DNA of 64,000 nt from Paucidesulfovibrio gracilis DSM 16080. GTDB taxonomy: Bacteria; Desulfobacterota; Desulfovibrionia; Desulfovibrionales; Desulfovibrionaceae. Both the position numbers and the translations under genes were made by a program. The DNA is taken from contig NZ_FUYC01000001.1 of assembly GCF_900167125.1 (NCBI RefSeq), positions 1 through 64,000 of the forward strand, written 5' to 3'. Position 1 is the first letter of the stretch; each line of letters opens with the position of its first letter. The notes below the pieces were generated by a model, which was not told where the DNA came from, searched no databases, and saw only the letters and a list, made by a program, of their open reading frames with translations. Below are positions 1 to 64,000 of the stretch, in pieces.

Positions 1-1
1 T

Positions 2-1600
2 CTAAGCCTCCTGCTTGATCCAGGACTTGAGCAGACGCACGGCCTGGTCGGTGTTTTCATCAAAGAGCTGGAAGGCCATGTTCTTGGCATTTTCCAGCCG
101 CATGGAGGTGTCCAGGGCTTCCTCGTCCACCTCGGCCTCGTCCAGGGCCAAACGCTGATCCGCGCCGGGCAGCCCGGCGACCTCGTCCATTTCCTGCTCG
201 TTGACCCGCGGACGAATCAGGGCCATGACCACTGGCCGCACCACGAGGATGAGGAACAGGAAGATGAGCAGGCCGTTGAGGAAAGGCTTCCCGAACCGCT
301 GCGCGTATTCCAGCATGGTGCGCATCAGGGAATCGCTGTCAATGCCCTCGGGTACGCCAAAGGAGATGTTGGAAACCTCCACACTGTCGGCACGCTCCGG
401 ATCAAAGCCAATGGCGCTCTTTACCAGACGTTCATACTCGGCCATTTCCTCGGCGGTGCGCGGTGCGTAGACAGGGTCCGCCCCTTCCTCCGGGGTAGTA
501 TAGGTGCCGTCCACCAGGACCGCAACCGTCAGTCGCTTCAGTTCGCCCACCGGAGTGATAATACTTTGCTCTTCACGGTTGATTTCAAAATTCGAAGTAC
601 GGGTTTCCCGCGTGGAGTCCTGTGTGGACTGGGTTCCGGTGAATCCGTCACCCCGGAAGTTGGCCTCGGGTACGCCGCCGTCCAGATTGGCGCGCCCCTG
701 GGTGGTTTCCTCGCTGCGGGTCTCGGAGCGCAACACCGTGGCGTCCGGGTCGAACAACTCCCGATGGATTGTGCGCTGGGAAAAATCCAGCTCCGCATTC
801 ACGCGGGCAATGATTTTACCCGGTCCCACCGCCGGAGTGAGCAGCTCCTGAATTCGCCGCTCCAGCTTGCGTTCCATCTCATTTTTATAATCCAACTGCG
901 AGCTGGACAAGCCAACCGTGGCACCGTCTTCTTCGGGTTCATACAAAGGCTGTCCCTGCATGTCCGTCACGGTGATACGGCTTTTTTCCAGCCCCTCCAC
1001 GGACATGGACACCAGGTTGACGATGCCGGTGATCTCCTTTTTGCCCAATTCGGCCCGGTCCTTGAGCTTGAGCACTACGGACGCGGACGGCGGAGCCTGT
1101 TCCTCAATAAACAAACTCTTGTGCGGAAGCACCAAATGCACTCTGGCGCGCTCCACCTGGGGAAACTCCGAAATGGTCCGGGCAAGTTCTCCCTGCAGGG
1201 CGCGCTGGTAGTTGATGTGCTGCACAAAATCGGTCTGGCCGATCTTGATATTGTCAAAAATTTCAAAGCCAATGCCTTGGCCGTGCAGGGTGCCTTCCCC
1301 GGCAATTTTCAGGCGCAGATCGTAAACACGGTCCGCGGGAACCATGATGGTCTGGCCACCGTCCTGCAGCTTGTACGGTTCTTTGGCGGCCTGCAGCATG
1401 GAGACCACCTTGGAGGCGTCCTCGGGATACAGCTTGGTATACAGCACCCGGTAGTCCGGCATGTTCAGCCAATAGATCATGAACACAAAGGCCAGGGTCA
1501 CGATGACGCTGAGTCCGCCGATGAGCACACGCTGGGAAACAGTGCGGCGCTGCCAAAAATTTGCAAAGCGTTGCCAGGTTTCGGTCAGGAACGGGGGCAT
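2..1600 (-). CDS. fliF: Flagellar MS-ring protein FliF
   Basis: FliF forms the MS ring in the inner membrane, the platform on which the flagellar rotor and export gate assemble. The 532-aa product has a first membrane segment at about residues 25-46, a long periplasmic part with the YscJ/FliF fold, a low-complexity Asp/Glu/Thr stretch, a second membrane segment near residues 436-460 and a cytoplasmic tail ending in the FliG-binding region (AFQLFDENTDQAVRLLKSW). I chose the ATG at 1600 because AGGAGA lies just upstream; a TTG five codons earlier overlaps that ribosome site. It is the last visible gene of flgB-flgC-fliE-fliF, and fliG would be expected just beyond the window edge. The stop codon is complete at positions 2-4. 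Confidence 0.97.
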   Translation of the reverse strand: MPPFLTETWQRFANFWQRRTVSQRVLIGGLSVIVTLAFVFMIYWLNMPDYRVLYTKLYPEDASKVVSMLQAAKEPYKLQDGGQTIMVPADRVYDLRLKIAGEGTLHGQGIGFEIFDNIKIGQTDFVQHINYQRALQGELARTISEFPQVERARVHLVLPHKSLFIEEQAPPSASVVLKLKDRAELGKKEITGIVNLVSMSVEGLEKSRITVTDMQGQPLYEPEEDGATVGLSSSQLDYKNEMERKLERRIQELLTPAVGPGKIIARVNAELDFSQRTIHRELFDPDATVLRSETRSEETTQGRANLDGGVPEANFRGDGFTGTQSTQDSTRETRTSNFEINREEQSIITPVGELKRLTVAVLVDGTYTTPEEGADPVYAPRTAEEMAEYERLVKSAIGFDPERADSVEVSNISFGVPEGIDSDSLMRTMLEYAQRFGKPFLNGLLIFLFLILVVRPVVMALIRPRVNEQEMDEVAGLPGADQRLALDEAEVDEEALDTSMRLENAKNMAFQLFDENTDQAVRLLKSWIKQEA

Positions 1601-1640
1601 GGGCTTTCTCCTCAAAAAGTAGTGCTACGGTGATCCGGCC

Positions 1641-1961
1641 CTAGAAGGGCATGCGCATGATTTCCTGATATGCGGAGATGATCTTGCCGCGAACCGCACT
1701 GGTCATCTGCATGGCCACGCCGGCTTTTTGCATGGAGATCATCAATTCATGCACATTCTGGGTCTTTCCGGAGGCGAACTCCTCGATCATACGGGACTTC
1801 TCGCCCTGCATCTCGTTGACCTTGGACAACGAATCGGTGAGCGTCTCGCCGAACCCTTCCACCGGCTTTTTTCGCTGAGTGGTGGAGCGTACCTGCTGGG
1901 ACAGTTCCTGCGCGTCCTGCATGGCATTTTTGTAGGCCTGCATGGCGACACTTTTAATCAT
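1641..1961 (-). CDS. fliE: Flagellar hook-basal body protein FliE
   Basis: FliE joins the MS ring to the proximal rod. The 106-aa product has the family's usual size and its C-terminal signature (MISMQKAGVAMQMTSAVRGK, then a YQEIMRMPF end), which forms the rod-like helix. No signal peptide is present, as expected for a protein exported by the flagellar type III system. The ATG at 1961 is preceded by GAAGGAA. It lies 40 nt upstream of fliF and 46 nt downstream of flgC in one minus-strand operon. Confidence 0.96.
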   Translation of the reverse strand: MIKSVAMQAYKNAMQDAQELSQQVRSTTQRKKPVEGFGETLTDSLSKVNEMQGEKSRMIEEFASGKTQNVHELMISMQKAGVAMQMTSAVRGKIISAYQEIMRMPF

Positions 1962-2007
1962 GATTCCTTCCCCGGTGTTTTAGTTCCACAGGATGCGTCC
2001 ATTTTGG

Positions 2008-2445
2008 CTATCGGCCGATGCGAAGCGCCTTGGTGAACATCTTCTTCACCGAGTCAATGGACTGGGTGTTGGCTTCATAGCTACGCATGGTGTTGATCAT
2101 GTTGGTCATTTCTTCCACAACATTGATGTCCGGATACGCCACATAGCCCTCTTCGTTGGCATCGGGGTGTCCCGGCTCATACACCATCTTAAAAGGCCGG
2201 TCGTCTTTGACCATGCCCCGCACGGTCACACCGTGCAGATCTCGGTTGAGCTGGTCCTTCATGGCCTCATCAAAAGGCGTATAGACCGGCGAAGATTCCA
2301 GCGACAGCGCCTTCCGCTGGTATGGTCCCCCCTCCACGGTGCGCGTGGTCCGGGCATTGGCCATGTTCATAGAAATGACGTTCAGGTAGGCCCGCTGCGC
2401 GCGCAGGCCGGACGCGCCGATATCAAGTGCGGTCATGAAATCCAT
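2008..2445 (-). CDS. flgC: Flagellar basal-body rod protein FlgC
   Basis: FlgC is a proximal rod subunit. The 145-aa product begins with the typical rod N-terminus (MTALDIGASGLRAQRAYLNV, then NMANARTT), and its C-terminus has the heptad-rich EMTNMINTMRSYEANTQ motif shared by rod and hook proteins. The start ATG directly follows the flgB stop (TAA-ATG), so translational coupling is likely; GGGAG lies inside the end of flgB. Exported without a signal peptide. Confidence 0.97.
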   Translation of the reverse strand: MDFMTALDIGASGLRAQRAYLNVISMNMANARTTRTVEGGPYQRKALSLESSPVYTPFDEAMKDQLNRDLHGVTVRGMVKDDRPFKMVYEPGHPDANEEGYVAYPDINVVEEMTNMINTMRSYEANTQSIDSVKKMFTKALRIGR

Positions 2446-2856
2446 TTATTTGCTCCCATCCTGAATGACTTTTTGCAGTCCTTGGAAATTCTTGGTGATT
2501 ACTTCCGCCAAGGCGTTGTAGAGCATGGCGTTTTTTCCCATCAGCGCCATTTCCTTATCCAGGTCTACACGGTCCTCGCCGAACACCTGGCGCGGCTCGA
2601 ACTCCTTGATGCCCCGCCCTTCAAATCCATCCGCCGAAAAAGTGGACGGTAGATGCATGGAACTGGTGCGCGTAACCTTACCGCGTTGATCCAAGGCCAG
2701 AGCGTCTTGCAACCGATCTTCGAATTCCAGGCGACGGGCCTTGTATCCCGGAGTATCCACGTTGGCGAGGTTTCCGGCGACGAGGTTTTGACGCTCCAAC
2801 CGAAGATCCAGAACCTTGGCGGTTACGTCGATATGCGATGAAAATAGTCCCTTCAT
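2446..2856 (-). CDS. flgB: Flagellar basal-body rod protein FlgB
   Basis: FlgB is the most membrane-proximal rod subunit. The 136-aa product has the rod signature (ARNLANVDTPGY-like: QNLVAGNLANVDTPGYKAR) near residue 30 and the C-terminal helix (KEMALMGKNAMLYNALAEVI). It is the first gene of the flgB-flgC-fliE-fliF operon. The ATG at 2856 follows a purine-rich GAGAGG. A sigma-54 -24/-12 element lies about 75-90 nt upstream (2930-2945), which fits the known sigma-54 control of middle flagellar genes in many bacteria. Confidence 0.97.
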   Translation of the reverse strand: MKGLFSSHIDVTAKVLDLRLERQNLVAGNLANVDTPGYKARRLEFEDRLQDALALDQRGKVTRTSSMHLPSTFSADGFEGRGIKEFEPRQVFGEDRVDLDKEMALMGKNAMLYNALAEVITKNFQGLQKVIQDGSK

Positions 2857-2929
2857 GCCTTGCCTCTCTTCTGCTGGTCATTTTTTTCCGAGTGTCCCGC
2901 TTTGGGGTAACCCGACACGCAACCAACAA

Positions 2930-2945
2930 AGCAACAACCGTTCCA
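2930..2945 (-). promoter_or_regulatory. Sigma-54 promoter for flgB operon
   Basis: Read on the minus strand this is TGGAAC-N5-TTGCT, one mismatch from the sigma-54 consensus TGGCAC-N5-TTGCW, with the essential GG and GC 10 nt apart. Transcription would begin about 12 nt downstream, near 2918, leaving roughly 60 nt of leader before flgB. Confidence 0.72.
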
Positions 2946-3014
2946 TTTGAGTAACACCCTAACATAAAACCACTTTAATATTTTATGGTGTCCTGGGGGC
3001 TGTCGAAGAACCGT

Positions 3015-3064
3015 CGGCAGGCTTTGCCGGAAGCCAAATGAACACGCCATGCTTCGCCGAGCAT
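3015..3064. repeat. Pair of short inverted repeats, possible enhancer sites
   Basis: CGGCA-N5-TGCCG (3015-3029) and ATGCT-N6-AGCAT (3049-3064) lie between the two divergent sigma-54 promoters, about 100 nt upstream of the flgB start site and 160 nt upstream of the other. The spacing suits an upstream activating sequence, but the two repeats do not share a sequence, so this is tentative. Confidence 0.35.
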
Positions 3065-3194
3065 CCCAGATTATAAACCCAGGATCCCAACTTGAAAGCC
3101 GAGGGCTATTCCTCGTTTACAGTTTGGAATAGTGAACTTTTTTACGGAATGAAACGCGACATGCCCAATTTCTCCACCACTGGAGTTTCTTTCA

Positions 3195-3210
3195 TGGCAC
3201 AAGCATTGCA
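3195..3210 (+). promoter_or_regulatory. Sigma-54 promoter for the TPR gene
   Basis: TGGCAC-N5-TTGCA is a perfect match to the sigma-54 -24/-12 consensus. Transcription would begin near 3222, giving a leader of about 65 nt to the ATG at 3289. Confidence 0.85.
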
Positions 3211-3288
3211 TTGCTTTTGCTGCCCACCTGGGCAGACATTTCAAAGCGCACGGTCTTGATCGACCGGCAGGAATTTGGAGGGGATGTC

Positions 3289-3852
3289 ATGAGTACACAC
3301 CTGGATTACGAGATCAACAAGGAACTCGGAGAATGCTATCTCTTTATGGGAGAGCTGGAAAAGGCCGAGGAATACTACAACAAGGCTGCCAAATCCAACG
3401 GCATTCATCCTGATCCGTATCTCGGTCTGGCGACCATCGCGGTGCAACGCGGCTCTCTTGAGGAAGCCATGGAGCAATATCGCAAGGCGCACACCATCGA
3501 ACCTACGGACAAGAGTCACGCCGGCATCGGTCTGATTCTCATGGAAGCTGGTGAAGCAGGTGTTGCGTTCGAGCACTTTAGTGAAGCGCTGGCCATCAAC
3601 CCGGAAAACATGGTCGCCCTGTTCAGCCTGGTACGGCTCGGACACGAAACGTCCAATCTGGAACTGGTGGTTCCGCACCTGGAGAATTACCTCTCCATCG
3701 ATCCGGGCAAGCACGAAGTCCGCTACGCCTTGGCTGGTTGTCTGGTCTGCATGGACCGCAAGGACGACGCCATTTTGCATCTGGAACGCATCCTGGAAAC
3801 CGACCCGTCCAATGAGTCTGCCCAGGAATTGCTGAATCAGATCAGCGTGTAG
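3289..3852 (+). CDS. TPR-repeat protein under a sigma-54 promoter
   Basis: A 187-aa soluble protein made almost entirely of tetratricopeptide repeats. Helical pairs such as NKELGECYLFMGELEKAEEY, LGLATIAVQRGSLEEAMEQY and AGIGLILMEAGEAGVAFEHF run through it at 34-residue spacing, so a protein-protein scaffold role is likely. No signal peptide or catalytic motif is seen. I chose the ATG at 3289 because GGAGGGG lies 6-8 nt upstream; an upstream TTG in the same frame has no ribosome site and lies at the promoter. The perfect -24/-12 promoter, and the divergent flagellar operon with its own sigma-54 promoter, suggest it belongs to the motility regulon. That link is inference and the exact function is unknown. 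Confidence 0.85.
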   Translation: MSTHLDYEINKELGECYLFMGELEKAEEYYNKAAKSNGIHPDPYLGLATIAVQRGSLEEAMEQYRKAHTIEPTDKSHAGIGLILMEAGEAGVAFEHFSEALAINPENMVALFSLVRLGHETSNLELVVPHLENYLSIDPGKHEVRYALAGCLVCMDRKDDAILHLERILETDPSNESAQELLNQISV

Positions 3853-3887
3853 CTGACGCACGATTTTTTGTCCCCTCCGGGCCGCGT

Positions 3888-3911
3888 TGTCCACTCCTCG
3901 TCGGGTGGACA
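3888..3911. repeat. Small hairpin after the TPR gene
   Basis: TGTCCAC and GTGGACA form a perfect 7-bp stem with a 10-nt loop, 36 nt past the TPR stop. No T-run follows, so it is not a clear intrinsic terminator, but it may stabilise the transcript end. Confidence 0.35.
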
Positions 3912-4004
3912 GCGCGCCTGCCGAATTTGGGGTCTACCCGGGTCTGAACTTGCGCACGCCCGGATTATCTGGCACTTCCTCACAAAACAAATGTGAGGTG
4001 TGTC

Positions 4005-4604
4005 ATGGATTTTTTGCCTATCCGACGCGCTCTGCTGAGCGTCACCGATAAGTCGCTTCTTGTCGAATTCGCGACCTTTCTCGCCCAAAATCAAGTGGAA
4101 CTGGTTTCCACAGGCGGCACTCGCCGCATGCTTGCCGAAGCCGAACTGCCCGTGACCCCGGTCAGCGACGTGACCGGCTTTCCTGAAATTCTGGGTGGCC
4201 GCGTCAAAACCCTGCATCCCAACGTGCATGGCGGCGTGCTTGCGGATAAAGATAATCCCGAACATCTGGAGACGCTCCAACAGCACGAGATCAAGCCGTT
4301 CGATCTGATTTGCGTCAATCTTTACAACTTTGCCGACGCCGCGAAAAAAGAACTGGATCTCAAGCAGGCCGTTGAGGAAATCGACATCGGCGGCCCGACC
4401 ATGCTGCGCGCCGCCGCCAAAAACTTTCATTCCATCCTCGTGGTGCCGGGCGTATCCCACTATACCGCCATCATGGATGAAATGCGCGCCAACAAAGGCA
4501 AGGTAGGGCTTGATCTGCGCCGCCGCCTCGCTGCCGAGACCTTCGGCATGGTCTCCGAGTACGACCGCATGATCAGCGCCTACCTGACGGACCATACAGC
4601 CTGA
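4005..4604 (+). CDS. Stand-alone IMP cyclohydrolase
   Basis: Closes the ring of FAICAR to IMP, the last step of purine synthesis. The 199-aa protein equals only the N-terminal MGS-type half of the two-domain enzyme PurH: VSTGGTRRMLAEAELPV, SDVTGFPEILGGRVKTLHP, the phosphate-loop region and EEIDIGGPTMLRAAAKN are all present. The AICAR formyltransferase half is absent, and the protein ends properly rather than being truncated. The start ATG at 4005 has GTGAGGTG upstream; a GTG four codons earlier is less likely. A separate formyltransferase must be encoded elsewhere. guaA and guaB, which act on IMP, are about 6 kb away on the other strand. Confidence 0.9.
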   Translation: MDFLPIRRALLSVTDKSLLVEFATFLAQNQVELVSTGGTRRMLAEAELPVTPVSDVTGFPEILGGRVKTLHPNVHGGVLADKDNPEHLETLQQHEIKPFDLICVNLYNFADAAKKELDLKQAVEEIDIGGPTMLRAAAKNFHSILVVPGVSHYTAIMDEMRANKGKVGLDLRRRLAAETFGMVSEYDRMISAYLTDHTA

Positions 4605-4632
4605 ACCGGTCCCCATCCCCAGCCTGCAAACC

Positions 4633-4648
4633 AAGGAGCAATCCCATA
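4633..4648 (+). promoter_or_regulatory. Shine-Dalgarno and AUA start of hflX
   Basis: AAGGAG at 4633-4638 is followed after 7 nt by ATA at 4646-4648. No in-frame ATG or GTG lies nearby; the first usual start is a TTG at 4694, with no ribosome site. The codons between 4646 and 4694 encode GNTQGLKPSELKRLNRLYQR, which resembles the start of HflX proteins. AUA initiation is therefore the simplest reading. Confidence 0.72.
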
Positions 4649-6289
4649 GCGCAACGCGTACAGGGCAACACCCAAGGGCTTAAGCCCAGTGAATTGAAAC
4701 GGCTGAACCGACTGTATCAACGTCGCTACCCTTTGCGGGAAGTGGTCAGCGTTGAACAGGCCCGGGAGTTGGCAGGCCTTTCCCACGACATTGGCCGGCA
4801 AGTGGCTGTGTTGGTCAACCGCCAAGGTCGCGCCGACATGGTCCTTGTCGGTGACCCGGAAGCCATTTTCATTCCCGAGTTGCCCCGCTCCCGTCAGGGG
4901 GCTGGACGGCTTCGGGGCTTGCGGCTGGTACATACGCACTTCGGTTCCGAAAAACTCTCCCAGGAAGACCTGATGGACATGGTTTTCCTGCGCTTCGACA
5001 GTGTAGCTGCCCTGAGCGTCGATGCCGAGGGCTGGCCGGATCGGATTCAGGTCGCGCACCTGCTCCCGCCCAACCCTTCCCATCGCACCCATGAGCTGCT
5101 GTCCCCGGAGCGGTATGACCATCAGACCGTGGACCTGCATGCTCTGACCGAGGCGCTGGAAGAGGAATTCAGCCGCTCCCAACCCGGCCCCGAGTTGGAA
5201 CATGGGGACCGGGCATTATTGGTCAGCGTATCCACGGCCTCAAGACAAATCCAGGAACGCTCTCTTGACGAACTTTCGGCGCTGGCTCGCACGGCCGGGC
5301 TTGTTCCGGCGGACATGCTGGTCCAACGTGTACGCAAGGCCGACCCGCGCACCATTATGGGCAAGGGCAAGCTCGCGGAACTGGAAGTTCGCGCCCTGCA
5401 ATGCGGCGCTCGTCTCATCCTCTTTGACCAGGATCTTTCTCCCGCACAAATGCGGAATCTTGCGGAACTTACGGAACGTCGCGTCATCGACCGCACCCAG
5501 CTGATCCTGGATATTTTTGCCCAACGCGCCACCAGCAAGGCCGGGAAACTCCAGGTGGAAATGGCCCAGCTCAAATATATGCTACCGCGGCTTACGGGCG
5601 CGGGCAAAGCCATGTCCCGACTCATGGGAGGCATCGGCGGGCGTGGCCCGGGTGAAACAAAGCTCGAGGTAGACCGCCGCAGGGCGCGAGACCGTCTGAC
5701 AAGGCTCAAAAAGGAGCTGGAGGCGGTGCGCCGTCACCGCGCGCAAACCCGCGAACGCCGATCCAAATCCGGCGTACCCGTTATCTCGCTGGTGGGCTAC
5801 ACCAACGCGGGAAAATCCACGCTGCTGAACACGCTGACCAACGCCGATGTGTTGGCAGAAGACAAACTGTTCGCAACACTGGATCCCACGACACGGCGCA
5901 TTCGCTTTCCGCGTGATCGTGAAGTGATCCTCACGGACACGGTGGGCTTTATCCGACGGCTGCCGCCCGATCTACGCGAAGCCTTTCGCGCCACACTGGA
6001 AGAACTCGAATTTGCCGACGTTCTGCTGCTTGTGGCTGATGCAGCCCACCCGGAAGTGGAAGAGCATGTCCACGCCGTGGAAAACATTCTGGAAGAAATG
6101 GACCTGCAAAAGCCGGAACGGATTGTAGCCCTGAACAAATGGGACAAGCTGGATGCGGATGACCGTGAGCGGCTCGGCAACATCTTCCCTACCGGCGTTC
6201 CCATCACTGCCCGGGAACGCTCGAGCCTGGGACCGTTGGTGGAACGTATTCTCGGAGCACTGCCCCACGGCGACAACAGCAGGACGTGA
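4646..6289 (+). CDS. hflX: GTPase HflX, ribosome-splitting factor
   Basis: HflX binds the 50S subunit and splits stalled or heat-damaged 70S ribosomes. The 547-aa product has a long N-terminal region, the HflX domain (MGKGKLAELE, LIFDQDLSPAQMRNL, DRTQLILDIFAQRA, MGGIGGRGPGETKLE), a coiled linker and a GTPase domain with G1 GYTNAGKSTLLN near residue 385, G3 DTVGFI and G4 NKWD. The start is placed at ATA 4646, which has an ideal AAGGAG and restores the conserved N-terminus; the TTG at 4694 would cut 16 residues. It lies 41 nt after the IMP cyclohydrolase gene, so cotranscription is likely, and it ends at a perfect bidirectional hairpin. The same unusual AUA start is used by infC in this window. 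Confidence 0.93.
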   Translation: MAQRVQGNTQGLKPSELKRLNRLYQRRYPLREVVSVEQARELAGLSHDIGRQVAVLVNRQGRADMVLVGDPEAIFIPELPRSRQGAGRLRGLRLVHTHFGSEKLSQEDLMDMVFLRFDSVAALSVDAEGWPDRIQVAHLLPPNPSHRTHELLSPERYDHQTVDLHALTEALEEEFSRSQPGPELEHGDRALLVSVSTASRQIQERSLDELSALARTAGLVPADMLVQRVRKADPRTIMGKGKLAELEVRALQCGARLILFDQDLSPAQMRNLAELTERRVIDRTQLILDIFAQRATSKAGKLQVEMAQLKYMLPRLTGAGKAMSRLMGGIGGRGPGETKLEVDRRRARDRLTRLKKELEAVRRHRAQTRERRSKSGVPVISLVGYTNAGKSTLLNTLTNADVLAEDKLFATLDPTTRRIRFPRDREVILTDTVGFIRRLPPDLREAFRATLEELEFADVLLLVADAAHPEVEEHVHAVENILEEMDLQKPERIVALNKWDKLDADDRERLGNIFPTGVPITARERSSLGPLVERILGALPHGDNSRT

Positions 6290-6311
6290 TGGCACGCGCC
6301 ACCCAGAACCC

Positions 6312-6347
6312 AAAAGGGACTTCATCTTCGAAGATGAAGTCCCTTTT
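6312..6347. terminator. Bidirectional terminator between hflX and hisA
   Basis: A perfect 36-nt palindrome: an A4-GGGACTTCATCTTC arm meets its complement ending in CCC-T4. It lies between the convergent genes hflX and hisA, so either transcript would form the hairpin followed by a short U-run. Confidence 0.85.
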
Positions 6348-6371
6348 CACTTTGGTCGAAATCAGGCAGCG

Positions 6372-7103
6372 TTATTGCATGGAGCGAATCCAGTCCTGAG
6401 CCGCGCTGACATCAAGCGTTCCGGTATAAATGGCCCGACCGGAGATGGCGCCTTCAAGTCCTTTTGCGCACAGGGGATACAACGCCTTGAGATCATCCAG
6501 TGTATGAACGCCTCCAGCGGCAATGACCGGTATCGTAGTCTTTTCGCATAGAGCTTCCAGCGCTTCCAGGTTCACGCCGGTCTGCATGCCGTCCCGGGCA
6601 ATGTCGGTGTAGATGATGAACGCGGCTCCGGCCTTCTCCATTTGCGGAAGCACATCAAAGATATGTTGGCCTGCGTCTTCCACCCAGCCCTTGGTCTTGA
6701 GCATGCCGTCCACGGCATCAAGCGATACGCCCACTTGTCCGGGGAAAGCGGAACAAAGCTCTGCAAAGCGTTCGGGCTGCTCCAAAGCCAAGGTGCCGAT
6801 AATCAGCCGCTGCACTCCCGCGTCCAGATACGCCTTGGCAATCGTCAGATCACGTACACCGCCTCCCAGCTGAACGGGAATGTCGATGGCGGTGCATATC
6901 CGGCGGATCAATTCCGCATTGCGGGGCTGGCCGGAAAATGCGCCATCAAGATCGATGACATGCAGGTATTCGCACCCTCGGTCCGCCCATTGCTGCGCCA
7001 TGGCCACCGGATCCGGTGAAAACACCGTGACCTGGTCCTCTTTTCCTTGACTAAGACGAACGCATTGTCCGTCCTTGATATCGACAGCAGGAAACAGAAT
7101 CAC
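6372..7103 (-). CDS. hisA: Phosphoribosylformimino-AICAR-P isomerase HisA
   Basis: HisA opens the ProFAR ring (an Amadori rearrangement) in histidine synthesis. The 243-aa (beta/alpha)8 barrel has the N-terminal catalytic Asp motif [16 protein letters not shown], the phosphate-binding loops ([17 protein letters not shown]) and the second catalytic Asp in [10 protein letters not shown]. The start is GTG at 7103, overlapping the stop of the upstream lipoprotein gene (GTGA), so translational coupling is likely. hisB is two genes upstream; hisF and hisH are not in the window. Confidence 0.96.
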
Positions 7104-7744
7104 AGACCAAGCTCCCGCAACATGCGGTCCAGACCGTACCGGGCCAGTTCATTGGCCGTCAGCCACTTACCGCCGCGCTCAAAATGCCGCCCGGCATTCC
7201 CCAAATCCGCAGACAAGGGCCGCTGGGTTTCGTCATAATGACGCCGGGCCAGCAAGCGACCGCTATTCACGTCGATGATGTAAACATCCATGACCACGCC
7301 CGCAGGCCGGTCCACTCCCCAATCGCTCCCTTCGCGTTCCTGCCAGTAGAGCAATTGCGGCACGACAAGATAGTCCGCCTTGGCGCACTCTCCCACCTGG
7401 ACCCAATATTTTAGGGCACTGATGCGCGAGCCGCTGGTATTTTCGAAGGTTACGATTTCCTGGCACTGGCGGGTATTGGCAGGAGGCGTGACGCCGTTGA
7501 CACCGTGCTCGGCCAAAAGCTCCACAACAGTGGCGTCCAACGCCGTAAGCACGTCACGGGAAACACCTTTTCCCTCCATCGGCAAATACCCGGCCAGCAA
7601 CTGCCAATCATACCGTGGGCTGGTCACCCCGGCCACGGCATAAACGCCCTCGGGGCGCTCGATAGGCGGAATGCGTCGTTCAGCGCAGCCTGCAAGCATA
7701 GCGACGGTCAGCAGGATGAACAGCAGTGGTGCGAAACGTTTCAT
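7100..7744 (-). CDS. Outer-membrane lipoprotein, GNA1162/DUF799-like
   Basis: The 214-aa product starts with a lipoprotein signal ([20 protein letters not shown], lipobox LAGC with Cys20). The mature part resembles the DUF799/GNA1162 family of putative lipoproteins: an N-terminal [15 protein letters not shown] region, a conserved [10 protein letters not shown] segment and [25 protein letters not shown]. This assignment is from pattern memory only and the role is unknown. It sits between hisB and hisA with overlaps on both sides (TGATG and GTGA), so it is cotranslated with histidine enzymes despite having no evident link to that pathway. Confidence 0.8.
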
Positions 7745-8331
7745 CAGTCCAGACTCCCTTTGGTGCTGGCCACGCCCTGCCGGGTACGATTCACGGCACG
7801 CTTCAGGGCCATGCCCGTGGCTTTGAAGGCCGCCTCCAGCAGATGGTGGCCATTGAGGCCATATTCATAGCGCAAATGGAGATTCATACCGGCGCGGAAG
7901 GCCAACGATTTGAAAAATTCGCGCCAGAGATCCTTTTCCTCCCCCGCGATCACGGCAGGCAACAAGGCATCGTCATAAACCAAATAGGCCCGCCCCGAAA
8001 GATCCACTACGGATTCTGCCAGGGCTTCGTCCATAGGCACCTTGGCCCAGCCGATGCGTTCAATGCCCGCTTTATCACCCAAAGCCTCGGCCAGAGCCTG
8101 CCCAAGGCAAAGCCCGACATCTTCCAGGCTGTGATGGGCGTCGATCTCCAGATCGCCCTTGCAGGCCAGTTCCAGGTCAAATCCGGCCCAGAACGTCATC
8201 AACGTGAGCATGTGATCCGCAAAAGCGAATCCAGTGGACACTTCGGCCCGCCCCTGTCCGTCCAAGACAAGGCGCAGACGGATGTCCGTCTCCTTAGTGG
8301 TGCGCTCCAGCGCGGCTTCACGTGTCTGCAT
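7744..8331 (-). CDS. hisB: Imidazoleglycerol-phosphate dehydratase HisB
   Basis: HisB dehydrates imidazole-glycerol phosphate to imidazole-acetol phosphate in histidine synthesis. The 195-aa product has the standard monofunctional length and the metal-binding motifs: FADHMLTL, then [18 protein letters not shown], then [19 protein letters not shown]. No phosphatase domain is fused. I chose the ATG at 8331, 7 nt after AAGGG; an ATG two codons earlier is too close to that site, and the open frame further upstream overlaps the tatC terminator. It overlaps the lipoprotein gene by one base and is the first gene after that terminator. Confidence 0.95.
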
Positions 8332-8347
8332 GGGCATACCCTTTCGT

Positions 8348-8353
8348 AGTATA
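8348..8353 (-). promoter_or_regulatory. Possible -10 box of a hisB promoter
   Basis: TATACT on the minus strand lies 17-22 nt upstream of the hisB ATG and downstream of the tatC terminator, where a new promoter is needed. The -35 side is poor, so this is only a candidate. Confidence 0.3.
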
Positions 8354-8406
8354 GGAGAACCGGAAAAAAGGGAACCTCCCGATTTCCAGGTTTTTCTTCC
8401 TCCGAG

Positions 8407-8435
8407 AAAAACAGGAGCAGGCATCTCCCGCTCCT
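8407..8435 (-). terminator. Terminator after tatC
   Basis: On the minus strand AGGAGC and GCTCCT form a GC-rich stem followed by GTTTTTCT. It lies 20-50 nt past the tatC stop and separates the tatBC unit from hisB. Confidence 0.65.
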
Positions 8436-8455
8436 ATTTCCCCGAAGAGGCCAAG

Positions 8456-9532
8456 CTACGCGCTTTCCTGTTTCTCGGTCTTTTCTTCGGCTGCATCCTC
8501 GGTGGCTACCTCGGGTGCCTCCTGGTCCTCGGCATCCTTTTTCTTGCGCTTGCCGAACACAAACGCGACCCACACGCCCACTTCATACAAAATGACCAGC
8601 GGACCAGCCATGAGCGATTGGGTAAAAGGATCCGGCGGCGTAAGCACGGCGGCCAGTACAAAGGCGATCAAAATCGCATACTTTTGGTTGCGGCGCAGTC
8701 CCTTGTGCGTCACCAGACCGATGCGCGCCAGGAAGAAAATGAAGATGGGCAGCTCAAAAACCAACCCGAATGCGATCAGGAGTCGTAGCGAGAAGCCAAG
8801 ATATTCCGAGAGCTTCGGCGTAAAGGAAATCATATCCGAAGCGTAGCTGGCAAAGAATTCATACCCGAACGGAAACACGACGAAATAGCCGAACAAGCCG
8901 CCCGCCACAAAGAATATGGCGGAAATCATCGCAACCGGAACGATCCAGCGCCGTTCATGGGAATACAGCCCTGGAGCCACAAAACCCCAAATCTGATAAA
9001 ACAGGAACGGACTCATGAGGAAGAATCCGGCTACCAACCCCACCTTCACATGGGCAAAAAATGCCTCCGGCGGATAGGTGTAGATGAACTGCCCCTGATG
9101 CATGACCACCTTGACCATGGACTGCTGCAACGAATCAAAAAACGTTGGAAGCTGATCCATGTAGGGGAAGTCCGTTCCTTGGAGTCCCTGAGTGACAGCC
9201 TGCTGAAACTTTTCAAAAAAGTCCTGTGGCAGGACGGACTTGTGCTCCGTGACCTTGGTCAACGCCTTGGTCATGGGGTCCATCAAGATGCGGAACATCT
9301 GTTCGGCGAAAGGATAGCAAATGAGGAAACCGACCCCAATACCAATGAAGCATCGCACCACTCGCTTACGTAGCTCCAGCAGATGCTGCATCAGTGTCAT
9401 GCGGCCGTCATTTTCTTCCTCCTCCGCAGCCTCGTCCAAGCCGGGATCCTCCAGGTTAGGATCCCCAGCCGGAGCGGCATCCTCTTGCGCGGTCACAGGC
9501 AATTCTTCAGGCTTGCCGTTCTCCGTGGTCAT
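8456..9532 (-). CDS. tatC: Twin-arginine translocase subunit TatC
   Basis: TatC is the polytopic receptor that binds twin-arginine signal peptides. The 358-aa product has six membrane segments and family motifs (LLELRKRVVRCF, FFAHVKVGLVAGFFLMSPF, FQIWGFVAPGLYSHERR-like, FGLVFELPIFIFFLARIG). It is longer than the usual 240-260 aa for three reasons: an acidic N-terminal extension of about 45 residues, an enlarged first periplasmic loop of about 60 residues after the first membrane segment (roughly 80-145), and a charged C-terminal tail. The start ATG overlaps the tatB stop (ATGA) and has GGGAGGAGG upstream. In a sulfate reducer this pathway exports cofactor-loaded enzymes such as hydrogenases and formate dehydrogenases (known of the group, inferred here). 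Confidence 0.95.
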   Translation of the reverse strand: MTTENGKPEELPVTAQEDAAPAGDPNLEDPGLDEAAEEEENDGRMTLMQHLLELRKRVVRCFIGIGVGFLICYPFAEQMFRILMDPMTKALTKVTEHKSVLPQDFFEKFQQAVTQGLQGTDFPYMDQLPTFFDSLQQSMVKVVMHQGQFIYTYPPEAFFAHVKVGLVAGFFLMSPFLFYQIWGFVAPGLYSHERRWIVPVAMISAIFFVAGGLFGYFVVFPFGYEFFASYASDMISFTPKLSEYLGFSLRLLIAFGLVFELPIFIFFLARIGLVTHKGLRRNQKYAILIAFVLAAVLTPPDPFTQSLMAGPLVILYEVGVWVAFVFGKRKKKDAEDQEAPEVATEDAAEEKTEKQESA

Positions 9533-9918
9533 GCCGCGCCTCCTCCCTTGGCCGTCTCACCATCCACCGAGGCGGACGTGGCCGGAGAAGCGTCGGATTC
9601 GTTCTTGGAAGCCATGGAACCGTCTTCCTTTGCGGCGTCTTCGGTTTCGGACTTGCCGCCGTTTTCGAGCACGGCTTCCGCCTTTTCCCGAGCCGCGCTT
9701 TTCGCCGCTTCCTTTACTTCCTGTTCCTGTTTTTTAATCTCATCCTCGGCCTGTTTGACCTCGTTATCCAGTGTCTCCTTGACATCCTGGCCAACGCGTT
9801 TGAATTCCGCGAGCCCCTTTCCCAGGGTTCGCATCATTTCAGGCAGTTTTTGCGGTCCAATGACGACGAGCGCCACAACGATGATGATTACCAGTTCCGT
9901 CGAGCCGATGCCGAACAT
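9529..9918 (-). CDS. tatB: Sec-independent translocase subunit TatB (TatA/B family)
   Basis: A 129-aa single-span protein: a short N-terminal membrane helix (FGIGSTELVIIIVVALVVIG), the hinge PQKLPEMMRTLGKGLAEF and a long charged amphipathic and coiled region rich in Glu, Lys and Gln. The Glu in STEL and the VIGPQKLP hinge favour TatB over TatA. A dual TatA/TatB role cannot be excluded from sequence. It is coupled to tatC by an ATGA overlap and lies 42 nt after guaA. Confidence 0.9.
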   Translation of the reverse strand: MFGIGSTELVIIIVVALVVIGPQKLPEMMRTLGKGLAEFKRVGQDVKETLDNEVKQAEDEIKKQEQEVKEAAKSAAREKAEAVLENGGKSETEDAAKEDGSMASKNESDASPATSASVDGETAKGGGAA

Positions 9919-9960
9919 GCCGTTTCCCGTCCTGTCCCGTTAGTCGTGCCGCCGTGCCGC

Positions 9961-11499
9961 CTACTCCCACTCAATGGTGCTCGGCGGCTTGGAGGAAATG
10001 TCCAGGACCACCCTGTTCACTCCCTTGACTTCATTAATTATGCGATTGGAAATACGCGCCAGAAGCTCAGAAGGCAAGCGCGACCAATCCGCGGTCATGG
10101 CATCCACGCTATCCACGATGCGTAGCGCGATGACGTGTTCATAGGTGCGGTCGTCACCCATAACCCCCACGGTCTTGAGCGGCAACAGCACGGCAAAGCC
10201 TTGCCATACCTTGCGATACCAGTCAGAGGCAAGCAACTCGTTCTGCACGATGCGGTCGGCAAGGCGCAAGATTTCCAGCCGCTCCCGGGTAATGGCTCCA
10301 ACTACGCGAATGGACAGCCCAGGGCCGGGGAAGGGATGCCGCCAGATGATATGTTCCGGCATGCCCAATTCATACGCGGCGCGGCGCACCTCGTCCTTGA
10401 ACAGCTCACGCAGGGGTTCCACCAGCTTGAGGTTCATTTTTTCCGGCAGCCCCCCCACGTTGTGATGGCTTTTGATCACCGCCGACGGTCCCTTAAAGGA
10501 TTCGGACTCGATCACGTCCGGGTAGAGCGTACCCTGTCCCAGGAACTTCACACCATCAATGGCCTTGGCCTCGCGGTCAAAGACTTCAATGAAGGTATGC
10601 CCGATGATCTTTCGCTTTTTCTCTGGATCGGTGACCCCGTCGAGCTTGTCCAGGAACTCATCGGCCGCATCCACACACTTTACGTTCAGTTCAAAGTGCT
10701 CCTCCAGAAAGCCGATGACCTCCTGCCGCTCACCCATGCGCAGCAATCCGTTATCCACGAAAATGCAATGCAGGTTGTGGCCGATGGCCTTGTGCAGGAG
10801 CACCGCGGCCACAGTGGAGTCGATGCCGCCGGAGAGACCAAGCACCACTTTGGCATCACCGATCGTGTCAGCTAATTCCTTGATCGTATTCTCCACAAAA
10901 GAGGCCATGGACCACGTGGGGTTGAGTCCGGCCACCTTGAAGAGAAAGTTCTGCAAGACCAAGGCGCCGTCCTGCGTATGCGCCACCTCGGGGTGGAACT
11001 GTAATGCATAGATGCGCTTGCCCGGGTGTCCCATGGCAGCAAATGGAATGGATTCGGTCCGGCCCATGATCTCGAAGTCCGGCGGGATGGCTTCCACCCG
11101 ATCCCCGTGGGACATCCATACGGTCATGGAATCCGACTCCTCAACGCCCTCAAACAGCGGACAATCGTTCATGGCCTGAAATTCAGCGCGGCCGTATTCC
11201 CGTTCGGACGAGGCCACGACCTTGCCGCCCAGATTGTGGGACAACAGCTGCATGCCGTAGCAAATCCCAAGGATGGGAATCCCCCATTCCAGATAGGCAG
11301 AATCCAGAGCCGGGGAAGCCGGATCCAGCACGCTGGACGGCCCGCCCGAGAGGATCAGCGCCTGCGGATTCAACGCCTTGACCTTTTCCGGGTCCGCAGT
11401 GCAGGGGTGGATCTCGGAATACACGCCCGCCTCCCGAACACGCCGGGCAATGAGCTGGGTAAACTGGGATCCGAAGTCAAGGATGACGACCTTATCCAT
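9961..11499 (-). CDS. guaA: GMP synthase (glutamine-hydrolysing)
   Basis: Converts XMP to GMP using ATP and glutamine. The 512-aa product has a class I amidotransferase domain ([18 protein letters not shown], active-site GICYGMQLL, later FHPEV), then the ATP-pyrophosphatase loop [17 protein letters not shown] and the C-terminal dimerisation domain ending in [10 protein letters not shown] set the start at ATG 11499, with AGGAGA upstream; the open frame continues 30 codons further but without a ribosome site. It lies 130 nt downstream of guaB, with a hairpin between. Confidence 0.98.
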
Positions 11500-11569
11500 A
11501 CAATTCTCCTGAAGAGCGGTTCGCGACCCCGGGGCCACCGTCACCGCCTGTGCCGAAGCACCTTGTTGT

Positions 11570-11596
11570 CCCGGCCTCGACGAGATCAAGGCCGGG
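11570..11596. repeat. Hairpin between guaB and guaA
   Basis: CCCGGCCT and AGGCCGGG form a perfect 8-bp stem with an 11-nt loop. No U-run follows on the minus strand, so it is more likely a processing or stability element, or a weak attenuator, than a terminator. Confidence 0.5.
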
Positions 11597-11629
11597 GTTG
11601 TTGTCTTGCTGTCTTTCGTACCGCCGGAC

Positions 11630-13087
11630 CTAGTTGGAATCCACCCGATAGTTGGGGGCTTCCTTGGTGATGGTCACGTCATGCACGTGGGACTCCCGCA
11701 GTCCGGCCATGGAAATCTGTACGAACTGCGCATCTTTCTGGAGCGCCTTGATGGTGGCGCAACCGGTGTAGCCCATGCCCGAACGCAGCCCGCCGATGAG
11801 CTGGTGGACGGAGTCGGCCACACGGCCCCGATAGGGAACCTTGCCCACAATGCCTTCCGGCACGAGCTTCTTGGACTTTTCCTGGAAATAACGGTCCGAG
11901 CTGCCCCGTTTCATGGCGTCAATGGACCCCATGCCACGATACGTCTTATAGGTCCGTCCCTGGTAGAGCACGGTTTCGCCCGGCGACTCTTCGGTCCCGG
12001 CCAGAAGCGACCCCATCATCACGGAGTCCGCGCCCGAAGCAATGGCCTTGACCACGTCGCCGGAAAATTTTACGCCGCCGTCCGCAATCATGCATTTATC
12101 TTCTTCGTGGGCCGCCCGGGAGCACTCCATCACGGCCGTGACCTGGGGAACCCCCACGCCCGCCACAATACGCGTGGTGCAGATGGAACCGGGACCAATG
12201 CCGACCTTGACCGTATCCACGCCCGCTTCGATCAACGCCTTGGTACCGTCGTAGGTGGCCACGTTGCCGCCCACAATCTGCGCCTTGGGGAAGGCGCTGC
12301 GCAGGGCGCGCACGGAATCGAGAATATTCTTGGAATGGCCGTGGGCCGAATCCAGAACCAGGAAGTCGGCACCGGCTCGCAGCAGTGCCTCGGCCCGCTC
12401 CAGTCCGCTCTCCCCAACGCCGATGGCCGCGCCCACCCGTAGACGGCCCAGGTCGTCCTTGCAGGCGTTGGGATATTTTTTGACCTTTTCAATGTCCTTG
12501 ATGGTGATCAATCCCTTGAGCGTATTTTCGTCATCCACCACCAGCAATTTTTCAATGCGATGCTGGTGCAGATACCGTTTGGCCTCTTCCGGGGCAATAC
12601 CCACGGGAACGGTAACGAGGTTGCGGCTGGTCATCAGCTCGGATACCCGCGTCTCCCGATCTTTCACGAACCGGATGTCCCGGTTGGTGATGATCCCCAC
12701 CAAATGCTCACCCTTGACAACGGGCAAGCCGGAAATACGGTATTCGGTCATGATGTCCAGCACCTTGCCCAGGCTGTCGTCCGGATGCACGGTAATGGGG
12801 TCGATGATCATGCCGGATTCCGACTTTTTGACCTTGTCCACTTCCACGCACTGCTCACGCACGGAAAGATTCTTGTGAACAACGCCCACGCCGCCGTGTC
12901 TGGCCATGGAAATGGCCATGCGAGCTTCGGTGACCGTATCCATGGCCGCCGAAAGGAGCGGAATGTTCAGCCGGATGTCCGGCGTCAGATAAGTGGAGAC
13001 GTCCACGGCGTCCGGGGTGGTCTCGGAGTACCCCGGAAGCAGCAGCACGTCGTCAAACGTCAGGGCTTTGATCACAGTCTTTTCCAT
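11630..13087 (-). CDS. guaB: IMP dehydrogenase
   Basis: Oxidises IMP to XMP, the first committed step to GMP. The 485-aa product has the barrel start [15 protein letters not shown], a CBS pair inserted at about residues 90-205 ([25 protein letters not shown]), the substrate loop with catalytic Cys ([17 protein letters not shown]) and the flap [18 protein letters not shown] chose the ATG at 13087 ([10 protein letters not shown]); the frame extends 15 codons upstream without a good ribosome site. It starts about 40 nt after livF, so it may receive read-through from the liv operon, and it precedes guaA. Confidence 0.98.
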
Positions 13088-13128
13088 TGAAAACCTCGCT
13101 AGCGCGATATTGGTTGTTATTCCTATGT

Positions 13129-13848
13129 TCAAAGGCCGAGATAGGCCTTTTTCACACTATCGTCCGCAAGGAGGGTTGCACAGTCGTCTTCCATGGTGAT
13201 GACCCCGTTTTCCATCACATATCCGCGATGTCCGATTTTCAGGGCCAGGTTGGCGTTCTGCTCCACCAAAAAGATGGTGGTACCCTCCTCCTTGTTGATC
13301 TGCACGATGATATCAAAAATCTGCCGAACCACCAATGGGGCGAGTCCCATGGACGGTTCATCCAGCAGCAGCAGCTTGGGGCGGGCCATGAGCGCTCGGC
13401 CGATGGCCAGCATCTGCTGCTCTCCGCCGGAAAGCGTGCCGCCCGCCTGCCGACGACGCTCGGCAAGAATGGGGAACAGTTCGAAAACCCGCTCCATATC
13501 CTGACGGATGCCGTTTCTGTCGTTGCGCAGGAATGCACCCATGTCCAGATTTTCCGTGACAGTCAAGCCCGGAAAGATCAGGCGACCCTCCGGCACCTGA
13601 CAAATGCCCTGGGCAACAATGGCCTCGGCCGAAGTACGGGTGATGTCCCGCCCCTGGAAAAACACCTGCCCTTTCCGTGGCGGCGTGACCCCGCAAATGG
13701 ACATGAGCGTGGTGCTCTTCCCCGCGCCGTTGGCCCCGATCAGGGTGATGATCTCCCCTTCATTGATGGAGATATCCACTCCATAAAGCGCCTGGATTTT
13801 GCCGTAATATGTGTCGATGGACCGCAATTCGAGTATGGGGCTAGTCAT
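13129..13848 (-). CDS. livF: Branched-chain amino acid ABC transporter ATP-binding protein LivF
   Basis: One of the two ATPases of a HAAT-type branched-chain amino acid importer. The 239-aa product has Walker [13 protein letters not shown], the ABC signature [16 protein letters not shown], Walker [14 protein letters not shown] and the His switch, plus the LivF-type ending. The ATG at 13848 has GGAGG upstream and lies within the end of livG (8-nt overlap); an earlier in-frame start five codons upstream is less likely. It is the last gene of livKHMGF. Confidence 0.96.
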
Positions 13849-14632
13849 CGGCGTCCTCCCCAAGGTAGGCTTTGATCACTTCCGGATTCTTACTCACTTC
13901 CTCGGGGGATCCCGCAGCGATACGCTGTCCGTAATCCATGACATAGATCCGGTCGGAAACGCTCATGACCATTTTCATATCATGCTCAATGAGCAATACG
14001 GCAATGTGGTACGTTTCGCGGATGTGGTCGATCAGATCCTTAAGCCGCCGGGTTTCCTGCGGGTTCATTCCCGCTGCCGGTTCGTCCAGGAGCAGCAGGA
14101 ACGGCTCCGTAGCCATGGCCCGGGCAATCTCCAGCCGCCTCTGCGCACCGTAGGGCAGGTTGGTAGCCAACTCATTGGCCCAGCGTTCCAACCCCACGAG
14201 TTCAAGCATTTCGTAACTGCGACTGATGACCTCATCCTCCTGACGTCGCGTATGTCCGTCACGCAATACAGCGCCGAGGATGGAGGAACGGTTGCGGCAA
14301 TGCCGCCCGATCATAACATTTTCAAGCACGGTCATGGACGGGAACAAACGGATGTTCTGGAACGTCCTGGCCATGCCCAATTCTGTAACGTGGTTGGGTT
14401 TGCGTCCGTTGATCCGCACCCGGTTCTCCCCATCGGGCAGAACGTGAATATCCCCCTCCGTGGGGGCATAAATGCCGGTAATGCAGTTAAAGAACGTGGT
14501 TTTGCCCGCACCGTTGGGACCGATCAGCGCTGCGATCTCTCCCTGGCGCACTTCCAGATCAACCTTATTCAAAGCGCGCAGCCCGCCGAAGTCCATGCAC
14601 AGGCCGCGCACGTCAAGGGCCGGTTTATTCAT
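13841..14632 (-). CDS. livG: Branched-chain amino acid ABC transporter ATP-binding protein LivG
   Basis: The second ATPase of the importer, 263 aa. Walker A is GPNGAGKTTFFNCITG; the LivG-type insertion follows (VTELGMARTFQNIRLF, then MTVLENVMIG). The signature region is NLPYGAQRRLEIARAMA, which replaces LSGGQ as is usual in LivG, and Walker B is LLLLDEPAAGMNPQE. It overlaps livM at its start and livF at its end by 8 nt each, so the genes are tightly coupled. Confidence 0.97.
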   Translation of the reverse strand: MNKPALDVRGLCMDFGGLRALNKVDLEVRQGEIAALIGPNGAGKTTFFNCITGIYAPTEGDIHVLPDGENRVRINGRKPNHVTELGMARTFQNIRLFPSMTVLENVMIGRHCRNRSSILGAVLRDGHTRRQEDEVISRSYEMLELVGLERWANELATNLPYGAQRRLEIARAMATEPFLLLLDEPAAGMNPQETRRLKDLIDHIRETYHIAVLLIEHDMKMVMSVSDRIYVMDYGQRIAAGSPEEVSKNPEVIKAYLGEDADD

Positions 14633-16106
14633 GGGCGCTCACCGCCTTTGCTTTGTCGTATTGATAAACCTTGCGTCGCGCACTCACCAACCCCTGCGGA
14701 CGGAAGACCATGACCATGACCATGAACGCGCCGAACGCGAGCATGCGGTACTCTTCCACGCCACGCAGCCATTCCGGCACCAGGATGAGCACCAGCGCCC
14801 CCGTGATGACGCCCGGGATGGATCCCATGCCACCCACCACGACGATGGAAAGAATGATGATGGATTCCATGAGAGTGAAGCTCATGGGGTTGATGAAGGT
14901 GGTCTTGGCCGCAAAGACGACACCCACAAGACCGGCCCAGGTCGCGCCCAGGGCAAAAGCCGCGAGCTTGGTCTTGGTCTTGTCGATTCCCATGGCCTGA
15001 CAAGCTATCTCATCTTCTTTGAGAGCGAGCCAAGCCCGGCCGATGCGTGAATTTTTCAACCGCGTGACCACAAAAATGGTCAGCAGCAATAGCCCGAGCA
15101 TGATGTAATACATATACTCGGTGGCCTGCATGATGCTGAGATCCGTGACAAACGGCGGGCGGTCGATGTTGGAGATGCCCGATGGACCGTGTGTAAAACT
15201 GGACCAGTTTTCCAGCACCAGACGGATGATTTCCCCGAATCCCAACGTCACGATGGCCAGATAGTCCCCGCGCAGACGAAGCACGGGATAGCCCAGCAAC
15301 AGACCGCAGACCGCTCCCAGGACCATGCCGATGGGCAACACATACCAAAAACTCAGACCGAAATGGTGGTTCAGCAAGGCATAGGCATAGGCACCCACTG
15401 CGTAAAAGGCCACGAACCCGAGATCCAGCAATCCGGCCAGGCCGATCACGATGTTCAGCCCCAGCCCCAGCACGATCCAAATCATGAAGTTGACCATGAT
15501 GTTGGTCTGATAAAATTCCACCATTTGGGGATAACACGCGGCCAGGATCAGAATCAGCAAATAAAGCGGTCGCATGGCCTTCTGGTTTTCCAGCATGACC
15601 TGCATCAGGCTTGGCTGCTCCACACCGGGAATGGAAACCTTTTCTCCCCCCTTGCGGAACAGGGCAAAATATCCGCGCACCAGCAGGGACGGCGGAAACA
15701 AAATCATACAGGGCCAATCATGCCATTGGGGTTCGCGCTTCGCAGGACTGCGCAAATAATCCACCAACCAGAGCGGGGCCACCAGAAGCATGAGCACACG
15801 GTCCGCAGGATGCAGCGGCTTTTGTGTATTGCGGGTGGCAACCCATGCCAGCCAAAGCACGGGCAGGCAGACGAGTACGATCCAGGCGATCGTGTCCCGT
15901 TCCCGATCTTCCTTGCGCAACGTGCGCAGATGCCTCCAGGCATGCCAAATCCCCTGGAGCAGAAGCACCCCCAGACCGATGTACAGGGAGTTCATCCAGC
16001 GCCAGACGATGATATCGTTGATGGTGTCCACCTTGATCACAAGGATCGGAAAGGTCAGGAACACGAACCAGAGGCTGACAAGCAGCGCTCGAATGACTTC
16101 ACGCAT
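14625..16106 (-). CDS. livM: Branched-chain amino acid ABC transporter permease LivM
   Basis: One of the two membrane permeases. At 493 aa it is longer than most LivM proteins: about four extra N-terminal membrane segments (residues 1-165), including a soluble stretch, precede the core. The core has the family signatures GLGLNIVIGLAGLLDLGFVA, GDYLAIVTLGFGEIIRL and GRAWLALKEDEIACQAMGID, the last being the EAA-like loop contacting the ATPases. Overlaps livG and starts 9 nt after the livH stop. Confidence 0.95.
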   Translation of the reverse strand: MREVIRALLVSLWFVFLTFPILVIKVDTINDIIVWRWMNSLYIGLGVLLLQGIWHAWRHLRTLRKEDRERDTIAWIVLVCLPVLWLAWVATRNTQKPLHPADRVLMLLVAPLWLVDYLRSPAKREPQWHDWPCMILFPPSLLVRGYFALFRKGGEKVSIPGVEQPSLMQVMLENQKAMRPLYLLILILAACYPQMVEFYQTNIMVNFMIWIVLGLGLNIVIGLAGLLDLGFVAFYAVGAYAYALLNHHFGLSFWYVLPIGMVLGAVCGLLLGYPVLRLRGDYLAIVTLGFGEIIRLVLENWSSFTHGPSGISNIDRPPFVTDLSIMQATEYMYYIMLGLLLLTIFVVTRLKNSRIGRAWLALKEDEIACQAMGIDKTKTKLAAFALGATWAGLVGVVFAAKTTFINPMSFTLMESIIILSIVVVGGMGSIPGVITGALVLILVPEWLRGVEEYRMLAFGAFMVMVMVFRPQGLVSARRKVYQYDKAKAVSAHE

Positions 16107-16115
16107 ATCCGCCTC

Positions 16116-17018
16116 CTAGACCTTTTGGGTGGAATCCTTGCCCAGGATGCCCTCGGGCCGGAAAATGAGAATGAGCACCAGCAGAGCAAAGGCGAACACG
16201 TCCTCGTAGTCTGATGATACATAGCCAGTGGCGAACGCTTCAGTCCAGCCGAGGATGAGACCGCCGAGCATGGCACCGGGAACCGATCCGATACCGCCGA
16301 GCACGGCAGCGGTAAACGCCTTCACCCCGGCGATAAAGCCGAAGTAAAAGTTGATCTGCCCGATATGGGAAGCGATAAGCACACCACCCACCGCGGCCAG
16401 GGCCGAGCCGATGACAAACGTGGCGGAGATGACCTTGTCCACCTTGATGCCCACTAGCATGGCCATCTTCCGGTTCTGGGCCGTGGCGCGCATGGCCTTG
16501 CCCATACGGGTGTACTTGATGAAAAGCGTCAGCCCGACACAGACCAGGGCCGTGGACCCGATAATAAAGAGTTCCGAGGTGCTCACAAACGATTTAAGCG
16601 GACCCATGAACGCCAAATCCGGGGTGAGCTGGGGGAACGGCAAAAAGTCAGACGTCTGCGCCAGCAGCACATAGTTCTGCAAAAAGATGGACATACCGAT
16701 GGCAGAGATCAGCGGCGAAAGGCGCGGCGCATTACGCAGCGGTTTGTAGGCGATTTTTTCCACGGTGTAGCCGTAGGCGGCGGACCAGATAACCGCACAG
16801 GCCAAGGCTACAAACAGAATCCCGAGCATGGGGAATCCAAGGGTTCCCAGCACCCCGGCCACGATCAGGCCGGTAAAGGCGCCGATCATGTAGATTTCTC
16901 CGTGGGCGAAGTTGATCAGCTCAATGATGCCGTAGACCATGGTATAGCCTAAGGCGATGAGCGCGTAGATGCTGCCCCGGGTCAATCCCCCGAAAAAGAG
17001 TTCCAAGAAGTAATCCAT
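16116..17018 (-). CDS. livH: Branched-chain amino acid ABC transporter permease LivH
   Basis: The partner permease, 300 aa with about eight membrane segments. Family motifs include LTRGSIYALIALGYTMVYGI, ELINFAHGEIYMIGAF, the EAA-like GKAMRATAQNRKMAMLVGI, and GVKAFTAAVLGGIGSVPGAM. I chose the ATG at 17018 (MDYFLELFFGG), since the upstream open frame is not family-like. The Shine-Dalgarno site is weak (GGTTGG), and a hairpin sits between this gene and livK. Confidence 0.95.
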   Translation of the reverse strand: MDYFLELFFGGLTRGSIYALIALGYTMVYGIIELINFAHGEIYMIGAFTGLIVAGVLGTLGFPMLGILFVALACAVIWSAAYGYTVEKIAYKPLRNAPRLSPLISAIGMSIFLQNYVLLAQTSDFLPFPQLTPDLAFMGPLKSFVSTSELFIIGSTALVCVGLTLFIKYTRMGKAMRATAQNRKMAMLVGIKVDKVISATFVIGSALAAVGGVLIASHIGQINFYFGFIAGVKAFTAAVLGGIGSVPGAMLGGLILGWTEAFATGYVSSDYEDVFAFALLVLILIFRPEGILGKDSTQKV

Positions 17019-17084
17019 TGTACCAACCCGCTTGAAATAACAATACCAGGGAACAGGCCGCCGCCTGCCCCCTGGGACCAATCA

Positions 17085-17102
17085 GGGCGGCCTAAGCCGC
17101 CC
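17085..17102. repeat. livK-livH intercistronic hairpin
   Basis: GGGCGGC-CTAA-GCCGCCC is a perfect 7-bp stem with a 4-nt loop, 11 nt past the livK stop. No U-run follows. Such a hairpin would protect the upstream livK message and explain excess binding protein over permease (inference). Confidence 0.6.
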
Positions 17103-17113
17103 CGTTCCTTGTC

Positions 17114-18301
17114 CTACTGCAATTCGACGTACTCTCCGTCCTGAACCTGATACATGGAGAAGCCGACCCCTTCGGCGTCGCCCTTGGCGTCGAACTTGAT
17201 CTTGCCCACCGGCGTATCAACGTACTCGGTACGTAACGCGTTGACCACGGCGTCATAATCCGTGGAACCGGCCTTTTCGATGGCATTGAGCAATGCCAGG
17301 GCCGCGGAATAGGCTTCGTAGAAGAAAGCACCCGGCTCGGTGCCGTACTTGGCCTTATGCGCGTCCAACGCCACCTGATACAGGGGGTTGCCGGAAATGT
17401 CGCGCGGGCCGGAGGCGTACACGCCCTCAGCATACTCGCCAGCCACCTTGATGAAGGTATCGTCTTTCACGCCGTCATCAGAGATGAACGGAAGATCCAG
17501 ATCCTTTTTGCGCATCTGGGACACGATCTTGGAAGCTTCGGGATGGTAGCCACCAAAAATGACGCCATCTGCACCGGAATTCTTGATCTTCTGAACAACT
17601 GCGGAATAGTCCACCGCGCCGGGGGTCACGCCCTCAAAAAGCACGACGTTCATGTCCGGATCGGCTTCGACGAAATCGCGGGCAAAGGAGGCAAAGCCCT
17701 TGCCGTAGTCGCCCTTGTCATGAATCACGGCAATGGTGGTCAGGCCGATCTTTTTGGCAAAATCCACGCCAAGCTGCGCCTGAGCATCATCCGAGGCGAT
17801 GGTACGGAAAAAGTTCGGGTAATCCCCGCTCTGGGTCAGAGGCGGGTTGGTGGCGGAAGGCGACATGCACACGATGCGGGTTTCGGTATAAATCGGCAAA
17901 GCCGCCTTGGTTGCACCGGAGCAGATGTGTCCAAGCACCACATGCACGCCCTCGGAGAGCAGCTTGGTGGCGGCGTTAGTGGCCTTTTCCGGCTTGCATT
18001 CGTCATCCTGAGCCACGACCTTGACCATGCGTCCAAGCACACCGCCCTCGGCGTTGATCTTTTCGGCCACCAGCTCGGCAGCGTTCACCGTGGGCAGGCC
18101 ATAGGAGGCCAAGTCACCAGAATGCGCACCAGGCACGCCAAGGACAATCTCCCCGGCCGGTTCCGCAACGGTCTCTTCGGAAGCCGCTTCCTCGGTTCCC
18201 TGACCAGCGGCGGTCTCTTCTTTTTTCTGTTCACCGCAACCAACAGCCAGCGCAGCCACAATGAGCACGGCCAGCATGTTCAGCAACCACTTCATCTTCA
18301 T
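17114..18301 (-). CDS. livK: Branched-chain amino acid ABC transporter substrate-binding lipoprotein
   Basis: A 395-aa periplasmic-binding protein of the Leu/Ile/Val family (Peripla_BP_6). The N-terminus is a lipoprotein signal (lipobox AVGC, Cys22) followed by a Glu/Ala-rich linker of about 25 residues, so it is membrane-tethered. The mature domain opens with IVLGVPGAHSGDLASYGLP and has the hinge segments AVIHDKGDYGKGFA and GVIFGGYHPEASKIV. The true substrate could be another amino acid. It is the first gene of the liv operon, with GGAGGG ahead of its ATG and a likely sigma-70 promoter upstream. Confidence 0.95.
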   Translation of the reverse strand: MKMKWLLNMLAVLIVAALAVGCGEQKKEETAAGQGTEEAASEETVAEPAGEIVLGVPGAHSGDLASYGLPTVNAAELVAEKINAEGGVLGRMVKVVAQDDECKPEKATNAATKLLSEGVHVVLGHICSGATKAALPIYTETRIVCMSPSATNPPLTQSGDYPNFFRTIASDDAQAQLGVDFAKKIGLTTIAVIHDKGDYGKGFASFARDFVEADPDMNVVLFEGVTPGAVDYSAVVQKIKNSGADGVIFGGYHPEASKIVSQMRKKDLDLPFISDDGVKDDTFIKVAGEYAEGVYASGPRDISGNPLYQVALDAHKAKYGTEPGAFFYEAYSAALALLNAIEKAGSTDYDAVVNALRTEYVDTPVGKIKFDAKGDAEGVGFSMYQVQDGEYVELQ

Positions 18302-18425
18302 AGAATTGTCCCTCCTGACGCTCTTCAGGCGCTAAAGGTGTACGAAACACGGACCTCAATCTATTGTCGGATACCTCCAGGAAACTTCGGCGGACGCAAC
18401 CCGCCGACTTCTTGGGAAGTGGGCT

Positions 18426-18455
18426 AATCTAGGTATATTCCCTACGACTTGTCAA
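18426..18455 (-). promoter_or_regulatory. Probable sigma-70 promoter of the liv operon
   Basis: On the minus strand TTGACA is followed after 18 nt by TAGATT, giving a start near 18419 and a leader of about 118 nt before livK. Confidence 0.5.
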
Positions 18456-18461
18456 CAACGA

Positions 18462-18481
18462 GAACCCCGCAGCTCCGGGGC
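18462..18481 (-). terminator. Weak hairpin after the ccm operon
   Basis: CCCCG and CGGGG arms with a 6-nt loop, followed by TTCTCGTTG on the minus strand. It lies directly past the stop of the last ccm gene, but stem and U-run are both poor. Confidence 0.35.
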
Positions 18482-18482
18482 T

Positions 18483-19109
18483 TTAGTCTTCCTCCAGAGC
18501 TTTTTTCGCCTGCGCACGCAAGTCGTCGAAACCGTGTTCACCTTCGGCCACCCGGCGCAGATGTCGCTCCCCTTTCTCAGGCTCATCCAATCGGAATTTG
18601 TATAGAACACCCAAATTGTAATGGGCGAACACTTCCTCCGGCTCGTTGACCAAAATTTGTTCCAGAGTCTGGGCCGCCTTGTCGTACCGGTCCAGCTCAA
18701 ACCACCGGCTCGCAAGATCCATCAAGGCCATCTTGTCCGCGGCGGCAGCCTGTTGCGCCCGATCCAGATACTGGGCCGCGCCTTCACGATCGCCACGCAG
18801 GATGCGGATATTGGCCAGCTGCATAAGCACCTCAAGGTCTTCAGGATTCTCCTCAAGTCGCTGTTCCAGACCTTCGATCATGGCGCGCACGCCTTCCATA
18901 TCCATTCCGGCCATGCCCTCGGACATACCGCCCTGCGCGCCGGGAGCGCCCGGGGCGGAGGCCGACGGTTGCCGCATGGTCTTCTTCAGACTGGGATTAT
19001 CCCAACGGTAGAGCATGGACGAAACAAAAATCGCCAGAATGCCGAGCACGGCGGCCAAAATAACAATCCTGCGACCCACCGCAGGAGGGGTCGACTGTGC
19101 GTTAGTCAT
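18483..19109 (-). CDS. CcmI/CycH-like TPR protein of cytochrome c maturation
   Basis: A 208-aa protein with one N-terminal membrane span (RIVILAAVLGILAIFVSSMLY), a Met/Gly/Ala-rich linker (residues about 45-70) and about three TPR units (DLEVLMQLANIRILRGDREG, DLASRWFELDRYDKA, FAHYNLGVLYKFRLDEP). This arrangement matches the apocytochrome-binding part of CcmI. It overlaps ccmD by 8 nt and ends the ccm operon, which supports a role presenting apocytochrome c to the haem ligation machinery. No CcmH-type CxxC motif is seen. Confidence 0.75.
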   Translation of the reverse strand: MTNAQSTPPAVGRRIVILAAVLGILAIFVSSMLYRWDNPSLKKTMRQPSASAPGAPGAQGGMSEGMAGMDMEGVRAMIEGLEQRLEENPEDLEVLMQLANIRILRGDREGAAQYLDRAQQAAAADKMALMDLASRWFELDRYDKAAQTLEQILVNEPEEVFAHYNLGVLYKFRLDEPEKGERHLRRVAEGEHGFDDLRAQAKKALEED

Positions 19110-19239
19110 TGCGCAACAACTCCAATTGCTTTGCCCGACGGTTCAAACGCCCATTCCGGGTCATGAGAAAAACGCCGTATGCGGCCAATCCGCCCCATAC
19201 CGCGACATTGGCCAACGTAATATACAGGCTGGAACTCAT
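19102..19239 (-). CDS. ccmD: Small haem-export protein CcmD
   Basis: A 45-aa single-span protein. One hydrophobic helix (YITLANVAVWGGLAAYGVFL) is followed by a basic stretch (RNGRLNRRAKQLE), as in CcmD, which holds holo-CcmE to the CcmABC complex. The ATG at 19239 overlaps the ccmC stop (ATGA), and its own stop overlaps the next gene's start (ATGACTAA). Position and shape give the identification, since CcmD is poorly conserved. Confidence 0.85.
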   Translation of the reverse strand: MSSSLYITLANVAVWGGLAAYGVFLMTRNGRLNRRAKQLELLRND

Positions 19240-19919
19240 CTGCCCTCCCCGTCTTCCATCAACCGCTCAGCCATTTCCGCATCCAAACGCTTTTCACGCG
19301 TACGTTGCGCCCGGCGAGCCAGCAGAAACACGAGCCAAAGCACCCCGAACGCGGCCAGACCCACAAATACGGTATGCCACATGGAGCCGGTCATTCCCGA
19401 AGCCTTGCGCGCGGTATCCGCAGGGTGCACTCCACCCCAGAGCCGCGTGGCGAAAAAAACCAGCGGAACGTCCAAAAAGGCCACCACGCCCAAAACCGCG
19501 GCCACGATCTGCCGTCTTTCGCCCCCCAGGGGAGAAGCCCGGAGCACCAAATAGCCCGCATACACGTACCACATGATCAGGGCTGTCGTGAGCTTCGGAT
19601 CCCACAACCACCAGTGGCCCCACTCGGCCCGCGCCCAAATGGATCCGCTGACCAGGGCAAGCCCGGAAAAAAGCACCCCCACTTCGGCCGCGGCTCCAGC
19701 CAGGTCGTCCCACACCTCGGAACGCTTCCACAAAAAAAGAATACTGGCCGCGAACACGGTAAAAAAGCTCACCAAAGCCCACCAGGCCAACGGAAGATGG
19801 AGATAGAATATCTTTTGCACCGGGCCGGACTGAGCCACGGGAGCATATTGCCAGATAAACCACTGATGCACGGCCAGAGCCGCCAGCGCCAGCGGAGTCA
19901 ATATCCTGTTCAGGTTCAT
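19236..19919 (-). CDS. ccmC: Haem exporter protein CcmC
   Basis: CcmC presents haem to CcmE on the periplasmic side. The 227-aa product has six membrane segments, the tryptophan-rich motif WGHWWLWDPKLT and flanking periplasmic His residues that ligate haem (FYLHLPLAWW and ADTARKASGMTGSMWHTVF regions). I chose the ATG at 19919, which has AAAGGAG upstream; the open frame continues 27 codons further without support. Overlaps ccmD; a 99-nt gap separates it from ccmB. Confidence 0.96.
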   Translation of the reverse strand: MNLNRILTPLALAALAVHQWFIWQYAPVAQSGPVQKIFYLHLPLAWWALVSFFTVFAASILFLWKRSEVWDDLAGAAAEVGVLFSGLALVSGSIWARAEWGHWWLWDPKLTTALIMWYVYAGYLVLRASPLGGERRQIVAAVLGVVAFLDVPLVFFATRLWGGVHPADTARKASGMTGSMWHTVFVGLAAFGVLWLVFLLARRAQRTREKRLDAEMAERLMEDGEGR

Positions 19920-20018
19920 GGGGTCTCCTTTGGTCCAAACAATTGCCGAAACAATCCGAAATCGAGGCCGGTTTTCCGTCCGCGTCTTCCGGCCCGGCAA
20001 TGCCGCGTATCCGGACCG

Positions 20019-20696
20019 CTACTCCTCGCCGCCGTATACAAACGGAAACAGCAGCAGGGCCGCACCAGCGTACAGGGCGTCGAACGCGCCAAGCAGTCCT
20101 AGCCAGGCATCCGCCCCGGCCGCGTCCATACCGGACAGCACCATGGCGAACAACGTGATCCCCGCCAGCAGAGCGGGAATCAGCAGGGGAAAAACGATGA
20201 CGGACAGCAGAGACTCCCGGGCAGCCTGCCCCTGAGCCAACGCCCCCAGCAACGCCCCCAGGACCACCAGCCCGACGTCGGCACCCAGCCAGGCCGCGCC
20301 CAGCAGCCACAGCGGACCACGCACATCCTGCCCCAAGAACACCACGATGCCCGGAAAAAAGATCAACTGCGAAAGAAGCAGCAAGGCAAATCCGGCCACA
20401 GCCTTGCCCAGCCAGACCGAATGCCGGGGCGCAGGCGAGGAAAGCAGGCCCAGCCTGGCCCCCTCGGCCTCCTCCAGGCTGAACAATCCGTTAAACACGA
20501 GCACCAGCCCAAACGCCGAGGCCAGCCAGAACACGGCCGCAGCCGCCTGAGGCGGAATGGCCTGCCCTTCGGGATAGGCCAGACTGAACAAGAAAATGAG
20601 CAGCAACCCCAACAGGACGGCCTGCACCACGCCCTGGCCGCCGGAAAAGGAAAGCCGCCAGTCTTTGGATGCCACGGCCACAGCACGTTTCAGCAT
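20019..20696 (-). CDS. ccmB: Haem exporter permease CcmB
   Basis: CcmB is the membrane partner of the CcmA ATPase. The 225-aa product has six predicted membrane segments and the family's N-terminal AVAVASKDWRLSFSGGQGV and central NGLFSLEEAEGARLGLLSSP motifs. It overlaps ccmA by 7 nt. CcmAB drives release of holo-CcmE from CcmC (known of the system). Confidence 0.94.
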   Translation of the reverse strand: MLKRAVAVASKDWRLSFSGGQGVVQAVLLGLLLIFLFSLAYPEGQAIPPQAAAAVFWLASAFGLVLVFNGLFSLEEAEGARLGLLSSPAPRHSVWLGKAVAGFALLLLSQLIFFPGIVVFLGQDVRGPLWLLGAAWLGADVGLVVLGALLGALAQGQAARESLLSVIVFPLLIPALLAGITLFAMVLSGMDAAGADAWLGLLGAFDALYAGAALLLFPFVYGGEE

Positions 20697-21349
20697 ACGG
20701 CCTCCGGTTCATACTCGGCCGCAGGCCCGCAATACCGCATTCGCGCGCCGGAGAGCGCCAAGACCGTATGGGCCAATTCCCGGTCTTCACGAACCTGATG
20801 ACTGATCCAGACGATGGATGTCCCAGCCTCGGCAAGACGCCCTATTTCACGTCGCAACAGCGCCAGGGACGTCACGTCCAGGCCAGTACCCGGCTCATCC
20901 AAAAACAAGAGAGCGGGATCGACCAGAAAGACCCGGGCCAAATTCAGCCGCTGGGACATGCCCCGGGAGAATGACCCGGCCCGTTCCTCGGCCACTCTGA
21001 CAAGCCCCACCCGCTCCAGCATTTCCATAAGCTGTTTTCGACTGCGGCGCAGGCCGTACATACGCGCCCAAAAGCCCAGGTTCTGCAAGGCGGTGAGTCC
21101 GGGATACAAAAAGGTGGCATGTCCGAGATAGGCGGTCCGTTCCGGTGGAACATCCAATCGCACGGTTCCTGCAGAGGGCCGAGACAATCCGGCCATAACC
21201 TTCAGAAGCGTGGTCTTGCCCGCGCCGTTTGGGCCGGCAACCAGCATGACCTGCCCCGGCTCCACAGCACAGGTCACGTCACGGAAAACCAGTTTGGCGC
21301 CATAAAACTTCGCGGCCTTTTCCAGCCGCAACAACGGGGACGTGCTCAT
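20690..21349 (-). CDS. ccmA: Haem exporter ATP-binding protein CcmA
   Basis: A compact 219-aa ABC ATPase: Walker A AGPNGAGKTTLLKVMAGL, signature FSRGMSQRLNLARVFL (LSGGQ replaced by FSRGM, common in CcmA), Walker B LLFLDEPGTGLD and the switch His in WISHQV. I chose the ATG at 21349 (MSTSPLLRLE), which overlaps the ccmF stop (ATGA); the upstream 22 codons belong to the ccmF region. Confidence 0.95.
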   Translation of the reverse strand: MSTSPLLRLEKAAKFYGAKLVFRDVTCAVEPGQVMLVAGPNGAGKTTLLKVMAGLSRPSAGTVRLDVPPERTAYLGHATFLYPGLTALQNLGFWARMYGLRRSRKQLMEMLERVGLVRVAEERAGSFSRGMSQRLNLARVFLVDPALLFLDEPGTGLDVTSLALLRREIGRLAEAGTSIVWISHQVREDRELAHTVLALSGARMRYCGPAAEYEPEAVC

Positions 21350-23232
21350 GCCGGCTCCGGATTTCTCCGCAAAAGCACCAACGGAGCCAGACTCATCAAC
21401 GTACCACCGATCCATAACCAGTTCACAAGCGGGTTCACGCTCGCACTGATGGTCACGCTGCCGTCCTTTCCGTCATACCCCAAAAGCGTGGCGTAGATTT
21501 CATCCCCAAGGCCTGGAATAACGGACACTTCCGCGAAAGAATTCCGGGAGTTTGGATACCAGCGCCGTTCCGGACGGACCGTGCCGATCTCCTCCCCGTC
21601 ACGCACCACCACCAACTCAGCCCGATAGGACAGGACGGCCCGGGAACGTTCCTGGCTCAGTTGTTGATGCGTTAACAGATAATGCCCAACCTGCATGCTT
21701 TCCCCGGGATGGAGCGTGGCCTGTGTCTCTTCTTTGTACGGTCCGGAAAACGCCACGGCCAAGGCCATGAGCGCCAGCCCGAGATGGACCAGATGTGGTC
21801 CCCAGGAGAAGCGGGTCCGGCGCGTGGCCGGGATCAGCACCATCAGCAGAACAATGGACGCCATGGCCGCCACAGCGCCCGAGGCGGCAATGAGCGCCAG
21901 CGGAATATGAATTCCGGCCAGCCAGAACATGACGAGAGAACCGCCAAACACACCGGCGGTCCCGGCGGCTCCGCGCGAATCGCGAATCCCTTCCTTCCAG
22001 CCGAACCAGGGACAGATGCAGAAGACCAAAACCAGCAAGGTAAACAGGGGCAGACATACACGGTTGTAAAACGCGGGATCCAAGCCCACGGCCGTGGGAC
22101 TCCACAACTTGCTGATCACGGGCCACATGGTGCCGAGTGCCACCACAACGCCCAGCGCCAGAAAGACCCAGGCGGAGATAACCAGCATGCCCTGCCGACT
22201 GGTGAAGCCGGAAAGTGCACGGTACACGGGCTTTTCACCAAACAGCACGGTAATCAGGCTCACGGCCAGCCCGCCGAGCATAAACACGGTCAATGGTGTG
22301 GCCACCACCCCGGAACCGAAAGTGTGCAGACTCTGCACGTCCACACCGCTCCGGACAAGGTACGTACCAAACACGCAGAGCAGGAAGGTTCCGGCCATGA
22401 GAAAGACATTCGTCCGTTGCAATGCCCCCCGTCGATTTTCAATAATGGCGGTATGCAACAGGGCCGTACCCGAGAACCAGGGAATCAGCGAGGCGTTTTC
22501 CACGGGATCCCAAGCCCAGTAGCCGCCCCATCCCAATTCCATATAAGACCACCAGCCGCCAAGGATGATGCCCGCCGTCAAGAAGGCCCAGGCCGTCAGT
22601 ATCCAATTTCGACAGACGCGCAGCCAGGAACGAGGCTCCCCGGCGAGCATGCAGGCCAAGGCACAACAGGCCGGCAGTGCAAAAAATCCATACCCCAGGA
22701 AAAGCAACGGGGGATGAAAGGCCATCCCAGGATTCTGCAACAACGGGTTCAGGCCCAATCCGTCGCCCGGGGCGGGAGTGGCCTCAATGAAGGGGTTGCT
22801 GTGACAGGCCAGCAGCAGAAGGAAAAAGGCCTGCACCACATAAAACAAAAGCCAGTAGAGCATGCGGGTCTGATCCGACAGGCTCTTATACCCCCGGGTG
22901 AACAGAAACACGGCCCCGGCAACCGCCATAATCAGATGCCAGAACAGCAATGAACCCGCCCGACCGGCCCAAAATGCCGTTATGCGATAGAGCAGGGACA
23001 ACGTGTTGTCCACGTTCTCGAAAACGTACAAAAAGGAGTAGTCGCGCCCGACCAGGGCAATGAGCAGAAGATAGCTGGAAAAAACTACCAACACGGCGTT
23101 GAGCAGTTGGCCCCGTTCCAGAAAGGGCAGGGTTCCCTCGCGGTTCTGCCAGGAGGCGTAGGCCGCGAGTCCGGCGAGGAAGAGCGAGGCGAGCAAGGCG
23201 AACAGCAGCCCCACATAGGCGGCAAAATGCAT
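21346..23232 (-). CDS. ccmF: Cytochrome c haem lyase subunit CcmF
   Basis: CcmF attaches haem from holo-CcmE to CxxCH motifs of apocytochromes. The 628-aa polytopic protein has about 14-15 membrane segments and the tryptophan-rich haem-handling motif WWSYMELGWGGYWAWDPVEN, with conserved His residues around it (GMAFHPPLLFLGYG, ALLHTAIIENRRG). The C-terminal periplasmic domain (PERRWYPNSRNSFAEV) is typical. It follows ccmE by 120 nt and overlaps ccmA. Confidence 0.97.
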   Translation of the reverse strand: MHFAAYVGLLFALLASLFLAGLAAYASWQNREGTLPFLERGQLLNAVLVVFSSYLLLIALVGRDYSFLYVFENVDNTLSLLYRITAFWAGRAGSLLFWHLIMAVAGAVFLFTRGYKSLSDQTRMLYWLLFYVVQAFFLLLLACHSNPFIEATPAPGDGLGLNPLLQNPGMAFHPPLLFLGYGFFALPACCALACMLAGEPRSWLRVCRNWILTAWAFLTAGIILGGWWSYMELGWGGYWAWDPVENASLIPWFSGTALLHTAIIENRRGALQRTNVFLMAGTFLLCVFGTYLVRSGVDVQSLHTFGSGVVATPLTVFMLGGLAVSLITVLFGEKPVYRALSGFTSRQGMLVISAWVFLALGVVVALGTMWPVISKLWSPTAVGLDPAFYNRVCLPLFTLLVLVFCICPWFGWKEGIRDSRGAAGTAGVFGGSLVMFWLAGIHIPLALIAASGAVAAMASIVLLMVLIPATRRTRFSWGPHLVHLGLALMALAVAFSGPYKEETQATLHPGESMQVGHYLLTHQQLSQERSRAVLSYRAELVVVRDGEEIGTVRPERRWYPNSRNSFAEVSVIPGLGDEIYATLLGYDGKDGSVTISASVNPLVNWLWIGGTLMSLAPLVLLRRNPEPA

Positions 23233-23352
23233 AGGTGCTCCTTGAATGTCAGCGCGAAGGTCGCGCGGGTGTCGCCGTTGAAGTGGGAACGATTCCCATA
23301 GTCCGTGATGCGCCGAAAAACAAGGGGAACAGGGCTGTTTTTTTGATCCCGA

Positions 23353-23769
23353 CTACCCTTCCTCTCGTTTTTCTTCATATTTTGAGGGACACTTCGTGGT
23401 CAGCTGGGTGGCGCGAAACACTTCGGCCTGCTCGTCCCAATCCCCCTTGATGATCACTTCGGATCCGGCCGCGAAGGTGTCCGGCACTGAGCCTCGATAT
23501 TCCACACGCATGGAAACCGAAGCCCCGGTGTTGTCAGCCACATGGAAGGCCACGCCGAGATTGTCCGAACGCTGTTCAATGTCTTCAGGCAGTACCGTGC
23601 CGAAAAGCCGCACGTGCCGTAACTCCTCCACGTCCATGGACGCGGCCTGGGCCACGCTGAGCGTGGGTGTTGCCCCCTGGCTCAGGCCCGTGACGATGAG
23701 ATATCCCAGTCCGCCGAGCAGCAACGCGAACGCGGCGATGTATACTCCCTTGGAATTTTGTGCACTCAT
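23353..23769 (-). CDS. ccmE: CXXXY-type haem chaperone CcmE
   Basis: CcmE carries haem covalently from CcmC to CcmF. The 138-aa product has an N-terminal membrane anchor (IAAFALLLGGLGYLIVTGL), the OB-fold domain (VRLFGTVLPEDIEQR, LGVAFHVADNTGASVSMRVEYRG split across strands) and the C-terminal haem site. That site reads KCPSKYEEK: Cys-x3-Tyr rather than the usual His-x3-Tyr. The Cys variant is known from Desulfovibrio and some archaea and goes with systems lacking CcmH, and indeed no ccmH is seen here. First gene of ccmE-F-A-B-C-D-TPR. Confidence 0.95.
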   Translation of the reverse strand: MSAQNSKGVYIAAFALLLGGLGYLIVTGLSQGATPTLSVAQAASMDVEELRHVRLFGTVLPEDIEQRSDNLGVAFHVADNTGASVSMRVEYRGSVPDTFAAGSEVIIKGDWDEQAEVFRATQLTTKCPSKYEEKREEG

Positions 23770-23840
23770 GAAGGGTGCTCCTCATATTGTGTTGATTTTG
23801 CGCCTTGCAGCGCATGACGTTCAGGAATTCGGCCGCTGGT

Positions 23841-24896
23841 TCAGGACCGGCCCTTGTCTTTGGCACGGCGTGAGGCCACGGCGTCCCGGCGTTTGCGGGC
23901 CAGTTCGCGCATGTCCACCACCTGATCGGTCTCGTCCACGATTTCACTTCCGAGAATTTCTTCCAGCACATCTTCCAGGGTCACCACCCCGGCGATGCCG
24001 CCATACTCGTCCAACACCACAAACAGATGCATCCGGCTTTCCAGAAACCGCACCAACACCTTGTCCAGCGTCATGCTTTCCGGCACGAAACGCACCGGCC
24101 GCATCAGGTCGGCAAGGCGCTTGTCGTCCTTGTCGTCGGCCAGCGCCTCGAAAACCTGCCGCCGGTAAACCACGCCCACGACATCTTCGGGATCATCCCC
24201 CTCATACACGGGGAACCGACTATGCGGCCAATTGGAACGCGACTCCCTGGCCTGGGCCACGGTCATACTTTCCGGTAGGGAAAACACCACGGTCCGCGGC
24301 GTCATGATCTGGTCCACAGTCTTATCGTCCAGGGACAAAATATTGTGGATGGACCGGGCTTCATACGGTTTGATGGTTCCCGCCCGCCGAGTCAGGCTCA
24401 CCAGGGCCAGCAAATCTTCCTCGCTGGCATCGGGCGCATCCCGGTTTCGGCGGATGATCCGCCCCATGAACGTCGCCATCCGCGCCACAGGCTTGAAAAA
24501 CACCACCATCCACAGCATGGGCCGGGCCAGTGCCGGCGCCAGGGACTTGGAATACACCACCCCTACTGTTTTCGGCAGAATCTCGGAAAAAAGCAGAATG
24601 ACTATGGTGAAGGCCAGGGCGAACATGCCCAGGCTGTCTTCCCCGTAGACAGAAGCCCATGCCGCACCGGCCAGGGCCGCGCCCACAGTGTGGGCCACGG
24701 TATTCAGCGTCAAAATGGCCGTAATCGGCTCTTCCACGTTTTTACGCAACGCCTCCAGCATTTCACCGGTGCGTAATCCGTCCTTCTTCAACGACTCCAC
24801 GAGACTCCATGGAAACGAATACAGAACGGCTTCGGCAACCGAGCAAAAGGCCGAAACGAACGTGGCCAGTCCCACGGCGAGTATCAATTCTATCAT
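23841..24896 (-). CDS. CNNM/DUF21 and CBS domain membrane protein
   Basis: A 351-aa protein of the hemolysin-C-like CNNM family: a DUF21 domain with about four membrane segments (residues 1-180; EAVLYSFPWSLVE, AILTLNTVAHTVGAALAG, LLFSEILPKTVGVV) followed by a CBS pair (VDQIMTPRTVVFSLPES; VVLDEYGGIAGVVTLEDVLEEILG). The C-terminal CorC/HlyC domain of longer relatives is missing. Members are proposed to move or sense divalent cations such as Mg2+; CBS domains bind adenine nucleotides. I chose the ATG at 24896 (MIELILAVGL); the open frame upstream is not family-like. It lies 71 nt ahead of ccmE but has no evident functional tie. Confidence 0.88.
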   Translation of the reverse strand: MIELILAVGLATFVSAFCSVAEAVLYSFPWSLVESLKKDGLRTGEMLEALRKNVEEPITAILTLNTVAHTVGAALAGAAWASVYGEDSLGMFALAFTIVILLFSEILPKTVGVVYSKSLAPALARPMLWMVVFFKPVARMATFMGRIIRRNRDAPDASEEDLLALVSLTRRAGTIKPYEARSIHNILSLDDKTVDQIMTPRTVVFSLPESMTVAQARESRSNWPHSRFPVYEGDDPEDVVGVVYRRQVFEALADDKDDKRLADLMRPVRFVPESMTLDKVLVRFLESRMHLFVVLDEYGGIAGVVTLEDVLEEILGSEIVDETDQVVDMRELARKRRDAVASRRAKDKGRS

Positions 24897-25031
24897 TATT
24901 TTTTTCCGGTCCCTTAGAGGAGCCAGCGCGTTTGTATCAAAGCGCACCGCATCACGCAACATCCCGGCCTTGACTTGGCCGCCTGCTTGGGGAAGTGTGT
25001 TGGTCCGCAGGAACTTCAAAGGATATACGAC

Positions 25032-26090
25032 GTGACATCACCCCGCGCAAGCCAAACCTGTGTCGCCTTCCGTCTCGGAGCCTTGGGCGACGTGGTGCTC
25101 ACCACCGGAGTTCTGGACTGGTGGCACCGTCAATACGGATATTCCTTCATTTTCATCACCCGACCCGGACCTGCCTCAATTCTTCGCGGGCATCCCGCCA
25201 TTGAACGCGTGGTTCCGATTCCCGAAGAGCGTCTGCACGGCACGAGCTGGCTGCAAACAGCGCTGCAACTGAGCCGTGAATACGCGGGCAAACCCCTGCT
25301 GGACCTGCATGGCACACTGCGGTCGCGCCTGCTCTCCACCCTCTGGCGCGGTCCTGTGGAACGCTATCCAAAATTCGGATTGCAACGACGGCTCTACCAC
25401 CGTCTTCGGCTGGAACCGTTTCGCCGTTTTCTGGAACGCACCAACGTGCCACAACGGTATTCCCTTGCCCTGGAAAACATTCCTCCCGAGCCGGAGGAAC
25501 TTTTACCGCAAATCCGCACGGATCACCGGGATCAGGCCCGGGCCAACGTCCTGCTCCAGGGCTGCTCGCGTCCCCTGGTGGCCCTGCATCCCTACGCCAC
25601 CCACCCGGACAAGGCCTGGCCCAGGGAACATTGGCGCGTGCTCGCCCGCCTGCTCACAGACGCCGGACTGGACTGGTTCGTCATGGGCCACAACGGCAGT
25701 CCGCTGTTTCCGGACCGCACGCCGGAATCCTCCGGTGACGCTCCGGGCCGCGACCTGACCAACACCACAAGCCTCAGTGAAGCCTGCGCCCTGCTTTCCC
25801 GGTCCGATGTCCTCGTAACCAACGACTCCGGTCCTATGCATCTGGCGGCCGGCGTACGCACCCCCGTAGCGGCTCTGTTCGGCCCCACGTCCCGAGCCTG
25901 GGGCTTTTATCCGGCCGGCCCGCACGACGTCATCCTTGAGCGTCCCATGACGTGCCGCCCGTGCTCCCTGCACGGCAAAAACCATTGTTCCAACCATCGG
26001 GAATGCTTGCGCGGCATCACTCCGCAAAGCGTACTCCAGGCCGTACAGACTATCCTTGCATCCGCCGCAGCATCCCAACCGCCGAGGTGA
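25032..26090 (+). CDS. Glycosyltransferase family 9 (heptosyltransferase-like)
   Basis: A 352-aa GT-B glycosyltransferase of family 9, which adds ADP-heptoses to the lipopolysaccharide core. Evidence: N-terminal FRLGALGDVVLTTGVLDWW, the nucleotide-sugar site ALHPYATHPDKAWP, and the C-terminal VTNDSGPMHLAAGVRTPVAALFGPT. A Cys-rich end (CRPCSLHGKNHCSNHREC) is also typical of the family. The start is the GTG at 25032, with AAAGGA upstream; the frame upstream overlaps the divergent CNNM promoter region. It ends within the ribosome site of the next gene (GAGGTGAACATG), so the two are coupled. Confidence 0.9.
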   Translation: MTSPRASQTCVAFRLGALGDVVLTTGVLDWWHRQYGYSFIFITRPGPASILRGHPAIERVVPIPEERLHGTSWLQTALQLSREYAGKPLLDLHGTLRSRLLSTLWRGPVERYPKFGLQRRLYHRLRLEPFRRFLERTNVPQRYSLALENIPPEPEELLPQIRTDHRDQARANVLLQGCSRPLVALHPYATHPDKAWPREHWRVLARLLTDAGLDWFVMGHNGSPLFPDRTPESSGDAPGRDLTNTTSLSEACALLSRSDVLVTNDSGPMHLAAGVRTPVAALFGPTSRAWGFYPAGPHDVILERPMTCRPCSLHGKNHCSNHRECLRGITPQSVLQAVQTILASAAASQPPR

Positions 26091-26092
26091 AC

Positions 26093-27256
26093 ATGCGTCC
26101 ATTGTATTTCGACCACAACGCCACCACCCCTCTGGCCCCGCAAGTCCGCGCTGCCATGGCTCCATTGCTGGACAAGGTTTTCGGCAACCCGTCCAGTGGC
26201 CATGCCTGGGGACTGGACGCCAAGGAAGCGCTGGAAGCCGCCCGGGGGCAGGTTGCGGCATTGATCAACGCGAATCCGGATGAAATCTGTTTTACTTCCT
26301 GCGCCACGGAAGCCAACAATACCATTATCCAGGGATTGCTTCGACCTGACGCGGAAAATCCCGATCCCGGCATGATCACCACCCAGGTGGAACACCCCTC
26401 GGTGCTGGAACCGGCCAGAGAAATGGCCCGACGAGGCGCAACCCTTGCGGCGTTGCCTGTGGACAACCAGGGTCGAATGCACCCCTCGGACCTGCACAAT
26501 GCCCTGCGCCCGAACACCCGCCTAGTCTCCGTCATGCTGGCCAACAACGAGACCGGTGTGATCCAGCCCGTGTGGGAACTTTCCGGACCATGCCGGGAAC
26601 ACGGCGTTCTGCTGCATACAGATGCCTCGCAGGCAGTCGGTAAAATTCCCGTGGACGTCCGCGCATTGGGCGTGGATCTCTTGACCATTGCAGGTCATAA
26701 GCTCAACGCCCCCAAAGGCATCGGCGCTTTGTTCATCCGACGCGGCGTGTCCTTACCTGCGCTGCTCTTTGGCGGCGGTCAGGAACGCGGTCTGCGACCC
26801 GGCACGGAAAACACATTGCTCAGCGTGGGGCTTGGCGCGGCATGCGCCCTGGCCGGACGCGATCTGCCGGAGGAAATGGCCCGACGCCGCATGCTCGGGG
26901 AAGTGCTTAGGGACGGATTATCCCGCCTGGGAGCGGACTTTATGATCTTTGGAGAAAACGCAGCCCGGCTGCCCAATACGCTTTTGGTGGGATTCCGGGG
27001 ATGGGACGCGGGCCGAATCGTGGAGGAACTGGCCTTGCGCGATGTGGCCGTCTCTGCCGGAGCCGCCTGCCATGCCCCGGAACACGAAGCCAACGACCCG
27101 CACAAGGCATCCATCTCCCATGTGCTGCGCGCCATGGATGCTCCAGTGGAATATGCTGCCGGATCCATCCGCTTTTCCTGGGGATGGGGAACGAGCCGTG
27201 AAGACGTGCTGGACTTGATTGAACGGCTGGCCCGAGTGCTGCGTCCTGCCCGCTGA
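26093..27256 (+). CDS. NifS/IscS-like cysteine desulfurase (class V aminotransferase)
   Basis: A 387-aa PLP enzyme: N-terminal LYFDHNATTPLAPQVRAAM, the CFTSCATEANNTII region, HTDASQAVGKIPVDV, PLP Lys203 in TIAGHKLNAPKGIGALF, FGGGQERGLRPGTEN and catalytic Cys326 in VSAGAACHAPEHEAND. The Cys loop differs from housekeeping IscS/NifS (SSGSACTS), so it could supply sulfur to a special target or act on selenocysteine. No iscU or nifU is adjacent. It is coupled to the glycosyltransferase gene, an unusual pairing, and faces the next gene convergently. Confidence 0.9.
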   Translation: MRPLYFDHNATTPLAPQVRAAMAPLLDKVFGNPSSGHAWGLDAKEALEAARGQVAALINANPDEICFTSCATEANNTIIQGLLRPDAENPDPGMITTQVEHPSVLEPAREMARRGATLAALPVDNQGRMHPSDLHNALRPNTRLVSVMLANNETGVIQPVWELSGPCREHGVLLHTDASQAVGKIPVDVRALGVDLLTIAGHKLNAPKGIGALFIRRGVSLPALLFGGGQERGLRPGTENTLLSVGLGAACALAGRDLPEEMARRRMLGEVLRDGLSRLGADFMIFGENAARLPNTLLVGFRGWDAGRIVEELALRDVAVSAGAACHAPEHEANDPHKASISHVLRAMDAPVEYAAGSIRFSWGWGTSREDVLDLIERLARVLRPAR

Positions 27257-27272
27257 ACGCCAAACGGAAACG

Positions 27273-27296
27273 TCCCCGGTTCCGAGATCACCGGGG
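27273..27296. repeat. Hairpin between convergent genes
   Basis: CCCCGGT and ACCGGGG make a perfect 7-bp stem with a 10-nt loop between the desulfurase-like gene and the convergent membrane-protein gene. It lacks a T-run on either strand, so a terminator role is possible but unproven. Confidence 0.4.
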
Positions 27297-27330
27297 GGCA
27301 AACGCTGAGTCAGCAAGGCGGACGCCGGGG

Positions 27331-28269
27331 TCACTGAAAACTGAGCACCGTATACCTGTCCACCCCGGCCAGTACAAAAGCATCGAAGACCACGGCCGCA
27401 ACCGCCAGCACCGTCCAAAACCAACGACGCCGGACAGCGGTCCAATCCGCCACCCGCTCGCGCAGAAGCAAAAACGCATTGGCCGCCACATAACACTCCA
27501 AGGCAAAGACAGGAAAACCAAGAAAACCGGGAACCGGCATCTCAAATATCTTCCAGTCACCCACAAATGGAATGTCGTACATCCATTTGGCTCCGGCCTG
27601 GGCGTTCCACAACTCCCACAAGCCGCCACAGATCAGTCCGGCAGTGAGCAAAAGCAGCAATCTGCGCGCATCTCCCCGCTCCCAATCAGCCAATAGGGAC
27701 CGTCCGCCGTTGCCGTGCACCCACGGCTCCAACAAAAAGACCAACGCGCCCCAAACCAAGGGGAAAAAGAAACGCGGCAACGCCATGGGCAGGATCAAAA
27801 ACGCCGCCCCGGTAAAGGCCAGCGGCAAGTGCAGCATTCGGGCGTCTTTGAGAGGAGGGACGGACGCGTCCCGGAACAGGCCGAACACATCCAGCAACCG
27901 GGCCGTGGCGAACAATGCGGGCAACACCGTGGCGTAGGACAGGCAATACCCTATCCAGCGCAAGGCCGCATCGGGAGGAAGTCCCACATACCGCCAATTG
28001 CCCAGACGAAAGTTGAGCAGCTCAAAAAACAGCCAAAGCGTCACGGACAAGGGCAGGAGCAGCAGCCAGTCCCGGGGGGTGTCATACAGGTCGGATTCAC
28101 CGCCTCGCATGGCTGGCAGCGACTCCACCGCAAAAATATACGGCCACCAGACAAAACAATAATACCACGTGGAAAACGGCTCCCATCCTCGGGAAGCCGC
28201 GATCCCGGCAAACAAAAAGACAACGACGGAGGCGACAAAAACAATGGTGGCCAATCCCTTTCGGGTCAT
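27331..28269 (-). CDS. Polytopic membrane protein of unknown function
   Basis: A 312-aa protein with about 8-9 hydrophobic segments and short loops. Notable conserved-looking motifs are WELWNAQAGAKWMYDIPFVG and KIFEMPVPGFLGFPVFALEC, which read like a recurring pair in membrane proteins of this bacterial group, but I cannot name the family. No signal peptidase site or catalytic motif is recognised. Its ATG overlaps the nadD stop (ATGA), so it is coupled to nadD. Confidence 0.8.
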   Translation of the reverse strand: MTRKGLATIVFVASVVVFLFAGIAASRGWEPFSTWYYCFVWWPYIFAVESLPAMRGGESDLYDTPRDWLLLLPLSVTLWLFFELLNFRLGNWRYVGLPPDAALRWIGYCLSYATVLPALFATARLLDVFGLFRDASVPPLKDARMLHLPLAFTGAAFLILPMALPRFFFPLVWGALVFLLEPWVHGNGGRSLLADWERGDARRLLLLLTAGLICGGLWELWNAQAGAKWMYDIPFVGDWKIFEMPVPGFLGFPVFALECYVAANAFLLLRERVADWTAVRRRWFWTVLAVAAVVFDAFVLAGVDRYTVLSFQ

Positions 28270-28967
28270 TCTTCCCCCGCGGCGGTTTGTGGACGGCCCC
28301 AGGCCTGGACAAACTCGGAGCCGTCTTCCTGGAGGGCGCGCTGCACCGCCGGAGGCACCAACAGGGAAAGGTCACGTCCTTGCAGCCAACGCTCCCGGAT
28401 ATCCCGGGCCTTGATTTCCAAACGGGGAACGGAAAGACATAGCAATCTGGCTCCAGAGGAGAACCGCCAGGACGGTTCCCGGCCCGAGGCAAGCTGCGTT
28501 GCATCGGGCCAGCGTTCTTCCACCAGGCGGGTCACAGGTTCAAAGCCGCTGCACCTGTCCCCCCCGCGATTCACGCACACGAGGTTGGCCAGCGCAGGAA
28601 TTTCCAATCCGTGCCGCCAAGTGGGAATTTCCAGCAGGGTGCCGGCTCCAAGGATAAAAAAACGCTCCTGCGGTGGTGTGGGATAGCACTCCAGCGTGTC
28701 GCACGTATACGAAGGCCCGCTCCGCTCTCCTTCAATGGGGTTGGCCCGCAGGCCGTGAATGCCTTCCACGGCCAACTCGCACAGCCCCAACCGGATATCA
28801 AAAGGCAGCAATCCCTTCATCGGCTTATGGGGCGGAATGGAAGCGGGGACGAGATCCACCCGTTCCAATCGCAGCCGCTCCAGCACCTCCAGCGCCATGC
28901 GCACATGGCCCGTGTGTACCGGGTTGAAACTCCCGCCGAGTATTCCCACACCTTGTCGAGGCTCCAT
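28266..28967 (-). CDS. nadD: Nicotinate-nucleotide adenylyltransferase
   Basis: Forms deamido-NAD from nicotinate mononucleotide and ATP. The 233-aa product has the nucleotidyltransferase motif GILGGSFNPVHTGHVRMAL, the substrate region LVPASIPPHKP and SGPSYTCDTLE (TxDTL). The C-terminal ISSTxxR motif is replaced by KARDIRERW, a divergence worth noting. I chose the ATG at 28967, with AGGAGG upstream. It is followed by the overlapping membrane-protein gene and lies 110 nt after the last gene of the signalling operon. Confidence 0.9.
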   Translation of the reverse strand: MEPRQGVGILGGSFNPVHTGHVRMALEVLERLRLERVDLVPASIPPHKPMKGLLPFDIRLGLCELAVEGIHGLRANPIEGERSGPSYTCDTLECYPTPPQERFFILGAGTLLEIPTWRHGLEIPALANLVCVNRGGDRCSGFEPVTRLVEERWPDATQLASGREPSWRFSSGARLLCLSVPRLEIKARDIRERWLQGRDLSLLVPPAVQRALQEDGSEFVQAWGRPQTAAGEE

Positions 28968-29077
28968 CGGACTTCCTCCTGTATCATCAATCCCCGTCCA
29001 ATGAAGACTATACGCCGGGCTTCGTCCCGATTCAACCATAGAACACGGGCTTTTCCCTCTCCTGAAGCAGGACCGGC

Positions 29078-29500
29078 TCAGGCGTCCACACGGGTCAGGT
29101 CGTCCATGTCCACGTCACCCTGTTCCAAACGTTTTTCAAGATGCGCCTGCCGGACCTTTTTCACCAATGTTTCCGTGGGACACGGTTTGATCAAATAGTC
29201 AAAAACACCGTGAGACATCATCTCCATGGCATCATTCACCGAGGCATGGCCCGAAAGCACGACCACCTGCGCGTCCACGCCCAACGCCTCCATGCCCTCA
29301 AAGACGGCCCGCCCGTCCATTTCCGGCATCTTCATATCCAGCAGCACCACGTCGAACTCTGCTTCAGCCAGCAGATCCAACGCCCCGGCACCGTCGTGCA
29401 CTCCCTGAGCCTCCATTCCCTGCCGGTTCAACAGGCGGACCATATTTTCGCAAAACCGTTCCTCGTCATCCACAACCAACACACGGATTTTCGTCTCCAT
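29078..29500 (-). CDS. Single-domain response regulator (REC-5)
   Basis: A 140-aa receiver with no output domain: acidic pair DDE at 11-13, phosphoacceptor Asp55 (LLDMKMPEMDG), switch Thr/Ser in VLSGHAS and Lys in LIKPCPT. A short Asp/Glu-rich tail follows. The ATG at 29500 has GGGAGG upstream and lies 2 nt past the kinase stop. It is the last gene of the large operon and the likely partner of the kinase just upstream. With no DNA-binding domain it must act through protein contact or a relay. Confidence 0.93.
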   Translation of the reverse strand: METKIRVLVVDDEERFCENMVRLLNRQGMEAQGVHDGAGALDLLAEAEFDVVLLDMKMPEMDGRAVFEGMEALGVDAQVVVLSGHASVNDAMEMMSHGVFDYLIKPCPTETLVKKVRQAHLEKRLEQGDVDMDDLTRVDA

Positions 29501-29502
29501 GA

Positions 29503-30456
29503 TCAATCCTCCCGTTGCGTGAGTGACGGCAGGCGCACGATGAACTCCGCACCCCTGCCCCGTTCGCTTTCCACGGCCAGGGTTCCGCCCAACTCGTTGA
29601 CAATGCGAAGGCAGATGGACAATCCCAGTCCGGTTCCCTTGCCCGGTTCCTTGGTGGTGAAAAACGGGTTAAAAATTTTCTCCAGGTGTTCCCGGGCAAT
29701 TCCCGGTCCGGTGTCCCGAATCCTCATCTCCACCCCGTCACCATCGAGATGCCGAGTCGCAATGGTGATGCGCCCGTCCCCGCCCATGGCCTGGGCAGCA
29801 TTGTTCAACAAGTTGAGCACCACCTGCCGTACCAGAGGCGGGTCTGTGCAAACGTTCGGCGGCGGCTCCGCGTACTCTCGCTCGATAAAAATTTCCTTGT
29901 TACGAATCTCCAACTCCACCAGCCGAACCATGTCGTCTATGAGCTGGTTCATATCCGTCTGCTGAATCACGGCCTCCCGTTTGCGGGCAAAATCAAGCAT
30001 TCCCCGCGTAATGTGGCAGCAGCGGTCCACCTGTCGTGTGATTTCTCCCAGACAGTCCACCACGTCATCCCGATCTTCCATCCGTTCAAATGTGGCACGG
30101 GGTAAAAGCATTTCCATCAGCTCCACTTCCTGAGCGATCACGGCAAGGGGATTGTTGATCTCATGGGCCACCCCGGCGGACAATTCGCCCAGGGCGGAAA
30201 GCTTTTGCGACTGTATCAACTGCTCGTTGAGCACGCGGATTTCGCGACGACTGCCCGCGAGATCCCACCACAGACGAAAGCCCAGCAGCGCCAGGGCCAC
30301 GGCACACCCCACAGCGATGAGCAGTCCGCAACGCCCCCCAACCTCCAGGGCGGCCAGGGCCACCAAGAAGACCACGGCAGGAGCCACATACCGCTCCACA
30401 ATCAGCAGCGAGTGCAACCAACCGGGCTGTCCGGTCCGGACCACGGACGCGGTCAT
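29503..30456 (-). CDS. Membrane histidine kinase without large sensor domain
   Basis: A 317-aa kinase: two N-terminal membrane helices (APAVVFLVALAALEV and LLIAVGCAVALALLGFRLWW), a coiled linker, HisKA with His98 in ELSAGVAHEINNPLAVI, and HATPase with N box (LLNNAAQAMG), G1 (DTGPGIA), F box (FNPFFTTKEPGKGTGLGL) and G2. There is almost no periplasmic part, so it may sense through its membrane helices or a partner such as the transporter or YIP1 protein of the same operon. It overlaps the preceding receiver gene (ATGA). Confidence 0.94.
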   Translation of the reverse strand: MTASVVRTGQPGWLHSLLIVERYVAPAVVFLVALAALEVGGRCGLLIAVGCAVALALLGFRLWWDLAGSRREIRVLNEQLIQSQKLSALGELSAGVAHEINNPLAVIAQEVELMEMLLPRATFERMEDRDDVVDCLGEITRQVDRCCHITRGMLDFARKREAVIQQTDMNQLIDDMVRLVELEIRNKEIFIEREYAEPPPNVCTDPPLVRQVVLNLLNNAAQAMGGDGRITIATRHLDGDGVEMRIRDTGPGIAREHLEKIFNPFFTTKEPGKGTGLGLSICLRIVNELGGTLAVESERGRGAEFIVRLPSLTQRED

Positions 30457-30845
30457 GGCTGCCGCCCACGGTTCAACCTGGAACGCTCGTACGCCTTGAG
30501 AATTCGACCCAACAAATCCTCGATTTTGAACGGCTTGAGCACGTAATCATAAGCCCCCAGACTGATGCCCTGGATGCCGGATTTCACGGACCCATGGCCC
30601 GTAAGCATGATCACTTCCACATGCGGGTGCCGCTTTTTGATCTCCTGAAGGGTTTCCAGGCCGTCCATACCCGGCATCTTCACGTCCAGCACCACCACGT
30701 CAATATCGTTGGACCGCAGGTATTCCAGCGCCTCCTGGCCGCTGTTCACCCCCCGCACATCCAGGTTGCGCATCAGGAAACGCTTGACGAAAAGCTTCAC
30801 GAAGTCTTGCTCGTCGTCCACAACCAACACCTTGACCTTGCTCAT
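30453..30845 (-). CDS. Single-domain response regulator (REC-4)
   Basis: A 130-aa receiver: DDE at 10-12, Asp54 in VVLDVKMPGMDG, Thr in MLTGHGS and Lys in VLKPFKI. No output domain. I set the start at ATG 30845 (MSKVKVLVVDD); the longer open frame lies over the end of the upstream kinase. Flanked by kinases on both sides (37 nt after one, overlapping the other), so cognate partnership is ambiguous. Confidence 0.92.
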   Translation of the reverse strand: MSKVKVLVVDDEQDFVKLFVKRFLMRNLDVRGVNSGQEALEYLRSNDIDVVVLDVKMPGMDGLETLQEIKKRHPHVEVIMLTGHGSVKSGIQGISLGAYDYVLKPFKIEDLLGRILKAYERSRLNRGRQP

Positions 30846-30882
30846 GCTACCCGCCTTGTTTCCATCGTGTTCGTGCTCCGGC

Positions 30883-32520
30883 CTAGGCAGGCAGATGCAC
30901 CGTGAACGTGGCGCCCCGCCCAGGCTCGCTCTCCGCGTTGATCCGGCCTCCCAACCGCTCCACAATGCCGTAGGTGATGGAAAGCCCCAGTCCCGTCCCC
31001 TCCCCCACTTTTTTGGTGGAGAAAAACGGATCAAAAATCTTGTGTATCAATTGGGGATCGATTCCCGGTCCCGTATCGCTCACGCTGAAGCTCACTTCCC
31101 CGCTGCCGGTTCCGGTTCGCACCTGGATGGAACCGTCGCGCCCCACAGCGTCAATGGCGTTTTCAAGCAGATTGAGCACGACCTGCTGCACCTGGGTGGC
31201 GTCCGTGTTGATCAGGGGCAGATCCGGGGCGTATTCTCGTTGAATGATGATATTGCGGTGCATGGCTTCGTTGGCCAAAAAAGAAATGGTCCCTTCCACC
31301 AATGCGCCCACATCCACATTCTCCTGCACAGGCTCCATACGCCGGGCAAAACCGAGCATGCGGTGGGTCACTGTTTTGGCCCGCTCCACATGCCGATCAA
31401 TATCCCGTGCCGCTTCTTCGATTTCCTCAAAATGCTTCAGGCATTCCGGATCCTCATCCGTCAGCAAATCCGTGATCCAGCCCGCGGCCTCACGGATCAA
31501 CGTCAGAGGATTGTTGACCTCATGGGCTACCCCGGCGGCCATCTTGCCCAGGGCCGCGAGCTTGCTGGACTGCATTAGATTCACATCCGCCGCCGCCTTT
31601 TCACGGTCCGCCCGTTCCACTTTGGCGACAATGCTCCGAGTGGTTAAAAACGCGCCCGCAAAGATCACCACCACCCCGCCCAGCACCAAAAACAGAGCAA
31701 TGGAACGAACGGTCAGCAAGGGGGACATCTCCTCGCTGGGGTCTTCGGAAATGACCAATTTCCAGTCCATGGTCCGCAAGGGAACAATTCCTGCCAACTC
31801 CCGTCGCTCATGGCTCGGCAGATCCAAAATCGTCAGCTCGTTGATGCCCTCTACGGGCAGGAAGCAGCGCTCCAACGCGGGCGGACCGAACCGGGACGGA
31901 GTTTGCAGCACTCCCTCCCCATTCACGAGATAGGCATCGCCGCGTCTGCCGAGCTGCACACTCTGCACCAGCCTGTTGAACACTTCGGAATCAATGGTCG
32001 CCCGCAAAATCCAGCTCTGATCTCCATCCCGGCGCAGCACAGCGATGATGAAATGGGGATAATTGCGAAAGCCCATAAACACGTCGGAGACATACACCCC
32101 CTTCAGCGTGACCTGATGGAACCAGTCCTCATCCGCGTAGTTGGCGCCAACCAGATCATACGGTCCGGCGTAGGCCACGTGGCGGCCATCGCTGCCAATG
32201 ACACCCAGATCAATGAACGAAGCCGATCCCGTGCGGATGGTGCCGAAAAGTTCCGACAAAAACGTCTGGTCGCCCATTTCCGACAAGGTATGCGTATACG
32301 CGAGGTTGCGGACCTGGGCGATGCGCTCCTGCAGAAACATGTCCACGGCGTACCGCTTGTTTTCAATCATAATCCGCAGGTTGGACGTAACTTTTTCCTC
32401 ATAGGTACGGCTGAACCGGGAATTGATGAATGAGCCGAGCGCCACTACCGGGATGAGTGAAAAGCAGACGATCACTCCGATGAACTTCCACCGCAAAATG
32501 CCGTATCCTCTGGCGTCCAT
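30883..32520 (-). CDS. dCache sensor histidine kinase
   Basis: A 545-aa membrane kinase. A membrane helix (IGVIVCFSLIPVVALGSFI) leads into a periplasmic double Cache domain (about 40-285) with the stretch VAYAGPYDLVGANY then YVSDVFMGFRNYPHF; a second helix follows (about 270-300). The cytoplasmic part has HisKA with His333 (MAAGVAHEVNNPLTLI) and a complete HATPase (LLENAIDAVG, DTGPGID, FDPFFSTKKVGEGTGLGL). The sensor closely resembles that of the kinase at 40052-41794, so the two are paralogues likely reading related ligands. It starts 3 nt after the PPDK-like gene. Confidence 0.95.
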   Translation of the reverse strand: MDARGYGILRWKFIGVIVCFSLIPVVALGSFINSRFSRTYEEKVTSNLRIMIENKRYAVDMFLQERIAQVRNLAYTHTLSEMGDQTFLSELFGTIRTGSASFIDLGVIGSDGRHVAYAGPYDLVGANYADEDWFHQVTLKGVYVSDVFMGFRNYPHFIIAVLRRDGDQSWILRATIDSEVFNRLVQSVQLGRRGDAYLVNGEGVLQTPSRFGPPALERCFLPVEGINELTILDLPSHERRELAGIVPLRTMDWKLVISEDPSEEMSPLLTVRSIALFLVLGGVVVIFAGAFLTTRSIVAKVERADREKAAADVNLMQSSKLAALGKMAAGVAHEVNNPLTLIREAAGWITDLLTDEDPECLKHFEEIEEAARDIDRHVERAKTVTHRMLGFARRMEPVQENVDVGALVEGTISFLANEAMHRNIIIQREYAPDLPLINTDATQVQQVVLNLLENAIDAVGRDGSIQVRTGTGSGEVSFSVSDTGPGIDPQLIHKIFDPFFSTKKVGEGTGLGLSITYGIVERLGGRINAESEPGRGATFTVHLPA

Positions 32521-32523
32521 GGC

Positions 32524-35199
32524 TCATTCTCCCTGCGTTGCCTCATGGTCGTTGCCGTTGCGGAACGATTCCGCAATGGTTTGCAAATCCCGCCGTATCC
32601 GCTCCGCCACCCGGGCGACCCCGGCGGAATCTCCCATGACCATGTCCAGCTGCCGCGTGTGGATCACCAGATATCCCACCATGCGAAGCAATTCGGCCAT
32701 CTGCGTCGCTTCGGCCACTTCCAGACGCGCATACAGAGCGTCGTCCTTCAGCTCCACCAAAAACGAATGTTCCTCCAGCACCTCCCCAACCAAGCGCGCC
32801 CGGGCCACACGGCGCTCCCGATCCGCGCCCCCGCCCTTGAACTGGAAAATCACGTAATTTTCCTCGGGGTCATCACCCAGAACAGCTTCCACTGTGCTGA
32901 AATGGTAGCCAAAACGGGATTGCAGGGAACAATACTCCCGAGTGATCAAGAAATAATTTCGCACCGCGTAGGGACATGCGGCCCCTTCCGCCAATCCGGG
33001 ATCCGAGGCGGACCGCACCATAATGGAGACCAGTCCCCCGGCATCCACAGCAGGCGGTCCTTCCCAGGATATGGCCCGCATGCCCTCCCAAAGAGCCAGC
33101 ATGGGACGGGATCGCACCAGGGAAAAATCCACGGTTTTTTGCCGCCCATCCGGGGAGGACGGGTCAGCCGTCGCAAGTCCGTTCTCCAGATCCACGACCC
33201 AATATTGTAACGGCACCCCATCCACCAGACGACGGCTCACGCCGCGTTCCAGCGCTGTTCGCGGCTCCGCGCCAAACATCTCCCGAACACCCATTTCGTG
33301 GCAGTAGCGCAACACGTCGTGCAGGGTTCGACAATTATTCGGCGCAAAGGATCGCGCATCAGGGTTATCCAAGTGCAACGGCGTTAAATGCTCCAAAACG
33401 GTTTCCAAACATTGATGGACCGCACTGCCAAACAAAACGCCCTGTGCGGGGCCGCGCCTGGTTACGATCTCCACCTGTCCAGAAAACACGGCTCCATGGT
33501 CCGCATCCACCGTGACAACTCGTTCCTGTTCCTGCATGGGAGAAAGCACTGTCAGGGCATCCGGCACGGAAAACAGGGCCGGGATACCGTATTCCCGGGC
33601 CACACAAGCCAAATGCCCGGCCGAAGAGCCGTGCTCCGTAATAACGGCGCAGGCGCGGGACAAGAGCGGCGCCCAGCGGGGCCGCGCACTCCGCGCCACC
33701 ATCACCGCACCGGGAGGAAACTGAAGCGCGTCCGCATCGCTCCGCACAATGACCACAGGACCGGAAGCCGCACCCGAAGACGCGGGAACGCCACCGCACA
33801 GCAACGGATCCGGCAAGTCCACCGCTGCGGGCACACCCTCGTCCTCCTCTTCTCCATCGTCGGCCTGCGATTGCGCGAAATGCATGTCCCGGCATTGCAA
33901 AAGCACCACCGCACCATCCTCACGAATGGTCCACTCCACATCCTGGGGCGCGTCAAAAATCTTTTCCAAGCGCATTCCCAAACCGGCCAATGCAGCGGCC
34001 TGTTCATCCGTAATACTTGGTTGTCCCTGCTCCGAGGGCGGCAACTCCGACGCAACCGTCCCTTCCCCGTCATGGCAATCGGTCCGCTGCTCCTTGTGCC
34101 CTATCTCACGGCAAACCATTCGACGGCCTTTTCGGGTCACGGAAAACCGGTCACAGGCGGCCGCACCGTCCACAATGGCCTGCGGTAATCCAGGCACTGC
34201 GCTGATGACCACGGTATCCGCATCGGGTTCCAAGGGGTCGCGAGTATAGACCACCCCCCCGGCACGCGCCCGGACCATTTCCATGCAACCCACAGACATA
34301 TCAACGTCGCAATCGCGAATCCCGCGATGCAGCCGGTAAGCCATGGCTGATGGACCATATTTGCTCGCCACCACAGCCTTGAAGGCCTCGGCCACGTTTT
34401 CCGGCCGCACGTTCAGCTCCGTATGAAACTGTCCGGCAAAGGATGCTCCCGGCACATCCTCTCCCAAGGCGGAGGAGCGCACGGCCAAGCGTAGCGGCTC
34501 GGGCGACAACGCCTGCATCCGCGCCAGTTCTTCATTCATATCCCGCAACAAACCGGCCGGGATCGTGGCCCCCTGCACCATGCCACGCAATTGGGAACTG
34601 AGGGCGTACAACGCTTCCAAATTTCCGAGATCCGCCATCTGCAAAAGCCGGTCGATCTCACCGGGAAGGTCGTTGCGTTCCAGGAACCGACGACACGCCG
34701 AAGCCGTGATAACGAATCCCTCGGGGATACGGACTCCCAAGCGCTGCCGCGCCTCGCCCAACCGGGCCAATTTCCCTCCGGTTTCATTCGCGTCCACCCG
34801 GGTCAACCGCTCCACGGCCAAAACATTATTGGACCGATTGACCGGCTCGGGCCTGCGCAAAACCGAATCCACGGCCATCCGAATCTGCTTCAACGATACA
34901 AACAAGTCTTCATAGGGACCGGGAACCATGCGGTTCAACTGGCGCACCATCTGAAATCCGGCCATCAGCGCACGGACGGACAGCGCCCGGATTCTGGCCA
35001 TGCCGAACGGGGACTCCGCCCGGCGCAGTTCCTCCAACTCCGCCAGAGCGGACAAGGCTTCATGATTGGCCTTGACCAGCAGACGGAAACTCCGGCAACG
35101 CACCCGGTACTCCTCACGCAATTCCGCCAGCTGCCTTGCCCCGCGTTCACGGGTGCCGCGTCCGAGAAACCGGCGTATGGCCAAGAGTGCCGTCCCCAT
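32524..35199 (-). CDS. PEP-synthase/PPDK-like phosphotransfer protein lacking the PEP barrel
   Basis: An 891-aa protein. Residues 1-115 are helical and charged. A PPDK/PpsA-type ATP-grasp domain spans about 120-445 (GGKLARLGEARQRLG, IPEGFVITASA, VRSSALGEDVPGASFAGQF with Arg241, GGVVYTRDPLEPD, DVEWTIREDGAVVLLQCRD). The phosphohistidine swivelling domain spans about 460-600 with catalytic His529 in ITEHGSSAGHLACVAREYG. The PEP/pyruvate-binding TIM barrel that should follow is absent. Instead residues 610-891 form a different domain (CRTLHDVLRYCHEMGVREMFG near its start) of unknown function. So ATP-driven autophosphorylation of His529 looks feasible, while the phosphoryl acceptor is unknown. It is embedded between a receiver (12 nt) and a kinase (3 nt). 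Confidence 0.88.
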   Translation of the reverse strand: MGTALLAIRRFLGRGTRERGARQLAELREEYRVRCRSFRLLVKANHEALSALAELEELRRAESPFGMARIRALSVRALMAGFQMVRQLNRMVPGPYEDLFVSLKQIRMAVDSVLRRPEPVNRSNNVLAVERLTRVDANETGGKLARLGEARQRLGVRIPEGFVITASACRRFLERNDLPGEIDRLLQMADLGNLEALYALSSQLRGMVQGATIPAGLLRDMNEELARMQALSPEPLRLAVRSSALGEDVPGASFAGQFHTELNVRPENVAEAFKAVVASKYGPSAMAYRLHRGIRDCDVDMSVGCMEMVRARAGGVVYTRDPLEPDADTVVISAVPGLPQAIVDGAAACDRFSVTRKGRRMVCREIGHKEQRTDCHDGEGTVASELPPSEQGQPSITDEQAAALAGLGMRLEKIFDAPQDVEWTIREDGAVVLLQCRDMHFAQSQADDGEEEDEGVPAAVDLPDPLLCGGVPASSGAASGPVVIVRSDADALQFPPGAVMVARSARPRWAPLLSRACAVITEHGSSAGHLACVAREYGIPALFSVPDALTVLSPMQEQERVVTVDADHGAVFSGQVEIVTRRGPAQGVLFGSAVHQCLETVLEHLTPLHLDNPDARSFAPNNCRTLHDVLRYCHEMGVREMFGAEPRTALERGVSRRLVDGVPLQYWVVDLENGLATADPSSPDGRQKTVDFSLVRSRPMLALWEGMRAISWEGPPAVDAGGLVSIMVRSASDPGLAEGAACPYAVRNYFLITREYCSLQSRFGYHFSTVEAVLGDDPEENYVIFQFKGGGADRERRVARARLVGEVLEEHSFLVELKDDALYARLEVAEATQMAELLRMVGYLVIHTRQLDMVMGDSAGVARVAERIRRDLQTIAESFRNGNDHEATQGE

Positions 35200-35211
35200 G
35201 TTCTCCTCCCG

Positions 35212-35589
35212 TCAGTTCCGAGTGGAACAACGTGCAGCGTCGCGTATTTTGGCGAACAATTCGTCAAACGCCACAGGCTTGATCATGTAATCAAACGCTC
35301 CCAATTCCATTCCCGTAAACGCGGAAGCCGTATCCGCATGGCCGGTGAGCAAAATAACGGCCAAATCCGGAAACCGCTCCTTAAGGCGACGCAAGGTCTC
35401 AATGCCGTCCATGCCGGGCATTCGGACATCCAACACCACGGCATCGAATGTCCCGTGTTCCAGTAAATCCAGAGCCTGCCGTCCGGACTCCGCCGTGGTC
35501 ACCAACACACCGCGTCGGGCCATTCGCCGGGTCACCAGGGTCAGAAATTCCGACTCATCATCCACCAACAACAACCGCATCTCTTGCAC
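35212..35589 (-). CDS. Single-domain response regulator (REC-3)
   Basis: A 125-aa receiver: DDE at 10-12, Asp54 in VVLDVRMPGMDG, Thr in LLTGHAD, Lys in MIKPVAF. No output domain. I chose the GTG at 35589, 8 nt after GAAGGAG; the ATG three codons later has no ribosome site. It lies 12 nt ahead of the PPDK-like gene and 23 nt after the YIP1 gene, with no kinase adjacent, which suggests it may act on or with the PPDK-like protein (inference). Confidence 0.92.
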   Translation of the reverse strand: MQEMRLLLVDDESEFLTLVTRRMARRGVLVTTAESGRQALDLLEHGTFDAVVLDVRMPGMDGIETLRRLKERFPDLAVILLTGHADTASAFTGMELGAFDYMIKPVAFDELFAKIRDAARCSTRN

Positions 35590-35612
35590 GGCCAACACTC
35601 CTTCGCCGGTCG

Positions 35613-36215
35613 TTAACCGGCCAAGCCGCCCTGCAGGTCCATAAGCACGGGCAGAGCCGACCACATCAGCAGCAGGAACAAAATGACGGTCAACACAACG
35701 GCAAACACGGACTGCCAGGGCCGCAGGCCACAGGCCTTGGTCAGCCCAACGCAGACCAGCAGTGCGCGAATCGGTTCGGTGAACACCTGCAACGCCGGAA
35801 TCCAGGAAACGGGCATGACCGTACCCGAGGCAAAGGCCACAATGGTGAACACACGCTTAAAGGTGGTTCCCGCTCCCAGAAACATGTTCATGACCAAAAG
35901 GCACAAGAAAGCCAGCAACGCGGGCAGAGCCATGGCATTGATCATCAGAATCCCGGCCATGGCCAACTTGTGGTTGAAAAAATAGGTGACGCTGACCATG
36001 GTATGGAACAATGCGGCAAGCGCCAGATATCGCCAGGCATTGCGATAATTTTGCGGCGTATCCTCCAATCCGGCAAAGAAAATCCGTGGGGCGCGTACAA
36101 TTTCCGTCATGGTGGTGAAAAACCGTCTGGTATCCAAGGGCGAGGTATCGGCTTCCACGCGGCGTTCGCTTTCCGTCCCCGGATCGGCTTTAAGAGCAAG
36201 GCCTTGCCGGGTCAT
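35613..36215 (-). CDS. YIP1-family membrane protein
   Basis: A 200-aa protein: a soluble N-terminal part (about 1-60, with TEIVRAPRIFFAGL) and five membrane helices, in the pattern of the YIP1 domain (DxFxxxxxP, here replaced by the APRIFF region; FGSGTVMPVSWIPAL-like loop ASGTVMPVSWIPALQVFTEP). Bacterial YIP1 proteins have no settled function. Its ATG overlaps the stop of the small membrane-protein gene (ATGA), so both are made together, probably as a membrane complex with the transporter. Confidence 0.8.
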   Translation of the reverse strand: MTRQGLALKADPGTESERRVEADTSPLDTRRFFTTMTEIVRAPRIFFAGLEDTPQNYRNAWRYLALAALFHTMVSVTYFFNHKLAMAGILMINAMALPALLAFLCLLVMNMFLGAGTTFKRVFTIVAFASGTVMPVSWIPALQVFTEPIRALLVCVGLTKACGLRPWQSVFAVVLTVILFLLLMWSALPVLMDLQGGLAG

Positions 36216-36406
36216 GACCCACCTCCGAACACGCCCACTCCTTCCACCACGCCGAGCACCAACATGGCCACCGTGAGCAGAAAAAAGAACATCCGTTCCG
36301 TGCGCCTGGTGAAATAGATCCGGCCGTTTTCATACCGAAACAACGGCTGCTTTTCGCCGGTTCCTTCCATGGGAGCCGCATCGCTGGTTTTGTCCTGACG
36401 CTGCAT
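36212..36406 (-). CDS. Small single-span membrane protein (64 aa)
   Basis: A 64-aa peptide: a polar N-terminus (about 1-37, with LFRYENGRIYFTRRTERM) and one C-terminal membrane helix (FFFLLTVAMLVLGVVEGVG). The ATG at 36406 has AAGGGGG upstream. It sits between the DASS transporter and the overlapping YIP1 gene. I do not recognise a family; an accessory subunit of the transporter is a reasonable guess. Confidence 0.75.
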   Translation of the reverse strand: MQRQDKTSDAAPMEGTGEKQPLFRYENGRIYFTRRTERMFFFLLTVAMLVLGVVEGVGVFGGGS

Positions 36407-36443
36407 GGTATTCCCCCTTGTTTTTCGTGGGTTGTTTTCCAGG

Positions 36444-36470
36444 CCCGGCGGCCCATAACGGACCGCCGGG
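36444..36470. repeat. GC-rich hairpin after the DASS gene
   Basis: CCCGGCGG and CCGCCGGG arms form an 8-bp stem with an 11-nt loop, 20 nt past the transporter stop. On the minus strand an A-run precedes and no U-run follows, so it is not a standard terminator for this operon. On the plus strand T6 follows. It may set a higher level of transporter mRNA than of the downstream genes. Confidence 0.55.
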
Positions 36471-36490
36471 GGATTTTTTATTCAACGGGG

Positions 36491-38344
36491 TCAGAAGCCC
36501 GGCAGATCGCCGAACCCCCTTAAGCTCCAGTACACAGCGGTAAGCAGAATCAGTACGATGTTGGCCACAAACCATGCGGGTACGCCCACACGGAGGTAGT
36601 CCTTTGGCTCCAGGTAGCCCGAAGCGTACACGATGGCGTTGGGCGGCGTACCGATGATCAGGCAGTAGGCAAAGGACGAGGCCACTGCCGTGGACATGGC
36701 CATGAAGGGCAGATACGTGGTACCCGGATGCACGATGCCGGCCATGTTCAACGTGATGGGACCGACCGCGGCTGCTGCGGGACCATCCGCCATGAGGTTG
36801 GTCAGCACAGCGGTGAGTCCGTTGGAAGTAAGCATCAGGGAGATGCCGCTGTCCATACCGAGCGGAGCCATGAAGTCCACCACGGACTGGGCCAGCCAAT
36901 AGGCCGCGCCTGTCTTATCCAGGGTGCGACCGAAGATGATCGCGCCCGCGTACAGCCAGACAACGCCCCAGTCCACCTTCTCCTGATAGTCCCGCCAGTT
37001 GACCACGCCGGCCAGCAGGTAGGCCACCGCACCGGCCACGGCGATAACGCCGATGCCTAGACGCACGGGATAGATGCCCATGTTGTAGAAGATCTTTTCC
37101 GTGAACCAGCCGTACACCATGACCAGGAAGATGATCAGCGCCCAGACCTGGTGCTTGTTCCAGCCGCCCATCTTGCCAATCTCGCTCTGGAGGTGACGCA
37201 TGGCCGGAGCCAGAGACGTGATTCTCGGCTTGAAGCGCCAGTTGACCAGCAGCCAGGTCAGGGGAATCATGATCAAGATGAAGGGGAAGCAGTAGGTGAC
37301 CCACTGGAAGTACCCGATATCGAATCCGAACATATCGGTGAGGTAGGTCATCATGATCACGTTTCGTGCGCCGCCCGAAGGAGCGCCCGGCCCACCGATG
37401 TTGCAGGCCATGGCAATGGCGATCATGAGCATTTTCGCCAGCTCCGGATCCTCGGGAATCTCATCGGTGAGGCTGTTCTGATACAGCAACATACCGATGG
37501 GCAGGAACATGGCGGCCAGGGCGTGGTCCGAAATGAACGCGGCCAGCGGGGCGATGATGACAAAAAAGATCAGCGTAATCCAACGGGCGTTGGGCACGGC
37601 CAACTTTTTGAACATCATCAGACAAACGCGCTTATCCACGCCGGTTTTGACAAATGCCGCGGCAAACATGAGAGAACCCATGATGAACCAGCAGGCGTCC
37701 GACCAATACAGTCCGGCCACGTCGCGCCGGGAGACCACACCCGTGAAAACCAGGATCAGGCCGATGCAGAAGGCTACGCCGGGCAGGGGCATGCATTCGG
37801 TAACAAAGCAGAAGACCACGAAGACCACCAGGGCGATGGCTACCTTGATCTCCCAACTCCCCTTATCCGCCTTGACCTGATCCTTATCCGACAATTCGTC
37901 ATAGTTGAGCCGGTGCATACGCAGATCAAACGCGCCTTTCAGCAACGCCTGGTACTGATCCGCGGTCACCTCGGTATCCACGTATTCCAGCGCCCGCTTA
38001 AGGTTGGCACCGTCAACGGGGATCTTATATTTTTTGCACCACTTGGCGTCACGCTTCAAAAAACGGTCTCTGGACATGGCGCCCATGCGCATGTTCTGTT
38101 CCATCATCTGACAGGTGACGAGCTGCCACTGCGCCAGGTTGGACGATTTCTCCTGGAACAGCTCCTGCGCCAGATACCCGACAACCGCCTTGGGTCCCAC
38201 CTGATACTGCATGCCCACTTTCTGCATGCTTTGCGGCGTGGGCAACAGCACGATGACCGCGAACAGGATGACCGGTATGATCAGCAGCTTCCAGTTTACG
38301 TACTTATCGTATCCTGTGGCTTTCTTCTTGGTGGATTCAGCCAT
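36491..38344 (-). CDS. DASS-family anion transporter with periplasmic insertion
   Basis: A 617-aa sodium-coupled anion transporter of the DASS/SLC13 family. The core has about 11-12 membrane segments with signatures CNIGGPGAPSGGARNVI, FISDHALAAMFLPIG, LTAVLTNLMADGPAAAA and IIGTPPNAIVYASGYL. After the first helix (about residues 19-37) comes an extra hydrophilic domain of about 125 residues (38-162) holding Cys residues (TCQMM, KWCKKYK) and predicted to be periplasmic, making the protein longer than typical members. Substrate is uncertain: sulfate or a di- or tricarboxylate fit the family. It lies in a sigma-54 operon with receivers and kinases, so its substrate is probably what the cluster senses. 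Confidence 0.9.
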   Translation of the reverse strand: MAESTKKKATGYDKYVNWKLLIIPVILFAVIVLLPTPQSMQKVGMQYQVGPKAVVGYLAQELFQEKSSNLAQWQLVTCQMMEQNMRMGAMSRDRFLKRDAKWCKKYKIPVDGANLKRALEYVDTEVTADQYQALLKGAFDLRMHRLNYDELSDKDQVKADKGSWEIKVAIALVVFVVFCFVTECMPLPGVAFCIGLILVFTGVVSRRDVAGLYWSDACWFIMGSLMFAAAFVKTGVDKRVCLMMFKKLAVPNARWITLIFFVIIAPLAAFISDHALAAMFLPIGMLLYQNSLTDEIPEDPELAKMLMIAIAMACNIGGPGAPSGGARNVIMMTYLTDMFGFDIGYFQWVTYCFPFILIMIPLTWLLVNWRFKPRITSLAPAMRHLQSEIGKMGGWNKHQVWALIIFLVMVYGWFTEKIFYNMGIYPVRLGIGVIAVAGAVAYLLAGVVNWRDYQEKVDWGVVWLYAGAIIFGRTLDKTGAAYWLAQSVVDFMAPLGMDSGISLMLTSNGLTAVLTNLMADGPAAAAVGPITLNMAGIVHPGTTYLPFMAMSTAVASSFAYCLIIGTPPNAIVYASGYLEPKDYLRVGVPAWFVANIVLILLTAVYWSLRGFGDLPGF

Positions 38345-38393
38345 TTCACACCTCTTGTCTTGGTTTGAGCTTCCGTGCGGACCACAACGGGCG

Positions 38394-39293
38394 TCAGTTC
38401 GCCAAAATGCGGCCTATTTCGAAAAACAGCTCCTGCTCCCGAACCACGCCCACGATCTTTCCATTCTTGGCCACGGCCAAACGCCTGGCCCGCTGGAAAT
38501 ACATGGTCTCGGCAATCTCCATCAGGTTGGTGGACGCATCCACTACGGGCGGCGTATCGGACATGATGTCCGCCACCTTCATGTCGGCGATTTCCTTAAT
38601 CCGGGATGTGAACAGCCCCTGCCAGAACATGGTGGAGTATTGCAGGCTGTCGGCCATTGACGGCTTGGGCGCGCTCAAATAAGGTGGCCGAGCGGCCGCT
38701 ATCAGATCCATGGGACTGAGAATACCGGTGAGGTCGCCTCCCTTGTCGAAGACGAGAATGGAGCGATGCCCGGTATCCATGATACGTTCCGTGGTGACCA
38801 GCTGCGTGCTCAGACTGCGCAGTTTATCCACGGCAGAACGAACGGTCTCGTCCTCGGTAATGGTCGTATAGTTGGTAAGCGGAATCATCACCTCTTCTGC
38901 CAACCGCTCCTGGTAGGATTCCTGCTTTGCCGCTGCCACGGCATCGCGAATCTTCGCGGAGAGCAAATCCACGTCGCAGGGCTTGGTCAAATAGTCCTGC
39001 GCGCCGGAGTCCAGCGCCTCCTTGGCGCTGGGCAGCGCTCCGTGTCCCGTGAGCATGATCACCGGCACGTCCGCGTCGATCTCCCGGATTTTCCGCAAGG
39101 TCTCGTGTCCGTCCATGCCCTCCATTTTGATATCGAGAACCACCACATCGGGTTTCTCGACCATCATTTCCAAGGCCTGTTCGCCGCTGGCGGCCATGAC
39201 GGTGTCGTACCCCTTGCGCTCCAAAATCTTGGCCGTGGTGGTGCGAAACCGCTCCTCATCATCAACCATCAACACTTTTATATTGATTGACAT
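38394..39293 (-). CDS. Response regulator with CBS-pair output (REC-2)
   Basis: A 299-aa protein: receiver at 1-122 (DDE 11-13, Asp54 in VVLDIKMEGMDG, Thr in MLTGHGA, Lys in LTKPCDV), then two CBS motifs at about 135-299 (EEVMIPLTNYTTITEDETV and GHRSILVFDKGGDLTGILSPMDLI; VADIMSDTPPVVDASTNLMEI and RARRLAVAKNGKIVGVVREQEL). CBS pairs bind adenine nucleotides, so the output may be set by energy charge. The ATG at 39293 has AGGAGG upstream; the longer frame overlaps the preceding receiver. 49 nt ahead of the DASS gene, suggesting control of transport at protein level (inference). Confidence 0.92.
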   Translation of the reverse strand: MSINIKVLMVDDEERFRTTTAKILERKGYDTVMAASGEQALEMMVEKPDVVVLDIKMEGMDGHETLRKIREIDADVPVIMLTGHGALPSAKEALDSGAQDYLTKPCDVDLLSAKIRDAVAAAKQESYQERLAEEVMIPLTNYTTITEDETVRSAVDKLRSLSTQLVTTERIMDTGHRSILVFDKGGDLTGILSPMDLIAAARPPYLSAPKPSMADSLQYSTMFWQGLFTSRIKEIADMKVADIMSDTPPVVDASTNLMEIAETMYFQRARRLAVAKNGKIVGVVREQELFFEIGRILAN

Positions 39294-39312
39294 TTCTACC
39301 TCCTTTTGGGCG

Positions 39313-39729
39313 TCAATCTCCTCTGACGACATTCCGACTCCTGGCTAAGCAGATTTTCTCCTCGAGTTTCTTCCTCCTTTCAAACGCCTCTTCCGACTTG
39401 CCGAGCAGGCTCTTCATGCTCACCGGTTTGATCAGATAATCAGCAGCACCAAGCCGGATTCCTTCCACCGCGGCTTCCAGCGAGGCGTGCCCCGTGAGCA
39501 TGATGACCTCGATCATGGGGTTGATCTTTTTGATCTCCTTCAAGACCTTCAGGCCATCCATACCCGGCATTTTGATATCCAAAAAAACGACATGAACCGT
39601 CTCGCTCTCCAAAAGACGCAACGCGTCTTCACCGCTGGATGCGGTGAGAACGTCGATCCCGATCTTGGAGAACAACTTCTTCGTTGTGTAGAGGAGGCGC
39701 TGTTCGTCATCGACAATCATGATTTTCAT
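39313..39729 (-). CDS. Single-domain response regulator (REC-1), first gene of sigma-54 operon
   Basis: A 138-aa receiver: DDE at 7-9, Asp51 in VFLDIKMPGMDG, Thr in MLTGHAS, Lys in LIKPVSM, and a basic C-terminal helix. No output domain. The start is ATG 39729 (MKIMIVDDEQ); codons upstream lie in the promoter leader. It is the first gene after the sigma-54 promoter at 39841-39856 and the likely partner of the kinase at 40052-41794. Confidence 0.92.
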   Translation of the reverse strand: MKIMIVDDEQRLLYTTKKLFSKIGIDVLTASSGEDALRLLESETVHVVFLDIKMPGMDGLKVLKEIKKINPMIEVIMLTGHASLEAAVEGIRLGAADYLIKPVSMKSLLGKSEEAFERRKKLEEKICLARSRNVVRGD

Positions 39730-39840
39730 GGCGACTCTTCTTGCCCTTTCCTGTTCGTTGCGTTTACGGACGGCCCCCGCGGGCTTTCGTCCCGGGCCGT
39801 TTCGCAAATCCTCTGGCCCCTCCGACATTTCCTCTTCCAA

Positions 39841-39856
39841 AGCAATCCATGTGCCA
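39841..39856 (-). promoter_or_regulatory. Sigma-54 promoter of the signalling-transport operon
   Basis: On the minus strand this is TGGCAC-N5-TTGCT, a perfect -24/-12 match. Transcription would begin near 39829, about 100 nt before REC-1, and could run through eleven genes to 29078. Confidence 0.88.
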
Positions 39857-39870
39857 CAATATTCGGTCAT

Positions 39871-39933
39871 TATTTAAACTAGTTAAATACAAAAATCGCG
39901 CATGCGCGATACGCCTTACCCCCCTTGCGCGAT
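39871..39933. promoter_or_regulatory. Likely enhancer sites (UAS) for the sigma-54 promoter
   Basis: ATCGCGCA-TGCGCGAT is a perfect 16-bp palindrome at 39895-39910, centred about 73 nt upstream of the predicted start. A second copy of the half site TGCGCGAT lies at 39926-39933, 23 nt away. Between palindrome and promoter is TATTTAA-N5-TTAAATA (39871-39889), an AT-rich inverted repeat suited to DNA bending. GCGCGAT occurs again at 42048-42054, upstream of the other sigma-54 promoter of the cluster. Confidence 0.6.
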
Positions 39934-39966
39934 CAACGTGCAGCCCGCGGACTCCGTGCGGACACC

Positions 39967-39995
39967 AAAAAGCCCGCCTCCTTTCGGAAGCGGGC
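39967..39995 (-). terminator. Terminator after the dCache sensor kinase
   Basis: On the minus strand a 10-bp GC-rich stem (GCCCGCTTCC with one G-U pair) closes on a GAAA tetraloop and is followed by T5. It lies 57-85 nt past the kinase stop, ending that transcript before the operon promoter. Confidence 0.88.
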
Positions 39996-40051
39996 CAATT
40001 CAACGGGTCTCCCCCCTGCCGGGGTAAGAACCCTTCCTAGGTGATTTACGT

Positions 40052-41794
40052 TCACCCCTTTTGTGGCCGGGGCAGACGAACCGTAAACCGGGTTCCCCGT
40101 CCTGGCTGACTTCGTACATCCATATTGCCGCCCATGCGTCCCACAATACCGTGGCAAACGCTCAAGCCCAATCCTGTTCCTTTTCCCACTGGCTTTGTGG
40201 TGAAAAACGGCGCAAAGATCCGTTCCATATTTTCCGGGCTGATGCCGCACCCATTGTCCCGGACTTCTATGTCCACCATTCCTTTTTCTCCAGGACCGCA
40301 AAGCACAACGACCTTGCCGCCCCCGTCGGGATGATGCTCCTCCACCGCATGCAGGGCGTTATTCAGCAGGTTGAGCACCACTTGCTGCAATTGTCCGGGA
40401 TCGGCCCGTACAAACACGGGATGGGGAGGCGTTTCCAGTTCCAATGCAATGCCGCGCACGGCCGCCTTTTCCTCTACCATGCCCAGCACCTCGGGCAGAT
40501 ACGCCCGCAGTTCCACATCCTGAACCACGGAGTCGCCCTGCCGCCCGAATTGCAAAATGGATTGCGTGATTTTTGCGCAACGGCTAATCTGCAACCGCAG
40601 CTGCTCCATGGACGTTCGCACTTCCGCGCAATCCTCTCCTTCCTGCAGCGTCCCTTTTTCCACCATGTCGGTCATGACCATTTCCATATAGGAAAGGTCG
40701 CTTTTCATGACTTGCAGCGGATTGTTGATCTCGTGAGCGATGCCCGTGGTCATTTCCCCTATTTCCGCCAGACGGGCCGCCCTGTAGAGATGATCGCGCA
40801 GCCCTTCTTTTTCATGAAATACCCTGGTGAGCGCCAGCTCCAGGCGACCACTGATGGTGAAGGCCAACACCGAGATGATCAGGCCGCCCAGCAAAAAAAT
40901 AGCAGCGATCCAACTGGCGGCCTCCTGCAAGTGCGCAAAAGCATCATTTTTTTCCTGCCGGGCCACGAGCAGCCACTTCCCGTTGTTAATCCAGGCCGCA
41001 CAATACAAATAGTCCGTGCCGTCTTCTCCCGCAGCCTCCAGCACATGAATCCCCCGGCCGGGATGCAACGCCTGCTCCGGCACCCGCGCCTGGCTGAGCA
41101 GGGCCGCACCACTGCGCGGTTCTGTTTGGTAACGCCCATGGGCATCCAGAATCCACGCTTCACCAGTGGATCCCATGCGAATACGCTCCACCATTCCGGA
41201 GAATTCATGTGGATCCATGGTGGCGCGCAATACGGCTGTCTGCTCCCCGACTTTTCGGGCCACGGCCACCACAAAGTGCGGCTCATTCCGGTATCCGAGA
41301 AATACGTCGCTGATGTGAACGCCCTTGGTGAGCGTGGCCTGAAACCACTCGGCCTGCGAGTAGTCCTTTCCTGCCAGGGAATGCGGCCCGGCATACGCCA
41401 CCTGCCGCCCCTGCTCGTCAATATACCCCAAATCCACAAAGGCCCGGCAACTCCGCCGCAGCCACTGCAAGCGGTCGGTAAGCACATCGGTATCGGCAAG
41501 TTCTCCATGTGCCTCGAAATCCAGGAGCAGTTCCAAATCGGCACGGCGCTCCCGTAAATATGTTTCGATCATTCGCCCATGGTCCTCTACGATACGTCGC
41601 ATGGTCTCCATGGATCCCGTGCGGACAGCATTTGTATACGCGGCATGTCCCACAACGAGGACAAACAAAAACGGCGTCAGCGTTGCCACCCCAAGTGCCA
41701 CCAATAATTTGCGCCGCATCCCCTGAAACGGATTTGGTTCCAGACCAATGGCCGGATCTGCGGTATCCCGGCTTTTGCCCTTATTCCTACTCAT
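40052..41794 (-). CDS. dCache sensor histidine kinase under sigma-54 control
   Basis: A 580-aa membrane kinase: a basic N-terminus, a first helix (LLVALGVATLTPFLFVLVVG, about 30-52), a periplasmic double Cache domain (VAYAGPHSLAGKDY, then ISDVFLGYRNEPHFVVAV), a second helix (AAIFLLGGLIISVLAF), HisKA with His354 in MTTGIAHEINNPLQVM, and HATPase (LLNNALHAVEE, DNGCGIS, FAPFFTTKPVGKGTGLGL). I chose the ATG at 41794, with GGGGGAAG upstream; a GTG four codons earlier is possible. The sensor is paralogous to that at 30883-32520. It is transcribed from its own sigma-54 promoter, divergent to the activator gene. Confidence 0.94.
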   Translation of the reverse strand: MSRNKGKSRDTADPAIGLEPNPFQGMRRKLLVALGVATLTPFLFVLVVGHAAYTNAVRTGSMETMRRIVEDHGRMIETYLRERRADLELLLDFEAHGELADTDVLTDRLQWLRRSCRAFVDLGYIDEQGRQVAYAGPHSLAGKDYSQAEWFQATLTKGVHISDVFLGYRNEPHFVVAVARKVGEQTAVLRATMDPHEFSGMVERIRMGSTGEAWILDAHGRYQTEPRSGAALLSQARVPEQALHPGRGIHVLEAAGEDGTDYLYCAAWINNGKWLLVARQEKNDAFAHLQEAASWIAAIFLLGGLIISVLAFTISGRLELALTRVFHEKEGLRDHLYRAARLAEIGEMTTGIAHEINNPLQVMKSDLSYMEMVMTDMVEKGTLQEGEDCAEVRTSMEQLRLQISRCAKITQSILQFGRQGDSVVQDVELRAYLPEVLGMVEEKAAVRGIALELETPPHPVFVRADPGQLQQVVLNLLNNALHAVEEHHPDGGGKVVVLCGPGEKGMVDIEVRDNGCGISPENMERIFAPFFTTKPVGKGTGLGLSVCHGIVGRMGGNMDVRSQPGRGTRFTVRLPRPQKG

Positions 41795-41932
41795 CACTTC
41801 CCCCACATACCTATGGCACCGCCCTGCCTGCCCGTCCGCACTATGCAGCCGGAAACCAACTCATCCAACGCCCTGAACATGGCGAGATCCGCATTTTTTT
41901 TTCGCAAAATCTCTTCAAAGCGGTGCCGCTTT

Positions 41933-41946
41933 TGCATGATCATGCA
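41933..41946. repeat. Perfect 14-bp palindrome beside a sigma-54 promoter
   Basis: TGCATGA-TCATGCA is a perfect palindrome that abuts the -12 element at 41946-41961 and covers the predicted start of the kinase transcript. A repressor or second regulator site is possible. Confidence 0.5.
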
Positions 41947-41961
41947 GCAATGCCCATGCCA
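41946..41961 (-). promoter_or_regulatory. Sigma-54 promoter of the sensor kinase gene
   Basis: On the minus strand TGGCAT-N5-TTGCT, one mismatch from consensus, with GG and GC correctly spaced. The start would be near 41934, giving a leader of about 140 nt. A GCGCGAT site lies about 110 nt upstream at 42048-42054, inside the leader of the divergent activator gene. Confidence 0.7.
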
Positions 41962-42086
41962 TTGCGCTTTCTCATTGACGGACCGCTCACCTGGGGATAA
42001 CGAAAAAAAGAAACATCTTTATTTATAGATAACTATGCTGACTTTTGGCGCGATTTACCAACACGCGTCCTTTTGGGGAGAAACTC

Positions 42087-44792
42087 ATGACCGAGCATTC
42101 CGACGCTGCCGCAACGCGATCCTGGCGCTCTATTACGCAACTGTTTCATGCTCTGGGACTCAAGGCCAAACTGCTCATTACCATTCTTCCGTTTCTGGCC
42201 ATCATTCTCGCGGGAACAGGGTACGCTATGTACAAGGTTTCCACGGAATACATGGATATCGCGCTGGAGCGCAACGTACGCATCCGCGATCTGGCCCTGG
42301 CCCATGCCGTGGAAGACCATCTGGATCAATGCCGGCGGGATCTCCTGCTGCTTTCCCGTCTTTCCCTGACGCCGGAAAGCATGCCCGCCGCCTTTGCCGC
42401 CCTGCAGGAATCCAGCTCCATCGACTATTGCGAGTTCGGCTACATCGCGCCCAATGCCGGGCAACACATTTTTTTCGTGACGCATGCCGGTGAACCGCAT
42501 CCCGTTCCCGGAGCGGCCATTGCCGACATACGGCCCAGCCCGTTTCGCCATCTGGATGACCTGCCGCCCTTGCGCAACGGAGAGGTGCATCCCTCCCCTA
42601 TTCTGGACGTGGAATATCCTCTGCCTCTGCCACAAAATACAGGCCACAGGGTGGGCGAACGCATCATTCGATTCACCACGCCGTTCACGGCAAAGGGTTC
42701 CACCAGTCCGGGACACCTTTGTCTGGGCATCCGCGCCAGGGATCTGCGCAATCTGCTCTCCCTCTACAATTCGCGGCGGTCCCCCATCTGGGGCTATCCC
42801 CGCTCCGATGAAGTGCGGTTCAGCTACCTGTTTGATCCCACAGGATGGATACTCTTTCAATCCGACCAGTTGGACAAACCAAACGCAGAGTTGGGCACTT
42901 TTCTGGCCCGGTCCGGGTACACGGGAACCCTGGGCAGACCCGGCCTGCCGTGCGCATTTCGCCCGGGTACGGCTCACGCCGATTATTGGAACATGGTCAT
43001 GGATGCCGCCGAAGGGCGTGACGGCATTCTCCGCCTGCGTGACGACGGCCATACCTCCAAAGAAGTCAACAGCTATTACCTTTCCTGGGCACCCATCCGG
43101 TTCCGAATGTCGCCGAACAAACCGCCCATGGTCTACGCGGGTGCCACATTCGTGGACCGCAGCCGGCTCACGGTCACGGCAGGCTACGAATACATCGACG
43201 TCATGCTGCTCATCACCCTGGGCAGCACGCTGCTGCTTTCCCTGCTGGTCTACCTCATGAGCCGACTGTCCATGGGTCCAATTTACCGACTCACCAAGGC
43301 CGTGTCCGCCATGCAGACGTCCGGGCGTCTCCAACGCCTGACTCTGCCGGAATCCGGATATGAGACCGGCCGCCTCCAAGCCGCCATCAACGGGATGATC
43401 GACCGCGTCCGGGACCAGATGGAACAAATCCGCCAACGCGACGAAGCCATTGAACACGTCAACCTCAAGGAACCGGCCCGCCTGGAGGGGGACACGGCCC
43501 TGCTTGAAGAGGTTCTCCAGGGCGACATGCCCGACATCGTGGGCGTGGGACCGCGCATGGCCTTGTTCAAGTCCGACATTGCACGGGCCGCCCAGGTGGA
43601 TGTGGACGTATTGGTCATGGGCGAAACAGGCACAGGCAAACAATTGGTGGCCGAAGCCGTCCACCGTCAAAGCCGACGGGCCGAGCGACCATTCATCTCC
43701 ATCAACTGCGGGGCGCTGGATGAGAACCTGCTTCTGGACGCCCTGTTCGGCCACGTCAAAGGCGCATTCAGCGAAGCGCGATCCGACCGCAAGGGAGCAT
43801 TCCAGGAAGCGGACGGCGGCACCTTGTTTCTGGATGAAATCCAGTCCGCATCCGCCAAGGTCCAACAAGCGCTGCTGCGCGCCATTGCCATGCGCAAAAT
43901 CAAACCCCTGGGGCGCGACATGGAAGTGGATGTGGACGTACGGCTCATTTGCGCCACCAACGCGAACCTCGCCCAGATGATTCAGGACGGAGACTTCCGG
44001 GAAGACCTGTACTATCGCCTGAAGGTTCTCACCATTCAGACGCCCCCGCTGCGGGAACATCCGGAGAGCATCCCCCTGCTGGCCCTGCACTATCTTCGCC
44101 AGGCCGAACTGCTGGTAAACCGCTCGGGCATGAGCCTGAGCAAGGGGGCCGTGCGCAAAATGACGGGCTACCACTGGCCGGGCAACATTCGCGAACTCAT
44201 CAACAGCATCACCCGGGCCGCGGTCATGGCGGAAACAGAGGTCATCCAGGCAGAAGAAATCAAGCTCGAAATCGAGGGTCTTCGGTACGTTTCCCCCTTG
44301 GATCAGGACGCCATCGGCGGCTGCGGCCCATGCGATGATCCCAGTGGTCAGGAAGCAACCCCGCTGGACGAAACCAATACCACGCCACCCGGCCAGGACG
44401 ATTCGATTCCTGGTCCGGAATCATCCTCGGAAGCCCGGGTCCAATCCGGCGATGCATCCGTGGACTCCACAAAACAGCCGGATATCCCTCCGAAAGAACG
44501 GCATAAATCCGTCCCGACACGCTCCCGGTCGGATGCTCCCAAGCCCACGCCGCCCATCTCCGACGGACCGCCGGAACTCAATCGGCGGCAAAAGCGCGCC
44601 CTACCCGTTATCCGCAAGCGAGGAGTGGTCAGCCGAAACGACTATCAGAGCATTGTCGGCGGAAAACTGGCGTCGCGCACGGCCATTTACGATTTGCAGG
44701 ACATGGTCAAAAAAGGATTACTTATCAAGGAGGGCCGGGGTCCGGCCACGCGTTATGTGGTCAACCCCAAGGCGCGCCGTCTCAACGATTGA
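42087..44792 (+). CDS. Membrane-bound sigma-54 activator with winged-helix C-terminus
   Basis: A 901-aa one-protein sensor-regulator. A first helix (about 29-49), a periplasmic Cache-like sensor (50-370), a second helix (about 371-391) and a HAMP-like segment precede the AAA+ domain (about 490-730): Walker A GETGTGKQLVAEAVH near 512, Walker B GGTLFLDEI, sensor RLICATN and arginine-finger region REDLYYRL. The sigma-54-contacting loop, normally GAFTGA, is GAFSEA (from about residue 559). A low-complexity linker (about 745-830) leads to a winged helix-turn-helix (LNRRQKRALPVI, SRTAIYDLQDMVKKGLLIKEG) instead of the usual Fis helix. The ATG at 42087 has GGGGAG upstream. It diverges from two sigma-54 transcription units, so it is their likely activator. 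Confidence 0.92.
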   Translation: MTEHSDAAATRSWRSITQLFHALGLKAKLLITILPFLAIILAGTGYAMYKVSTEYMDIALERNVRIRDLALAHAVEDHLDQCRRDLLLLSRLSLTPESMPAAFAALQESSSIDYCEFGYIAPNAGQHIFFVTHAGEPHPVPGAAIADIRPSPFRHLDDLPPLRNGEVHPSPILDVEYPLPLPQNTGHRVGERIIRFTTPFTAKGSTSPGHLCLGIRARDLRNLLSLYNSRRSPIWGYPRSDEVRFSYLFDPTGWILFQSDQLDKPNAELGTFLARSGYTGTLGRPGLPCAFRPGTAHADYWNMVMDAAEGRDGILRLRDDGHTSKEVNSYYLSWAPIRFRMSPNKPPMVYAGATFVDRSRLTVTAGYEYIDVMLLITLGSTLLLSLLVYLMSRLSMGPIYRLTKAVSAMQTSGRLQRLTLPESGYETGRLQAAINGMIDRVRDQMEQIRQRDEAIEHVNLKEPARLEGDTALLEEVLQGDMPDIVGVGPRMALFKSDIARAAQVDVDVLVMGETGTGKQLVAEAVHRQSRRAERPFISINCGALDENLLLDALFGHVKGAFSEARSDRKGAFQEADGGTLFLDEIQSASAKVQQALLRAIAMRKIKPLGRDMEVDVDVRLICATNANLAQMIQDGDFREDLYYRLKVLTIQTPPLREHPESIPLLALHYLRQAELLVNRSGMSLSKGAVRKMTGYHWPGNIRELINSITRAAVMAETEVIQAEEIKLEIEGLRYVSPLDQDAIGGCGPCDDPSGQEATPLDETNTTPPGQDDSIPGPESSSEARVQSGDASVDSTKQPDIPPKERHKSVPTRSRSDAPKPTPPISDGPPELNRRQKRALPVIRKRGVVSRNDYQSIVGGKLASRTAIYDLQDMVKKGLLIKEGRGPATRYVVNPKARRLND

Positions 44793-44808
44793 TTTCGAAT
44801 CGGGTAAT

Positions 44809-44849
44809 AAAAAACCCGCCGTCCCCGCATACAGTGAGGGCGGCGGGTT
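44809..44849 (-). terminator. Terminator of proA
   Basis: On the minus strand AACCCGCCG and CGGCGGGTT arms form a strong stem followed by T6. It lies 37-77 nt past the proA stop, in the gap convergent with the activator gene. Confidence 0.85.
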
Positions 44850-44885
44850 GTCGCGCCCTTCAGCGCGGGCGGAATCGATACTCCG

Positions 44886-46148
44886 TCATTGCCGGATGTG
44901 TCCTTCCCCGAGCAACACGAATTTGGTGGAGGTCAGCTCTTTGATGCCCATAGGGCCATACGCATGCAGCTTGGAAGTGGAAATGCCGATTTCCGCGCCC
45001 AACCCCAACTGCGCTCCGTCGTTGAAGCGTGTGGTGGCATTGACCACCACCAGGGAAGCGTCCACCTCACGCAGAAAACGCATGGCCTTGGCGTGGTCAT
45101 TGGTCAAGATGGCCTCGGTATGGTTGGAGCCGTATTGAGCGATGTGCTCCACGGCCTCCTCCATATCGTCCACCACCTTCACGGCCATGGTCATTTCCAA
45201 ATATTCCTTGCCCCAGTCTTCGTCCTTAGCGGGCTGCACATCCGCATCCCCCATCAATGGCAAGGAGCGTTCGCAGGCATGAAAAACCACAGCATCCCGT
45301 CCCAGTCGCTCGGCAACCCTGGGCAGCAGCCCGGCGGCCACCCGCTCATGCACCAATAGGCACTCCAAGGCGTTGCATCCACTGGGGTACTGGGTCTTGG
45401 CGTTATGGATAATTTCCACTGCCCGTTCCAGATCGCATGTCTCGTCAGCGTAAATATGGCACACACCCTTATAGTGCTTCAGCACGGGCATGGTGGCCTG
45501 CTCGGTGACAGCCCGAATCAGTCCCTCGCCGCCACGCGGGATGACCACGTCGATATAATCCGAAAGTTTGAGCATTTCCTTCACCGCGTCCCGATCCGTG
45601 GTGGGTACCACCTGCACGGCGTCCCGGGGCAGCCCGGCCTGCTCCAAGGCCTGATGCATTAACGAAGCCAGCGCCTGATTGGAGTGAAACGCCTCGGAGC
45701 CGCCTCGCAAGATAGTGGCATTGCCCGCCTTGAGGCAGAGAATCCCCGCGTCAATGGTGGCATTGGGCCGGGACTCGTAGATCATGGCCACGACGCCCAT
45801 GGGAATGCGCATCCGGCCCACCAACATGCCGTTGGGCCGCTTCACCATAGATTCGATCTCTCCAACGGGATCGGCCATGGCCGCCACGTCACGGCAGCCC
45901 TGCACCATGGAAGCCAAGACCTTGTCGGAAATGGTCAAACGCTGGGTGCGGGCCGCGTCCAGTCCATTCTTCTCGGCCTGATCCAAATCACGGCCGTTTT
46001 CATCCATAATGAAACGACGCTCGCTTTCCAGCAAGTCGGCCAGAATATTCAACGCCTGCGCCCGGGCGGATCCCTCGGCCGAGGCCAAGGCCCGTGCAGC
46101 GGCAGCCGCTTTTTTTCCAATGGCACGCATTTCCTGCTTGACGCTCAT
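44886..46148 (-). CDS. proA: Gamma-glutamyl phosphate reductase ProA
   Basis: Reduces gamma-glutamyl phosphate to glutamate semialdehyde in proline synthesis. The 420-aa aldehyde-dehydrogenase-fold protein has MIYESRPNATIDAGILCLK, GNATILRGGSEAFHSN, IPRGGEGLI, the catalytic-Cys region YPSGCNALECLLVH and the end STSKLHAYGPMGIKELTSTKF. I chose the ATG at 46148, directly after GGAGGAGAT; the frame runs 20 codons upstream without a ribosome site. proB is not adjacent. Confidence 0.97.
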   Translation of the reverse strand: MSVKQEMRAIGKKAAAAARALASAEGSARAQALNILADLLESERRFIMDENGRDLDQAEKNGLDAARTQRLTISDKVLASMVQGCRDVAAMADPVGEIESMVKRPNGMLVGRMRIPMGVVAMIYESRPNATIDAGILCLKAGNATILRGGSEAFHSNQALASLMHQALEQAGLPRDAVQVVPTTDRDAVKEMLKLSDYIDVVIPRGGEGLIRAVTEQATMPVLKHYKGVCHIYADETCDLERAVEIIHNAKTQYPSGCNALECLLVHERVAAGLLPRVAERLGRDAVVFHACERSLPLMGDADVQPAKDEDWGKEYLEMTMAVKVVDDMEEAVEHIAQYGSNHTEAILTNDHAKAMRFLREVDASLVVVNATTRFNDGAQLGLGAEIGISTSKLHAYGPMGIKELTSTKFVLLGEGHIRQ

Positions 46149-46357
46149 ATCTCCTCCGTGAATTATCGCCGTTGTTCCGGAGCATGTCGGATGCTCCACA
46201 CTGTTCATGAGCTACCGCCGCCTGCCTTCGCTGTCAACGCGAGAGGAAAGATGTCGCTTTTCGTGGACAGTCAATTCCCTTTTTTGTAAATTGCCCTGCG
46301 GACGGTGAGAGGAAGATGGGTATCCTTCCTTTTTTTATGATCTGACACCGATCTTTT

Positions 46358-46386
46358 TTGACCTTTTTTACAATTTTGCTTACTAC
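46358..46386 (+). promoter_or_regulatory. Possible sigma-70 promoter of the YfgM-like gene
   Basis: TTGACC is followed after 17 nt by TACTAC, 50 nt ahead of the ATG at 46437. The -10 match is modest and the surroundings are T-rich. Confidence 0.33.
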
Positions 46387-46436
46387 CGCATCCGCGACTT
46401 CCAACGACACAATTTTTATGGAGGCTGAAGGTACGC

Positions 46437-47096
46437 ATGTCTGAGCACGCAACGAAAATGCCCGTCAACGAGGAAGCCCTGGCAGGCGAGGTCAACCAGG
46501 AGGCATCCCGCCTGCTGGATACCCTGCTGCGCTACAAAAACATCATCCTGGGCGGTGCGGCGGCCCTCATCGCCGTTGCTGCCGTCTATGCGGGCGTGAC
46601 GCTGTGGAATGCGCACTCCGTGTCCACGGCCTCGGAAGAGCTGGGACAAATCCTGCTCACCACCGAAGGCGATGCCCGTGTGGACGCGTTGGCCGCGTTT
46701 GTCGAGGATGCCCCGGACGCCGTACGCAACGGCGCGCTCTTTGAACTGGCGGACGTGCAGATGCGGCAGGAACGCTATCAGGAAGCCGTCGGTACCTGGG
46801 AACGTTTGGAAGCAAGCCTGCAATCCCCGGAGCTGAGCATCCTTGCCAAGTTGGGCAAAGGACGCAGCCTGCTTCTGGATGGTCATGCCGCCCAAGCTCA
46901 GGAGATTGCCGCCCTGATGCAGTCCGAAGCTCCGGAAGCCTTTTTGATTCCTGTAAACCGCCTGCTGGCCGCGGCCGCGGAAGAGGCCGGGGATACGCAG
47001 ACCGCTTTGGAAGCCTATCAGGCATTGCTCTCCGGCGGACAAGTGGCCGACGCATCCTATCTGCAATACAAGGTGCAGGAACTCCAGGCCAAATAG
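46437..47096 (+). CDS. YfgM-like TPR membrane protein
   Basis: A 219-aa protein with a short cytoplasmic N-terminus, one membrane helix (ILGGAAALIAVAAVYAGVTLW, about 36-56) and a periplasmic TPR_21-like part (ELADVQMRQERYQEAVGTWE, AEEAGDTQTALEAYQALL). The shape matches YfgM, an ancillary SecYEG-associated chaperone, although here it is alone rather than beside bamB. It could also be a general TPR scaffold. Confidence 0.75.
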   Translation: MSEHATKMPVNEEALAGEVNQEASRLLDTLLRYKNIILGGAAALIAVAAVYAGVTLWNAHSVSTASEELGQILLTTEGDARVDALAAFVEDAPDAVRNGALFELADVQMRQERYQEAVGTWERLEASLQSPELSILAKLGKGRSLLLDGHAAQAQEIAALMQSEAPEAFLIPVNRLLAAAAEEAGDTQTALEAYQALLSGGQVADASYLQYKVQELQAK

Positions 47097-47293
47097 GCGA
47101 TCACGCCCTACCGTTCAAGGTCTTGTGGTCTCAGATACGACCCTCCGCAACGCTTTCCTTCTCCCTGGGACACCGCCCCCCACCGGGACCGGAACACAGT
47201 GAAAAGGATGCCGCCACCACGGTACGCAGCGCGGAGGATCATTAATAAACGAAATCGGCTCAAACCGCTGAACACCAACCCTCTGGAGGGAAC

Positions 47294-49132
47294 ATGCCTC
47301 ATCCCATCCTGGCCGCCAAGCCGGGCGAGACGCTTCTTCTTCTCGGCAACGAAGCCATCGTGCGCGGAGCCGTGGAAGCGGGCATCAATTTCGTCAGCTG
47401 CTACCCCGGCACGCCGTCTTCCGAAGTGCCCGACACGTTTTTCCGACTCGCCCCCGAAGGGGAATACACCTTTGAATATTCCGTAAATGAAAAAGTCGCC
47501 CTGGAAGTGGCCGGAGGGGCCACCCTGGGAGGCGCTCTCTGCCTCTGCACCATGAAGCACGTCGGCGTGAACGTTGCAGCCGACCCCTTCATGACGCTGG
47601 CATACACCGGAACCCCCGGAGGACTGGTACTGCTTTCCGCCGACGATCCGGGCTGCCATTCCAGCCAAAACGAGCAGGACAACCGTTACTATGCCCGACT
47701 CGCCGGGATGCCCGTTTTTGAGCCGTCCACGGCCCAGGAATGTAAAGACATGACCCGGGACGCACTCCTGCTTTCCCGCGAGACCGGCTCTCCGGTGCTG
47801 CTGCGCACCACCACCCGCGTGAACCACTTGCGCGGCCCGGTGGAATGCGGCCCTGTCTCGGCTCCCCAGGAAATCAAGGGTTTCTCCAAAAACCCGGCGC
47901 AATTCGTCCCGATTCCCGCCTTTGCCCGGTCCATGCACGACCGTTTGCTGGACCGCATCGAAGTGCTCAGAGGACACGCAGAACACTCCGTGTTCAATGC
48001 CGTTTCCGGGGAAGGCCGCATCGGTGTCGTGGCCACGGGCATCAGCCGCGCCTACCTGCACGACGCCCTGTTGGACTGTGGCCTGGAAGGCCAGATCCGT
48101 GTTCTGGAGCTGGGCTTTACCGCTCCGCTGCCCGAAGCCAAAGTCGTCGAGTTCCTGACGGGTCTGGACAAAGTACTCGTTGCCGAAGAATTGGAACCGA
48201 TTCTGGAAAATGAAATCCGGGTGCTGGCCCAAAAGAACAATTTACCGCTTACCGTACTGGGCAAGGACATCCTGCCCCGTCAGGGTGAGTTCAATACGGG
48301 CGTGCTGGCGGAAGCCCTGCAACACCTGTCCGGACAAGGGGATTTTCAGTGTGTTTCCTGCGAGCCTGCCGAGGGGCTGCCCATGCGTCCCCCGAACCTG
48401 TGTGCGGGCTGTCCGCACCGCGCCGCGTACTACGCCGCACGCCAGGTCTTTGGTGACGACGCGATCTATTCCTCGGACATCGGCTGCTACACCCTGGGCA
48501 TTGTTCCGCCCCTGGCCTGCGCCGACTTTCTGCTCTGCATGGGATCGAGTGTCAGCGCCGGATCCGGTCTGTCCAAGGCCACAAAGCAAACTGTGGTCGG
48601 CTTTATCGGAGACTCAACGTTTTTCCACTCCGGCGTCACCGGCCTGATCAACGCGGTACACAATAACCACGATCTTCTGCTGGTTGTGCTGGACAACCGG
48701 ACCACGGCCATGACCGGGCATCAGCCCAACCCGGGCGTGGATCCCGAACCGCTCGGCGACGACGTGGCCCAGGTGGACATCGAGTCCATCTGCCGAGGTT
48801 GCGGTGTCGACGCCATCCGCAAGGTCAACCCGCTGAACGTGAGCAAGACCCTGGATGCCTACACGGAATTACGCGGGATGAAGGGTGTGCGCGTGCTCAT
48901 CACTGAGGAGCCGTGTCCGCTTTTCGCTCGCCGCGTGTACCGCAAAAAGCCCAAGATGACCGCATACGTGGAAGACGGATACGACATGGCCGAAGGCGTG
49001 TTGGAAAAGCTGGCTTGCCCGGCCTTCCGCCTTTGCGACGGCAAAATGGAAATCGACGAACTGATGTGCAACGGCTGCATGGTCTGTGTGCAGCTTTCCG
49101 ACAATATCAAGGCTCGCAAAAGGGGTGCATAG
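47294..49132 (+). CDS. iorA: Indolepyruvate:ferredoxin oxidoreductase alpha subunit, degenerate ferredoxin tail
   Basis: Oxidatively decarboxylates aryl-pyruvates to aryl-acetyl-CoA with ferredoxin as acceptor. The 612-aa product has the pyrimidine-binding half first (SCYPGTPSSEVPDTF, GVNVAADPFMTL) and the TPP-pyrophosphate half later (GDSTFFHSGVTGLINAVHN, then TAMTGHQPNPG). The C-terminal 2x[4Fe-4S] module is decayed: in the first motif only the last Cys (ACPAF) is kept, and the second keeps CNGCMVC but has Ser where the fourth Cys is expected. Electron transfer may therefore differ from standard IorA. Immediately followed by iorB. Confidence 0.94.
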   Translation: MPHPILAAKPGETLLLLGNEAIVRGAVEAGINFVSCYPGTPSSEVPDTFFRLAPEGEYTFEYSVNEKVALEVAGGATLGGALCLCTMKHVGVNVAADPFMTLAYTGTPGGLVLLSADDPGCHSSQNEQDNRYYARLAGMPVFEPSTAQECKDMTRDALLLSRETGSPVLLRTTTRVNHLRGPVECGPVSAPQEIKGFSKNPAQFVPIPAFARSMHDRLLDRIEVLRGHAEHSVFNAVSGEGRIGVVATGISRAYLHDALLDCGLEGQIRVLELGFTAPLPEAKVVEFLTGLDKVLVAEELEPILENEIRVLAQKNNLPLTVLGKDILPRQGEFNTGVLAEALQHLSGQGDFQCVSCEPAEGLPMRPPNLCAGCPHRAAYYAARQVFGDDAIYSSDIGCYTLGIVPPLACADFLLCMGSSVSAGSGLSKATKQTVVGFIGDSTFFHSGVTGLINAVHNNHDLLLVVLDNRTTAMTGHQPNPGVDPEPLGDDVAQVDIESICRGCGVDAIRKVNPLNVSKTLDAYTELRGMKGVRVLITEEPCPLFARRVYRKKPKMTAYVEDGYDMAEGVLEKLACPAFRLCDGKMEIDELMCNGCMVCVQLSDNIKARKRGA

Positions 49133-49726
49133 ATGAGCAACGTCAAGCCGCTTCGCATCTTCATGACCGGCGTGGGCGGACAGGGCACCCTGACCGCCAC
49201 GACGCTGTTGGCCAAGGCCGCGCTTTTGAGCGGTCTGCCCGTCACGTCCGGGGAAATCCACGGCATGGCTCAACGCGGCGGTGTGGTGGAATCCACGCTG
49301 CTCATCGGCCTCAAAAGCCCGAAAATCGGTCCGGGTGAAGCCGACATCCTGCTCGGATTCGAACCGCTGGAAACCCTGCGCGCTCTGCCGTACCTGCGGC
49401 GCAATGGTCTGGTCTTTTCCAGTTCCGAAGCCATCCCGCCCCTGTCCGTGTCCACAGGTCAGCACAGCTGTCCGGACTTGGAGTCCGTGCGGGAGCGCGT
49501 GGCCGATTGGACGGAAAACGCCTGGTACGTCCCCTGCCAGAGCCTGGGAATTCAGGCCGGTGCCGTGCAAAGCGGCAACCTTGCCCTGCTGGGCGCCGCA
49601 GCGGAACGCGGAGCCTTCCCCTTTGGTCCCGACGCAATCGCCGAAGCAATCAAGGCGAACATGAAGGCGAAAATCGCCGATATCAACCTTAACGCTCTGG
49701 AGCTGGGCCGCAAAGCCGTTGCCTGA
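49133..49726 (+). CDS. iorB: Indolepyruvate:ferredoxin oxidoreductase beta subunit
   Basis: The gamma-domain subunit of the 2-oxoacid oxidoreductase family, 197 aa. The signature FMTGVGGQGTLTATTLLAKAA is followed by TSGEIHGMAQRGGVVESTLLIG and ADILLGFEPLETLRALPYL. Its ATG directly follows the iorA stop (TAG-ATG), so the two are coupled. Amino acid fermentation or aryl-acid formation is the likely use. Confidence 0.95.
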   Translation: MSNVKPLRIFMTGVGGQGTLTATTLLAKAALLSGLPVTSGEIHGMAQRGGVVESTLLIGLKSPKIGPGEADILLGFEPLETLRALPYLRRNGLVFSSSEAIPPLSVSTGQHSCPDLESVRERVADWTENAWYVPCQSLGIQAGAVQSGNLALLGAAAERGAFPFGPDAIAEAIKANMKAKIADINLNALELGRKAVA

Positions 49727-49748
49727 CCAGGGTCGAAAACATGGAACT

Positions 49749-49814
49749 CAAGGCTCCGGGACAACGAAAGCACGAATCGTTTCCATTGATTCGTCTTCAC
49801 CGTCCCGAGCCTTG
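49749..49814 (+). repeat. Structured two-level hairpin after iorB
   Basis: An outer stem pairs CAAGGCT with AGCCTTG and, after one bulged C, CGGGAC with GTCCCG. After internal loops of 9 and 7 nt an inner 7-bp stem ACGAATC/GATTCGT closes on a 9-nt loop. That is 20 base pairs over 66 nt, 22 nt past the iorB stop. Only GGATTT follows, so it is a weak terminator at best and could be an RNA leader element of the next gene. Confidence 0.6.
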
Positions 49815-49880
49815 GATTTCCGGTAACCGTTGCTCCGCCCTTCCCGGCGGCTCTCCGGTCACCAAGGAGACAATCCGAGC

Positions 49881-51422
49881 ATGCCTGACCATCAGTACCT
49901 ACTCACCCTGAAGCACATCCTGGACGGCCTGGGCCGCAAGGGTGGGTTGGAGGACAACCTCAACGGTCTGCTCGCCACCATGGCCCGGGAGTTGGGCTAT
50001 GTGCGCTGTTTTCTGGCCATCACCGATACGGAAGACGAGGATCTCAAGCTCTCCCTGAGCTACAGTCCCTCCAAAGCCGATTCCGTGAGCTACGCCCCGG
50101 GGCGCGGCGTGGTGGGGCAGGTGTTTGAAAACGGGGAAACCGTGGTGGTCCAGCGCATTTCCGACAATCCCAATTTTCTGAACCTGGCCTTTGGTCGCAC
50201 CGAAGAGGAAATGGCGCGCCTTTCCTTCATCTGCACCCCGATCGTCAGCCATTCCAGGGGCAAACCCGAAGTGGTCGGCGTCCTCAGCGCGGATCTGGTC
50301 ATGCTGCCCAAAGACGAGCTGGAAGGGCATCGCAGCTTTCTGGAAGCTGTGGCTTCGGCCATTGCCCACCAAGTCGCCATCCTCCAGGAAGAGCTGGCCG
50401 TTCAAAAGCATCTTTTGAATCAGGGAATGGCCGGACTCCCCGAAGCGCAGCCTCCCAAAAATTTCGTCGCCTCCTCAAAGGCCATGCGTCTCGTGCTCCG
50501 GCAGGCCCGCCAAGTGTCCCCGTCCCGGGCCACGGTTCTGCTGCGCGGGGAATCCGGCACTGGAAAGGAACTGTTGGCCGAGGCCATCCATGCCGGCAGC
50601 CCACGGGCCGAGCGCCCGCTGATCAAGCTCAACTGCGCGGCCCTGCCTGCGGAACTGGTGGAAAGCGAACTGTTTGGTCACCAAAAAGGCGCATTTACCG
50701 GTGCCTACCAAAACAAACGCGGCCTCTTTGAAGTGGCTCACCAGGGCACGCTGTTCCTTGATGAAATTGGCGAACTGTCGCTGGACGCCCAGGCCAAGGT
50801 GCTCCGCGCCATTCAGGAAAAGGAAATCACCAGGGTGGGCGGAGAAATGCCCATCGCCGTGGACGTGCGGCTCATCTGCGCCACACACCAACCTCTTGAG
50901 GACCGCATCGCCCAGGGAAAATTCCGCGAAGACCTCTACTATCGCATCAATGTCTTTCCGGTCTTCATCCCCTCCCTACGGGAACGGCGGGAAGACATCC
51001 TGCCCCTGGCCGAATTTTTCCTTGAGGAATTCTCCTCGGAGTATGACAAGCACATCCGGCGCATCTCCACTCCCGCCATTGAACTGCTTTCCATGTATCA
51101 CTGGCCCGGCAATGTCCGTGAACTGCAAAACTGCGTGGAACGTGCTGTGCTGGTCTGTGAGGAAGAAGTCATCCGCACATACCATCTGCCGCCCACGTTG
51201 CAGACCGCGGAAAGCTCGTCCACGGAGATCAGTCTCTCTTTTGGCGAAGCCGTGGGGAAATTCGAGCAGGAACTGCTCGTGGACGCCCTGAAGAAAAGCC
51301 GTGGCAACATGCTCCAGGCCGCCCGGGATCTGCGCGTTTCCTACCGTATTGTGAACTACAAGGTGAAAAAATACGGCATTGACGTCAAACGTTTCGTTAA
51401 CAGCAAAAGCCGCAAGCGCTAA
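49881..51422 (+). CDS. NifA-like sigma-54-dependent regulator (GAF-AAA+-Fis)
   Basis: A 513-aa regulator: an N-terminal GAF domain (about 10-170; LARELGYVRCFLAI-like, APGRGVVGQVFENGETVVVQ), a linker, an AAA+ domain (about 205-440) with Walker A GESGTGKELLAEAIH, intact GAFTGA at about 270, Walker B GTLFLDEIGELS and RVGGEMPIAVDVRLICATH, then a Fis-type helix-turn-helix (MLQAARDLRVSYRIVNYKVKKYGI). The ATG at 49881 follows AAGGAG at 12 nt. It resembles NifA and other GAF activators; without nif genes nearby the target is unknown. I see no -24/-12 element ahead of iorA. Confidence 0.92.
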   Translation: MPDHQYLLTLKHILDGLGRKGGLEDNLNGLLATMARELGYVRCFLAITDTEDEDLKLSLSYSPSKADSVSYAPGRGVVGQVFENGETVVVQRISDNPNFLNLAFGRTEEEMARLSFICTPIVSHSRGKPEVVGVLSADLVMLPKDELEGHRSFLEAVASAIAHQVAILQEELAVQKHLLNQGMAGLPEAQPPKNFVASSKAMRLVLRQARQVSPSRATVLLRGESGTGKELLAEAIHAGSPRAERPLIKLNCAALPAELVESELFGHQKGAFTGAYQNKRGLFEVAHQGTLFLDEIGELSLDAQAKVLRAIQEKEITRVGGEMPIAVDVRLICATHQPLEDRIAQGKFREDLYYRINVFPVFIPSLRERREDILPLAEFFLEEFSSEYDKHIRRISTPAIELLSMYHWPGNVRELQNCVERAVLVCEEEVIRTYHLPPTLQTAESSSTEISLSFGEAVGKFEQELLVDALKKSRGNMLQAARDLRVSYRIVNYKVKKYGIDVKRFVNSKSRKR

Positions 51423-51430
51423 TCGTAAAT

Positions 51431-52330
51431 ATGATATCGTCCAAAACCCGCGGAGTTCTCGCAGCTCTGGCAGCCACTATTATCTGGTCTGGAAATTTCG
51501 TGGTGGCCCGGGGTCTGGCTGAAGTCATCCCTCCGGCGACTCTGGCTTTTTTCCGCTGGAGCGTGGCCTGCATCGCCTTGGCTCCGCTGGCTCTGCCGTC
51601 CCTTCGTCGGGAATGGCCCGCGCTTCGTCGCAATTTCCGCTATCTCGTGGTCACGGCCCTGCTCGGGGTCACGCTCTTCAACACGCTCATCTATCTGGCG
51701 GGACGCACAACGGACACACTGAACATGTCCCTGATTTCCACCTGCATCCCCGCATTCATTCTCCTGCTTTCGCGCATTTTCCTGGGGGAAGCGCTCACCA
51801 AGGCTCGATTGACCGGCCTGACCGCGGCCTTCTGCGGCGTGTTGCTGCTCGTAGGACGCGGGAATCCGGCAACACTCCTTGCGGTACGCCCCAATCCCGG
51901 CGATATTTGGATGCTTTTGGCGGCGCTCCTGTTTGCGGCCTATTCCATTCTGGTACGACGCAAACCCAAGGACATCGGTCCCACGGCATTACTCGGTGCC
52001 AGCTTCGGTCTGGGGCTGCTCATGCTTCTGCCATGGACGGCTTTGGAAGTCGCCTTTGGCCCGGTACCGCAATTTTCACCCACAGTATTCGGCTCCATCC
52101 TGTATATTGGACTTGGAGCGTCCCTGGCCGCCTATTGGCTTTGGTCGTGCGCCTTGGAGGACATCGGCCCGAGTCAGGCCGGACTGATCTACTACTCCCT
52201 TCCGCTGTTCAGCGGGCTGGAAGCGGCGTTGCTGCTGGGAGAACCCGTGGCCTGGTTCCACGGGGCCGCAGGTATCCTGATCTTAGGCGGCATTCGTCTG
52301 GCGACCCGCCCCAGCGTCAAGGCGGCCTAA
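51431..52330 (+). CDS. EamA/DMT-family transporter
   Basis: A 299-aa drug/metabolite transporter with ten membrane helices in two EamA repeats (AALAATIIWSGNFVVARGLAE in the first, GDIWMLLAALLFAAYSILVRR opening the second). Members export amino acids or small metabolites. It starts 8 nt after the regulator stop, so it is probably cotranscribed with and perhaps controlled by it. The substrate is not evident. Confidence 0.92.
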   Translation: MISSKTRGVLAALAATIIWSGNFVVARGLAEVIPPATLAFFRWSVACIALAPLALPSLRREWPALRRNFRYLVVTALLGVTLFNTLIYLAGRTTDTLNMSLISTCIPAFILLLSRIFLGEALTKARLTGLTAAFCGVLLLVGRGNPATLLAVRPNPGDIWMLLAALLFAAYSILVRRKPKDIGPTALLGASFGLGLLMLLPWTALEVAFGPVPQFSPTVFGSILYIGLGASLAAYWLWSCALEDIGPSQAGLIYYSLPLFSGLEAALLLGEPVAWFHGAAGILILGGIRLATRPSVKAA

Positions 52331-52591
52331 ACGTCAGCGCAATGGCTTCTTGCGCGGTTGTCGCGGAAAGCCTGGAACGAAATCACGTTGCATTCGACTG
52401 GGTAAAAGCTTTTTTGTCCGGCCCGACTTTTTTTCGCATCCTGAATTTTTGGATCGTTCAAGGCTCGGCTGACGCGTTTCGGTCCTTATATAATGACTGT
52501 TGGAGACCTGATCCGCGGAATGAAGAGACTTTGTTCCCGGGTCGGTCCCGCACACAGACCGCTACAGCACAATGCCGCGCTGCATCAGCCT
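52331..52591. other. Gap between convergent EamA and AsmA genes
   Basis: About 260 nt with T-rich stretches and a TATAAT-like hexamer at about 52487-52492 but no good -35, no convincing hairpin and no believable ORF. I assign nothing here. Confidence 0.5.
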
Positions 52592-55500
52592 TTAAAATAG
52601 CCCCTCCAACCCATCAATAAAGTCCTCCACAGCTTCGCGGCCCTGGTCCACGGCTCCGCCGACCGCGTCGGATCCCTCGGTCGCTCCCTGGTCCGCACCG
52701 TCCACCACACCATCCACAATACTCTCCACAGCGCCCTGCACGGATTGTGCGCCGCCTTCAATAACGTCCCCGACCTGGCCGCCACCGTCCAAAATGCCTC
52801 CCACGACCCCGGTCACCAATCCAACGGCGCCTCTGGCAATGCTGGCGGCATATTCTTCGGCACTGACCCAATACCTGGGATTATCCAATGTACCGCTTAC
52901 GCGGAGCGGCATGGGGACGCCGTAAAATTCATCGCACCCGGCACCGCCCTGGCCCGAAGCATCCTGCACTGCCATGGCCCGGACCAAATATTCGATACGG
53001 TTGTCCGGCAAGTTGACGAACCCTTCTCCTCCGGCCCGAAGTCCCGGTGCCTTGACGCAAAGATCATCACAATGAATCCGCCCCTGATCGGCCACCAGGG
53101 TTCCGGTAATCTCGCCGAATTTGGTGCTCTCGTCTTCCTCCCCTTCCAGCACGGCCTTGGTCAGGGAATCCACCACCGCCAGCATGGCGAACAGGTCCAG
53201 GCCGGGATATTCACCATCGCGAACCCCGAACCCAAGCGAACCGGACAGCGTCCGTTTCAACGGCTCCACGTCCAGGCCTTCCCAAGTCAGCGGTTCAATG
53301 GTCCGTACGGAAAGCGTTCCGCCCGCCTGATCAATACCTGCGTACCGCTTAAGCAACCGCCCCAATCGAACGCCCTTGATCGTGGGAATACATTGATGTT
53401 GAACCTGACCTGCCGCGTCCATCTCCCAAATCATATCCACATGCCCCTGCTCCACGTCCAACGCAAAAGGCTCCAGCCGGACAACGCCCCCTTGCACGCC
53501 CAGCCCTGTATGGATATCAGAAAGAGTCAAACCGTCGTATTGCAGCGCCTCCGCCTCAAGCCGCACATCCGCCCGCATCCGCCGCAAACGCTCCAGCAAT
53601 TCCTTCCTGGCATTTGAAGACTCACGGCCAACGTCGCCTGTCTGCCCTGCCTTGGTCACCGCGGTTCCGGTATCGTCAGGTTTCCGGTCCATTACGGATT
53701 CCGGAGCTGTTTCCCCGGCATGGTTCGATTGCTTTGCGGGCAAATAGCGATCCAGATCCAGCTTGCCCAGCCGCAACTGCGCATCATACCGTTCCTGCTC
53801 CCAGTCAACATCCGCCCGCCCCAATACCGTGGTGTCGTCCAACAGAAGGTCCATATCCTCCAGGCGGATCCCTGCGGGCGAATACCCAAGCGTCAATGCG
53901 CCGTGCCAATCCGTCAACACCTCCTGGTCGCTGGTCTCCGGCAGGGAGACCGGCATTAAATCGCCGGCCAGTTCCGCCAACGTCCGCAGGTTGAGATGCT
54001 CCAAGGCAAGATCCGCATTGATCTCCGGCTGCGTGGTCAGGTTTGTGGCCCGCACGGAACCGGAAATCCCTCCTCCCGGAGTATGCAATGCAATGGAATC
54101 CCAACGAGCCCGCATGGCGTGCATATCCGCAAATCCTTTGCCCAGCTGCAGGGTGAAGAGATCGTTGTCATGCTCTATGCGCACATCCAAGGGTTCCACG
54201 GCCACCACGCCATGATGTCCGCGGGCCGTCAGATCCAGACCGCGTAATCGAATGTTCCTGGCTCGCAGATCATCCAAGGCCACATGGAGATCCAGAGACA
54301 ATCCTCGAGCCAGTTGCACCCACTCCGGCTCCGCGCTCTCTTCGGAAGCGGCATCTTCGGCGGTAACCGAATCCTTTCCGGTTCCGGCTGGCTCAGTGGA
54401 TAAAGACGGTTCCCGGCCTTCTTGCGCCGGTTCCAGCGGCGGAAGATACGGCGTCAGATCCAGTGCTGGACAGGAGAGGGCAAGGGCATACTCTGGTTTG
54501 TTGAGCTGCGCGCTCACACGTCCTTCCAGGATTGTCCCATCCACCGCCAAACGTATAAAAGGGACACGCAGATGGTGTGGGGCGTAATCGAACCGCACGG
54601 TGGCACTCACATCCGTCATCGCATCCGGTGCGGACGTGACCGGAGGCTGGACTCCCAAGGCGTGTAAAACGGCTTTTGCATCGCAGGGCTGTAATTCGAC
54701 GACTCCGCTTGCCGAGGGGCCGCTGACAATATCCCGCGCAGAAAACGATCCGCTTACCCGGGCCTTGTACCCCTGCAGCAAAAATGCCGAAGCGCTGGCC
54801 CGTTCCCGTTCCAGGTCGAGCCGCAATTGTTCCAACGCTAGACTGACCTGGGCCTCCCCACCGGGAATCGAAGCACCTTGCGCTCGAAGCGCCAGGGTCA
54901 GGCGCGGTGAGGCAAATTGGTTGGCGGCCAAGTCAAATGCAAGCCGCCCCGCCAGCTTGAACCGGCCACGCATTGCCGGTTCCGCAAGAGCAAAGGCGAA
55001 TTCCGTCTCCAGATCCAAAGGAGCGCCCTGGCGGACCGCTCCAACAGCGAGCTGTCCATCCTCAAAAACATATTTCGTGCCGGCGGCACGATCTTCCCAA
55101 ACCACATGCACATCGGAAGCCTGTAGTCCCTCCAGGGAAAACTGAAACGGCTCACTCCCAGCTGTATCCGTGTTTTTCCGATCTGTAGCCCGCACCCGCC
55201 GGGCTTCGGTCGCAGGCTCCGCTGAAGACGATGCCGCGTCCCCCCCGCGGGAAACCAGGAGGTCATCCCAGTTGCTCCGGCCCTCTGCATCACGATTCAA
55301 CCGCAGATCCAACCCCGCCAAATTCACGGTGCCCACTTCAATTTCCCCAAAGAGCAAAGGCAGAATGCGCAACTCGGCAGAAACCGAACGCACGGACACC
55401 ATGGGCTGGTTGCCGAATCCGGACGCATTGCCCAGGCTCACGTTCCCAGCCTCCACAGCCAGCCATGGGAACCAGGACAATTCCAACGGACCGGCCAGAA

Positions 55501-55651
55501 TCAATTCCCGCCCGGTATGTTCCCGGACCAGCGCCGAGACGCGGTCACGATAATCGTTGGGATCAAACAGAAGCACAAACACGACCAGTGCGGTCAGCGC
55601 CAACGCAACCAACACCAGAAAAAATTTGACAAAAAACGACAACAGTTTCAC
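52592..55651 (-). CDS. AsmA-family protein
   Basis: A 1019-aa envelope protein. One N-terminal membrane helix (FFVKFFLVLVALALTALVVFVLLF) is followed by the AsmA N-terminal signature (DPNDYRDRVSALVREHTGRE, LILAGPLELSWFPWLAVEAG) and long beta-rich periplasmic repeats with acidic and low-complexity inserts. The C-terminal AsmA_2-like part (LDLFAMLAVVDSLTKAVLEG, GLRAGGEGFVNLPDNRIEY) is present. AsmA-like proteins act in lipid transport or outer-membrane homeostasis. I chose the GTG at 55651, with GGAGAG upstream; the frame extends 15 codons further without support. Follows merR by 74 nt. Confidence 0.9.
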   Translation of the reverse strand: MKLLSFFVKFFLVLVALALTALVVFVLLFDPNDYRDRVSALVREHTGRELILAGPLELSWFPWLAVEAGNVSLGNASGFGNQPMVSVRSVSAELRILPLLFGEIEVGTVNLAGLDLRLNRDAEGRSNWDDLLVSRGGDAASSSAEPATEARRVRATDRKNTDTAGSEPFQFSLEGLQASDVHVVWEDRAAGTKYVFEDGQLAVGAVRQGAPLDLETEFAFALAEPAMRGRFKLAGRLAFDLAANQFASPRLTLALRAQGASIPGGEAQVSLALEQLRLDLERERASASAFLLQGYKARVSGSFSARDIVSGPSASGVVELQPCDAKAVLHALGVQPPVTSAPDAMTDVSATVRFDYAPHHLRVPFIRLAVDGTILEGRVSAQLNKPEYALALSCPALDLTPYLPPLEPAQEGREPSLSTEPAGTGKDSVTAEDAASEESAEPEWVQLARGLSLDLHVALDDLRARNIRLRGLDLTARGHHGVVAVEPLDVRIEHDNDLFTLQLGKGFADMHAMRARWDSIALHTPGGGISGSVRATNLTTQPEINADLALEHLNLRTLAELAGDLMPVSLPETSDQEVLTDWHGALTLGYSPAGIRLEDMDLLLDDTTVLGRADVDWEQERYDAQLRLGKLDLDRYLPAKQSNHAGETAPESVMDRKPDDTGTAVTKAGQTGDVGRESSNARKELLERLRRMRADVRLEAEALQYDGLTLSDIHTGLGVQGGVVRLEPFALDVEQGHVDMIWEMDAAGQVQHQCIPTIKGVRLGRLLKRYAGIDQAGGTLSVRTIEPLTWEGLDVEPLKRTLSGSLGFGVRDGEYPGLDLFAMLAVVDSLTKAVLEGEEDESTKFGEITGTLVADQGRIHCDDLCVKAPGLRAGGEGFVNLPDNRIEYLVRAMAVQDASGQGGAGCDEFYGVPMPLRVSGTLDNPRYWVSAEEYAASIARGAVGLVTGVVGGILDGGGQVGDVIEGGAQSVQGAVESIVDGVVDGADQGATEGSDAVGGAVDQGREAVEDFIDGLEGLF

Positions 55652-55725
55652 GGCGCGCTCTCCATGGGAACGAAGCGTATTGTGGGCTAGAATCACACCG
55701 GCCGCCCAGTGCGATCCTGAAAAAA

Positions 55726-56145
55726 TTATTTTTCGGAAGAGGACTGGTCCTGGTCCGCGTTCAACGACATGTCAGAGCGATCCAGCAGGCGCAGCAGACT
55801 TCGCAATTCATCGGCCACTTCCTGCAAAAGCCCGTCCCGAGCCGTCCAATTCCCCACGGTCGGTCCGCCACCGTGTACGGAAGCCTCCGGTTCCTGGACG
55901 CCTTCTCCCTCGTCCAGCCGTTTACGCGCTCCTTCAATGGTCAAGCCCTCGTCATACAGCAGGCTTTTGATGCGACGCAGCAACGCGATGTGCTCCAGAG
56001 AATACAGACGCTGGCCGGATGGGGTGCGCACGGGTCGCAACTGTTGGAACTCCCCCTCCCAAAAGCGCAGCACCGAGGTTTTCACGCCCAATTCCTGAGC
56101 GGCCTCACCTATTCGATACTGTTGCGTCTTTTCAGGATCGTTCAT
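55726..56145 (-). CDS. MerR-family transcriptional regulator
   Basis: A 139-aa regulator: N-terminal MerR helix-turn-helix (YRIGEAAQELGVKTSVLRFWE, then RTPSGQRLYSLEHIALLRRIK) and a C-terminal helical segment with an acidic tail. There is no Cys-rich metal site. It follows the pheT terminator by about 60 nt; a MerR gene after pheT is a recurrent arrangement in this bacterial group, so read-through expression is possible. Ligand and targets are unknown. Confidence 0.9.
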   Translation of the reverse strand: MNDPEKTQQYRIGEAAQELGVKTSVLRFWEGEFQQLRPVRTPSGQRLYSLEHIALLRRIKSLLYDEGLTIEGARKRLDEGEGVQEPEASVHGGGPTVGNWTARDGLLQEVADELRSLLRLLDRSDMSLNADQDQSSSEK

Positions 56146-56204
56146 AAACGTTGCATATCAGAGGACCGCCCCATCGGAAAGGCCCGGTCCTGGGTTCCCG
56201 GCGC

Positions 56205-56239
56205 AAAAAAAGAGGCCCACGCCGGATGACGCGGACCTC
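56205..56239 (-). terminator. Terminator of the thrS-pheT operon
   Basis: On the minus strand a 10-bp stem (GAGGTCCGCG with CGTGGGCCTC, two G-U pairs, 8-nt loop) is followed by T7, 21 nt past the pheT stop. Confidence 0.88.
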
Positions 56240-56260
56240 TTCAAAAGCAAACGGACAAGC

Positions 56261-58657
56261 TTAAACCGTGACCGGCAGCTTTGCGGTAAGCTGCTTGACC
56301 AAACGGGTATGGACTTTTTCCACTTCCTTGTCCTTCAACGTCTTTGTGGCATGGCGGTAGACCATGCGGAAGGAGAGGTTGCGGGTATCGCTCGCCTCAT
56401 CGGGAACGTACACCGCCACCAGGGAAACGGATTCCAGCAGCTTGGGTCGGTCCGCTTCCACGGCATCGAGGATCGACCCGACACTGAGGGTATGCGGTGC
56501 CTGCAAGGTCACGTCGCGGCACACGGACGGCAGATTCGGCAGGTTTTCAAAGAGCACCTGATTGCCGCCCAACAGAACCGCCAGACGGTCCGCATCCAGT
56601 TCCGCGAGCCATACGTCCTTCAGGGCGTGACAGCGGTCCGCCACCTCGGGCAACACCTTGCCGATCACGCCGAGTGACTCGTCGCCCAAGCGAACGTCCA
56701 CACAGGGTTCCAGGAAGGAATGGTCCGAAACCAGCTCAAAGGAGGCTTCTCCCAACTTGAAGTGGTCCAGAAGATGTTCCACAATTCCCTTGATATCCAG
56801 GTAGTCGGCATCTTCCTGGCTCCACGGCCAGTCCTCGGCAAACCGGGAACCGTATACCAGGATGCCGAGACGCCCCTGCTCTCTGGTCTCGGTGTCGGAC
56901 TCCGGATCCGTGGTAAAAATCTTGGCCAGTTCAAACAACCGCAGACGAGTATTCTTTTGGGCCAGATTGTTCCGCAGACTGTTGAGCAACCCCGGTGCCA
57001 GGGCCGTACGCAGCACATTCTGCTCTTCGGACAACGGGTTGGCCACCTGCACACGTCCCTCGACGGGCAGCCCTAACGCATCCAGATCGGCCTGCCCCAC
57101 AAAACTGTAGTTGATGGCCTCGCGCAATCCCACGCCACGCGCCCAATTCTTGATCAAACGATTCACACCATAGACTGTTTCCCGCGTAATGCGGGATTCA
57201 GCCGTCTTGGAGATGCGGGGAAGCCGTTCCGGAACCCGGTCCATGCCGTACACGCGGACAACTTCCTCAAACAAATCCGCCTCGCGCTCCAAATCCGGGC
57301 GATGTGAAGGGCTGGTTACATCCCAACGGTCATCCTCAGTCTTGGTTACGTCGCAGCCCATGCCTTCCAAAACCTGAGCGCAAAACGAAGGCTCAAAGTC
57401 GATTCCGATCAGGGAATTGAGCCTGGAGCGACGGAAAATCTGGTGCCGCTGCTTCCAGGGGATCGGTTCGGACGTGGACACATGCGGCAATACCTGCGCC
57501 CCGGAAAGCTCGGCCATCAGTTGTGCGGCACGGGCCGTGGCATACGGGGTGTTTACCTGGTCCACTCCGCGTTCAAAACGGTAGGACGCCTCGGAATGCA
57601 GCGCCAGACGGCGAGCTGTTTTCCGAATGGTTCCTGGACGGAACACCGCGCCTTCCAGAAGCACGTTACCGGATTGGTCGCTGATTTCCGTATCCAGGCC
57701 ACCCATGACGCCGGCCAGGGCCACGGGCCGCTCCCCGTCCCAAATGAGCAGGTCCGACGCCAGCAGCGTGCGTTCCTGTCCGTCCAGGGTCGTCAGCGTC
57801 ATGCCGTCCTGAGCCGGGGCAATGCGCACCTGGTCGCCACGCATGAGATCCCAATCAAAAGCGTGCAGGGGCTGACCAAGCTCCATCAATATATAGTTGG
57901 TCACATCCACCAGGTTACTGATGGGACGCACTCCCACGGCATGTAGCCGGTAGCGCAGCCAGGCCGGGGAAGGCCCGATCTTTGCGCCGCGCAGATAGCG
58001 TGCCGAATACATGGGGCAAAGTTCGGGATCGTCGATGATGATGTCCGCATACGGACGGTGCGGCTCCCCCCCTTCTTGCAGCCGAAGTTCGGGCAGGGTC
58101 AGGGGGAGGTTGAAGGCCAGAGCGGTTTCCCGGGCAATGCCCAGGTGCGACAGGCAATCCGACCGGTTGGGCGTGATGTCGATATCCAGCACATCCCGGT
58201 CCAGATCGAACACGTCGAGAAACGCATCCCCTGGGCGGCAATGGTCGGGCAAAACCAAAATGCCTTCGTGGTCGTCGGAAAGCTCCATTTCCCGCTCGGA
58301 AAGGATCATACCATGGGAAGGCTGCCCGCGAAGCTTGGCCTTTTTCAGCTTCAATCCGCCGGGCAGTGTGGTGCCGACCTTGGCGACGGCAACCTTTTGC
58401 CCCTGGGCCACATTGGGCGCGCCGCAGACGATGTCCAGCACCTCTTCGCCCACATCCACTTTGCAGACGGACAGCTTGTCCGCTTCGGGATGCTTCCCGC
58501 ACTCGGCCACATACCCGACAACAATGTCGGCCAGGGGCGCGAACGGGTCGTAAATCTCCTCCAGCTCAAGACCGAGCATGGTCAGACGGTCGCCCAGCTC
58601 CTGGACGCCGCCTTCATAGGGCGTGAATTCACGCAGCCATTTCAAACTGACAAGCAT
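56261..58657 (-). CDS. pheT: Phenylalanyl-tRNA synthetase beta subunit
   Basis: The 798-aa beta subunit has the N-terminal tRNA-binding OB fold (VVGYVAECGKHPEADKLSVC), B3/B4 editing core (ITPNRSDCLSHLGIARE), B5 domain (SLIGIDFEPSFCAQVLEGMG), the catalytic-like domain and the C-terminal FDX-ACB domain (FENLPNLPSVCRDVTLQAP). Length is standard. It starts 21 nt after pheS and ends at a strong terminator. Forms the alpha2-beta2 enzyme with PheS. Confidence 0.98.
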   Translation of the reverse strand: MLVSLKWLREFTPYEGGVQELGDRLTMLGLELEEIYDPFAPLADIVVGYVAECGKHPEADKLSVCKVDVGEEVLDIVCGAPNVAQGQKVAVAKVGTTLPGGLKLKKAKLRGQPSHGMILSEREMELSDDHEGILVLPDHCRPGDAFLDVFDLDRDVLDIDITPNRSDCLSHLGIARETALAFNLPLTLPELRLQEGGEPHRPYADIIIDDPELCPMYSARYLRGAKIGPSPAWLRYRLHAVGVRPISNLVDVTNYILMELGQPLHAFDWDLMRGDQVRIAPAQDGMTLTTLDGQERTLLASDLLIWDGERPVALAGVMGGLDTEISDQSGNVLLEGAVFRPGTIRKTARRLALHSEASYRFERGVDQVNTPYATARAAQLMAELSGAQVLPHVSTSEPIPWKQRHQIFRRSRLNSLIGIDFEPSFCAQVLEGMGCDVTKTEDDRWDVTSPSHRPDLEREADLFEEVVRVYGMDRVPERLPRISKTAESRITRETVYGVNRLIKNWARGVGLREAINYSFVGQADLDALGLPVEGRVQVANPLSEEQNVLRTALAPGLLNSLRNNLAQKNTRLRLFELAKIFTTDPESDTETREQGRLGILVYGSRFAEDWPWSQEDADYLDIKGIVEHLLDHFKLGEASFELVSDHSFLEPCVDVRLGDESLGVIGKVLPEVADRCHALKDVWLAELDADRLAVLLGGNQVLFENLPNLPSVCRDVTLQAPHTLSVGSILDAVEADRPKLLESVSLVAVYVPDEASDTRNLSFRMVYRHATKTLKDKEVEKVHTRLVKQLTAKLPVTV

Positions 58658-58678
58658 ATGCGCCTCAACAATGCGAAT

Positions 58679-59731
58679 TTAGCAGAACTGCTCCAGGAAG
58701 CGGATATCGTTCTCAAAGAACATCCGCAGGTCGCCGATGCCGTACTTGAGCATGGCCACGCGTTCGACGCCGAGGCCGAAGGCGAATCCCTGAATTTCCT
58801 CGGGATCATATCCCACGGATTTGAATACGTTGGGATCGATCATACCGCAGCCCAGGATTTCCACCCAGCCCGTACCTTTGCAGACACGGCAGGTGGCGCC
58901 GTCCTTTTCTCCCTTGCCGCCGCAGTTGAAGCAGGAGATATCCACTTCGGCACTCGGCTCGGTAAAAGGGAAGAAACTGGGACGAAAGCGCACACTCACA
59001 TCCGAACCAAACAGCTGGCGCACAAACGTGGCCAGGGTGCCGCGCAGGTCCGCCATGCTTACGTTCTTGTCCGCGAGAAATCCTTCAATCTGGTGGAACA
59101 TGGGTGTATGCGTGAGATCCGAATCCCGACGGTAGACCCGACCGGGCGCCACGGCTGCCACGGGGGGCTTGCGGTCGCCCATGGTGCGCACCTGCAGGCC
59201 GGAGGTATGGGTGCGAAGCAGAATACGCTCGGAAATGTAGAGTGTGTCCTGCATGTCGCGCGCGGGATGGTCCGGCGGCATGTTCAGCGCTTCGAAGTTG
59301 TGCCAGTCGTTTTCCACTTCGGGACCGGAAACGACTTCGAATCCCAGTCCGGTGAAAACATCGCAGATTTCATCCATGACCAGGGTAACAGGGTGAAGAG
59401 AACCGGCCCAGGGCTTGCGTCCGGGCAGGGTGGGGTCGAAGCGGGAAAGTCCCTCGCTGGTCTGGGCGCGTTCCAGTTCGACCTGGCGGGCGTCCAGCAA
59501 CTGCGTGAGAAGACTTTTAACTTCGTTGGCCTTTTTTCCGGCTACGGGCTTGTCTTCGTTGGAAAGGGCGCGCAGGTTCGTCATACCGGCGGCCAGACGG
59601 CCTTTGCGTCCGAGGAACTCAATGCGCAGTTCCTCCAGTTCCTTCAAAGAACGAGCCTGACCCGCTCTGGGTTGACAGTCGCGGGCCAGGCTCTCAAGTC
59701 CTTCAATAAAGGACTGTAGTTCTTGGGGCAT
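58679..59731 (-). CDS. pheS: Phenylalanyl-tRNA synthetase alpha subunit
   Basis: The 350-aa catalytic subunit: N-terminal coiled coil (about 1-90), then class II motifs ([54 protein letters not shown]). Active-site residues QIEG and FGLGVER are intact. It starts 1 nt after the rplT stop, so translation is coupled to ribosomal protein L20. Confidence 0.98.
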
Positions 59732-59732
59732 T

Positions 59733-60086
59733 TTACTTCAGCTGTGCTTTGGCCTGCTCGGCGATCTTGGCGAACACGTCCTTGTCGCGCACGGCCATGT
59801 CGGCCAGCACCTTGCGGTTCAGATCGATATTCGCTTTTTTCAGGCCGTTGATGAACTTGCTGTAGGAAAGGCCGTGCTGACGGGCGGCGGCGTTGATGCG
59901 CACGATCCACAGCTTGCGGAATTCGCGCTTACGCTCTTTGCGGCCCCGGTAGGCATGGGCAAGGGCTTTTTCAACCCGCTCCCGGGCGGTGCGGTACAGG
60001 CGGCTTCCGGCACCCCGGTAGCCCTTGGCCATCTTCAAATATTTCTTGTGGCGGCGACGCGCGGCCACGCCTCTTTTCACTCTCAT
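59733..60086 (-). CDS. rplT: 50S ribosomal protein L20
   Basis: A 117-aa basic protein with the L20 signature ([59 protein letters not shown]). L20 assembles early on 23S rRNA and in other bacteria represses its own operon by binding its mRNA. A 94-nt gap to rpmI could hold such a site, though I cannot fold it here. Confidence 0.98.
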
Positions 60087-60180
60087 TCAAGCCTCCATCG
60101 CTTCATACCCGCCTGTCCCCGTAGTGTTGGGGGTGGCCAGGTGGTGGTGTTACAGGTTGTTGAAACCGTGCGCCCAGGGG

Positions 60181-60378
60181 CTACACGTAGGGCAGCAGTC
60201 GGCGCACGGCGGACTCGTTGGTCCGATCGACCAACGTGGCCTTGCCGAGACGACGCTTCCGCTTGGCGTTCTTCTTGGTCAGGATGTGACGCAGGTTCTT
60301 CCTGCGGCGGCGGAATTTGCCGCTCCCGGTCTTTTCGAAACGCTTTGCGGCGCTGCGGTTTGTCTTCATTTTAGGCAT
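60181..60378 (-). CDS. rpmI: 50S ribosomal protein L35
   Basis: A 65-aa basic protein with the L35 start (MPKMKTNRSAAKRFEKTGSG), the basic core and the family ending. It lies between infC and rplT in the conserved order thrS-infC-rpmI-rplT. Confidence 0.97.
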   Translation of the reverse strand: MPKMKTNRSAAKRFEKTGSGKFRRRRKNLRHILTKKNAKRKRRLGKATLVDRTNESAVRRLLPYV

Positions 60379-60465
60379 AGCTTCCTCCTAGATACCGGGC
60401 ATAGCCCGGATCGTTGCATCGGTACGGGTCTCCATGGCCCGTTCGGACTCCGCGAAGCAGTAGGG

Positions 60466-61014
60466 CTACTTTTTCACGGGGGAGAGCAGCATGGTCATGG
60501 TCCGCCCTTCCGCGGACGGCGTCTGCTCCACCTTGGAGATTTCCTTTGTGTCCTCGATGACCCGCTCAAGGACCATGAGTCCACGGTCCTTATGCACGAT
60601 CTCGCGTCCCCGGAAGAACACGGTCACCTTACAGCGGTCGCCCTTCTCGAGAAATTTCACGATGTTTCGAAGCTTGGTCTGGTAGTCGTGTTCATCGGTC
60701 TTGGGCCGGAACTTGACTTCCTTGATCTGAATGACCGTCTGCTTCTTTTTCGCTTCCTGCTGCCGCTTCTGCTGCTGATACTTGAACCGGCCGTAATCCA
60801 TGATCCTGCAAACGGGCGGATCGGCGCTCGCGGCGACCTCCACCAGGTCAAGACCGCGTTCGCGGGCCAAACTCAAAGCCTCATGCGTGGGCAGAATGCC
60901 CAGCTGGTTCCCATCCTCGTCAACCACGCGGACCTTGGGTATCCTGATCCGCTCGTTGCGGCGGACGCCATCATCCTTACGCGGGAATCGGCGATCCTGA
61001 CGTCGAAAAGCTAT
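60466..61014 (-). CDS. infC: Translation initiation factor IF-3
   Basis: IF3 keeps 30S subunits free and rejects non-canonical start codons. Read from ATA at 61014 the product is 182 aa, the usual length, with the N-domain signature ([19 protein letters not shown]), linker and C-domain ([36 protein letters not shown]). The first ATG, GTG or TTG in frame is a GTG at 60927, which would remove half of the N-domain. AUA is therefore the real start, with AGGAGG 8 nt upstream, and it lies 38 nt inside the end of thrS. infC of E. coli uses AUU for autoregulation; the same logic is expected here. Confidence 0.95.
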
Positions 61015-62935
61015 AGCTCATCCCTCCTCGTTCAAACGGCTCACGGGCCGCGGCCAAAATCAATTCCGCAGCATCCTCAAGCGTCAACAGGCCGGGATCG
61101 TCTCCGTCGCGCCAGCGAACGTTGACACACCCGGCTTCCTTTTCCTTGTCACCGCATACCAGCATGTACGGGATCTTCTCAAGTTGAGCTTCCCGTACCT
61201 TGTACCCGAGTTTTTCGTTACGGGTGTCCGCTTCAACCCGGATGCCCTTTTGGGCCAGGGCAGCGCGAACCTCTTCCGCATACTCGTTTTGGGCGTCCGT
61301 CACGGTGAGCACTCGGGCCTGTACCGGAGCAAGCCACACGGGGAAAGCCCCGGCGTAGTGCTCAATGAGCACTCCCAAAAAGCGCTCAATGGATCCGAGA
61401 ATCACCCGGTGCAACATGACGGGACGATGACGTGCTCCGTCCTCGCCCACATATACCAAGTCGAAACGCTCTGGCAAGGTAAAATCACACTGAATCGTGG
61501 CACATTGCCAACGGCGGTCCAAAGCGTCTTTGATGATGATGTCGATTTTCGGCCCGTAAAATGCGCCGTCACCTTCATTAATATCGTATTCCCAGCCCAT
61601 GGCTTCCAGGGCGCTGCGCAGGGCGTCGGTAGCCCGCTCCCAATCTTCGTCCGAACCGATGGACCCTTCCGGGCGGGTGGAAACTTCGGCTTCGAATTCA
61701 AAATCGAAGAGTCCCATCACGTCCTTGACGAATTTGGCCACCCCGATGATCTCATCCTGCAACTGGTCGGGACGGCACAGCAGGTGCGAATCGTCCTGGG
61801 TAAAGGAGCGCACGCGAAGCAGCCCGTGCAGCACACCGGATTTCTCGTGCCGATGCACCACACCATGCTCAAAGTAACGGATGGGCAGGTCGCGGTAGCT
61901 CCGAATCCGGGATTTATAAATCAGCATATGCGACAGGCAGTTCATGGGCTTAATGCCGTAGGACTGCTCGTCAATTTCCGTGAAGTACATATTTTCACGG
62001 TAATGGTCATAATGGCCGGACTTTTCCCACAGCTCCCGCTTGAGGATCAACGGTCCCTGCACGAAATCATAACCGCGCTTGAGATGTTCCTTGCGCTCGA
62101 AGTCCTCAAGGATAGCACGCACCAGGGCACCTTTGGGGTGCCACAGAATCATTCCGCCGCCCACTTCCTCGTGGATGGAGAACAGGTCCAGCTGGGTTCC
62201 CAATTTGCGATGGTCGCGCTTTTTGGCCTCTTCCAGATGATGGAGATGCTGCTTGAGCTGTTTGGGCGTGGCCCAGGCCGTTCCGTAGATGCGTTGCAGT
62301 TGCTTGTTGTTCTCGTCACCGCGCCAGTAGGCACCGGCCACGGAAAGCAGTTTAAAGGCCTTGAGCAGACCGGTCCGGGGGACATGCGGGCCACGGCACA
62401 GGTCCGTAAAATCGCCGTGTTCATATATTGAAACGACGTCCGCTCCCAAATCATCGATGATCTCGCCTTTGTAGGACTCCCCTTGGGCCTCGAAAAAGGC
62501 CTTGGCCTCCGCCGCACTCATCTCGCGGCGGGAGAACGGTTTGTCCGCGCCCACAGAGCGGTTCATTTCCTCTTCGATCTTTTCCAGATCTTCGGGCGTA
62601 AAGGCACGTTCGAAATCAAAGTCGTAATAAAACCCGTTTTCAACCGCAGGACCGATGGTAACCTTGGCTTCGGGAAACAGCTTTTTCACGGCTTCGGCCA
62701 TGAGGTGGGCCGTGGAGTGTCGGACGACGTCCAGCCCATCCTCGCTCTCCGCGAAGACAGGCTCGATGGTAGTGCAGGTCTCGGGCAAGGGGGAAGTAAG
62801 ATCAAGCAGGGTCTCGCCGCAACGGCAGACAACCGTATTCTTGAACTGTTTCTTGGACAGGCTCTGCTGAAGCGCTTCCCCGCAGGAGGCGCCGGCCTGG
62901 ACTTCCACCGTCTGGCCATTCACTTCGATCTGCAC
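60977..62935 (-). CDS. thrS: Threonyl-tRNA synthetase
   Basis: The 652-aa product has the TGS domain ([15 protein letters not shown]), the editing domain ([34 protein letters not shown]) and the catalytic core (zinc Cys in [19 protein letters not shown], motif 2 [20 protein letters not shown], later [20 protein letters not shown]) followed by the anticodon-binding domain. I chose the GTG at 62935, with GGAG upstream; the frame continues 36 codons into the promoter region. First gene of the translation operon; its end overlaps infC by 38 nt. Confidence 0.97.
61012..61029 (-). promoter_or_regulatory. Shine-Dalgarno and AUA start of infC
   Basis: On the minus strand AGGAGG is followed after 8 nt (GATGAGCT) by ATA at 61014-61012, within the thrS coding sequence. 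A perfect ribosome site with a rare start codon is the hallmark of IF3 autoregulation. Confidence 0.85.
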
Positions 62936-63021
62936 TGTGTTTTTCTCCGGTATTGGATTCTTTCTGGGCGACTTCACGTCCCGCCCGTGCGAAGCGTATC
63001 CGCCGCCTCTAAAGACGAAGG

Positions 63022-63050
63022 TAGTTAAACCCAAGAACCCCACCTGTCAA
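63022..63050 (-). promoter_or_regulatory. Probable sigma-70 promoter of the thrS operon
   Basis: On the minus strand a perfect TTGACA is followed after 17 nt by TAACTA. The start would lie near 63015, about 80 nt ahead of the thrS GTG. Confidence 0.5.
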
Positions 63051-63081
63051 GCTCCACAGGCTTCGGGCTTTCCTCCTATTA

Positions 63082-63097
63082 TGGTGGTTGTATTGCA
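63082..63097 (+). promoter_or_regulatory. Sigma-54-like promoter ahead of the Cache sensor gene
   Basis: TGGTGG-N5-TTGCA has the essential GG and GC in correct spacing and a perfect -12, but only the TGG of the -24 hexamer matches well. The start would be near 63109, giving a leader of about 115 nt. Confidence 0.42.
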
Positions 63098-63224
63098 CGA
63101 AATACGCTTCTCACGTATCATGAAACCTCCTTAATGGCTCGACAATACCCAAGTGACGCGGCGTGTGAAACCGAGCACGCCGTTCCAACCGCTCTTTTGA
63201 AGCTCTCGGGGGGAGGTTTTCATT

Positions 63225-64000
63225 ATGAAGGTCGGCACAAAAATCACCATGTCGGGAACCGGGCTTGTCCTAATGGTCACGGCCTGCGTTCTCACCATCA
63301 TGTTGGTTCGACAATCCATTCTTTCTGAACGTATCACGGCGCTTGTGCAGGAAGAAATTCTAGGTGAAGTGGCCCTGGCGGATAAGGATATGAGCAACCT
63401 CCTGCAAACGCAGCATGAAACCCTGACCAACAACCTGGAAGGGCAGTTGAACGTAGCCCGCCGACTTCTTCTGCGCAACGGTCCTCCAAGCCTTTCCGAG
63501 GAAGGTGTGGATTGGAATGCCGTAAACCAAAACACGGGCCAAGGCACGGGCATCACCCTGCCCAAATTACTGCTAGGTGGCGAATGGATCGGCAAAACCG
63601 CCAAGGCGAGCGACTTTTCCCCGGTTGTGGATGAACTGACCGAACTCACCGGCGTCACCTGCACCATTTTTCAACGCATGAACGAACGTGGCGACATGCT
63701 TCGCGTTTCCACGAGCGTTTTAAAGAACAATGGCCAGCGTGCCGTGGGGACGTACATTCCATCCACAAGTCCTGTGGTCCGCACCCTGCTTTCCGGACGC
63801 ACCTACCGGGGACGGGCCTTTGTGGTCAACGACTGGTACCTGACCGTGTACGAACCCATCAAGGATGCAGAAGGCCACGTCATCGGCGCACTCTATGTCG
63901 GCATCCTTCAGACCGGTGTCAAATCGCTTATGACCGCGCTCACCGATCGAACCGTGGGAAAAAGCGGGCATGTTTTCATTCTCGGGGCCGATGGGCAGAA
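63225..64000 (+). CDS. Cache-domain membrane sensor, probable chemoreceptor (partial)
   Basis: The first 258 codons of a membrane sensor cut by the window end. The N-terminus has a membrane helix (GLVLMVTACVLTIMLV, about 12-28) and then a periplasmic Cache3/Cache2-type domain (DFSPVVDELTELTGVTCTIF, YRGRAFVVNDWYLTVYEPIKD, GALYVGILQTGVKSL, GKSGHVFILGADG). This layout is typical of methyl-accepting chemotaxis proteins in this group, but the signalling half is not visible, so a kinase or cyclase remains possible. The ATG at 63225 has GGGAGG upstream. It diverges from thrS. Confidence 0.82.
   Translation, partial: MKVGTKITMSGTGLVLMVTACVLTIMLVRQSILSERITALVQEEILGEVALADKDMSNLLQTQHETLTNNLEGQLNVARRLLLRNGPPSLSEEGVDWNAVNQNTGQGTGITLPKLLLGGEWIGKTAKASDFSPVVDELTELTGVTCTIFQRMNERGDMLRVSTSVLKNNGQRAVGTYIPSTSPVVRTLLSGRTYRGRAFVVNDWYLTVYEPIKDAEGHVIGALYVGILQTGVKSLMTALTDRTVGKSGHVFILGADGQ

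Follow-up and report, generated by a model that had tools for sequence, protein, structure and literature searches.

A PEP-synthase-like protein family without the PEP barrel, with a probable role in uptake control in sulfate-respiring bacteria

The PEP-synthase-like protein described here, which we call PPSL, is a member of a large ATP-binding protein family that has no name as yet and occurs mainly in bacteria that carry genes for sulfate respiration. Its genes often neighbour those of sensors and of sulfate- and sulfite-type transporters, and the family probably helps to control what sulfate-respiring bacteria take up. Our more specific proposal, that PPSL moves phosphate from ATP to His529 and thereby controls oxyanion uptake under a receiver partner, we regard as evenly balanced. 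The family is real, widespread and poorly described: literature searches returned no description of it, and the one relevant report gives the phenotype of a single cluster and names no family (PMC4001038). Term look-ups in PMC10102598 and PMC4215793 gave nothing on PPSL, and the passages of PMC3333781 do not mention it. Sulfate respiration begins with the uptake of sulfate, a step whose control in these bacteria is little understood; a family present mainly in aprA genomes, close to oxyanion permeases and receivers and linked in one cluster to published nitrate resistance, offers a handle on uptake control and also on the nitrate treatment of oil-field souring.

The gene lies in the window, that is, the whole stretch of 64,000 nucleotides of Paucidesulfovibrio gracilis DSM 16080 that was analysed (Table 1). 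A preliminary description of this DNA had taken it for a PPDK/PEP-synthase-like gene, which is borne out, the strand being minus; Arg241, the final QCR motif (Q435-C436-R437) and His529 lie where they had been placed. The match to PPDK_N covers almost the whole profile (3-319 of 328, 277 bits against a cut-off of 27) and the swivel domain is complete (PF00391, profile 1-72 of 72, 60 bits against 23.1). The helical N-terminal region of about 120 residues, outside the Pfam matches, had gone unremarked. The best structural matches of the ATP-grasp and swivel domains are rifampin phosphotransferase (RPH) and PEP synthase: the model matches 5hv3 over residues 121-574 (Z 40.2, rmsd 2.9, 425 aligned) and ties with this on 2ols (Z 39.9, rmsd 5.0, 374 aligned). 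Pfam gave no match to HisKA or HATPase_c in the 891 residues, which sets PPSL apart from two-component histidine kinases. Chance can be excluded as the origin of this architecture, since it recurs in many genomes.

Table 1. Features of PPSL and of its gene neighbourhood in the window
Feature	Coordinates	Strand	Basis
Stand-alone receiver	29078..29506	-	Pfam
Histidine kinase	29503..30456	-	Pfam
Stand-alone receiver, listed start probably too early	30453..31034	-	Pfam
Histidine kinase with dCache_1 (43 bits, just under cut-off 45), HisKA and HATPase_c	30883..32520	-	Pfam
PPSL, PEP-synthase-like protein without PEP barrel, 891 aa	32524..35199	-	ORF and Pfam
C-terminal domain without recognised family, residues 584-880	32560..33450	-	Structure prediction; Pfam, PDB and fold searches
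Swivelling phosphohistidine (mobile) domain, residues 494-569	33493..33720	-	Pfam
His529 codon, predicted phosphohistidine	33613..33615	-	His kept in 150/153 members
ATP-grasp domain PPDK_N, residues 139-449	33853..34785	-	Pfam
N-terminal helical region, residues 1-120, no Pfam family	34840..35199	-	Secondary structure; F38, N45, L49 conserved
Stand-alone receiver adjacent to PPSL (12 nt gap), proposed partner; listed start probably too early	35212..35664	-	PF00072; D-D-D-T-K intact
Yip1-domain protein	35613..36215	-	PF04893, 29 bits against cut-off 28.6
DASS-family (sodium:sulfate symporter type) permease	36491..38344	-	PF00939, 158.8 bits; TIGR00785, 220.1 bits, cut-off 198.6
Receiver with two CBS-domain stretches	38394..39332	-	Pfam
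Stand-alone receiver	39313..39870	-	Pfam
Histidine kinase with dCache_1 (78 bits)	40052..41806	-	Pfam

The C-terminal TIM barrel had been described as replaced by about 280 residues of another domain, and its size is in fact about 300 residues (approximately 584-880). Pfam found no PEP-utilizers_C barrel (PF02896) in the 891-aa protein, a profile comparison of the C-terminus with the barrel domain of a 606-aa protein of the same genome gave no match, and the fold, predicted confidently (pLDDT 88.2, pTM 0.82), has an order of strands and helices that differs from the eightfold beta-alpha repeat. For the C-terminal domain of this copy we obtained no Pfam match and no sequence relative in the PDB (best E 0.66); Foldseek against the PDB and a search of a viral structure library each returned nothing at E <= 0.001, and the best VIA-align score (Z 6.7) is under the noise level stated for that tool. 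The rifampin-binding-domain fold was not among the matches listed for the isolated domain, which does not amount to an exclusion of that fold. Foldseek also gave a weak repeated set, DR_1245, 2plg, ExsC and YscB (E at least 0.012, TMq at most 0.23), which we take to be YbjN / type-III-chaperone-like folds; a relation of the modelled domain to these is a lead only.

Across the 153 aligned members the ATP site and His529 are strongly conserved, in keeping with the preliminary description: R241 and R437 are present in 153, K143 in 151, E422 and H529 in 150 and Q435 in 149. A set of polar residues in the C-terminal domain is as fixed as an active site (D628, H634, R800, D820 and D852 in 153/153; H627 and R631 in 152/153). 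The members were drawn from Set A, 76 proteins hand-picked from the relatives' listing before their neighbours were inspected, and Set B, 85 members at 80 loci (the best 80 of 552 relatives), the two overlapping in genomes; removal of identical and short rows reduced 161 to 153. The search for Set B, a contig profile scan with the 17-row alignment A3, is uninformative on the rarity of the family elsewhere. The conserved N-terminal residues were read from 75 of the 76 Set A rows, the partial member L086:15733-17961 being excluded. Long open frames in L036, L080 and L042 were considered as candidate fusions and set aside, since in GC-rich DNA they looked like read-through from upstream.

We found PPSL in 107 of the 297 genomes sampled from the host phylum and in 39 of 148 from a second phylum, that of the Nitrospiraceae MAG G354; the search for relatives gave as many as 13 matches in one genome. 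In the host phylum aprA scored over the cut-off in 99/107 genomes with PPSL and in 18/190 without it, and in the second phylum in 34/39 and 26/109, respectively, an association that is confounded by phylogeny. The G354 genome itself has PPSL and no aprA match, and the 18 and 26 genomes just counted are positive for aprA without PPSL.

The gaps given in the preliminary description, 12 nt on the receiver side and 3 nt on the kinase side, proved exact, and the linkage with two-component genes is conserved far over background. Among the 94 members whose flanks extend 5 kb in both directions, a count free of short-flank bias, a receiver lies within 5 kb in 84 (10% of random placements) and within 300 bp in 41 (3%), while a DASS or TauE/SafE permease lies within 5 kb in 63 (TauE 51, DASS 18), as compared with 1.6% for TauE and 0% for DASS in a control that consists of random placements in 20 regions away from PPSL genes, three of which hold a receiver and one a TauE gene, rather than of matched genes. 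Neighbour families were confirmed by Pfam on representatives. Within 6 kb, 29 of 129 scorable members lack a permease, a count that favours linkage given that 24 of 153 rows (short flank, no permease) were left unscored and short-flank rows with a permease were counted. TauE-type (TSUP) proteins are abundant in sulfate reducers, as passages of PMC5840216 indicate, and linkage to TauE is therefore less specific than linkage to DASS. The three PPSL genes of the host genome are all near receivers, kinases and a permease, the TauE gene of the third copy lying at 5183 bp and so outside the 5-kb count. The permease link, the aprA link and the published nitrate phenotype had all been missed by the preliminary description.

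The PPSL cluster of the window comprises a DASS permease, three kinases and five receivers, the latter without a DNA-binding domain by Pfam. A reading as a defence system was discarded, the sole PADLOC match (13.8 bits, E 0.008) being unconvincing. Clusters of DASS, two-component and CBS genes in sulfate reducers have been tied to sulfate uptake, and that of the window resembles the DASS sulfate-transporter cluster in having a DASS permease, Cache kinases (dCache_1 just under the cut-off in one), two-component genes and a CBS-domain protein (PMC11887813). Passages of that report make no mention of a PPDK-like protein in the cluster, which its Fig. 5C may nevertheless draw, and its regulators are given as WalR type, unlike the five receivers of the window.

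In the Desulfovibrio 'nitrate cluster' DVU0251-DVU0245, disruption by insertion of any one of three genes, PPDK-like, receiver or TauE, led to the same nitrate resistance, for which the authors suggested a leaky thiosulfate transporter; in pooled tests of D. vulgaris mutants in DVU0250 and DVU0245 showed low fitness, and a preliminary result gave little or no advantage for the DVU0248 mutant (passages of PMC4001038). The resistance could also come from polar effects or another route. The order reported there, TauE, hypothetical, PtxB-like, kinase, receiver, PPDK-like and phosphatase, is found at the third PPSL copy of the host genome (C5, L076) with one short opposite-strand ORF between; the orthology of DVU0246 (2235 bp, shorter) to this copy rests on gene order, neighbour size and annotation. 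The window gene, set in a different order, is a paralog in a DASS cluster and not an ortholog.

In our proposal the ATP-grasp domain would use ATP to phosphorylate His529 in the swivel domain, with AMP and Pi as products; the swivel domain would then carry the phosphoryl group not to pyruvate but to an acceptor located at the conserved C-terminal domain. By analogy with RPH, transfer to such another acceptor is plausible. The adjacent receiver, encoded upstream, would act as the regulatory partner, and its state would be set by the Cache kinases encoded in the cluster. As output we expect a mostly post-translational control of oxyanion uptake in dissimilatory sulfate reducers, with a permease as candidate target (DASS in the window, TauE/SafE in sister clusters). 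The broadest form of this proposal is tentative and we think it rather doubtful: a third kind of phosphoryl signalling in sulfate reducers, in which a phosphohistidine protein driven by ATP and paired with a receiver of its own gates, at the post-translational level, permeases for sulfate, thiosulfate and related oxyanions. Such a system, with a new acceptor domain at the C-terminus, would parallel the nitrogen-type PTS but run on ATP. If true, PPSL signalling would also be the switch by which nitrate inhibits or spares sulfate reducers.

Alternatively, the C-terminal domain could bind a metabolite to which His529 hands its phosphate, in the manner of RPH or HpeHI, the product being a signal or a sulfur-anion intermediate. 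Polar residues invariant across paralogs suit one fixed substrate site, RPH and PEP synthase are the closest structural matches, and barrel-less precedents exist (PMC4844700, PMC12167813, in part). However, the receiver/kinase clusters and the number of copies, which reaches 13 matches in a genome, fit signalling better, and ten recurring neighbour frames that we scanned, a sample of the neighbour clusters with some antisense frames, held permease and signalling families and no catabolic enzyme, so that we consider such a dikinase unlikely.

Direct transfer from phospho-His529 to the adjacent receiver, the His-Asp exchange raised in the preliminary description, would add PPSL, as a third type, to the phosphodonors of two-component signalling. 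The phosphorylation residues are kept in 47/47 adjacent receivers (47 of 49 were used), these receivers group on the receiver tree (18 changes against a shuffled mean of 43.8, with few columns and weak forks), and in D. vulgaris loss of the receiver and of the PPDK-like gene led to the same phenotype (PMC4001038, in part). Nevertheless, other receivers of the clusters keep these residues nearly as well, so their retention is no sign of a special partner; ordinary histidine kinases share the clusters and can feed the receivers, and therefore PPSL need not be the donor. The exchange also leaves the invariant C-terminal domain without explanation, and we judge it decidedly unlikely. Very unlikely, in our estimate, is a sensor of adenylates or anions without turnover, in which ATP/AMP binding shifts the shape of PPSL and so modulates a receiver or permease. 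A CBS-receiver is present in the same cluster, and energy or APS sensing via CBS proteins has been proposed (passages of PMC11887813), but the catalytic His and the ATP residues are strongly conserved; the His is lost in 3/153 copies, two of which also lack E422 and Q435, a pattern that one would expect were catalysis the rule.

That PPSL is a PEP synthase in which pyruvate is bound by a novel domain is highly improbable: the three PPDK_N genes of the host genome are all PPSL and its one PEP-utilizers_C match, the 606-aa frame, looks by size like PTS enzyme I, but multiple copies in regulatory clusters are unsuited to this role, the score against TIGR01418 (PEP synthase equivalog) is 297.9 bits for a cut-off of 739.75, and PPSL need not make PEP given a PEP-carboxykinase-like gene (76 bits, below the NCBIfam cut-off of 369). 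That gene led us to drop PPSL as the sole PEP route; a GTP-type PEPCK gave no match in the genome.

Our preferred reading, a phosphoryl carrier that acts on uptake, places PPSL beside several known dikinases. PEP synthase and PPDK (PF01326, PF00391, PF02896) share with it the order of ATP-grasp and swivelling phosphohistidine domains, whereas PPSL lacks the PEP-utilizers_C barrel, carries extra N-terminal helices and ends in a different domain. Phenylphosphate synthase is a barrel-less dikinase made of two separate polypeptides and acting on aromatic acceptors. The same holds for HpeHI (PMC12167813, in part), from which PPSL differs on both counts of polypeptides and acceptors. RPH, as described in passages of PMC4844700, is likewise barrel-less with an ATP-grasp domain, a swivel His and a different acceptor domain, but its order is ATP-grasp, acceptor and His, while in PPSL the His domain (494-569 of 891) precedes the new domain; the score against NF041857 (rifampin phosphotransferase equivalog) is 233.5 bits for a cut-off of 999. 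VadK of mycobacteria, derived from PPDK, is reported to autophosphorylate on its swivel His and to serve as a regulatory kinase (PMC13400623); of about 50 kDa, it has the ATP-binding and His domains only, whereas PPSL has a third, and the passages of that report mention no receiver partner. To these barrel-less dikinases PPSL adds a domain without recognised relative, predicted to be of acceptor type.

The window PPSL, a member of a family of PEP-synthase-like proteins without the PEP barrel, carries a PPDK_N domain at residues 139-449 and a PEP-utilising mobile domain at 494-569 (Pfam), and the Pfam scan of the 891-residue protein gave no domain downstream of residue 569. The NCBIfam model for PEP synthase, TIGR01418, covers residues 126-578 only and scores 297.9 bits where the cut-off is 739.75. 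The preliminary description proposed that the TIM barrel had been lost, in agreement with a Pfam match that ends with the mobile domain and a C-terminal order of helices and strands that is not that of a beta-alpha barrel. PEP synthase and rifampin phosphotransferase were both rejected as identities by the criteria tested. The protein resembles a barrel-less dikinase, most reasonably taken as a variant whose C-terminal domain we did not find described in the literature searched.

Positions of PPSL genes and associated features
Feature	Stretch	Positions	Strand	Remark
PPSL	window	32524-35199	minus	ORF, 891 aa
Kinase	window	30883-32520	minus	dCache_1 slightly under cut-off
Kinase	window	40052-41806	minus	dCache_1 found
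DASS permease	window	36491-38344		about 165 residues precede the transporter domain match
Extended PPSL	L230	5260-8502		
Extended PPSL	L231	6778-10020		
~240-aa protein	L065	4956-5690		
~240-aa protein	L075	9007-9729		
Third P. gracilis PPSL cluster	L076	6446-19433		
PPSL without His529 and/or ATP-site residues	L049	10245		
as above	L162	354		
as above	L046	7993		
as above	L070	9012		
Divergent ATP-type PEP-carboxykinase-like protein	L225	1063-2793		35 bits to PF01293; adjacent frame presumably oxaloacetate decarboxylase beta subunit-like

Using AlphaFold2 with a 75-row alignment, the whole protein was modelled with a mean pLDDT of 88.8 and a pTM of 0.83. By VIA-align, its ATP-grasp and swivel domains fit two enzymes equally well, rifampin phosphotransferase (5hv3) at Z 40.2 and rmsd 2.9 over 425 aligned residues and PEP synthase (2ols) at Z 39.9 and rmsd 5.0 over 374; the matches include, by entry title, the PPDK mutants K22A and R337A. 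The structure prediction and fold search suggested earlier for the C-terminal part yielded a confident model (in isolation, pLDDT 88.2 and pTM 0.82) and no significant fold match. This part of the window protein matched no Pfam family, no PDB sequence (best E 0.66) and, by profile, not the barrel domain of a 606-aa protein of the same genome (probability 0.2%); 14 Pfam families were each weakly matched by one or two of 75 PPSL C-termini.

The ATP site and His529, described as intact from the window sequence, are kept in 149-153 of 153 aligned members: R241 and R437 in all, K143 in 151, E422 and H529 in 150 and Q435 in 149. We take K143, R241, E422, Q435 and R437 to be the PPDK catalytic set. 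The C-terminal domain is equally constrained, with D628, H634, R800, D820 and D852 invariant (153/153), H627 and R631 present in 152 and H766 in 151. His529 is gone in three members, two of which have also lost E422 and Q435; some of the rare copies without His529 and/or ATP-site residues lie close to another PPSL copy, and they are possibly inactive regulators, judging from sequence.

The finding is real and wider than initially supposed. A protein search with PPSL gave matches in 54 of 59 genomes, P. gracilis included, with up to 13 per genome, the weaker of which need not be PPSL. The C-terminal profile alone was found in 107 of 297 genomes of the same phylum and in 39 of 148 of a second, that of genome G354, by title Nitrospiraceae. 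Judged by title, most of the best 80 of 552 relatives belong to Desulfobacterota or Deltaproteobacteria; a few are Proteobacteria, two are Myxococcota MAGs and one is from Nitrospiraceae. All three PPDK_N genes of P. gracilis are PPSL, and two or three PPSL genes adjoin or lie within a few kb on L041, L043, L051, L070, L082 and L088. Second-phylum variants of 1061-1089 aa (L230, L231, L234, L235, L236) bear a C-terminal extension of ~220 residues, with weak lectin/laminin-G-like matches under the cut-off in four of five scanned.

PPSL also accompanies the sulfate-reduction gene aprA (TIGR02061, over cut-off), found in 99/107 PPSL genomes versus 18/190 without PPSL in the first phylum and in 34/39 versus 26/109 in the second (Fisher 1.6e-49 and 3.3e-12, values that overstate the association because the genomes are related and not independent). 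Both Myxococcota MAGs with PPSL have aprA. The eight first-phylum exceptions include sub-cut-off pieces in G194, G221 and G134, and the five of the second phylum two pieces in G432; the TIGR02061 search gave none in G354.

In set A, stretches picked without regard to neighbours, 35 of 76 PPSL genes have a receiver at 300 bp or less, against 3% of random placements (20 regions, same genomes). Two-component linkage, proposed from gaps that proved correct (receiver end 12 nt upstream, kinase start 3 nt downstream), is kept well over control: of 94 distinct members whose flanks extend to 5 kb on each side, 84 have a receiver within that distance (control 10%), 51 a TauE (1.6%) and 18 a DASS permease (none), 63 having either permease and 61 receiver plus permease. 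Permease families were confirmed on representatives (Pfam). On a quick tree of 153 PPSL, permease labels (five groups, unscored rows forming one) are clustered, with 54 changes versus a shuffled mean of 69.6, yet switch often. Phosphorylation residues are present in 47/47 PPSL-adjacent receivers, which group together on a poorly resolved receiver tree, and in nearly all other cluster receivers. TauE or DASS genes occur on 5 of 15 second-phylum stretches (L237, L238, L239, L241, L242). A ~240-aa protein, membrane-anchored by eye and of no convincing Pfam family, is encoded within 5 kb of 40/94 PPSL genes, often between TauE and PPSL.

Considering this anatomy and the precedents, phosphate would pass from ATP to His529 of the swivel domain and then to an acceptor independent of the PEP barrel, as in rifampin phosphotransferase (PMC4844700) and HpeHI (PMC12167813); in VadK, the swivel His is reportedly phosphorylated in a reaction that depends on ATP and Mg (PMC13400623). 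Oxyanion uptake is the probable output, in view of the linkage, the co-occurrence and the phenotype that mutants in permease, receiver and PPDK-like genes have in common; the acceptor, receiver role and permease substrates are putative.

The window cluster (29-42 kb, minus strand) encodes three kinases, five receivers, one with CBS domains, a Yip1 protein and a DASS permease (Pfam), with no DNA-binding output domain in the receivers and kinases; its order recurs in two further genomes of the genus (L077, L078). In sulfate reducers, DASS sulfate transporters have been described in clusters that also encode Cache kinases, two-component proteins and CBS proteins, with a proposed control over sulfate uptake (PMC11887813); the text consulted makes no mention of a PPSL-type protein.

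In the Desulfovibrio nitrate cluster, DVU0251-DVU0245, genes for a permease of the TauE type, a hypothetical and a PtxB-like protein are followed by those for a kinase, which is a pseudogene in D. vulgaris, a receiver, a PPDK plus PEP-mobile protein and a phosphatase (PMC4001038). Isolated insertion mutants in DVU0246, DVU0247, DVU0250 and DVU0251 grew equally with or without 100 mM nitrate, which inhibited the DVU0245 mutant and the control; none had an advantage with nitrite, pooled and isolated outcomes disagreed for some genes, and the explanation put forward was a leaky thiosulfate transporter (PMC4001038). Next to the third PPSL cluster of P. gracilis is a molybdoprotein that resembles PhsA and scores under the cut-off for it. 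With DVU0246 compared by description, this third cluster is like the nitrate cluster in gene order: TauE, a 210-aa unknown, a PhnD/PtxB-like protein, a PAS kinase, a receiver, PPSL and a dual-specificity phosphatase; one ORF of 176 aa on the opposite strand is interposed.
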